A stretch of 31,962 nt of DNA, taken from the IMG/VR virus record IMGVR_UViG_3300045933_000063, positions 1 through 31,962 of that record; one strand, written 5' to 3'. The translations under genes were made by a program, and so were the position numbers. This DNA is from a virus. Positions 1 to 31,962 of the stretch are shown piece after piece. Position 1 is the first letter of the stretch, and each line of letters starts with the position of its first letter. The notes beneath the pieces were generated by a model that worked only from the letters and a program-made list of their open reading frames with translations, did not search any database and was not told the DNA's origin.

Positions 1-702
1 TTCGATGTCAAGATTGCCGGGTATTGGGTCTGGGGGGTCTCGTGCTGGATTGGCGGTGGATTCTGTTCCGGGAATGGCCCGTGGGGTCTGAATGACGCCG
101 GGCAGCTGGTCCATCTGGGTAATGCCGGGCAGGGGGTGAATCGGCAGCTGGTCCATCTGGGCGATACCGGGCGGGGGGTGAATCGGCGGCTGGTCCATCT
201 GGGCGATGCCGGGCGGGGGGTGAATCGGCAGCTGGTCCATCTGGGTAATGCCGGGCAGGGGGTGAATCGGCAGCTGGATGGGATGATCGACTACATGACT
301 GCCTTATCGGAGCGGCTGCGCAAGGTGCGCGTATGTTCGGGGGATTGGTCGAGGGTGTGTGGGCCATCCGTGACAGTTAAGCTCGGATTGACGGGTATCT
401 TTCTTGATCCGCCATACGCGGACACGGCAAACAGGCATGAAGATCTCTATGCCCATGACTGTCTTCAGGTGGCGCATGATGTTCGCGAATGGGCAATAGA
501 GCACGGCGAAAATCCGTTATTGCGGATTGCCCTGTGCGGCTACGACGGCGAGCATAACATGCCTGAGCACTGGGCGGTGTATGCGTGGAATGCCGGAGTA
601 GGGTATGGCGGACAGGCCGAATCAAGGACCGGCAATGGCACGCGCGAGCGGATTTGGTTTTCGCCTGCGTGCTTAGAACAACGTCAACAGGATTTGTTTT
701 GA
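1..702 (+). CDS. DNA adenine methylase (D12 class), 5' partial
   Basis: The frame is open from base 1, so the 5' end lies outside the window. The visible 233 residues end in a phage-type adenine-N6 methyltransferase C-terminus. The catalytic DPPY motif is at nt 406-417, followed by the conserved-looking stretches HDVREWAIEHG, LRIALCGY and RERIWFSP. Such enzymes methylate adenine in DNA, usually to protect phage DNA from host restriction. The AdoMet-binding FxGxG motif should lie upstream and cannot be seen. Between an aromatic/Gly-rich segment (KIAGYWVWG, CWIGGGFCSG) and the catalytic core is a 14-residue tandem repeat. The GTG at 136 is inside the repeat and is not a credible start. Family call is confident; target site unknown. 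Confidence 0.85.
   Translation, partial: FDVKIAGYWVWGVSCWIGGGFCSGNGPWGLNDAGQLVHLGNAGQGVNRQLVHLGDTGRGVNRRLVHLGDAGRGVNRQLVHLGNAGQGVNRQLDGMIDYMTALSERLRKVRVCSGDWSRVCGPSVTVKLGLTGIFLDPPYADTANRHEDLYAHDCLQVAHDVREWAIEHGENPLLRIALCGYDGEHNMPEHWAVYAWNAGVGYGGQAESRTGNGTRERIWFSPACLEQRQQDLF
103..276 (+). repeat. 42-bp in-frame tandem repeat inside methylase gene
   Basis: Four complete 42-bp units (103-144, 145-186, 187-228, 229-270) plus 6 bp of a fifth. Each encodes 14 residues of the form QLVHLG(N/D)(A/T)G(Q/R)GVNR. Units 1 and 4 are almost identical; units 2 and 3 differ by a few substitutions, with no frame-breaking change. Seen directly. It is a coding minisatellite, so copy number could vary between relatives without breaking the reading frame. 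Confidence 0.95.
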
Positions 703-745
703 GGGAGGCTGCTCCTAAGGAGCGGTTGAAGAAGGAGCATGGAAA

Positions 746-943
746 ATGAAAGGCCTCATTGAGTTGGGTTGGTTTGGGCTACTCAACGATAACGGGGATC
801 CAGCATCAGAGCCATGCTATCGATGCGATGGCGACGGGTACATTATTGCAGACTGTTTTGAGGATACGTGTTGTTGCGCAGATCCAGAGCTTGAGCACGA
901 TGTAATTCCGTGTCCGGTATGTACGCCAAGGAGGCTCCCATGA
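746..943 (+). CDS. small Cys-rich zinc-finger-like protein
   Basis: 65 residues, ATG start preceded by GAAGGAG (731-737). It carries a CYRCDGDGYI motif (CxxCxGxG type, as in DnaJ-like zinc fingers), then a CCC cluster and a C-terminal CPVC. This gives two CxxC pairs able to bind one zinc ion. The stop overlaps the next start (ATGA at 940-943), so the two genes are probably translationally coupled. No function can be assigned; similar small Zn-binding proteins in phage early regions often bind nucleic acids or host proteins, but that is inference. Confidence 0.7.
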   Translation: MKGLIELGWFGLLNDNGDPASEPCYRCDGDGYIIADCFEDTCCCADPELEHDVIPCPVCTPRRLP

Positions 944-1236
944 GCTACGGAGAACCTAGAATGATAGGCAGACTGAGCCACACCCATGACCGGCCCTGGC
1001 GACGATGGCGGAGATTTATGCTCCTCGTGCTAGGGGTGATGCTCGGGCTATCACTGCTCCTGATAGGGCTATACCGCAATACCACAGGGTATCCAGCGGT
1101 TACCGAGCCAAAACCTGACGAAGCAATGTGCCAAGCGCGGCTGGATACCTGGTTGTATGGGCATGAGTGGGTGGCATTGCGCGGCGTCCAGCAATGGGAG
1201 CAGTTCAAGACGCATCTTGGGGAGTGCGTGAAATGA
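940..1236 (+). CDS. small single-pass membrane protein
   Basis: 98 residues. I choose ATG 940 because AAGGAGG (928-934) sits just upstream and the start overlaps the preceding stop. An in-frame GTG at 910 is possible but lacks this site. An Arg-rich cytoplasmic N-terminus (RPWRRWRRF) precedes one hydrophobic segment, about residues 26-46. A soluble tail follows with a C-x-A-x-LDxWL motif (CQARLDTWL). The next gene has the same layout and motif, so the two look like diverged duplicates. A membrane role such as superinfection exclusion or host-envelope change is possible but unproven. Confidence 0.65.
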   Translation: MSYGEPRMIGRLSHTHDRPWRRWRRFMLLVLGVMLGLSLLLIGLYRNTTGYPAVTEPKPDEAMCQARLDTWLYGHEWVALRGVQQWEQFKTHLGECVK

Positions 1237-1424
1237 CCACCATGTTCAGGCGGCTCCGCTGGAGCCTGTTTATTGGACCCTATACCCTGTGTTGGTGGCT
1301 GACGTTTGTCCTGGGGTGGCTGCTGTATGGGGCAGCTAGAGCGCCACGAGTCGCACAACCCGTTGTCTGCGCGGCGAGTCTCGATGCCTGGTTGCGGGCA
1401 GTGCCGCTGCAGAGGAGGGGATGA
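1233..1424 (+). CDS. small single-pass membrane protein, paralogue-like
   Basis: 63 residues, ATG overlapping the preceding stop (ATGA at 1233-1236). A basic N-terminus (FRRLRW) is followed by a Trp/Leu-rich hydrophobic segment at about residues 12-34. A short tail holds CAASLDAWL, which matches the CQARLDTWL motif of the gene before it. The tail is shorter than its neighbour's. The start at 1233 is inferred from coupling, as the in-frame GTG/ATG codons further upstream would overlap the neighbour deeply. Function unknown. Confidence 0.6.
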   Translation: MTTMFRRLRWSLFIGPYTLCWWLTFVLGWLLYGAARAPRVAQPVVCAASLDAWLRAVPLQRRG

Positions 1425-1663
1425 TGGATAATGCTGAGTACATGCGAGGGCTCCATGATGCGGCAAGTACCAATTGTATGTATTGCAATGGTACTGCGGT
1501 CGGCTATATTCGCACGCCTCACGGTCCGAACTCAGCCGGAAACTATGTGCATGCTATGGATCGCGGTGAAGATAGCGTGCTGTGTCGATCAAGTTCGATC
1601 TACTCGTTGATTGCCTGGCAAAAGACTGGGTTGAAGGCATTCAAAACAGAGGTCACATGCTGA
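1424..1663 (+). CDS. small hypothetical protein with CxxC motif
   Basis: 79 residues from ATG 1424. The ATG at 1421 lies only 2 bp from the Shine-Dalgarno AGGAGG (1413-1418), so 1424 is favoured; it follows the upstream stop by one codon position. The N-terminus EYMRGLHDAA is followed by CMYCNGTA, and a single Cys near HAMDRGEDSVLC could complete a zinc site. The stop overlaps the next gene's start within ATGCTGA. No family recognised. Confidence 0.55.
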   Translation: MDNAEYMRGLHDAASTNCMYCNGTAVGYIRTPHGPNSAGNYVHAMDRGEDSVLCRSSSIYSLIAWQKTGLKAFKTEVTC

Positions 1664-1842
1664 GTTACGATGAGCTGGTCCAGTTTGCCGAGTGGATAGA
1701 GCGGCGTCAGAGGGCGTATGTGTGCCTCTCGGAAGAATTTGAAAGCGACGAACAGTCAAGGAAGAGTCTGACGTTCGACGGCACGATTTACCCTGAGGAT
1801 GTGGAGCGGTTCAATCAGGAGAGGAAAGCGAGGCAACCATGA
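1657..1842 (+). CDS. small acidic helical hypothetical protein
   Basis: 61 residues from ATG 1657, which overlaps the end of the previous gene. A weak Shine-Dalgarno (AGAGGT) precedes it. A longer version from GTG 1582 would overlap the neighbour by 82 bp and is less likely. The sequence is charged and looks helical (SYDELVQFAEWIERRQRAYV, then an acidic stretch). Its stop forms ATGA with a possible microgene at 1839. Function unknown. Confidence 0.5.
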   Translation: MLSYDELVQFAEWIERRQRAYVCLSEEFESDEQSRKSLTFDGTIYPEDVERFNQERKARQP

Positions 1843-1961
1843 TCCCGAAACAGATTTCGGGATCAACGGCTAAAAAAATTTGCCTCGCCACGGACCTAGG
1901 GGAGTGCCGAGTTGACAACGAGAATAGGGCCTTCTTCCGGATTTTCGGAAAATGGACGTAA
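1839..1961 (+). CDS. possible 40-residue microgene
   Basis: ATG 1839 overlaps the previous stop (ATGA) and opens a 40-codon frame ending TAA at 1959-1961. It begins MIPKQISGSTAKKICLATDL. The first codons include a perfect 10-bp inverted repeat (1841-1850 with 1855-1864) that would hide its own initiation region. A GAGG lies 5-8 bp upstream. The -35 part of the promoter called here overlaps its 3' end. Coupling argues for translation; small size and lack of recognised homology argue for caution. Confidence 0.3.
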   Translation: MIPKQISGSTAKKICLATDLGECRVDNENRAFFRIFGKWT

Positions 1962-1970
1962 TGGTAGAAT
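1942..1970 (+). promoter_or_regulatory. extended -10 promoter for leader RNA
   Basis: TGGTAGAAT at 1962-1970 is a TGn extended -10 element with a 5-of-6 match to TATAAT. A poor -35 (TTTTCG, 1942-1947) sits 17 bp upstream, as is usual when the extended element compensates. The predicted start, about 1977, lies just before the hairpin set that ends in the terminator at 2042-2086. A TTGACA at 1912-1917 has no matching -10 at the right spacing and was not used. Confidence 0.5.
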
Positions 1971-1983
1971 CGAAAAAATGTGG

Positions 1984-2084
1984 TGCCGTGAGATGAGCGC
2001 GGCAAGGTGTTCCGACCTGGGTGATTCCAGGTCGCAACGTGAAGACCCTCGGCTTGGTGCTCATCTCACCAGGTCGAGGGTTTT
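1984..2084 (+). ncRNA. three-hairpin structured leader or sRNA with kissing loops
   Basis: Hairpin 1 pairs 1984-1989 with 1999-2004 and exposes loop GAGATGAGC (1990-1998). Hairpin 2 pairs 2009-2020 with 2027-2038, 11 of 12 positions, loop GTGATT. Hairpin 3 pairs 2042-2059 with 2067-2084, a continuous 18-bp stem with three G-T wobbles, loop CTCATCT (2060-2066). The whole 7-nt loop 3 is exactly complementary to AGATGAG (1991-1997) in loop 1. The complementarity extends to 11 nt (1988-1998 with 2059-2069) if stems rearrange. Promoter and terminator bracket it, giving an RNA of about 110 nt. I match it to no known riboswitch class. Confidence 0.6.
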
Positions 2085-2086
2085 CT
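2042..2086 (+). terminator. intrinsic terminator / attenuator before replication gene
   Basis: 18-bp hairpin (2042-2059 with 2067-2084) followed by a short T-rich run TTTTCT. It ends only 11-14 bp before the ATG at 2098, so transcripts that stop here never include the replication gene. Read-through would be needed to express it from the promoter at 1942-1970. Stem formation may compete with the alternative pairing 1988-1998/2059-2069. Confidence 0.65.
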
Positions 2087-2097
2087 ATTAGGGTAAC

Positions 2098-2934
2098 ATG
2101 CCAAACCGTATCATCCATGAGAAGGCACTCTATAGCGCAACACTTTCTAATCTTTCCGCTGAGGCTGAGCGGTTGTTCTGGCGGCTGACCGTAGTTGCTG
2201 ACGACAAAGGCCGATTTGATGCGTTCCCAGCAACGGTTAAGTCCGATTGCTTCCCTCGGCTTGTCGACCACATCCCTACCAAGAAAATTATTACCTGGCT
2301 GCTTGAATTATCCACAGAGTGTTGCAGATTTTACACAGTTGACGGGCGAGAATATGGGTATTTCGTGAAGTGGGCGGAATATCAGAGGGTTTATGGGAAC
2401 AAACCGAAGTTCCCGCAACCCCCCGCAGATTGCGGCAGTTCCCCGCAGAATCCCGCTCTTATTCTTATTCCTACTCCTACTTCTATTCCTACTACTACTA
2501 CTACTACTACTTGTCCATCGGTGATGGACGATGAGTTTGAAAAAGTTTGGAAAGCCTACCCTCGGAAGATCGGAAAACAAGCCGCGATGCAAGCATGGAA
2601 GAAAGCGAAAGACAAGCCTCCGTTGGTCGACATACTGCAAGCCATTGAAAAAGCAAAACAATCAGAGCAATGGACGAAGGAAAATGGGCAATTTATACCT
2701 CATCCGTCGACGTGGCTGAATCAGGGACGGTGGGCGGATGAGGTGCAACCGAAGCGCAAGAGCTTGATGGAAGAATTCATTGAGAGGGGCACGCATGGCC
2801 ATGGATCGAGAACAGTTTTACAGAGGGTGGCTGCTACTCATTACGCAACCGTGGGGGCGGCTGTATCTGGACCGGACGCAAGCGACGGAGGAGCAGCGAG
2901 CGACAGCGCAGATCCAGCAAGAACTGTACTATAA
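2098..2934 (+). CDS. phage replication initiator-like protein
   Basis: 278 residues. The N-terminal region (about 1-105) looks like the winged-helix DNA-binding domain of phage replication/replisome-organiser proteins: LSAEAERLFWRLTVVADDKG, then EYGYFVKWAEYQRVYG. A low-complexity Pro/Thr linker follows at about residues 115-140, with seven consecutive Thr from (ACT)7. The C-terminal module (142-225) holds FEKVWKAYPRKIGKQAAMQA and PHPSTWLNQGRW, typical of phage O-like replication proteins. The last 46 or so residues overlap the next gene in another frame and look Ala/Gly/Ser-rich, so the native end is uncertain. The Shine-Dalgarno is weak (AGGG) and sits beside the terminator T-run. Confidence 0.75.
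   Translation: MPNRIIHEKALYSATLSNLSAEAERLFWRLTVVADDKGRFDAFPATVKSDCFPRLVDHIPTKKIITWLLELSTECCRFYTVDGREYGYFVKWAEYQRVYGNKPKFPQPPADCGSSPQNPALILIPTPTSIPTTTTTTTCPSVMDDEFEKVWKAYPRKIGKQAAMQAWKKAKDKPPLVDILQAIEKAKQSEQWTKENGQFIPHPSTWLNQGRWADEVQPKRKSLMEEFIERGTHGHGSRTVLQRVAATHYATVGAAVSGPDASDGGAASDSADPARTVL
2458..2511 (+). repeat. pyrimidine-rich trinucleotide microsatellite
   Basis: Degenerate CTT/CTA-type triplets run into seven perfect ACT copies (2491-2511). The tract is in frame within the replication gene and encodes its Ile/Pro/Thr linker, ending in seven Thr. Length changes in steps of 3 bp would alter linker length without frameshift. Confidence 0.9.
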
Positions 2935-3289
2935 GCGCCTCTCGTTCTGTAATCCGTACCTATGGGAATCGATCTGTGAATCCTATGCGACCGGCGACCA
3001 TTGGCCAAGCATCGATGAACTCAAGCGGTCGATTGCCGACAACAGCCCGGAGAAGCCTCGTGAGCCGCTCATTGAGCCACATTGGAGTGGAGCGCCTGAG
3101 CCGTTGGCGCTGGTCATGGCGTACCGCAAGCGCGAGGATAGTTCGATTCGAGATGCCGCGCTGGCCGTGCTACCGAAATGGATTACACAGAACCAGAGCC
3201 ATATCGACGCTGAGGAGGCACGCGCCTTCCTCGAATCCGCAAGAGGGTACTTTGGGCTACCACCTGGCAGAGAGAAGTTCAAGGCGTGA
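2795..3289 (+). CDS. probable replication-associated protein (helicase-loader-like)
   Basis: 164 residues from ATG 2795, preceded by GAGAGGGG (2782-2789). It starts inside the replication gene in the +1 frame, an overlap of 140 bp. It is charged and mainly helical, with FYRGWLLLITQPWGRLY near the start and ELYYKRLSF followed by DHWPSIDELKRSI in the middle. That last pattern resembles phage helicase loader/inhibitor proteins (G39P type), in which a short helical domain is followed by a PS-x-x-E segment. Position after the initiator fits a helicase-loading partner. The assignment is inference; a search is needed. Confidence 0.55.
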   Translation: MAMDREQFYRGWLLLITQPWGRLYLDRTQATEEQRATAQIQQELYYKRLSFCNPYLWESICESYATGDHWPSIDELKRSIADNSPEKPREPLIEPHWSGAPEPLALVMAYRKREDSSIRDAALAVLPKWITQNQSHIDAEEARAFLESARGYFGLPPGREKFKA

Positions 3290-3336
3290 GCAGGGATGGC
3301 CGAATTTCGGCGCTGGTAAAGTTTGAATTCTGATGG

Positions 3337-3582
3337 ATGGTTGTGGTGAATGGGTGCATGATTGATCCACAAGGAACGACTCCGGAAACACGAGGGAGGA
3401 TCTGTCCGGAACGGTCGGCGACTCGACGCCTCTACCGATGGACGAAGGTCTTGGCGGATCGTAGTCCAGAAGTCGTGGAGGTCGTCAGCGTCACCCTGAG
3501 TGCCCCCATGGTATCAGATCCGGATCAAGAATCCAATGCCACATGTGTGGCGAAAATGTTGTCAAGGGCCCAGCTTTTCTAA
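3337..3582 (+). CDS. doubtful small ORF
   Basis: 81 codons from ATG 3337 (alternative ATG 3358). No clear Shine-Dalgarno, no recognised motif, and amino-acid use with many Arg/Ser/Thr that does not resemble the neighbouring genes. It lies in the otherwise sparse stretch between the replication and packaging modules. Its last codons run into a terminator-like hairpin. It may be a real fast-evolving gene or chance. Confidence 0.25.
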   Translation: MVVVNGCMIDPQGTTPETRGRICPERSATRRLYRWTKVLADRSPEVVEVVSVTLSAPMVSDPDQESNATCVAKMLSRAQLF

Positions 3583-3622
3583 CACCGCAATTCTTCAAGC
3601 TGTGTAGATAGGGCCTTTTTCT
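3566..3622 (+). terminator. probable terminator closing the replication region
   Basis: GGCCC (3567-3571) can pair with GGGCC (3611-3615), and the adjacent AGCTT (3572-3576) with AAGCT (3597-3601). A 9-nt bulge lies on the 3' side. TTTTTCTT follows directly. The stem is imperfect, so strength is uncertain, but the location between early and packaging genes fits. Confidence 0.4.
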
Positions 3623-3648
3623 TCCTTGCTATTTTCCACACTCTGTTG

Positions 3649-3719
3649 TATCCCCAGAAGAAGGGGCATCCAGATCTGGGGATGATGTCCTGCGTTGACG
3701 AAGCGAGGGCCCCACTCGC
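3649..3719 (+). promoter_or_regulatory. inverted-repeat cluster upstream of terminase
   Basis: ATCCCCAGA (3650-3658) pairs perfectly with TCTGGGGAT (3675-3683). Within its right half is the 10-bp palindrome CCAGATCTGG (3670-3679). GCGAG/CTCGC (3703-3707, 3715-3719) forms a second hairpin with a GC-rich loop. Apart from these and the terminator, 3583-3752 has no gene that I can support. Its place before the small-terminase gene makes a packaging-recognition (cos/pac) or operator role worth testing; neither is shown by sequence alone. Confidence 0.35.
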
Positions 3720-3752
3720 GTAGTAGCCTGAGGCGTTGCCGCATCCTCCATC

Positions 3753-4274
3753 ATGCCGGATCCCGCCACACCTGCCCGCTCAACACCTCCAGCCATTCCT
3801 GATCTTGTGCACCGCTACCTCAATGGTGAGAGCTTGCAAGCCATTGCCGATAATACCCATCATTGCTTTCGGACTATTTATCGTTGGTTGTTGCGTGAAG
3901 CCGGACCCGATTATGAATCATTGCAGACCGATGCATTAATCAGTCGGGTCGCTGATGCGGATTATGAACTGTCCATTGCTGCCGATAAGGTCAGTGTCGC
4001 ACGGGCACGAGAGCAAGCTAAATTTGCACGCATGGATTTTGAGCGTCGACGACCGAAGTTGTATGGTCCAAAGCAGGATATCGATGTCGATAACCGCATC
4101 ACAGTTGTGATTCAGGCGCCTCCACCTGTCATACCATATATAGATAAAACAGCGCCCATAATTCCTGTGGATTCACAAGTGATTGATAATACAGAGAACG
4201 CAGAGGAAAAAAAGTTGACACTTTGTACCTTATCAGACGTCGCATCTGAGCAAGATAGTCAACAAGGCGTGTGA
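3753..4274 (+). CDS. terS: terminase small subunit
   Basis: 173 residues. A helix-turn-helix segment lies at about residues 15-50 (RYLNGESLQAIADNT, then FRTIYRWLLREAG). A helical middle follows (ADKVSVARAREQAKFARMDF, then ERRRPKLYGPKQDI), a pattern typical of phage small terminase subunits. The protein would recognise the packaging site and recruit the large subunit. The C-terminal 55 or so residues are AT-richer and of low complexity. No clear Shine-Dalgarno precedes ATG 3753, so the start is uncertain. After the TGA the same frame stays open with strongly coding-like codons (see 4275-4394). Confidence 0.7.
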   Translation: MPDPATPARSTPPAIPDLVHRYLNGESLQAIADNTHHCFRTIYRWLLREAGPDYESLQTDALISRVADADYELSIAADKVSVARAREQAKFARMDFERRRPKLYGPKQDIDVDNRITVVIQAPPPVIPYIDKTAPIIPVDSQVIDNTENAEEKKLTLCTLSDVASEQDSQQGV

Positions 4275-4394
4275 TGCAAAATAATTATTCGGGAGCCGAA
4301 CCAGCAGGAGAAGCCCCCCGGCTTTGTCGGCAGCTGGGGGTACGGCAATGAGGACTCCAACGTGTACCAACTCATCCACGTCACACGACAGTGA
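4275..4394 (+). pseudogene. coding-like segment in terS frame, no start codon
   Basis: Directly after the terS TGA, the same frame runs 39 codons to a TGA at 4392-4394. It includes IIREPNQQEKPPGFVGSWGY and SNVYQLIHVTRQ. Third positions are mostly G or C, unlike the preceding end of terS but like the large-terminase region. No ATG, GTG or TTG opens this frame; only ATA/ATT codons at 4281-4289 are available. It may be a remnant of a gene that lost its start, a stop-codon read-through extension, or a microgene with a rare start. Confidence 0.35.
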
Positions 4395-4403
4395 GGGCAG
4401 CGC

Positions 4404-4571
4404 ATGGTGATCCACACGCAGGACGGGGTGCAGTATGTGAACGAGGCTCACATTGTGAGCATTACGAGTGCGACGAATAAGGCGGGGGTGGTGCTGTATA
4501 CGGTGGTGTTGAGTAACGGTGTGAGCATCACGACCACGGACAAGCGATTTGGGAAGTATGTGAAGGGGTAG
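4404..4571 (+). CDS. 55-residue beta-rich hypothetical protein
   Basis: ATG 4404 with GAGGG (4393-4397) upstream; TAG stop at 4569-4571. The sequence (AHIVSITSATNKAGVVLYTV, then VSITTTDKRFGKYVKG) looks like short beta strands. It lies between the two terminase genes in the same frame as both. No family recognised; packaging accessory or virion component are both possible. Confidence 0.5.
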   Translation: MVIHTQDGVQYVNEAHIVSITSATNKAGVVLYTVVLSNGVSITTTDKRFGKYVKG

Positions 4572-4586
4572 GGAGGAGGGGTGGGC

Positions 4587-4796
4587 ATGGCGATTACGGC
4601 GGCGAGTTTACAATCGGCGTTAGGGACGAATGCGACGGTGCTGCGGCACTCTGATGTCGCGGTCGGGGCGTTGCAGGAGCAGTATGTCATGGGGGCGTCA
4701 GGGACGACCTATGGTGGGCGGGCGCGGTGGGTGCAGACGACGGCGAGTGACAATGCGGCCACACAGGCAGCGGCGTGTTTAGCGGCGTTACTGTAG
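4587..4796 (+). CDS. 69-residue hypothetical protein before terL
   Basis: ATG 4587 is favoured over GTG 4581 because AGGAGG (4573-4578) is 8 bp upstream of it. The protein is Ala/Thr-rich (MAITAASLQSALGTNATVL, then TTASDNAATQAAACLAALL). The stop is 21 bp before the terL ATG, in the same frame. No function recognised. Confidence 0.55.
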   Translation: MAITAASLQSALGTNATVLRHSDVAVGALQEQYVMGASGTTYGGRARWVQTTASDNAATQAAACLAALL

Positions 4797-4817
4797 GTCT
4801 TCACGCCTGAGCTGATC

Positions 4818-6245
4818 ATGCAGCAGATTACCCTCCCATATCAGTGGCAGCCGCGTCCGTATCAGCTGCGGGTATGGAGTTACTTGCGGAACCGGGGCAA
4901 GCGGGCGGTGGTGTGTTGGCCCCGGCGGCATGGCAAGGATGATGTGGGCATGCAGCAGATGGCCTGTGCGATGGGGGAGCGCAAGGGGGTGTACTGGTAT
5001 TTGTTGCCGGAGTATGCGCAAGCGCGGAAGGCCGTGTGGGACGCCATTGATGAAGAGAAGGGCGTCCGGCGGATTGATCTGGTCTTTCCCCCGGCGATTC
5101 GCGACATGTACAGTGAGCAGGAAATGAAGGTGGGCTATGGCGGCAGCTATCTCCAGGTGGTGGGCGCGGATAACTATAACTCGCTCGTCGGCTCTCCCCC
5201 GGTGGGGGTGGTCTTTAGCGAATTTGCGCGGACGAATCCGAGCGCGTGGCCCTACATTATGCCGATAGTCGAGAAGAACGGGGGGTGGGCGTATTTCAAT
5301 TCGACGCCGTATGGGGACAATCATTTCAAACGCTTTTGTGAGTTTGCCGACAAGCAGATGGGGGCGGGCAAGGCCTGGTTCTACCAGCGGCTCACGGCAG
5401 ACGAGTGCGGCGTCTACACGCCAGAACAGCTCGCCGCGATCAAGGAGGAGCTCTGTACCATCCATGGGGACGACTATGGGATGGCCTTGTTTCTCCAAGA
5501 GTATTACACGAGTTTTGATGCGGCGGTCCCCGGATCCTACTTTGCGGAATTCCTGGACAAGGCCAAGGCGGAAGGCCGGATTCATCCGTTTGCGGTGGAT
5601 GGGACCCTGCCGGTCTTCACGGCGTGGGACTTGGGCCGGACGGATGATACGGCCATTTGGTGGTACCAACTCCTCGGCTCCGAACTCCTGATCTTCGACT
5701 TTCACAGCTCCTCACTCAAAGATATTGATTTTTATGTGGAGCTCCTCGAACAGAAGCGCGACGAGCACCAGATTCGCTATGGGCGGCATTGGTTGCCGCA
5801 TGATGCGCGGCCCCGGACCCAGGCGGCGGGGGCGGGCTCGACCCTGCATCAGTTCGCGGAGCACGCCCGACGCAATCCGAAGCTCGGCTCGTTTGCCATT
5901 GCGAAACGCCTGGATAAGCAGGAGCAGATTCAAGCCGTCAGGACGACGCTGCCGCGCTGCCGGTTTCATGACACCCGCACCGCCGACGGCATCAAGGCGC
6001 TGCGGCACTATCATCGGGAATGGGACGAGGAGTTGCGAAAGTTCAACGATACGCCCGTGCATGATTGGGCCTCGCATCCCGCCGATGCGTTTATGGTGCT
6101 CGCCCTCACGTGGAACATGCCGACGGTGAAGCCGGACGCGCCCGCGATCTGGCCGTTGAAGCCGCAAGGCTTTCGCTGGGGCGATCTGCTGAAGCAGCAC
6201 TTCGACCGGAGGCGGGCCCTGCGCGAGGAACAAGGCGTGAGCTGA
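4818..6245 (+). CDS. terL: terminase large subunit (ATPase-nuclease)
   Basis: 475 residues, a normal length. Walker A is WPRRHGKD (34-41). The Walker B-like strand with catalytic Glu is GVVFSEF (about 130-136). The RNase H-fold nuclease carries acidic residues in FTAWDLGR (D271), LPHDA (D329) and SHPADAF (D423). The protein pumps DNA into the procapsid and cuts concatemers. ATG 4818 is the first start after the previous stop; the upstream ribosome site is poor, so expression may depend on coupling. The stop overlaps the portal start by one base (TGATG). Confidence 0.93.
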   Translation: MQQITLPYQWQPRPYQLRVWSYLRNRGKRAVVCWPRRHGKDDVGMQQMACAMGERKGVYWYLLPEYAQARKAVWDAIDEEKGVRRIDLVFPPAIRDMYSEQEMKVGYGGSYLQVVGADNYNSLVGSPPVGVVFSEFARTNPSAWPYIMPIVEKNGGWAYFNSTPYGDNHFKRFCEFADKQMGAGKAWFYQRLTADECGVYTPEQLAAIKEELCTIHGDDYGMALFLQEYYTSFDAAVPGSYFAEFLDKAKAEGRIHPFAVDGTLPVFTAWDLGRTDDTAIWWYQLLGSELLIFDFHSSSLKDIDFYVELLEQKRDEHQIRYGRHWLPHDARPRTQAAGAGSTLHQFAEHARRNPKLGSFAIAKRLDKQEQIQAVRTTLPRCRFHDTRTADGIKALRHYHREWDEELRKFNDTPVHDWASHPADAFMVLALTWNMPTVKPDAPAIWPLKPQGFRWGDLLKQHFDRRRALREEQGVS

Positions 6246-8581
6246 TGGCCACCAAAGAACCTGCAAAAATTGTTGCCTTTTGGTTGAATGAACTCAAGGC
6301 GTCGAAGAAGCGCGAGGAGCGCTATCGAAAAAATGGGGCGAAGGTCTTGGCGCTGTACGAAGCCGATCAGGAGCAGGACACGCCGTTTAACATTCTGTAT
6401 TCCAATACCGAAACGCTCCGGCCCGCGTTGTACAGTGCGCAGCCCCGCCCGGTGGTGGAGCGGCGCTTTAAGGATGACGATCCCATCGGCAAACTGGCGA
6501 GCGAGGCGTCGAAACGCCTCCTGGAATATCATCTCGACACGAACAAAGAAGACTATGAAACGCTCAACGAGGCCATGGGCGCGATTGTGCTCGATACGCT
6601 GCTTCCGGGCCGTGGGGTCCTCGCGCTCAAATATGACGCGAATTTCGTGCCGATTGAGGAGCCGCGTCCGCCCGATGACCGTGACGACGAGCCGGTGGAT
6701 GAGTCGGCCCGCGCGGAGTATGCCGAGCACGAACAGGTCTGCTACGAATCCATCGTGTGGGATCGCTTCTTGATCGGCTACGCCAAGAAATGGACGAAAG
6801 TCCCCTGGATTGCCTACCAGTTCCATCTGACGAAAGAAGAAGTGGCGACGGTGCTCGGGACGGAGATTGCGACGAAACTCACCTATCAATCCGTACAGGA
6901 CACCGACGAGGATGCGGACCGGCAACGGAGCCACCGGAACGCCGACGATCTCGGCGAACGCCGGACCGCGTGCATCTATCAGATTTGGGATAAGGCGGGG
7001 GGGAAGAAAGTCCGCTACATTTCGCCGAACTACAAGGACGGCGAACTCAAGGTCGAAGACGATCCGTTAGGGCTCACCGGCTTTTTCAACACGCCGCGTC
7101 CGCTCGTGTTTGTCGAGAAGTCCTGCTCGCTGGTCCCGACCGCCCCCTATCAGATGTACAAATCCCAAGCCGATGAGCTGAACCGGATCACGCGGCGCAT
7201 GAAGAAGCTGATTGAGGCCTGCAAAGCCCGCGGGATCTACGATGGGGCGATGGGCGGCGATCTTGAAACCTTGATGGAGAAGGACGACAACGCCTTGATT
7301 CCGGCCCAAGTGTCGGCGGCGCTGGCCACGGAAAAAGGATTTCAAAACGCCATTTGGTTTTTGCCAATCGACGTGGTGTCACAAGTCTATCAGCAATTGA
7401 TTCAGGCGCGAGAAGCGTGCAAACAAACTATTTATGAAATTACCGGCATTGCCGACATTATGCGCGGGGCCACGAACGCGAGCGAAACCCTGGGGGCCCA
7501 GCAGATCAAAAACCAATGGGGGACGCTGCGCCTCAAACGCATGCAAAACGAGGTGGCCCGCTATGTGCGCGATCTGGAGCGCATGACGCTCGACATTGCG
7601 TCGACGAAGTTCAGCGAAGAGACGTGGGCGGCCATGACCGGGCTTCCGTTCGTCACCAGCGCCCAGCGCCAACGGCTGGAACAGCAGGCCGCGATTCTCA
7701 CGCAGATGCAACAGCCGCTGCCGCCCGACTTGCAGCAGCAATTGGCCCAACCGGTGTGGGGGCAGATCTTGCAGCTCCTGCGTGATGACCTGCAACGCTC
7801 CTACCGGATCGATATTGAAACGAATTCGACGATTGAGCCGGAAGCGGCGGAAGACAAGCAAGCCCTCACGGAACTCCTGACGGCGTTGAGCCAAACCATG
7901 CAAGCCTTCGGGCCATTGGTCTTGCAAGGCGTCCTGCCGTTTGAAGCGGCGCAATCGATGCTCTTGTTCATTGCCCGTCGATTCCGGTTCGGGTCAGAGA
8001 TTGAAGGCAAGCTGATGGCGATGCAACCGCCGAAGCCGCAAGACGATGGCCAGGCGAAAGAAATGGAAGCGGCGCACAAGCAACTGGAGATGGACAAACA
8101 ACTGGCCGTCAAAGAGGTCGAATACAAAAAGAAAGAGTCGGCTATGGCGTTGAAAGAGCAGGGCATGCAGCAGGAGATGGACGGGCACAAGCGCGACCTC
8201 GATTTGCAGATGCGCGAAATGCAATTGCAGGTGAAGGAGCAGCAATTCGGGATGCAACAAAACGTCGAGCGCGGGGTCCTGGATCTTCAGAAACAGCACG
8301 CTGGCCAGGAATTGGAGAGTCGCAAGCAGCTCCAATCCATGAAAGAAAAGAAGTATCACGTCGAAGCGGTCGTCAACAAAAAGACGGATACCGCGATGAG
8401 TCAAGGGATTGCCACCATGAAAGGCCTCGTAGAGCAACTGGCGGCGATGGTGGCGCAGCAGTCACAGGATCATCAGCGCATGATGACGGAGATGATGACG
8501 GCATTGAACCGGCCTCGGGTGAAGAAGGCCATTCGCGGGCAAGACGGGCGCATTGAAGCGGTGGAAGAGCAAGTGGCATGA
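6245..8581 (+). CDS. portal protein (podovirus type)
   Basis: 778 residues, long like podovirus portals. Residues 1-590 hold the portal core, with conserved-looking segments FNILYSNTETLRPALYSAQP and YEITGIADIMRGATNASETL (a hallmark of these portals). About residues 605-705 form a Lys/Gln/Glu-rich coiled coil (KQLEMDKQLAVKEVEYKKK and onward), comparable in position to the barrel of P22-like portals. It is the dodecameric DNA gate at the capsid vertex. It directly follows terL and overlaps the next gene by ATGA. Confidence 0.9.
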   Translation: MATKEPAKIVAFWLNELKASKKREERYRKNGAKVLALYEADQEQDTPFNILYSNTETLRPALYSAQPRPVVERRFKDDDPIGKLASEASKRLLEYHLDTNKEDYETLNEAMGAIVLDTLLPGRGVLALKYDANFVPIEEPRPPDDRDDEPVDESARAEYAEHEQVCYESIVWDRFLIGYAKKWTKVPWIAYQFHLTKEEVATVLGTEIATKLTYQSVQDTDEDADRQRSHRNADDLGERRTACIYQIWDKAGGKKVRYISPNYKDGELKVEDDPLGLTGFFNTPRPLVFVEKSCSLVPTAPYQMYKSQADELNRITRRMKKLIEACKARGIYDGAMGGDLETLMEKDDNALIPAQVSAALATEKGFQNAIWFLPIDVVSQVYQQLIQAREACKQTIYEITGIADIMRGATNASETLGAQQIKNQWGTLRLKRMQNEVARYVRDLERMTLDIASTKFSEETWAAMTGLPFVTSAQRQRLEQQAAILTQMQQPLPPDLQQQLAQPVWGQILQLLRDDLQRSYRIDIETNSTIEPEAAEDKQALTELLTALSQTMQAFGPLVLQGVLPFEAAQSMLLFIARRFRFGSEIEGKLMAMQPPKPQDDGQAKEMEAAHKQLEMDKQLAVKEVEYKKKESAMALKEQGMQQEMDGHKRDLDLQMREMQLQVKEQQFGMQQNVERGVLDLQKQHAGQELESRKQLQSMKEKKYHVEAVVNKKTDTAMSQGIATMKGLVEQLAAMVAQQSQDHQRMMTEMMTALNRPRVKKAIRGQDGRIEAVEEQVA

Positions 8582-9609
8582 GTCTGTATCTAAGTCCGTA
8601 TCTCGGGACTGGCACACGGGCTGATCCCTATCGGCCTCGCGGGCAGGAGCAGCCGGGGGCGAGCACGATCGATATTCGGCTGGATCCAACCAGCGCGGGA
8701 GGGGGAGGGGTGGGGTTTGCCCTGCTGTGGCTGCCTGCTGGCATTCCCGATCCGTCGGGGTCGGTGAAACTGGCGGACGACTACGGCGAAACGCTCACCA
8801 ATCAACAGCGCAACCGCTTGAATCAACGCACGGGCCTAGATTTCAGCGCTGATACGACGATTCAAGAGGCGTTGGAAACGATCCTCTTTCGATCAGATAC
8901 CCTCGGCTGGAAGGCCTTGCGTCCCACGAATGGACGGTATGAAGCCTGGTTGGGATCGAGTAGCGGAAAACGGAAATGGATCGATACGGCCACGCCTCCG
9001 GCGGGGGGCTCCATTTCGGATAACTTCACTCGTGCCAACGAAACGCCAATTGCGTCTCCCTGGGTGGAACTGTCTGGCTCCACCGGCAACGTCAACCTCG
9101 CGTCGAACGCCATCACCCATACCGCCGATGGGGACTTCTTTCTCTACTACAGCCATGGCTCCGGCTGGAACGCCGATCAATCGAGTCAATGGCAGTATGT
9201 CAGCGAAATCTCTGCCGATCAAGATTGGGGCCCGGCGGTTCGCGTGGGGTCGAACGGATTTAGCGGGTATTTCTACGATCAGTATGACTTGGGGCGGCTG
9301 ATTCTGAAATTCGTCGCAGGCTCTGCTTCGACCGTGGAAACCGCGAGCGGGGCTGGGGGGACCGGCGTGCCCTATAAGATCGATGCCACCGGCTCAACCA
9401 TTCGCTATTACGACAATGGGACTGAGAATGCGAACAGTCCTGTCACAGATACGTCACTGACCACGGCAGGTAACGGAGCCGGAGTGTTTTTCTATGGCAA
9501 CGGCGGCTCGATTGATGCTTTTCTTGGGACGGGGGAAGTGACGGCGGGGGCGAACCCGAAAGGCCCCTTGAGTAATCCGTTGATGGGTCCGTTCGGAGGG
9601 CCGATCTAA
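8578..9609 (+). CDS. virion-associated protein with concanavalin-like domain
   Basis: 343 residues. The N-terminus (YLSPYLGTGTRADPYRPRG) and a region ending near residue 145 look like a virion-anchoring or linker part. From about residue 146 (SISDNFTRANETPIASPWVE) a Trp/Gly/Asn-rich beta domain resembles the concanavalin/LamG jelly-roll fold of surface- or carbohydrate-binding proteins. Location between portal and scaffold suggests a head- or portal-associated protein, possibly a surface decoration. No signal peptide. Fold call is from pattern only. Confidence 0.6.
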   Translation: MSLYLSPYLGTGTRADPYRPRGQEQPGASTIDIRLDPTSAGGGGVGFALLWLPAGIPDPSGSVKLADDYGETLTNQQRNRLNQRTGLDFSADTTIQEALETILFRSDTLGWKALRPTNGRYEAWLGSSSGKRKWIDTATPPAGGSISDNFTRANETPIASPWVELSGSTGNVNLASNAITHTADGDFFLYYSHGSGWNADQSSQWQYVSEISADQDWGPAVRVGSNGFSGYFYDQYDLGRLILKFVAGSASTVETASGAGGTGVPYKIDATGSTIRYYDNGTENANSPVTDTSLTTAGNGAGVFFYGNGGSIDAFLGTGEVTAGANPKGPLSNPLMGPFGGPI

Positions 9610-11706
9610 ATGATTCGTGATCTTGGTGTCGTGCCGCCCGGGACGACCCTGTATATCCCGTTTCACACCTTTGACTCGAACGATCCGAGCGCCTCGGTCA
9701 CCTTGACCGGGTTGGCCACCACGGACATTGAAATCTACAAAGACGGCGGGACGACGCAGCGGGCCTCGGATAACGGCTATGCGCTCCTGGATACCGATGG
9801 GATCGATTTCGATGGAGTGACGGGCATCCATGGACTCAGCATCAATCTCGCCGATAACTCGACGGCAGGGTTCTATGCCGCTGGCTCGCAATACTGGGTC
9901 GTCATTGCCTCCGTCACGGTCGACGCGGCAACGATCAATTTTCTGCTCGCTACGTTCCGCATCGGGTATCCCACGGCGCTGCTCAATACCACCATTGCCA
10001 CCCTGTCGAGTCAAACAAGTTTCACCCTGACCAGCGGCCCGGCTGAAGACGATGCTTTGAACGGCTGCGTTGTCTGCATCCATGACGTGGCGAGCGCGGT
10101 GCAGCTGGGCTTTGCCGTCGTGTCGGACTATACCGGCTCCACCAAGACCGTCACCCTAGCGGCGGGTACGACCTTCACGGCGGCGGCCACCGATAATATA
10201 GCCGTCTTTCCGCCGATCAATTTGGCACTCATTGCCGGGTCTGCCGTTTCGACCTCCTCGGCACAACTCGGCGTCAATGTGGTCAACGCGGCAGGAACCG
10301 CCTGGGGCTCGGGGGCCATTACCGCCGCCTCCATCGCCTCGGATGCCATTACCGCCGCGAAAATCGCGACGGGGGCCATTGATGCCGATGCCATCGCCGA
10401 CAACGCCATTGATGCCGGGGCGATTGCCAGCGGAGCCATTACGAGCGCCAAGTTTGCCGCCGGGGCCATTACGGCGTCGGTGATTGCGACGGACGCGATT
10501 GATGCGGATGCCTTGGCGACGGATGCCGTGACGGAATTGACCGACGCCATGAAGACGGCGTTTGGCCTCGTGACGGGAACGGCTGACAGTGGGACGACAA
10601 CCACGATGGTTGATGCCGCCTTGACTCAGGCCGATACCGATTATTGGAAAGGCTCGCTGATTGTTTTTACGTCCGGCACGATCTCCGGCCAAGCGCGGCT
10701 CATTACGGCCTTTACCCCAGCCTCCGACACCGTGACGTTTACTCCGGCGACGACGCAAGCGGTGGGGACCAACACGTACCTGCTCATCCCGAAAGGGAGA
10801 GTGGATGTGGAATTGTGGGACGGATCGGCAGTGAATGCTCTCGCCTCTGGGCGCGTGGACGCGACGGTTGGAGCGATGCAGACAGATACGCTGACGGCGG
10901 CGGCTCTCGCGGCTGATGCCGTGACGGAGATCCAAGCGGGCCTCTCCACGCTGACACAAGCCAACGTGCGCACGGCGGTCGGGCTGGCGTCGGCCAATCT
11001 GGACACTCAGCTCTCGACGATCGATACGGTTGCGGATGCGATTCTCGTGGATACGGCGGAAATCGGTGTGGCAGGGGCGGGGCTCACGGCGGTCCCGTGG
11101 AATGCAGCCTGGGACGCCGAAGTAGAGAGTGAAGCCACGGACGCCTTAACCGCCTATGACCCGCCGACGAAGGCAGAGCTTGATAGTGCCGTGGCGAACG
11201 TGAGCGTTGATGAAATCCAAGCGAGTGCGGTGGCGGATCTCTTCAATACCGACAGCGGGACCACCTATGGGGCCGCGGTGGCCGGGTCCGCCGTCAAGGA
11301 GATTGCGGACAATGCGGGCGGATCCGCCCTGACTGAAGCTGGCATTGCCGATGCCGTCTGGGATGAAGCGCTCGCGGGCCATCTTGGAGCGGGATCGACG
11401 GGTGCCGCCCTGAACGCGGCGGGGAGCGCAGGCGATCCGTGGTCAACGGCCATTCCCGGCGCGTATGGTGCAGGAACGGCGGGGAAGATCCTTGGTGACA
11501 ATATCAACGCAACCATTGCTAGCCGTGCCTCACAAGCCTCGGTGGATACGGTCGATGATTTTCTGGACACCGAAATGGCTGCGATCAAGGCGAAGACCGA
11601 TTCATTGACGTTTACCGTGGCGAATCAACTCGATGCGAATGTGCAGTATGTGAATGATGTTCAGGTGAATGGGACAGGATCTCCAGGCGATGAATGGGGG
11701 CCGTAA
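9610..11706 (+). CDS. large repeat-containing fibre-like virion protein
   Basis: 698 residues; its ATG directly follows the preceding TAA, with GGAGG at 9595-9599. The N-terminal 200 residues look beta-rich. Residues 236-307 are a run of degenerate Ala/Ile/Asp repeats (DAITAAKIATGAIDADAIAD type), as found in phage fibre and trimeric surface proteins with stacked beta structure. Later segments (DAVWDEALAGH, ETA/DAV motifs) recur in environmental phage structural proteins. No catalytic motif. Placing such a fibre-like gene between portal and scaffold is unusual; most relatives put fibres after the tail genes. Confidence 0.6.
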   Translation: MIRDLGVVPPGTTLYIPFHTFDSNDPSASVTLTGLATTDIEIYKDGGTTQRASDNGYALLDTDGIDFDGVTGIHGLSINLADNSTAGFYAAGSQYWVVIASVTVDAATINFLLATFRIGYPTALLNTTIATLSSQTSFTLTSGPAEDDALNGCVVCIHDVASAVQLGFAVVSDYTGSTKTVTLAAGTTFTAAATDNIAVFPPINLALIAGSAVSTSSAQLGVNVVNAAGTAWGSGAITAASIASDAITAAKIATGAIDADAIADNAIDAGAIASGAITSAKFAAGAITASVIATDAIDADALATDAVTELTDAMKTAFGLVTGTADSGTTTTMVDAALTQADTDYWKGSLIVFTSGTISGQARLITAFTPASDTVTFTPATTQAVGTNTYLLIPKGRVDVELWDGSAVNALASGRVDATVGAMQTDTLTAAALAADAVTEIQAGLSTLTQANVRTAVGLASANLDTQLSTIDTVADAILVDTAEIGVAGAGLTAVPWNAAWDAEVESEATDALTAYDPPTKAELDSAVANVSVDEIQASAVADLFNTDSGTTYGAAVAGSAVKEIADNAGGSALTEAGIADAVWDEALAGHLGAGSTGAALNAAGSAGDPWSTAIPGAYGAGTAGKILGDNINATIASRASQASVDTVDDFLDTEMAAIKAKTDSLTFTVANQLDANVQYVNDVQVNGTGSPGDEWGP
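10315..10530 (+). repeat. degenerate Ala-Ile-Asp repeats in fibre-like gene
   Basis: About 72 codons in which GCCATT-type pairs recur every 5 to 10 codons, giving AITAAKIATGAIDADAIAD-like units. The DNA copies are diverged (GCCATTACC, GCCATTGAT, GCGATTGAT). This is protein-level repetition, probably a repetitive beta structure. Confidence 0.8.
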
Positions 11707-12111
11707 ATGGCTTCCACGTGGGGTACGTCATGGGGCACGGCATGGGCGACGTCCTGGGGCGGAGAGACGGTCGAACCACCCGTTATTCTGGTGGGCGGCG
11801 GCGACGATGCGCCACGCAAGCGGAAACGGAGGGGCTTTCATGAGCTGGCTCAGGAGTTGGAAGAGACAATTCGTGGACTGGTATTGCCTCCGGCTCTTGA
11901 GGCGGTACCGGAACGGGCCGGTGCATCCCTCACTCCAGGAGAGGCGGGACGCGCTCTTGATGAACTGGTTGTATTGGCCCAAGGGCAACACGCCCTCTTG
12001 CAACGAGCCGCCGCGCTACGTGCCGAACTGCAACGTCTTGAAGACGATCGGGCACAGGCCCGCGCCGCCTTTGAACAGGACGAAGAGGACGCGCTGATAT
12101 GGATGTTCTAA
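11707..12111 (+). CDS. small virion-region protein with WG(T/S) repeats
   Basis: 134 residues, start directly after the preceding TAA. It opens with a Trp-rich tandem pattern, TWGTSWGTAWATSWGG, spacing one Trp every four residues. A basic stretch (RKRKRRGF) and a helical, probably coiled-coil C-terminal half follow (HELAQELEETIRGL, then LQRAAALRAELQRLEDDRAQ). Such WGxS repeats recur in environmental phage structural modules, with unknown role. The 3' end overlaps the next gene by 13 bp. Confidence 0.6.
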   Translation: MASTWGTSWGTAWATSWGGETVEPPVILVGGGDDAPRKRKRRGFHELAQELEETIRGLVLPPALEAVPERAGASLTPGEAGRALDELVVLAQGQHALLQRAAALRAELQRLEDDRAQARAAFEQDEEDALIWMF

Positions 12112-12524
12112 AACCGTTGCGCGTGTTTCTGGAAACGGACGAGCACGGGGCGCACTGGACGCAGGCCCAGGCGCTCATGACCCACTCAAAACGGCTGTTG
12201 TGCTTTACCTTTGTGACGGAACGGCTTGGACGGTATACCATCCCGGCATTGTGCGGATACGGGGATCTCGCGCTCTATGTCAGCAACGACGCGCCGATTG
12301 TCATGGATGTATCCCAGTTCTGGAAGCAAATTAAGGTGCAGGATCTCTGTGCCGTGTATGTGCCCGCCGTCGAAAAACTCAGCCCGTTTCCCTCGATGAT
12401 GCTCTTTCGCAACAAGTTTTGCGACCGGTTGACGCCGGAGTATGTGTTCACTGCCACGAGAGACCAGCTGGCGCCGTCCGTGTGGGCCGGGGGGCCCCAG
12501 AATGTGGGGGTTCTGGAGGTGTAG
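12099..12524 (+). CDS. hypothetical protein in virion region
   Basis: 141 residues starting inside the 3' end of the previous gene. A mixed alpha/beta sequence with LLCFTFVTERLGRYTIPALC and a Pro/Phe-rich C-terminal part. Four Cys are scattered and do not form a clear zinc site. No family recognised. Position in an overlapping run suggests co-expression with head genes. Confidence 0.6.
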   Translation: MDVLKPLRVFLETDEHGAHWTQAQALMTHSKRLLCFTFVTERLGRYTIPALCGYGDLALYVSNDAPIVMDVSQFWKQIKVQDLCAVYVPAVEKLSPFPSMMLFRNKFCDRLTPEYVFTATRDQLAPSVWAGGPQNVGVLEV

Positions 12525-12525
12525 C

Positions 12526-12942
12526 ATGCTGTATGAATACAGGTGCGCCAACCAACACATCACTCAAAAGATTTGTCGATCCCGTGATTATGTGGAAGCG
12601 GTCGATTGCGAACAGTGTGATCTGGCGGCGGTGCGGATCTTTACCCCACCGATCATGGTCAAGGCGTCTCAGGATATCTGCTACAATTCGCCGATTGATG
12701 GCAGGCCGATTACGTCGCAGGCGGCACGCCGCGATGACCTGGCCCGACACGGCTGTATCCCGTATGACCCGGAGATGAAGACTGATGCGGACAGGAAGCA
12801 GCGAGAGCGGCAAGACTCATTAGATCGAGCAGTGGAGGCAACGGTTGCGCGGGAAATTACCAAAATGCCAACGGCCAAAAAGGCGCAGCTTCGGAAGGAA
12901 GTGATGAATCAAGGCTTGACGGCTGAGGTGGTGCGGATATGA
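12526..12942 (+). CDS. zinc-ribbon (FmdB-like) phage protein
   Basis: 138 residues from ATG 12526, with GGAGGTG just upstream (from about 12515). The N-terminus YEYRCANQH with a later DCEQC resembles the FmdB-type zinc ribbon (YEYxCxxCG...CP.C) though the first CxxC is reduced to a single Cys. The centre (FTPPIMVKASQDICYNSPID, then RPITSQAARRDDLARHGCI) is of the kind seen in phage hypothetical proteins. The C-terminal third is charged and helical. Longer in-frame extension upstream would overlap the previous gene and is rejected. Role unknown, possibly head assembly. Confidence 0.65.
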   Translation: MLYEYRCANQHITQKICRSRDYVEAVDCEQCDLAAVRIFTPPIMVKASQDICYNSPIDGRPITSQAARRDDLARHGCIPYDPEMKTDADRKQRERQDSLDRAVEATVAREITKMPTAKKAQLRKEVMNQGLTAEVVRI

Positions 12943-13118
12943 CGGAACAGTTGATTGATGAGGCGTACAGGGCCACGCATCGCGCGTGCCCGATGTGCCT
13001 GAATCTTGTCGTAACAACCCTGCTCGCGTGCACGTATATTCCTGATGTGAATCGGGCTCGCTGTGAACAGTGCGGATGGGTTGGAACAGTTGAGGATCTT
13101 GTTCAGGAGAGATTGTGA
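12939..13118 (+). CDS. 59-residue zinc-ribbon microprotein
   Basis: ATG 12939 overlaps the preceding stop (ATGA). The sequence has CPMC and CEQCGW knuckles about 26 residues apart, a classic four-Cys zinc ribbon. It resembles in layout the microprotein at 31108 (CPQCGR ... CRCGW). The stop overlaps the next start as GTGA. Function unknown. Confidence 0.6.
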   Translation: MTEQLIDEAYRATHRACPMCLNLVVTTLLACTYIPDVNRARCEQCGWVGTVEDLVQERL

Positions 13119-13213
13119 CACAATTGACAGAATCAGACCGGCGATTCATAATAGACGTATTAAAAATCATCGAGGGGTTGCGGCGAAAACTCAAAGAACT
13201 TTTAGATAAATAG
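13115..13213 (+). CDS. 32-residue amphipathic-helix microgene
   Basis: GTG 13115 overlaps the previous stop (GTGA) and has AGGAG at 13105-13109. It encodes 32 residues ending RRKLKELLDK, essentially one charged amphipathic helix. The terminator at 13242-13279 follows within 30 bp. Coupling and the ribosome site support it; size argues for caution. Confidence 0.45.
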   Translation: MTQLTESDRRFIIDVLKIIEGLRRKLKELLDK

Positions 13214-13241
13214 CTTACTCCGCAGAATACGCGCGGCTCAA

Positions 13242-13279
13242 GGCTCAGTGGGGGATGTTATCCCCGGCTGGGCCTTTTT
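13242..13279 (+). terminator. strong intrinsic terminator before scaffold gene
   Basis: GGCTCAGTGGGG (13242-13253) pairs with CCCC(GG)CTGGGCC (13262-13274) with one bulged base, followed by TTTTTGTTTTT. The T-run ends 3-4 bp before the Shine-Dalgarno GGAGGT of the scaffold gene. It probably separates or attenuates expression between the portal and capsid segments. Confidence 0.85.
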
Positions 13280-13296
13280 GTTTTTCTGGAGGTGTC

Positions 13297-14274
13297 ATGG
13301 ACGACCAAGCTAGCGACACTAGCACAACCCCGACGATGGATTATCAAGCGGCCTCCGATCAAATCGGGAACATGCTTGGGGAAGATCTCGTCGGGAAGCG
13401 TGAGCCCGCACCGACGCTCACGGCACAGCAATCTGAGCCCGTGCCAGCGCCGACACAAGAAGCCCAGCCGACACAGGAACCCATCAAGACCTACGATGTG
13501 CCCAAGTCCTGGAAACGGGAGATGCACGAGCACTGGGGAAAGGTCACTCCAGAAGCGCAGGCCTACATCATCGAACGCGAAAAGCAGCTCCTCGACGGCT
13601 TTCAATCCTTCCGTCCGATTCAAGACGCCCTCACACCCCACCAAGAGTTTCTGAGCCGAGCCAATATCGCGCCCGCTCAGGCCGTGGCGTCCTTACTGCA
13701 TGCCCAGCGGCGATTGGTGGAAGGCACGGACGAGCAGCGCTGGCAGGCGTTCCAAGAGCTGGCGAAGCACTTAGGACACGATAAACGCCTCGCGCAACCT
13801 CAGGCTCAGACCGCAGCTGCCCAGCCGATGGATCCCGCCATGCAGACCTTGCAGCAGCGGGTGGAGGCGATGGAAGCGCAGGCGAAGGCGCAGTGGGAGG
13901 CCCAGGTTAACGAGATTCGTACCGCCAACATGAAAGCGGTCGACGCATTCGCGGCGGACACCAAGGCGCATCCGTACTTTGATGAGGTGGGCACCGAAAT
14001 GTCCATCTTGATCAGTCAAGGGTATTCCCTACAGGAGGCCTACGACACAGCCGTACGGATGAATCCGGCGGTCTACGCCAAAGAGCAGGCCCGTGTTCTG
14101 ACAGAACACGAAGCCAAATTAAAGGAAAACGCACGCTTGGCCGCATTGCCGAAGAAGAAGGCGGCGAGCGTGAACATTAAGTCCAACGGGGACGGGCCGG
14201 AACCGACAGAACCGGTCGGGACTTTGGAGGACACCATTCGGAGCGTGTATAGAGCCAAGCTCACACGCGCCTAA
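13297..14274 (+). CDS. capsid scaffolding protein
   Basis: 325 residues, ATG 13297 after GGAGGT. It is highly charged and Gln/Pro/Ala-rich, has no Cys, and lies directly before the major capsid gene. Residues 70-135 include YDVPKSWKREMHEHWGKVTP and IIEREKQLLDGFQSF, seen in podovirus scaffolds. A helical, coiled-coil-like centre (MQTLQQRVEAMEAQAKAQWE) precedes a basic C-terminus that would bind capsid subunits. The role is to template procapsid assembly and then leave. No protease gene is seen nearby. Confidence 0.75.
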   Translation: MDDQASDTSTTPTMDYQAASDQIGNMLGEDLVGKREPAPTLTAQQSEPVPAPTQEAQPTQEPIKTYDVPKSWKREMHEHWGKVTPEAQAYIIEREKQLLDGFQSFRPIQDALTPHQEFLSRANIAPAQAVASLLHAQRRLVEGTDEQRWQAFQELAKHLGHDKRLAQPQAQTAAAQPMDPAMQTLQQRVEAMEAQAKAQWEAQVNEIRTANMKAVDAFAADTKAHPYFDEVGTEMSILISQGYSLQEAYDTAVRMNPAVYAKEQARVLTEHEAKLKENARLAALPKKKAASVNIKSNGDGPEPTEPVGTLEDTIRSVYRAKLTRA

Positions 14275-14291
14275 CTCCATGAGGAACGATC

Positions 14292-15251
14292 ATGCCAGCT
14301 AATTCGACCTTTACCGAACTGGTCACCACCACGTTTCGGAACCACCGGAAGCAAATTAAGGACAATATTACCGAGCGGAATGCGCTGTTGAAGCGCATCT
14401 ACAAAAAGGGGAACTACCGCACGGAAGACGGCGGGCTCTCGATTGTGGAGCCGCTCGACTACGCGAGCAATTCAACCTATCAGCGCTTTTCCGGCGCGGA
14501 CGTGCTGAATATTCAAGCCTCCGACGTGCTGAGTGCTGCGGAGTACAACTGGAAGCAAACCGCCATCCATGTGGTGGCGACCGGCGAGGACCTGCGCAAG
14601 AACAGCGGTGAAAATGCGCTGATTAAGCTGGTGGCGGCTCGTATGAAGAATGCGATTCGGACATGGGACAACAGTTTCTCGTCCGATCTCTATTCGGCAG
14701 GCTCGCTCACCAATCAAATCGGGGGCATCCAGCACATCGTGGCCGACACCAACACGAACACGGTGGGCGGCATTGATGCCAACACCTGGACCTTCTGGCG
14801 GAACACCGTCTACGACTTTTCGGTCGCGGGCGTCACGCCAGGGAATACCACCATTGAAGGTTCAATGCTGGCGTTGTGGTTGCAGATCGATCGAGGGCCG
14901 ACCGATTGCCCGGACCTCATCATGATGGACCCAACGTATTACACGTTTTTCGAGAACTCACAAACCTCACTCAAGCGGTACGCCTCGGCGAACGACGCGC
15001 AGGGCGGACTGGTGAATCTGAAATACAAGACGGCGGATGTGATGTACGACACCACCGGCTCGGGTATTCCTTCGGCACACGTCTATATGCTCAATACTGA
15101 ATATCTGAAGTTGGTCGTCCACAAGGATGCAGACCTGGAGGAAATGACGAAGAAGGAACCGGTGAACCAGGACGTGGAAGTCGTACCCATCATTTGGATG
15201 GGGAACCTCACGTGCTCCAATCGGAAGATGCAAGGCGTGATGATAGCGTAG
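14292..15251 (+). CDS. major capsid protein
   Basis: 319 residues; GAGGAACGATC precedes ATG 14292. The pattern fits HK97-fold podovirus capsid proteins: a short N-arm, helix and strand (RNALLKRIYKKGNYRTEDGG), FSGADVLNIQASDVLSAAEY, and a C-terminal LIMMDPTYYTFF, VYMLNTEYLKLVVH, VPIIWMGNLTCSNRKMQGV. That last block is typical of this capsid family. No N-terminal delta domain, consistent with a separate scaffold gene. Confidence 0.85.
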   Translation: MPANSTFTELVTTTFRNHRKQIKDNITERNALLKRIYKKGNYRTEDGGLSIVEPLDYASNSTYQRFSGADVLNIQASDVLSAAEYNWKQTAIHVVATGEDLRKNSGENALIKLVAARMKNAIRTWDNSFSSDLYSAGSLTNQIGGIQHIVADTNTNTVGGIDANTWTFWRNTVYDFSVAGVTPGNTTIEGSMLALWLQIDRGPTDCPDLIMMDPTYYTFFENSQTSLKRYASANDAQGGLVNLKYKTADVMYDTTGSGIPSAHVYMLNTEYLKLVVHKDADLEEMTKKEPVNQDVEVVPIIWMGNLTCSNRKMQGVMIA

Positions 15252-15305
15252 GTAAACCATTGAAAAAGCAGGATATTTTCAAGCGACTAACGAAGGAGAA
15301 TGATC

Positions 15306-15800
15306 ATGGCGTTTGGAATTCATTCACGGGCTGGCATGCAGCCTATTGCGACGACGGAAACGACCGCCAAGCACGTCTTAGGCAGCACGGTCTGGGGCAA
15401 TGACCCTGATTATGGTGATGGAGAATTCATCTATTTGCTGGGCGTCGCCAGTACGGCGGTCGGGTCCATCGTCACCTACGATGTCACGACCTATCAAACC
15501 ACCCTCTCGGCCGTAGGCGGGAGCATTCCTCGTCCGATTGCGGTGGCCATGTCGGCCAATGTGGCGGGCCAATATGGGTGGTATCAAATCAGCGGCATTG
15601 CGGTCTGTAAAAAGCAATGCACCGTGAGCTTGGCGGCTGGGGCCGCCGTTGGCGTGCTGTCTACTGGGCTCATTGCCGGAACCGGCTCGCTCAAGGAAAT
15701 CTCCGGGGCGGTGGTGGCGGCGGTGGCCTCGGCGGCTGCTGGCAGGACCACGGTCAGGGTGATGCTGAGTAGGCCTACGAAACAGGGGCGTATAACATGA
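15306..15800 (+). CDS. probable capsid decoration / head protein
   Basis: 164 residues. ATG 15306 is chosen because AGGAG (15294-15298) is 7 bp upstream; ATG 15300 is too close. It is Ala/Gly/Val-rich and beta-like (VASTAVGSIVTYDVTTYQTT, then GGSIPRPIAVAMSANVAGQY), like small proteins encoded just after major capsid genes. A role on the capsid surface is inferred from position and composition. Confidence 0.6.
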   Translation: MAFGIHSRAGMQPIATTETTAKHVLGSTVWGNDPDYGDGEFIYLLGVASTAVGSIVTYDVTTYQTTLSAVGGSIPRPIAVAMSANVAGQYGWYQISGIAVCKKQCTVSLAAGAAVGVLSTGLIAGTGSLKEISGAVVAAVASAAAGRTTVRVMLSRPTKQGRIT

Positions 15801-15838
15801 TGCATTAGGCAGATTGACTTAATGCTGTCTTGCTACCA

Positions 15839-15874
15839 TTATACCCTCCCAGAAATTAACCTGGGAGGGTATAA
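15839..15874 (+). other. perfect 14-bp intergenic hairpin
   Basis: TTATACCCTCCCAG (15839-15852) is the exact reverse complement of 15861-15874, with loop AAATTAAC. No T-run follows, so it is not a standard terminator on this strand. It sits between the decoration gene and the DUF115/methyltransferase gene. It could be an RNA processing or stability element, or an operator. Confidence 0.7.
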
Positions 15875-15907
15875 CAGGTGGAATACTCCACTTAGGTGAG
15901 CATAATC

Positions 15908-17281
15908 ATGCTTCTTCCTTACAGCAACTTGCAAGTGAAGCATCAGAATCCAGGGGCGACGAAGCCGTTGATTCTGCCGATTCACGTGATTTGCAACACC
16001 TCGGATGAGGCGCTGTACGGTAATATCTCGATCAATTCGAGGCGGCCTGGGAAATGGTTGGATAAGTCCCCGGCCCATGCGCGGGTGGCGGTCTTGTGCG
16101 GATCCGGGCCGAGCCTCGCCGATCATTTAGACGCGGTTCGGCGCTGGCGGGCGAACGGGGCGGCCATCTTTGCGATGAACGGCGCGGCTTCCTATCTCGC
16201 GGCCAACGGCATTATGCCGGACTACCAAGTGATCCTCGATGCGCGGGAAGAAACGGCGGATCTCGTCGGCCCCGCCCATCACCATCTCTTTGCCTCACAA
16301 GTGCATCCCGCGTGCTTTGACAAAATGCCCATGGCGCAGCTCTGGCATTTGCAAATTGAGCATATGGACGACTACACCCCGGACTATGACGAGCCCTTTG
16401 TGGAAATCGGTGGGGCGGCGTCGGTCGGGAATACGGCGGCGTGTTTGGTGTATGCCATGGGATACCGCAACCTTCAGCTCTACGGCTACGATTCGTCACA
16501 CCGGGCGGACAAGAGCCATGCCTTTCATCAGCCGTTGAACAACGGCGATCCGTGTGCCTGGGTGACGTTCTGCGGCAAGCAGTATTTGGTGAGCCTGACG
16601 ATGAAGCTACAAGCGGAGAAGTTTCAAGAGACGGCGAGGGACTTGAAGCAGCTGGGCTGCACAATTGCCGTGCATGGCGATGGGCTCTTACCGGACATGT
16701 ATAACACGCCGAAAGAAACCATGACCGAGCAAGAGAAATACGAGCGCATGTGGGCCATTTCAGAGTATCGCACGCTCTCACCAGGCGAAGACGCCGTGCC
16801 CGCTTTTCTGAAACAGGTGACGGAGCGCGGCACGCTGTTGGATATCGGGTGCGGCACAGGTCGAGCTGGTCTGAAGCTCAAAGAGGCGGGATTTGACGTG
16901 ACCTTGATGGACTTCACCGATAACAGCCGAGACTATCACGCGCTGACGCTGCCGTTTGTTCGACACGATCTCACCCAGTCGTTTCCTCTCGCGGCGACCT
17001 ATGGCTACTGCTGTGATGTGATGGAACACATTGCGCCGGACCAGATTGTGCGCGTACTGCTGAATATCTTATGGGCGACCGACCGCACCTTCTTTCAGAT
17101 TAGTACGGAGCCTGACCGCTTTGGCGCGGTCATTAATCAAGATCTGCATTTAACCGTCATGCCTGGGTCGTGGTGGCTCGACACGATCCGTGTGCTTGGG
17201 GTGACGGTGGACTGGTTTGAAGAAACAGCCGGTGATATTCAATGTTTGGTGACGACGAGGAGGACCCATGCTGCTCGATGA
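15908..17281 (+). CDS. DUF115-like / methyltransferase fusion
   Basis: 457 residues from ATG 15908 (AGGTGAG upstream; GTG 15896 is also in frame). The N-terminal half (about 55-265) resembles the DUF115/Maf-like domain: VAVLCGSGPSLADHL (GSGPS at 65-69), IFAMNGAASYLAANGIMPDY with QVILDARE, then GGAASVGNTAACLVYAMGY. The C-terminal half (about 295-450) is an AdoMet methyltransferase with motif I LDIGCGTG (311-318), an acidic strand end (VTLMDFTD) and a later CCDVMEHI. DUF115 proteins include motility-associated sugar-transfer factors. A capsid-module location suggests modification of virion or host surface glycans, but this is inference. Confidence 0.75.
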   Translation: MLLPYSNLQVKHQNPGATKPLILPIHVICNTSDEALYGNISINSRRPGKWLDKSPAHARVAVLCGSGPSLADHLDAVRRWRANGAAIFAMNGAASYLAANGIMPDYQVILDAREETADLVGPAHHHLFASQVHPACFDKMPMAQLWHLQIEHMDDYTPDYDEPFVEIGGAASVGNTAACLVYAMGYRNLQLYGYDSSHRADKSHAFHQPLNNGDPCAWVTFCGKQYLVSLTMKLQAEKFQETARDLKQLGCTIAVHGDGLLPDMYNTPKETMTEQEKYERMWAISEYRTLSPGEDAVPAFLKQVTERGTLLDIGCGTGRAGLKLKEAGFDVTLMDFTDNSRDYHALTLPFVRHDLTQSFPLAATYGYCCDVMEHIAPDQIVRVLLNILWATDRTFFQISTEPDRFGAVINQDLHLTVMPGSWWLDTIRVLGVTVDWFEETAGDIQCLVTTRRTHAAR

Positions 17282-17888
17282 AATGATTTCCGCGCCGCAA
17301 CTGCTGGCTCGCGACATGCCCTATGTGACGTTTAAAACGGAGACGATTGAGGACCCGTTGCGCACCAAGAAAGAGGGGCGCATGTGTTACAAGGATCAGG
17401 ATTTTGCTGTGGTGACGCCACCCGGCGGGAAGTCAAACAATACGCCCAAGATTGAGCAATTTTGGGCTTGGACAGATCAAGAACTCAGAGGCGGGCGCGT
17501 CAAGTATGAATGGGTCATGAAATGGAAGGGCGATTATGAGCTGTACCGCCAAGGACTGGAGATTCCAGAACAGGGCACGGCTATTCGTGGATGGAAACTC
17601 CTGAGCGGCGCACAGCAAGAAGAATTGCTCCGCATCAATGTTCGCACCGTGGAGGCGTTGGCCGAGCTGAACGATGACGGCCTGCGAGCCTTTGGAATGG
17701 GCGCGGCGCGGCTGAAGGAACGGGCGCAGGCGTGGCTGGCGCAGAACGAGAGTAAGGAATCGGGGGCGCTCAAGCTAGCCGATCTCACGCGAGAGCTTCA
17801 AGTACTCAAGGAACAATTGGCGAACGAAGCCGAGAAACGCGCAGAACTGGAACTGGCGTTGTCGGAGAAGAAGCGGAGAACGGCATGA
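17268..17888 (+). CDS. head-tail region protein with HhH-like segment
   Basis: 206 residues, overlapping the previous gene by 14 bp, with AGGAGG before the ATG. The N-terminal 100 residues (EPDPLRTKK-like region to FWAWTDQELRGGRVKYEWVM) look like a small beta domain. Residues 100-160 (LSGAQQEELLRINVRTVEAL, AFGMGAARLKERAQAWL) resemble a helix-hairpin-helix-like module common in phage head-tail genes. The C-terminus is a coiled coil ending in a basic KKRRTA. Probable virion or assembly protein, precise role unknown. Confidence 0.6.
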   Translation: MLLDEMISAPQLLARDMPYVTFKTETIEDPLRTKKEGRMCYKDQDFAVVTPPGGKSNNTPKIEQFWAWTDQELRGGRVKYEWVMKWKGDYELYRQGLEIPEQGTAIRGWKLLSGAQQEELLRINVRTVEALAELNDDGLRAFGMGAARLKERAQAWLAQNESKESGALKLADLTRELQVLKEQLANEAEKRAELELALSEKKRRTA

Positions 17889-18406
17889 GTTTCAACGGGT
17901 CGGGGACGTTTGGCATCAATGCGACCGGGTATCCGATCCAACCGGAGGATCTTGCGTATTCAACAGTGTTCAATGCCATCATGACCGAACTCGAAACGGG
18001 ACTCAGCCAATGTATTACGAAGGATGGGCAGACGACCCTGACGCAAAACCTGAGCCTAAGCGGAAAGAACATTACGAATCTGCTGTCGGCCACTGCGCTG
18101 ACTCATGCCATGAGTCTCTACAATGGCATGGTCAATACCGGTACCTATGTATCCACGGTTGGCGGGACTGTCGACGCCATTACGTTGACGCCGTCTCCAT
18201 CGGTCGCTTCGGCGAATTATACCGCCGGAATGGAATTTTTCTTTGTCTCGACCGGAGCCAATACGGGCGCGGTGACCGTCGCGGTGAGCGGCCTGTCCAC
18301 CAAGAGCATCACGAAGAACGGAGCGACGGCGCTGTCAGCCGGAGACATTCCGTCGGGCGCGATCGTGCATATCGTCTATGACGGGACACGGTTTCAAAAG
18401 ATCTAA
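17885..18406 (+). CDS. short tail-fibre-like virion protein
   Basis: 173 residues, ATGA overlap with the previous gene. The N-terminus MSFNGSGTFGINATGYPI followed by CITKDGQTTLTQNLSLSG is a pattern shared by many podovirus tail/fibre proteins. The C-terminus (VAVSGLSTKSITKNGATAL, IPSGAIVHIVYDGTRFQKI) is a beta-rich domain also common there. Probably an adaptor or short fibre near the tail. Confidence 0.65.
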   Translation: MSFNGSGTFGINATGYPIQPEDLAYSTVFNAIMTELETGLSQCITKDGQTTLTQNLSLSGKNITNLLSATALTHAMSLYNGMVNTGTYVSTVGGTVDAITLTPSPSVASANYTAGMEFFFVSTGANTGAVTVAVSGLSTKSITKNGATALSAGDIPSGAIVHIVYDGTRFQKI

Positions 18407-19135
18407 ATGGCCCAGACGCTTTTAACCGAGGTTCAGGATTTTTGTGAGCGGGCGATGCTCCCGGTGCCGCAAACCGTCGTTGGCACGTCAGACGCTCACG
18501 TCAAACAAATCCGGTCGATCCTCTACGAGGCCGGGAATTCCCTGGCGATTCGCGGCGAGTGGTCGCGCCTCACCTTTGAGGAAGTTCATACGACCGTGGC
18601 ACAAGAAGACCAGGGCAGTATCTATGAGATTACGGCCACGGGCGGCGCAACCGCCTTTCGCAAGATCAAGCATGAAACCATGTGGGATCGAACGGACCGG
18701 TTGCCGATCTGGCCGATTACGCCCACGGATTGGCAATGGACGAAGGCTATAGCAAGCTCGCATCCTCGCTACCGGTATCGCTTGGTGCGAGGGCGACTCC
18801 TGTTCACCCCGACCCCTCCGGCGGGACACTCTATCGCCTTTGAATGGCTGTCAAAATGGTGGATTCAGGATGGCACGAGCGGCACGATTAAGGAGCGATT
18901 TACGCTCGACACCGATTCGTTCCTTGTGGAACGCGAGTTACTCAAGCTGGGGTTGGCGTGGCGGTGGCGGAAAGCGAAGGGCTACGACTATACCGAAGAA
19001 TATGAGGAATATGAATCGCGGCTGGCGGAAACCCTCGGCCATGATGTGCCGAGAACGACGCTACGGATGGATCAGGAGCCTGCGCAGGTGCGGCCAGGCG
19101 TCTTTGTGCCTGACTGGTCATGGGATCTCTCGTAA
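18407..19135 (+). CDS. tail adaptor (head-tail connector) protein
   Basis: 242 residues, start directly after the preceding TAA. The pattern fits podovirus adaptor proteins of the P22 gp4/T7 gp11-like type: TLLTEVQDFCERAMLPVPQ, HVKQIRSILYEAGNSLA, WPITPTDWQWTKAI, YRYRLVRGRLLFTPTPPAGH, and a C-terminal helix with ERELLKLGLAWRWRKAKGY. It would bind the portal and start the short tail. Encoded right before the nozzle-like gene, as expected. Confidence 0.7.
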   Translation: MAQTLLTEVQDFCERAMLPVPQTVVGTSDAHVKQIRSILYEAGNSLAIRGEWSRLTFEEVHTTVAQEDQGSIYEITATGGATAFRKIKHETMWDRTDRLPIWPITPTDWQWTKAIASSHPRYRYRLVRGRLLFTPTPPAGHSIAFEWLSKWWIQDGTSGTIKERFTLDTDSFLVERELLKLGLAWRWRKAKGYDYTEEYEEYESRLAETLGHDVPRTTLRMDQEPAQVRPGVFVPDWSWDLS

Positions 19136-20706
19136 TGCAACGAGTAGCGACACGAACGAGACGAATAAACCGCAGCGCGAGCGGGATTGAGAAGACGATC
19201 CCGGCTCCGATCGGCGGGTGGAACGCGCGGGATTCACTGGCTGGAATGAAGGCAACGGACGCCGTAGTGCTTGAAAATTGGTTTCCTCAGACGACGGATC
19301 TCGAAATGCGCGGTGGGTACGATACCCACATGATGAACTTTCAGGGGATCGTGAAAACCTTGGCGGTCCATCATGGGCTTGATGGGACCGATCAAATGAT
19401 TGCCTTTAGCGAATATGGAGCCTTTGAAGCGACGTTTGGCGGACAATGGGGCGGAACCACCATGGGAGCCCGCACCAACGGCAAGCATATCACGGAGATG
19501 TTCGGAGACGGCACTAATAATTGGCTGATTGCCGTGGATGGGGTCGACAAACCCTGGTATTGGAACGGGACCTCAGCGCCCGTGTTGGTGGATGGTGTGA
19601 CGACCCCGGCGATTACCGGCTTAACGACGACCGATATCGTCTCTGTGGCCGTGTTCAAGGAGCGGTTGCTCTTTATCCGAAATAACAAACTTGGATTTGA
19701 CTATCTGCCAGCCGGGGATGCCGGGGGAGCAGCCACCTATTTCGATCTGGCTTCAATTGCCTCGCGCGGTGGCTATCTCATGGCCATTGCCGTCTGGTCG
19801 AGAGATGCCGGGGACGGCCCTGACGACTTCGCCGTGTTTTTGACCTCGCAAGGTGAAGCGATCGTCTATCAAGGGACCGATCCGAGTAGCGCCAATACCT
19901 GGGCCTTAGTCGGTACCTTCAGAATTGGGAAGCCCTTAGGGCGGCGCTGCGTGCTGAAATACGGGGCAGATCCCTTGATCCTCACCGAAGAAGGGCTCTT
20001 TCCGCTGTCGGCTCTGTTGGCCAGTGGCGACGCCCGCGATCAATACGCCGTGTCCTTCAAGATCCAAAGCGCCTTTGCCAGCGCTGCACGCGAGTCCGGT
20101 TCTCAGTTCGGCTGGAAGGCGCTGTCGTTCCCAGAACGAAATGCCCTGATTGTGAACATCCCCTATGCCGAAGATGGACGCCACGAACAATATGTCATGA
20201 ATACCATCGCAAAAACCTGGTGCAAGTTTACCGGGTGGCACGCGGAAGACTTCTGCGTCTTTGAAGGAACGCTGTACTTTGCTCGTGGGAGCCGCATTCA
20301 TCGTGCCTGGTACGGCACGGCGGACGATGACCAGGCTATTCCCTATTATGCGCAGCAAGCCTATATGGATTTCGGCTATCCCGCGATCAAGACGCCGTTG
20401 ATGTTTATGCCCATCCTCAATAGCAACCGGGCCGTCACGTATGAGCAGGGGATTGACACGGATTTTGTCTCACGGGATCCCGCTGTGGCAACGATCTCCT
20501 CGCAATCCGGCATTTTTCAATGGGACGTGTCGTATTGGGACCAAGCGCGATGGGCAGCCAACGACAGCAATATGGTTAAGAGTTGGGGCGGCACGGCCTC
20601 ATGGCCTGGGCGCTGGCTGTCCGGCAAGCTGCGGGTGGTGTCGGACGAAGTTCACGCCACATGGATCGGCTCGGTCTTACGATTTGAGGTAGGAGACGGG
20701 CTATGA
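19135..20706 (+). CDS. tail nozzle-like (tubular B / gp10-like) protein
   Basis: 523 residues from ATG 19135, which overlaps the preceding stop (TAATG); ATG 19120 is in frame. It opens with a basic segment and IPAPIGGWNARDSLAGMK, the recurring N-terminus of podovirus nozzle proteins. The rest is beta-rich with repeated Trp/Gly strands (LIAVDGVDKPWYWNG, FKERLLFIRNNKLGF, QGEAIVYQGTDPSSANTWAL), as in a beta-propeller. It would form the distal short tail with the adaptor. Confidence 0.75.
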   Translation: MQRVATRTRRINRSASGIEKTIPAPIGGWNARDSLAGMKATDAVVLENWFPQTTDLEMRGGYDTHMMNFQGIVKTLAVHHGLDGTDQMIAFSEYGAFEATFGGQWGGTTMGARTNGKHITEMFGDGTNNWLIAVDGVDKPWYWNGTSAPVLVDGVTTPAITGLTTTDIVSVAVFKERLLFIRNNKLGFDYLPAGDAGGAATYFDLASIASRGGYLMAIAVWSRDAGDGPDDFAVFLTSQGEAIVYQGTDPSSANTWALVGTFRIGKPLGRRCVLKYGADPLILTEEGLFPLSALLASGDARDQYAVSFKIQSAFASAARESGSQFGWKALSFPERNALIVNIPYAEDGRHEQYVMNTIAKTWCKFTGWHAEDFCVFEGTLYFARGSRIHRAWYGTADDDQAIPYYAQQAYMDFGYPAIKTPLMFMPILNSNRAVTYEQGIDTDFVSRDPAVATISSQSGIFQWDVSYWDQARWAANDSNMVKSWGGTASWPGRWLSGKLRVVSDEVHATWIGSVLRFEVGDGL

Positions 20707-21230
20707 TTACCATCCAAGTTGAAAATGTGGCCCAGTGCTGGGACGAAATCTATCCGCTGACGGAACTCCATTGGACTGGGACGAAAACGTATCGGCGGCA
20801 TGAACCGTTCAACCCGGACAAGGCCCGCTATCTCCAATACAATGACATGGGCTATTTTCATTTGATCACGGTTCGTGATGCCGGACGGCTGGTGGGCTAT
20901 TTCGGACTCTATGTGACCACCTCGATGCATTCCCAGCTCCGCATGGCGACAGAGGACACCTTTTTCATTCATCCCGACTATCGCCATGGCCGTCTTGCCC
21001 TGCGAGTCTTAAAATACGTGCAATCCTACTGTGCCCTCCTGGGCGTGCATGAGCTGCTGTTTTCCTGCGAGACGGATAACACAACCGGCATTGTTGGTCT
21101 CCTCGAACACCTGGGCTTTCAAGAGAAAATCAGGCAATTCAGCCTCATTCTCGATCCTCCACCCAGCGCCGACAGCGCTCAACCTGATGCTGTAGGTGTC
21201 TATGAGTCACCTCCTCAACTCACTGCTTAA
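20703..21230 (+). CDS. GNAT-fold acetyltransferase-like phage protein
   Basis: 175 residues, ATGA overlap with the nozzle gene. The GNAT pattern is present: DAGRLVGYFGLYV (strands 2-4), a TEDTFFIHPDYRHGRLALRV segment carrying the AcCoA-binding loop (RHGRLA, a variant of Q/RxxGxG/A), and HLGFQEK near the end. Similar GNAT genes sit in podovirus tail modules beside ejection proteins. It may be an injected protein or a virion component rather than a metabolic enzyme. Pro-rich C-terminal tail after the fold. Confidence 0.7.
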   Translation: MITIQVENVAQCWDEIYPLTELHWTGTKTYRRHEPFNPDKARYLQYNDMGYFHLITVRDAGRLVGYFGLYVTTSMHSQLRMATEDTFFIHPDYRHGRLALRVLKYVQSYCALLGVHELLFSCETDNTTGIVGLLEHLGFQEKIRQFSLILDPPPSADSAQPDAVGVYESPPQLTA

Positions 21231-22311
21231 CGGGCTCGATCCACGCGGCAAATCGTTCTGCTGCTGTGCTCCCGATCCGCCGCCAGCCCCGGACTATACC
21301 AAGGCTGCGCAACAGCAGGGCGCGGCTAACATTGAAGCGGCGCGGGTCCAAGGCCGGATGAACAATCCGAATGTGGTGGGCCCGTATGGCACTCAAACGG
21401 TCACCTGGCAAGGTGATACCCCCACACTGTCGCAAAACTTGAGCCCGCAGCAGCAACTACTGCTCAACGAAAGCAACGCCACGAAGATTCGATTGAGCCA
21501 GCTTGCTGGGCAGGGCGCGAACGCGGCAGGGCAGGTGATTGGGAAGAATCTCGATCTATCGGGATTGCCAGCCCAACCGGGGAATGCGACGGACACCAGG
21601 ACCAAAGTCTTGGATGCCATGATGACACGGGTGAATGAAGACTCTGACCGGCAACGGGGATTAACGGAATCCCGGCTACTCGCGTCGGGCATCCCGCGCG
21701 GGTCGAAGGCCTATGATGATGCCATGGCGTTACAAGAGCGCACCCGCACCGATGCAGCCAATCAAGCCTATCTGGCGAGCGGGCAAGAGATGACCCGTGA
21801 TTTCCAACAGGACGCGCAACGGCGACGAGAAGCGCTGGGAGAACTCTTAGCGCAGCGGCAAACGCCCCTCAACGAAATTACCGCGCTCATGTCCGGCTCA
21901 CAAGTGAGTAATCCGTTTTCTGTACCTGGTTATGCCCAAAATGCGCAAGTGCAAGCAGCCCCGTTGTTCCAGGCGCAACAGCTGCAAGGGGATTGGGCGT
22001 CGGATCTCTATAACGCGAGAGCCGCACAAGCGGGCAATCTGCAGCAAGGGCTCTTTGGGCTCGGCGCGGCGGGGATCGGCGCTTATGGCGCGTCAGACCG
22101 GCGCTTGAAGCGGAACATTGTCAAGATTGGCATGCATCCTGTCGGAGTGCCGCTCTACGAATATGATATTGATGGACGGCACGAGCAAGGCGTGATGGCC
22201 GATGAACTCGAAGCCGTGAGACCGGACGCGGTATTCGTCGGATCTGATGGCTATCAGCGTGTGCGCTATGACTTGATTGGAGGACGTGATGCCGTGCACC
22301 TGCACCCCTGA
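21202..22311 (+). CDS. internal virion protein with C-terminal S74 chaperone domain
   Basis: 369 residues from ATG 21202 (GTG 21196 also in frame). A CCCAPDPPPAPDYTKAA N-terminus is followed by a long Gln/Ala-rich helical region, as in podovirus ejection-type proteins. At about 298-362 is an S74-type intramolecular chaperone signature: SDRRLKRNI, PLYEYDI, GVMADELEAVRPDAV. In fibres this domain cuts itself off, with a Ser at its start (here SDRR). Its presence on a helical, not fibre-like, protein is unusual. The 3' end overlaps the next gene. Confidence 0.7.
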   Translation: MSHLLNSLLNGLDPRGKSFCCCAPDPPPAPDYTKAAQQQGAANIEAARVQGRMNNPNVVGPYGTQTVTWQGDTPTLSQNLSPQQQLLLNESNATKIRLSQLAGQGANAAGQVIGKNLDLSGLPAQPGNATDTRTKVLDAMMTRVNEDSDRQRGLTESRLLASGIPRGSKAYDDAMALQERTRTDAANQAYLASGQEMTRDFQQDAQRRREALGELLAQRQTPLNEITALMSGSQVSNPFSVPGYAQNAQVQAAPLFQAQQLQGDWASDLYNARAAQAGNLQQGLFGLGAAGIGAYGASDRRLKRNIVKIGMHPVGVPLYEYDIDGRHEQGVMADELEAVRPDAVFVGSDGYQRVRYDLIGGRDAVHLHP

Positions 22312-22537
22312 TCCAGTCCCCACACCTGGCATGGGACCTGTTCAGCCAAAGCCGATGGCCCCGCCCGCTCCAGGCATGTTTGGACTGGCGCCAGCCCAGC
22401 CTGCGCCGCAACCGATTGCGCCGAAGCAAAAGGTGATGGATTCGCTGCTTCAACGGGAGCTGGCGGCACGAGGCCCGATGTACTATCCGGCGCTTCCTGG
22501 CTATGCGCCGAAGAAGACTAACTTTATAGGTGGCTAA
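22289..22537 (+). CDS. Pro-rich small virion-region protein
   Basis: 82 residues from ATG 22289, GGAGGA just upstream (22279-22284); overlaps the S74 gene. Begins MPCTCTPDPVPTPGMGP and continues Pro/Ala-rich, then a short helix (KVMDSLLQRELAARGPM) and YYPALPGYAPKKTNFIGG. No catalytic motif. Probably a virion or assembly protein of the ejection module. Its stop overlaps the next start (TAATG). Confidence 0.6.
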   Translation: MPCTCTPDPVPTPGMGPVQPKPMAPPAPGMFGLAPAQPAPQPIAPKQKVMDSLLQRELAARGPMYYPALPGYAPKKTNFIGG

Positions 22538-24270
22538 TGCCTCCGATTCTGCATCAACCCCAAGACATTCTCACCACTCCCTACGGTTATTCCGGGCAAA
22601 TGTCGCCGGAAACGGCGGTCGCTGAACAGGCGTTGAACCGACGCCGGTTCCTGGCCAACTTGCTCACGCAGAGAGGCTTGCAGCTACCGGAAGGCAAGAT
22701 GGTTGGGCGGTTCTATGTGGCCCCAAGCCCCGTACAGGGCGCGGCCAGTCTGGCCTCGGTCTTAGCCGGAGCACTCGGGAGCCGTGCGATTGATGCAGAG
22801 CAGAATGAGCTGATGAAAGCGGATCGGCAATCGGTGGTTGACGCCATCCAGAAATATCACGCTGATAAGGTGCGGCCTGCTGCGCCAACGGGGCTCCGTG
22901 CTGAGGCTGGCTCTCCCGCGCCTTCGCCTCAGGAGTCACCAGACCTCGCGCGCGGGATTGCCCCACGGCCAGACGGCCCCTATAGCGGCCAAGTCGGGGC
23001 GGTGCCGATGCCAGATGCAGGCGTGCAATCTGATACTCCGCCGATTGCCGCAAAACCACCTGACGATATCCAAGGGTTTCCATATATGTCTCGTCTAGAC
23101 ATGCGCAACCCGCAACAGGCTGATATGTCTCAAATGGCTACACCAGCCTCTCAAGCGCAGCCGTTGCCGTCTCAACCAGCACCTGCGCCCATGCCTCAAC
23201 CTCAACCGGCTCCGCCACGTCGTCCCACGCTGGATGATTTGGCGGACCTCTTGACCCATCAGCACCCGCAAGTGCGGCAGTACGGAGCCATGCTTGCGCA
23301 GCAGATGCAGCGAGAGCAGGAGCGCGATCTCCAACAGGAGGCGGTAGCGAGACAGCTTGAGCAGCAACAGTGGGAGCGCGGGTTCGGCGAAAAGAAACTC
23401 GCGCAAGAAGGTGAGTTAAAGCGGTTTGGCATTGAAGAAAATGCCGCGTCCCGCGCTGAGATGATGAAAAACACGCTGGCCATGAAGGAAATGCAGCTCG
23501 CGCAAATGGAGCGCGATAGCCTTCGGGATGCAAAGTCACAAGAGGCGGCCAATGCCCTGCGGGCGGATATCGCGAAAGGGAATCAAGAGATTCAGCGGAT
23601 GAATGCACAGACCTCTCGCTTTCAGGCGGATCTCCAGCGCCAGCAACTTGAACAAGGGAAGACGCCGCCCGGCTACCGCAAGACAGCAGAGGGCAACCTT
23701 GAGGCCATTCCTGGCGGTCCAGCTGATACGAAGCTCCAGGGCGTCTTTAACCAAGACGCGGCCATGTTGCAGAACAGCAATGCGGGGTTCGACCGTCTCG
23801 CCGCCAGCGCCAATGAACTCATGAACCATCCAGGGGTGGCTGGGATTACCGGCATTCGAGGAAAAGTTCCTGACATTCCAGGCAGTGATGCTGCCAACGC
23901 CCGCGCCTTACTGAATACCATCAAATCTCAGATTGCGTTCGGGGTGTTGCAAGACATGCGGAATAATTCCAAGACAGGCGGAGCCCTTGGCGCGGTGTCT
24001 GACGCAGAAGGCAAACGATTGGAGAATAACTTAGCGGCGCTCGACACGACGCAAGATACGGCGCAATTTAAGAGTAAGCTGAAGCAGATCATTGACTATA
24101 CGGAAGGGGCGAAGAGTCGGTTGCGGGATTCGTTCAACTTGAAGCACAAGATTGAAGCTCCGAAGGCGGCGGATTCTGGGGGAGGTCCAGCAGTGGGCAC
24201 GGTTCAGGACGGGTACCGCTTTAAGGGTGGCAACCCATCAGATCCGAAGAGTTGGGAGAAGGTTAACTAA
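22537..24270 (+). CDS. DNA ejection / internal virion protein
   Basis: 577 residues. A Pro/Gln-rich disordered N-terminal part runs to about residue 220. A long Gln/Glu/Lys coiled coil follows at about 240-385. The C-terminal domain carries MNHPGVAGITGIRGKVPDIP, ANARALLNTIKSQIAFGVLQ and SKTGGALGAVSDAEGKRLEN, a block shared by phage DNA-transfer/ejection proteins. The ATG overlaps the preceding stop. Would be packed in the head and ejected to form a DNA channel. Confidence 0.7.
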   Translation: MPPILHQPQDILTTPYGYSGQMSPETAVAEQALNRRRFLANLLTQRGLQLPEGKMVGRFYVAPSPVQGAASLASVLAGALGSRAIDAEQNELMKADRQSVVDAIQKYHADKVRPAAPTGLRAEAGSPAPSPQESPDLARGIAPRPDGPYSGQVGAVPMPDAGVQSDTPPIAAKPPDDIQGFPYMSRLDMRNPQQADMSQMATPASQAQPLPSQPAPAPMPQPQPAPPRRPTLDDLADLLTHQHPQVRQYGAMLAQQMQREQERDLQQEAVARQLEQQQWERGFGEKKLAQEGELKRFGIEENAASRAEMMKNTLAMKEMQLAQMERDSLRDAKSQEAANALRADIAKGNQEIQRMNAQTSRFQADLQRQQLEQGKTPPGYRKTAEGNLEAIPGGPADTKLQGVFNQDAAMLQNSNAGFDRLAASANELMNHPGVAGITGIRGKVPDIPGSDAANARALLNTIKSQIAFGVLQDMRNNSKTGGALGAVSDAEGKRLENNLAALDTTQDTAQFKSKLKQIIDYTEGAKSRLRDSFNLKHKIEAPKAADSGGGPAVGTVQDGYRFKGGNPSDPKSWEKVN

Positions 24271-25740
24271 ATGCCTCCGTGGGAAAAATATGGCAGTGCA
24301 GAGCCGAGCGGTCCATGGTCAAAGTATGGCGAGAAAGCTGCGCCCGCACAAGAGCCGCCTGCCATGGAGCCTATGACCGACCGGGAAGCGTGGGAGAGTT
24401 CCATGCCGGTGCGCGTGTTACGCGGGATCGAAGGACCGGCCATTAGCTTACTGAAGATGGTCGGCCCTGACTCGATTAAGCAACAGCTCGCGGAAATCGA
24501 TCAACTTCGTGAAAGCGGCATGAAGAAGCGCGGGAATGAGGGCTTCGATTGGGCCGGACTTGTCGGCTCGCTGGTGCCGGGATCGGCCATTGCGTCAGGG
24601 GTGACGAAGGCGCTCCCGGCGGCCACCGCTCTTGGAAAGATTGGCCAAGGCGCGGTGGTTGGTGGCGTGACTGCCGGAGCACAACCCTTGCCAGGTGGGC
24701 AGGATGAGCTCTCGGCCGAGAAGGCCAAGCAGATGGGAATGGGCGCTGTGGTGGGCGGAATCATTCCAGCCGTGACACACGGCGTGAAGTCGTTTTTCGG
24801 CTCCAATAAGTTGAACCCGACGAAGCAAGCGACCTTGGCGGAAGGGCAGCAGGCGGGCTATACCGTACCGTCTTCGACCGTCAATCCGTCCGGCCTCAAC
24901 AATACGCTGGAAAGCCTGGCGGGCAAGGCGGCGGTGGGGCAGGAGGCCGCAGCAAGAAACCAGAAAGTGACGAACGCGCTGACGGCCAAGGCGTTAGGCT
25001 TGCCGCCGAACCAGCCGATTACGCCAGCCTCTTTAAAATCGGTCAGGGACACGGCAGGGCAGGTCTATGACGAAGTTGAAAATTTGTCCCCTACTGCCAA
25101 AACCGCCTTGCGCGAGTTGCGGGATGCACGACACAAAACAGGCCTGCACTTTGACCATTATTATGCCTCTAAGAATCCAGACGCGCTTGACAAGGCGGAA
25201 TATCACAAAGGGCTCGCGCAACTGTTTGAGCAAGAAATAGAGAATGAGGCGATCAAAGCTGGCAAAGCAAAGCTGGCAAATGACCTGACGCAGGCCCGGA
25301 TCAAGATCGCCAAAACCTACGACGTGGAGCGGGCCTTCAGTGAATCAGACTCGAATGTCTCGGCACCGATCCTCGGGCGCAACTTTGATAAGAAGGGCGG
25401 CAAGGCTGTGACCGGAGAGCTGGCGACCATTGGGAAAATGGCCGATGCCTTTCCATCCGTGATGCGTGAAGGGGCCAAGGTGCCGACGGCTGGCGTCTCC
25501 GGGACAGACGCGGCCATGTCAGCCATGCTCGGCACGATCGGTTACGGAGCTGGTGGACCTGCCGGGATCACAGCGGCGGCGCTCCCGCTGGTCCGCCCAA
25601 TCGCGAGAAATATGGTCCTTTCTCCGACCTATCAGAAATATGCTGCGCAAGGCATTCCAGCTCGCTACATTCCACTTATCGATGCCATGACGCAACAAGC
25701 CGTCGCAGCAGGAGGGACCGCCACCGGACGAGCCTACTAA
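24271..25740 (+). CDS. ejection / internal virion protein 2
   Basis: 489 residues; ATG directly follows the previous TAA. It starts with a short tandem motif, PWEKYGSAEP then PWSKYGEKA. Two Gly/Ala-rich hydrophobic stretches (about residues 95-130, and a later segment around MSAMLGTIGYGAGGPAGITA) could insert in membranes, as expected of ejection proteins that build the trans-envelope conduit. Helical regions occupy the middle. Last gene of the tail/ejection module before a strong terminator. Confidence 0.65.
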   Translation: MPPWEKYGSAEPSGPWSKYGEKAAPAQEPPAMEPMTDREAWESSMPVRVLRGIEGPAISLLKMVGPDSIKQQLAEIDQLRESGMKKRGNEGFDWAGLVGSLVPGSAIASGVTKALPAATALGKIGQGAVVGGVTAGAQPLPGGQDELSAEKAKQMGMGAVVGGIIPAVTHGVKSFFGSNKLNPTKQATLAEGQQAGYTVPSSTVNPSGLNNTLESLAGKAAVGQEAAARNQKVTNALTAKALGLPPNQPITPASLKSVRDTAGQVYDEVENLSPTAKTALRELRDARHKTGLHFDHYYASKNPDALDKAEYHKGLAQLFEQEIENEAIKAGKAKLANDLTQARIKIAKTYDVERAFSESDSNVSAPILGRNFDKKGGKAVTGELATIGKMADAFPSVMREGAKVPTAGVSGTDAAMSAMLGTIGYGAGGPAGITAAALPLVRPIARNMVLSPTYQKYAAQGIPARYIPLIDAMTQQAVAAGGTATGRAY

Positions 25741-25780
25741 GTCCATAGCAGCGCTTACACGCCGGAACACGCGGCGTCAC

Positions 25781-25821
25781 AAGCCCAGCGATGCCCTCAC
25801 GGGGGAGTCCTGGGCTTTTTT
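25781..25821 (+). terminator. strong intrinsic terminator after ejection genes
   Basis: AAGCCCAG (25781-25788) pairs with CTGGGCTT (25810-25817), with an inner CCC/GGG pairing, followed by a T-run ending near 25821. A second hairpin (ACGCCG/CGGCGT, about 25759-25777) precedes it. The T-run ends 6-7 bp before the ribosome site of the next gene. The gap 25741-25838 otherwise holds nothing I can call; no clear promoter. Confidence 0.85.
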
Positions 25822-25838
25822 GTTAATCGGAGGCAGTC

Positions 25839-26210
25839 ATGAAACGACTTCTCTTTATCCCCTTTGTCCTGCTCGCCTCGCACGCTTGGGCGGTCGGGGC
25901 ACCCGTGCGGATCGACGGCGGTGACACTATTACCGCGCTGGCGGATGTGACGGTGACCACTACCGCCACAATCGTGCGGGCGTCCAATGCGAATCGAGCC
26001 TCGCTGAACTGCACCACGGATCAGAACGTGCGGTGGGGGGATTCCTCCAGCACGATCACGAAAGGGCAGTTGCTCATTGCGAATAGTTCGATTGCCATCG
26101 CCAATACCGCCGCTGTGTACATGATTGCCGAATCGGCGGCGGCGAATGTGAGTTGTACCGAAGAGACTTGGGCAAGTTCCTCATCGGGTGGGCCGATCTT
26201 TTCGCCATAA
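25839..26210 (+). CDS. small exported protein, signal peptide
   Basis: 123 residues, CGGAGG before ATG 25839. The N-terminus MKRLLFIPFVLLASHAWA is a typical Sec signal peptide: basic n-region, hydrophobic core and AWA cleavage site, probably cut before VG. The mature part is Thr/Ala/Ser-rich and beta-like (TITALADVTVTTTATIVRAS, VRWGDSSSTITKG) with two Cys. It resembles short phage tail/fibre attachment domains in style but would be exported. First gene of a five-gene signal-peptide block. Confidence 0.7.
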   Translation: MKRLLFIPFVLLASHAWAVGAPVRIDGGDTITALADVTVTTTATIVRASNANRASLNCTTDQNVRWGDSSSTITKGQLLIANSSIAIANTAAVYMIAESAAANVSCTEETWASSSSGGPIFSP

Positions 26211-26219
26211 GGAGGCCGG

Positions 26220-27179
26220 ATGAAGCGGACCATTTTCGTCAAAGACTTTCTGCTCTTTAGCCTCCTGATGCTATTTGCCCCGTTCTTACTTGGCGCGATC
26301 ATTCACGGCTCAGGGTCGGGCGGGGTGGCTGTGGAGGCCGATACGCTCCAGACCGTTACGGATCGTGGCAACGTATCCACCGGGAACGACGAGAGCAACC
26401 CGCTCGAAATCTTAGGGACTGGGGCGCACATCGCCAACGGCTGGCGCATTGGCATGGGGACGGACGGCAAGCCGTTTTTCCTGCCGATCTGCGACGGGGT
26501 CGAAAACGATTGCGATCGGGAAATTACGATTGCCTCAGGGAAAACGTATCGCCTCAAAGACTCGGGAGGGAATACCGATTTTGAATATACCGAATCGACC
26601 GGCAAAATCACGGTAGCTACCATTGACGCGACGGTGGCCAACGTCGCCTTAACGCTGTACGACGAGCGGCATTTCTCGGTCGCCACCTGTCAGAACACGA
26701 CGGCTGCCGCCACCTTCGATCTCGCCACGACCAACACCCCGGCCCCGACCTGCAATACGGGATCGAATACCCAAAAAGCCTATCTCGCGTTCGATGCGAC
26801 CACAGATGAGAGCTTTGAAGATCATTGGATCTTGCCGACGGGATTCGTCTCGGTGAACGTGCATTTCCGCTGGAAGGCGGCGGCGACGTCCGGGGCCGTG
26901 GGCTGGTGCGCTCAACTGATCCGTGTTGCCGATGGCAGCACCTCCGATCCCGCCTACCCGGCGCAAGCCTCGGGGAACTGTGTGAGCGATACCGCGAAGG
27001 GGACAACGCTCCAGGAAAACGCCGCCAGCATTACGAGCGTGACCTGTACGTCCTGCGTAGCGGGCGACCATGTCTATGTGCGGATTTCACGCGATGCCAA
27101 CGGGGGCGCGGTCACCGACGATATGACGGGGGACGCCTTGCTCCTGAATTACGGTCGGGTCTTTGTGGTGACGCAATGA
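26220..27179 (+). CDS. exported or membrane-anchored fibre-like protein
   Basis: 319 residues; GGAGG precedes ATG 26220. Residues 1-27 (MKRTIFVKDFLLFSLLMLFA and on) are basic then strongly hydrophobic, a signal peptide or anchor. A Gly/Ser linker (HGSGSGG) follows, then a beta-rich body. The C-terminal ~130 residues (WILPTGFVSVNVHFRWKAAA, ISRDANGGAVTDDMTGDALL) look like a jelly-roll receptor-binding-type domain. Eight Cys in the mature part, an even number, fits disulfides outside the cytoplasm. Otherwise fibre-like. Confidence 0.65.
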   Translation: MKRTIFVKDFLLFSLLMLFAPFLLGAIIHGSGSGGVAVEADTLQTVTDRGNVSTGNDESNPLEILGTGAHIANGWRIGMGTDGKPFFLPICDGVENDCDREITIASGKTYRLKDSGGNTDFEYTESTGKITVATIDATVANVALTLYDERHFSVATCQNTTAAATFDLATTNTPAPTCNTGSNTQKAYLAFDATTDESFEDHWILPTGFVSVNVHFRWKAAATSGAVGWCAQLIRVADGSTSDPAYPAQASGNCVSDTAKGTTLQENAASITSVTCTSCVAGDHVYVRISRDANGGAVTDDMTGDALLLNYGRVFVVTQ

Positions 27180-27901
27180 TGGTGACTGCACGCCTGACCG
27201 TTGCCGTGCTGCTCATTGTGAGCCTGTGGGCTCCGTCTGCATCGGCGACAGTCATCTTTCAGGACACGTTTACCGACACGGACGGGGTTGACCTCGATGC
27301 CCATACGCCTGACACGGGTACTTCTTGGACGGAATTTACCATCACAGGGTCGAGTCAGCTTGGGATCAACACCAATGCCCTGATTTCCGAAACCTCGAAT
27401 TCCGGGCAGGGCTCGGCCTTTTCCGCTGACGGGACCTACGGCACGGCTGACTATAAGGTCACTGCGACGTTTTCTGACATTGGCACAGGGATTTCCACTG
27501 TCAACGCCTGGATCGGGTGTCGGTACGTCAACTCCGGCGGAGTGGACGGGTATTTCGCGTCAATTGCCGAACCGGACAATACCAACGATGTGCGGATTTA
27601 TCGATTCGATAATGGCACCGGCACCAAGATTAGCTCGACGGAAGATACGACTCCAACCGACAACGATGTGTTCGAGCTGGAATGCAACGGGTCGGATATT
27701 GGACTGAAAAAGAATGGCTCCTATGTCATTTCGCCGATCAGCGATGCCACCTACAGCGCGGCAGGGGTGGCCATTGTCGGCATGGGGGAAATTCTTGGCG
27801 TGACGGAATGGGGAGTGTTTTCCGGGGCTATCGATATCACGACGTTTACGGTGGAGACGATTGAAGCCGTGTCCTTTGGGCCGTTTAGGAGACGCTTATA
27901 A
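27176..27901 (+). CDS. exported concanavalin-like domain protein
   Basis: 241 residues from ATG 27176 (ATG 27179 is equally possible); overlaps the previous gene. Signal peptide: a hydrophobic core LTVAVLLIVSLW and cleavage after SASA, before TVIFQ. The mature protein has the pattern of a concanavalin/LamG-like jelly roll (FQDTFTDTDGVDLDAHTPDT, ADYKVTATF, DGYFASIAEPDNTNDVRIYR). A domain of the same style occurs without signal peptide in the gene at 8578. Two Cys. Probably binds glycans or surfaces. Confidence 0.65.
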   Translation: MMVTARLTVAVLLIVSLWAPSASATVIFQDTFTDTDGVDLDAHTPDTGTSWTEFTITGSSQLGINTNALISETSNSGQGSAFSADGTYGTADYKVTATFSDIGTGISTVNAWIGCRYVNSGGVDGYFASIAEPDNTNDVRIYRFDNGTGTKISSTEDTTPTDNDVFELECNGSDIGLKKNGSYVISPISDATYSAAGVAIVGMGEILGVTEWGVFSGAIDITTFTVETIEAVSFGPFRRRL

Positions 27902-27915
27902 ACGAAAGGTGACCT

Positions 27916-28377
27916 ATGAAACTTCTGCTGATCGCTCTGTGGGTTCTGCTGCCGTCGATGGGATGGGCGGCCTATCTCAATCCTGAGATTGAGCAAAACG
28001 CCCTGCAACCAAACGGCATGGTCAAACTCACCTTGGTCTTTCGTGGCGATGCCGGAGAGCCTGATGTGCGGCGAGAACTGCTGGTGCGGCCAGGGATGAC
28101 CTTTCAGCAAGGCCGGTACTTTGTCGATGATACCATTCGAGAACTGGACGCAGCACGGACGGCCTCGAACGTTCCTCAGCTTCAGCCAGGACAAACCATT
28201 ACCAGATTAGTTCGGCCCGCCGCTGTCCCTACAGCCAAGCAAGCCTGGCGGACGAAATTCAACGCCTACATGGCCGCGAAGGACGCAGGGCTGACGAACG
28301 CCACCATGGCTACTGACCTTGCCGCCCTGAAGGCCGATCTTGAAGCAACGTATCAGACGGGGTTCCTCAATGAATAA
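27916..28377 (+). CDS. small exported hypothetical protein
   Basis: 153 residues; AAAGGTGAC before ATG 27916. Signal peptide MKLLLIALWVLLPSMGWA with likely cleavage before AY. The mature part has a short beta region (GMVKLTLVFRGDAGEP) then a helical C-terminal end (KQAWRTKFNAYMAAKDAGL). No Cys. Overlaps the next gene by 8 bp. Function unknown; the overlap suggests it is made together with the beta-helix protein. Confidence 0.65.
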   Translation: MKLLLIALWVLLPSMGWAAYLNPEIEQNALQPNGMVKLTLVFRGDAGEPDVRRELLVRPGMTFQQGRYFVDDTIRELDAARTASNVPQLQPGQTITRLVRPAAVPTAKQAWRTKFNAYMAAKDAGLTNATMATDLAALKADLEATYQTGFLNE

Positions 28378-31105
28378 GCAACGCGGATCTATGCTGTTGG
28401 TCTTCGTGGGGCTGGCGTGTCTCTGGACCGATCCGTCTCACGCAACGCGCTATTGGATTTCTCCATCAGGAAGCGATGCAAACGCCTGCGCATCGATCGA
28501 TGGTGATATCGACCCCGGTGTCTATCGGCAAACGATTGTCGGCGGGAAAAGCTGCATGAGCGGCGGCGATACGCTCACGGCAAAGGCCGGGACTTATACA
28601 GGGACGAGCAATCGCGCCGAAAACTTTCCCAGCGGGACGGCCTCGGCGTACACCATTTTCGAGGGGGATCCGGCGAGTTCCGCCTCGTGCGCAAAGGATC
28701 TCACCTGCGCGACCATTATTAACAATAACGGCACCTATGGGGTCTATACGAATCTGACCTCCTATTTCATCGTGCGGAATATGAAGATCACGAGCGCGAG
28801 CAACTCGGCCTACCCGATCGACATTGGCTCTGCTCCGCAAGCGGGCGTGTCCACGAATGTCATCGTCCGCAACATTGAAGCCACTGGCAGCGGAGCCTCG
28901 TGCATTATGAATTCAGCTCTCGGCCATTTCACCACGATCGAAGAGACCAATTTGCATGACTGCACCGGCGGGGCGCTGGGCATCTATTTTCAAGGCGACG
29001 ATGGAATCATTCGGAATAACTGGATTCACAATAACGGGTATTACGGAGTCCAACTGTATAATTCTGGTACAAACTCAGACGGTCGCCCGGATCGCATCAA
29101 GTTTTATAATAACCTCATCGAAAACAATGAGCTTGGCCTTTTTGTTGAAGGCAATGACAATGAAATTGTCGGTAATGTGATTCGCAACACCGGGAGCGGC
29201 ATTGCCACGACCGGACTGCGACCGATCGTCGTCCACAATCAAGTCGGCGGAGCCATTGCCATCGGCTCGTATGGGTCCTCGAATGGGGCCATTGTTCAAA
29301 ATAATATCATCCTGGGCAATGTCACCATCGGGAGCGGCACGACCAGCGGAACCGTGACCCGCTCCTTCAACGCCTGTCGCTCCATTGATAGCTGCGGCAG
29401 TAACACCCTGACTATCGTTGATTTCTCGACTGTCTCTATCTCCACCTCAGACTATCGCTTAAAAGACGGCTCCACGGCCATCAATGCCGGGACAGCCGCG
29501 TCGGTCTCTGCCCTGCGACCCTGCAATGGGGCATGCGATATCGGCCCAAATGAAGCCTTTGGGTTCTCGTCGGCGGTTGTGAGCGGCACGACAGCGGAGG
29601 TGACGCTAGGGATGAACCTCCATACGCCGGTCGTTCCCACCATCGCCGGATGGTCGCTGGCCTGTACGCCGAATCCCACGGCCTGTCCGAGTTTTTCCCT
29701 TTCAGCGGCGGTCCTGAAAGCTGGCACGAGCAGCACAGTCCAGATCACCTATACCGGGAGTGCGTGTTCAGCCGGCCAAACCTGGACGGCCTCCTATTCG
29801 GCGGTCACCGGCAATACCACCAATTCCGTTGGATTACCGCTCAAGCAAGAGCTTACGACCACAACCAATTTTGCCGTGAACAGCTCTGGCTGTACGGGCG
29901 GCGGCGGCCCCTCACCACCTGGCGGGCTGCATATCCATTACAAATTGGATGAAGGGACCGGCACGAACGCCAACGATGAGACGGCGAATAATTTGGACGG
30001 AACCTTGATGAATAGCCCGACCTGGGGCACCGGGGTTGATAGCAATGGGGTGGTCATGGCCGCTGGGACCTCCCAGCACATTGCAATTCCCTATGGAAGC
30101 GGGGTCAATCCCTCCACGCAATCGCTGACGATCGCCTTTTGGGCGAAGCTCACCAGTGAGGGTCTGGTGTTTGGGTCACCGGTCGGCACGAATCAGCGGC
30201 TCTATATCGCGGTGTCGAATGGAACGGCCCGGATTGCGATTCAAGGCACAAACGCGGGTACCGCGTCTGATTTAACCGTGACGCTGAACGATTGGACACG
30301 GTTTTGCCTCGTGATGAATAGCGGGACGGATACCGCTACGCTCGCGGTGAATGGGGTAGCCTCGGCCAATACAGGCGGCAGGAAAACCTATACCTCCTAT
30401 GCGCTCGCTGGAAATTTCCAACTCGGGCGCATTGACGGCAACAATGCGCCAGGTGGGACCTATGACGATTTCAAACTGTGGACGAGCGTGGAGTCCTGCG
30501 CAGACGATTACGCGGCCTCCAATCCGCCGCCGCCTGCCGTCACGGCCCAGTATACGGCGGTGGGGATGCGGTTCTATGGAGCCAAGACGCGACGCTCCGG
30601 AGCGCTCATTCCGCTCGCCGCGCTGAATACCAATATCACGATTGTACCAGGAGGGGCGTTTGCCCTGGCGGTCCAGACGGACGGCACGGTTGCAGATCCG
30701 CCCCCTATGGCCGAACGGCTCTATTACTCGTGTTCCCCATCACCCTGCTCCGGCTCCTGGTTGCCCGTGCCAGCCGATGGCACTGCTGACGGGGTGTATT
30801 TTTGGGGGACGACGGTAGAACCGAGGCTCTTGAGTGGGGCCCATGGGTCGAATTTGAGCGGGGCGCTGACGCATGTGAACGGCGGCACGAACATTACTGC
30901 CGATTCCATCCCGGTGGTTGATCTTGCGCAGGACAACAGTACCGTGATGCGGTGGATTATCAGAATTTCCAGTAGTGCGCCGATCGGACGCATCTTTTGC
31001 TTTAAGCCGAGGGAGCAAACCGGGATTGATTTGAATGGCGGCTATACGCCATCCGGCGGGCTGTGCGCAACGGTCCGGTCATCCGTGGCAGACGGCGGGT
31101 TTTAG
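28370..31105 (+). CDS. exported beta-helix plus LamG-like protein
   Basis: 911 residues from ATG 28370. The signal peptide (MLLVFVGLACLWTDPSHA within residues 8-25) is probably cut before TRYWISPSG. TRYWISPSGSDANAC opens like secreted right-handed beta-helix proteins, and residues ~120-330 contain PbH1-type strands rich in Asn (IRNNWIHNNGYYGVQLYNSG, NNLIENNELGLFVEGNDNEI). A linker (GGGGPSPPGG) leads to a LamG-like jelly roll (LHIHYKLDEGTGTNANDETA, LTIAFWAKL) at about 530-715. The last 180 residues form another beta domain. About 20 Cys in the mature chain. May bind or degrade polysaccharide; tailspike-like fold but with export signal. Confidence 0.75.
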   Translation: MNKQRGSMLLVFVGLACLWTDPSHATRYWISPSGSDANACASIDGDIDPGVYRQTIVGGKSCMSGGDTLTAKAGTYTGTSNRAENFPSGTASAYTIFEGDPASSASCAKDLTCATIINNNGTYGVYTNLTSYFIVRNMKITSASNSAYPIDIGSAPQAGVSTNVIVRNIEATGSGASCIMNSALGHFTTIEETNLHDCTGGALGIYFQGDDGIIRNNWIHNNGYYGVQLYNSGTNSDGRPDRIKFYNNLIENNELGLFVEGNDNEIVGNVIRNTGSGIATTGLRPIVVHNQVGGAIAIGSYGSSNGAIVQNNIILGNVTIGSGTTSGTVTRSFNACRSIDSCGSNTLTIVDFSTVSISTSDYRLKDGSTAINAGTAASVSALRPCNGACDIGPNEAFGFSSAVVSGTTAEVTLGMNLHTPVVPTIAGWSLACTPNPTACPSFSLSAAVLKAGTSSTVQITYTGSACSAGQTWTASYSAVTGNTTNSVGLPLKQELTTTTNFAVNSSGCTGGGGPSPPGGLHIHYKLDEGTGTNANDETANNLDGTLMNSPTWGTGVDSNGVVMAAGTSQHIAIPYGSGVNPSTQSLTIAFWAKLTSEGLVFGSPVGTNQRLYIAVSNGTARIAIQGTNAGTASDLTVTLNDWTRFCLVMNSGTDTATLAVNGVASANTGGRKTYTSYALAGNFQLGRIDGNNAPGGTYDDFKLWTSVESCADDYAASNPPPPAVTAQYTAVGMRFYGAKTRRSGALIPLAALNTNITIVPGGAFALAVQTDGTVADPPPMAERLYYSCSPSPCSGSWLPVPADGTADGVYFWGTTVEPRLLSGAHGSNLSGALTHVNGGTNITADSIPVVDLAQDNSTVMRWIIRISSSAPIGRIFCFKPREQTGIDLNGGYTPSGGLCATVRSSVADGGF

Positions 31106-31107
31106 CC

Positions 31108-31269
31108 GTGACGGAATATTTCTGGCAGCGTGCCTGCCCACAATGCGGGAGACACTTAGCACGTCCGTGTGAGTACGGGATAGCTTGGCTCTGTAGGTGC
31201 GGATGGACCACTGCCGATGTAAGCAGAGCAATACGAAAGCCTGAGCAATCACAGAATGTTGAGAAATGA
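31108..31269 (+). CDS. 53-residue zinc-ribbon microprotein
   Basis: GTG 31108 is chosen, 3 bp after the preceding stop; a longer frame from 31063 would overlap it. Cys pairs CPQCGR and CRCGW with an extra Cys (PCEY) make a zinc ribbon. The closest in-window relative in layout is the microprotein at 12939 (CPMC...CEQCGW). Overlaps the next gene by ATGA. Role unknown. Confidence 0.5.
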   Translation: MTEYFWQRACPQCGRHLARPCEYGIAWLCRCGWTTADVSRAIRKPEQSQNVEK

Positions 31270-31691
31270 TGGTCTTAGATCTCATTAGGGTTGGCTCCTC
31301 CAATCGCGGGACGTTCGGCGTGCTCCGTCATGGCCAAGTGCCGTTTGTGCTGACCCTGGAGCGGCCCTGGCTGGACAATCAACAGAACATGTCGTGCATT
31401 CCGAAGGGTCGCTATCGCTGTCGCAAGATCCGATCTCCGAAGTTCGGGAATACCTATGAGATTTGCGATGTCCCGAACCGAACGCACGTCTTGTTTCATA
31501 GCGGCAATACTATTGAGGATACCGAAGGATGTATACTCGTCGGAGAAGAGTTCAGCGGGACGTGGGACAAACCGATGCTGGTCTCCAGTCAACGCGGGTT
31601 TGGCGAATTGATGAAGTACTTGGATGGCATGCCAGAGTTTGATGTGGTGATTCATGAGTTCTCACTGTTGGAATCGTCGGTTGCCGTATGA
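31266..31691 (+). CDS. DUF5675-like protein
   Basis: 141 residues, ATGA overlap with the preceding gene. Pattern: FVLTLERPWLDNQQNMSCIP, KGRYRCRKIRSPKFGNTYEI, then VLFHSGNTIEDTEGCILVGE. This is the DUF5675 signature found in phage genomes. The H...GC arrangement (HSGN then EGCI) resembles the active-site order of L,D-transpeptidases, which use a catalytic Cys, though the spacing differs, so a peptidoglycan role is inference. Its place just before a membrane gene fits the lysis region. Confidence 0.65.
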   Translation: MMVLDLIRVGSSNRGTFGVLRHGQVPFVLTLERPWLDNQQNMSCIPKGRYRCRKIRSPKFGNTYEICDVPNRTHVLFHSGNTIEDTEGCILVGEEFSGTWDKPMLVSSQRGFGELMKYLDGMPEFDVVIHEFSLLESSVAV

Positions 31692-31801
31692 AGAAACCCA
31701 GGGTGTTTCGCTGTCCGCATTGCGGTGAATCGGTCGTTGGGCATGAAATCAACGCCCATGTGCGGGCGTGTGACAAAGGGAAACCGCGTGAGGCTGGCTA
31801 A
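31688..31801 (+). CDS. 37-residue C2HC zinc-finger microprotein
   Basis: ATG 31688 overlaps the preceding stop (ATGA). It holds CPHCGESVVGHEINAHVRAC, a CxxC...HxxxC arrangement typical of a C2HC zinc finger, and ends KGKPREAG. The coupling and motif support a real gene. Function unknown. Confidence 0.55.
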   Translation: MKKPRVFRCPHCGESVVGHEINAHVRACDKGKPREAG

Positions 31802-31810
31802 TGCGCCAGT

Positions 31811-31860
31811 AGCCTCCTATATAGAAATCGATGTACCGTCCATGTAGCAGTAGGGAGGCT
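31811..31860 (+). promoter_or_regulatory. stem that can hide the ribosome site of the last gene
   Basis: AGCCTCC (31811-31817) is the exact reverse complement of GGAGGCT (31854-31860), which contains the Shine-Dalgarno for the ATG at 31864. Pairing across a 36-nt loop would block initiation and could time a lysis gene. Long loop, so uncertain. Confidence 0.4.
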
Positions 31861-31863
31861 GTC

Positions 31864-31962
31864 ATGAAATGGCTGAGAGCCCGGGCAATATGGAACTTGG
31901 CCCCACCTATAAAACCCTTTTCCTTGGTGCTTGCATTGTTATTGGGGGGGCTGTTGGGTGGT
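31864..31962 (+). CDS. N-terminus of a membrane protein (probable lysis), 3' partial
   Basis: 33 codons visible, GGGAGG just upstream. Starts MKWLRARAIWNLAPPIKPFS and continues into a Leu/Gly hydrophobic helix (LVLALLLGGLLGG), cut off by the window end. A short basic N-terminus followed by a hydrophobic segment fits a holin or i-spanin, and the position after a DUF5675-like gene fits a lysis cassette. Not enough is visible to decide. Confidence 0.5.
   Translation, partial: MKWLRARAIWNLAPPIKPFSLVLALLLGGLLGG

Follow-up and report, generated by a model that had tools for sequence, protein, structure and literature searches.

A leader RNA with mutually complementary hairpin loops upstream of a phage replication gene recurs in a second phage

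Upstream of the replication initiation gene of a tailed phage we find a leader RNA that folds into three hairpins, and the loops of the first and the third hairpin are exactly complementary to each other. Sequence comparison suggests that this leader with putative kissing loops is conserved in a second, distantly related phage, where the letters of the loops have changed and their complementarity has been kept. The three-hairpin leader is probably a real RNA switch and not a product of chance. We give about an even chance to the proposal that this conserved RNA controls the read-through into the replication operon in the manner of an attenuator.

The DNA analyzed, here called the window, is a stretch of 31,962 nucleotides of tailed-phage DNA from an IMG/VR virus record, and its recognised genes are all located on the plus strand. 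A gap of 255 nt separates a small gene ending at position 1842 from the gene starting at 2098. The features of this region are the following.

1935..1950, no strand: inverted repeat TTCCG-N6-CGGAA over the -35 region, a possible operator (short arms, chance possible)
1962..1970, plus strand: extended -10 box TGGTAGAAT with a predicted RNA start near 1977 (consensus match only, weak -35)
1984..2004, plus strand: hairpin 1, 7 bp, with the 7-nt loop AGATGAG at 1991-1997 (from the fold; the stem covaries in the second phage)
1988..1998, plus strand: candidate kissing or antiterminator segment GTGAGATGAGC (11/11 complementary to 2059-2069)
2009..2038, plus strand: hairpin 2, 3+9 bp around a 1x1 mismatch (from the fold; the middle hairpin of the second phage differs in sequence)
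2041..2085, plus strand: hairpin 3, 19 bp, with the 7-nt loop CTCATCT at 2060-2066 (TTTTCTATT follows the GC stem, as in an intrinsic terminator)
2059..2069, plus strand: partner segment GCTCATCTCAC at the tip of the terminator-like hairpin (11/11 complementary to 1988-1998)
2098..2934, plus strand: gene of the replication initiation protein, rep (PHROG 270 family, E = 1.6e-29)

The match to the PHROG 270 initiators bears out the first-pass annotation, which had called the downstream gene a replication gene. Within the gap we considered an open reading frame of 59 codons (1912-2091) as a small coding gene and rejected it. Its codon score of -0.45, as compared with a genic median of +0.33, is like that of out-of-frame sequence, and no relatives of it were found in phages. 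Because of this score the gap holds no hidden gene, and a translated leader ORF as used by leader-peptide attenuators is not found here. Several repeats lie nearby. A perfect hairpin (TGATCCCGAAA/TTTCGGGATCA, 1840-1865) lies at the stop codon with which the small gene ends at 1842, and a 9-bp outer repeat (GCGAGGCAA/TTGCCTCGC, 1828-1888) encloses it. In the interior of rep, pyrimidine-rich TATTCC/TACTAC repeats at 2461-2520 separate the conserved N-terminal and C-terminal parts and are a candidate origin. Further upstream, tandem repeats at 100-280, where ORF 136-702 starts, encode a QLVHLGxxGxGVNR-like motif.

The minimum-energy fold of the RNA from 1984 to 2085 consists of the three hairpins (-65.3 kcal/mol, z = -4.67), and none of 200 shuffled sequences equalled it. 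Hairpins 1984-2004 and 2009-2038 are recovered as they had been proposed. The terminator hairpin is also present, but it was computed as 19 bp at 2041-2085 and not, as described before, as 18 bp at 2042-2084. Its lower stem (GAAGA-CCCTC/GRGGGTTT) resembles that of the second phage and those of many ordinary phage terminators. The loop-loop complementarity seen at first reading is exact: the loops match in 7/7 positions and with their flanks in 11/11, and no third exact copy of the two 11-mers is present within the window. A strong hairpin pair with complementary loops, defined by stems of at least 6 and at least 10 bp and a loop complementarity of at least 7 nt, arose in only one of 600 shuffles of the whole window (both strands). 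When stems of at least 5 bp were allowed, 17 of 20,000 shuffled versions of the 255-nt gap gave such a pair. The complementarity of the loops is thus beyond chance.

Using an alignment of the N-terminal domain of the rep protein we retrieved 80 viral and 80 genomic relatives. By far the nearest among them is the rep protein of a 42-kb IMG/VR contig (3300021440_000054, termed L229), which is 76% identical over 121 aa and which searches with the window protein alone had missed. The two phages have a similar initiator gene and the leader in common, and the terminase of the window has no detectable relative on the L229 contig. At the DNA level the similarity of the two loci starts at the start codon of rep and excludes the leader. 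Upstream of its rep gene L229 has a hairpin 1 with the loop GGGAAAG, a middle hairpin with the loop GTAA and a terminator-like hairpin with the loop CTTTCCC. The loop match again reaches 11 nt (AGGGGAAAGCT/AGCTTTCCCCT), and a complementary loop pair was obtained in 8 of 20,000 shuffles of this region. In a gap-free alignment of the two cores, which were picked by hand from the folds and which as two sequences allow limited covariation, 18 of the 18 compared pairs form in both RNAs. Nine of these differ on both sides, and 4 of the 7 loop-loop pairs are among the compensated ones. When the partners are slid by one to three columns, pairing falls to 44-53%. The compensatory changes that the first-pass annotation had looked to as a check are present in stem pairs as well as in loop-loop pairs, in a family of only two members.

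Rfam 15, which includes the cobalamin riboswitch, gave no match at the gathering score for the whole window and none up to E = 5 for positions 1820-2120, in agreement with the earlier remark that no known RNA class could be recognised. Among 5 Mb of scanned sequence, counting both strands, only the elements of the window and of L229 showed loops complementary over 7 nt together with a strong hairpin resembling a terminator. We searched IMG/VR for homologues with the same loops (GAGATGAG-N45..75-CTCATCTC) and obtained 113 stretches, of which only the window's own locus had both loops in hairpins. The exact hairpin-2 pattern retrieved nothing. The terminator-stem pattern gave 39 matches, mostly ordinary terminators or other sequence, and kissing loops were kept only in the L229 contig. 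A covariance model built from the single sequence did not reach L229, probably because the helix lengths differ, and its 0 matches in 270 genomes show little. Loop pairs in L136/L162 were discarded as they are located in a coding ORF, and a blastn match to the terminator arm (L054) looks like a chance match.

Other rep relatives have different upstream regions. No such leader is found directly upstream of rep in L432-L434 and in L309, a Nitrospira MAG which is the best match to the rep N-terminus in the genome collection. After L229 the next closest viral rep genes are those of L230 and L231. In L230 a hairpin upstream of rep carries a 7-nt loop, CCCCTAA, which is exactly complementary to TTAGGGG in the ribosome-binding region of rep (1454-1460/1487-1493). 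In L231 the hairpin loop CCTATCC is exactly complementary to GGATAGG overlapping the ribosome-binding site of rep (1456-1462/1485-1491), a possible translational switch. These two leaders, each occurring once, hint that RNA control in this rep family takes several forms. In L236 a hairpin CTCCTT-loop-AAGGAG at about 1474-1495 masks the likely ribosome-binding site of rep. An intergenic region of L122, a genome related to the window by terminase and portal, has many TGTAAC/GTTACA repeats in inverted order (minus strand, near 4590-4820 in plus-strand coordinates), possibly an origin or operator cluster.

How could such a leader be transcribed and terminated? Of the extended -10 promoter proposed earlier the box at 1962-1970 is present, but the -35 region is poor and such boxes are not rare (three in the window as compared with about two expected). 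The promoter predicted ahead of the three-hairpin RNA is for these reasons only plausible. The terminator-like hairpin lies 12 nt before the rep ATG in the window, with the Shine-Dalgarno sequence of rep outside the hairpin, and about 13 nt before the first ATG of the operon in L229, where a 51-aa ORF sits between the leader RNA and rep. No promoter fits into this short spacing, and transcripts of the operon therefore probably need to read through the hairpin. The U-tracts (TTTTCTATT in the window, TTTCTTCATT in L229) are mediocre and stand beside a strong stem, which makes the strength of the terminator uncertain. A simple terminator scan did not report hairpin 3; the likely reason is that bases of the U-tract are paired as part of the stem.

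The 11-nt pairing spans the terminator loop, one base of the 5′ arm and three bases of the 3′ arm. It had been suggested that this pairing would open the terminator stem. It does exclude the top 3 of the 19 pairs (-33.0 to -25.6 kcal/mol, a cost of about 7), but since it is compatible with the other 16 it need not prevent termination and does not alone exclude a finished terminator. In folds of the nascent chain the long-range duplex is the minimum-energy structure when the RNA ends at 2066-2075 in the window and at 1294-1300 in L229; with later ends the terminator hairpin wins. In these energy calculations the order of folding is as expected for a kinetic attenuator. Judged roughly by the helix lengths, a stacked kiss inside a single molecule would be strained in the window, whose linkers are short, if hairpin 2 does not open in its lower part; in L229 it would form more easily. 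Pairing between two molecules may therefore also occur.

The structure of the leader RNA is well supported, and from it we infer a mechanism with the following steps. RNA polymerase would start near 1977 and synthesize hairpins 1 and 2. Then the emerging 5′ arm and tip of hairpin 3 would pair with hairpin 1 (11-13 bp), and the terminator would close later than it otherwise would. Once the 3′ arm follows, this pairing would give way to the terminator-like hairpin of 19 bp, and most transcripts would presumably end immediately upstream of rep. In its finished form the RNA, about 110 nt long, would retain its complementary loops and could for this reason kiss itself or a nascent copy. Such contacts, whether in cis or in trans, might tune the number of transcripts that reach rep.

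We favour this attenuation in cis over two other readings of the RNA. The leader could be a free small RNA of about 110 nt with hairpin 3 as its terminator, loops that stabilise or dimerise it and a target elsewhere in phage or host, while rep would be transcribed by general phage antitermination. The RNA does have its own promoter-like box and terminator-like end, the loop complementarity is conserved in L229 and the next gene there is the small ORF and not rep. Neither the window nor the examined 40 kb of L229 has, however, a third exact copy of the 11-mers, and the spacing of 12-14 nt to the first ATG of the operon, seen in the two phages alike, speaks for control in cis; we regard a free small RNA as possible at about half the weight of the attenuator. 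Slightly less probable again is that the terminated leader pairs with nascent leaders and forces their termination, and thus serves in immunity or copy-number control. This architecture parallels the CI RNA and leader sites of satellite phage P4 (PMC4825925), and in both phages the two loops are mutually complementary within one transcript. On the other side, there is one pair of sites here and P4 has two targets, pairing in cis would compete with pairing in trans, and we see no evidence for lysogeny and no integrase among the proteins searched. Control in trans can coexist with the attenuator in cis.

The repeats might also act as DNA, either as two inverted 11-bp protein-binding sites or as an origin ahead of rep whose repeats form cruciforms. 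The inverted copies adjoin the gene of the replication initiator, with about 70-78 bp between their starts in the window and in L229. Yet in both phages they are placed exactly in 7-nt hairpin loops and have different sequences, and the stems hold G-U pairs, including U-G pairs opposite A-U in L229, which fit RNA rather than DNA. We therefore regard an element acting as DNA as very improbable.

Taken further, the leader might belong to a new class of RNAs for the control of phage replication, where one transcript combines a terminator-like hairpin with a loop that recognizes the tip of this very terminator. Terminated leaders would then act in trans and regulate the leaders that the same phage makes later, and the loop letters would be free to change and would set the specificity between phages. 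We put this forward as a speculative idea and think it rather unlikely.

Among known systems a close parallel is phage P4, where the leader-derived CI RNA base-pairs to complementary sites in the leader and halts transcription ahead of the replication genes (PMC4825925). As in the P4 immunity leader (CI RNA, seqA/seqC), an untranslated leader with internal complementary segments precedes a replication operon, and premature termination before the replication genes, proposed here, is the common outcome. In P4, however, the CI RNA is processed and one segment is complementary to two flanking targets, whereas here each 11-mer has one exact copy and the two loops are complementary to one another, the second of them forming part of the terminator-like hairpin itself. 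In the env8 cobalamin riboswitch a loop of the aptamer domain likewise kisses the loop of the downstream expression-platform hairpin (L5-L13; PMC10907184). That riboswitch controls translation by hiding the ribosome-binding site; in contrast, the leader described here has no cobalamin aptamer. It resembles neither P4 nor env8 in sequence and shares the full set of defining features with neither. Antisense-RNA attenuators and ColE1 RNA I/RNA II are about 110 nt long, with three hairpins and 7-nt kissing loops, and control replication. Our leader is similar in size, hairpin number, loops and replication-gene setting, but its complementarity resides within one strand, it has no Rfam match and we saw neither a good antisense promoter nor a good antisense terminator. 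In the IncI/IncB repZ leader the loop of hairpin I pairs with a downstream hairpin in a pseudoknot and controls the rep gene, with translation depending on a leader peptide and on exposure of the Shine-Dalgarno sequence; in the window the leader ORF is non-coding and this sequence lies outside hairpin 3. Plasmids and satellite phage P4 are the classic cases of replication controlled by RNA, which is, to our knowledge, little described in ordinary tailed phages. With loop letters that differ between two phages and a complementarity that has been kept, the leader would offer a compact and testable design for a self-addressed terminator, in which seven letters would determine the specificity.
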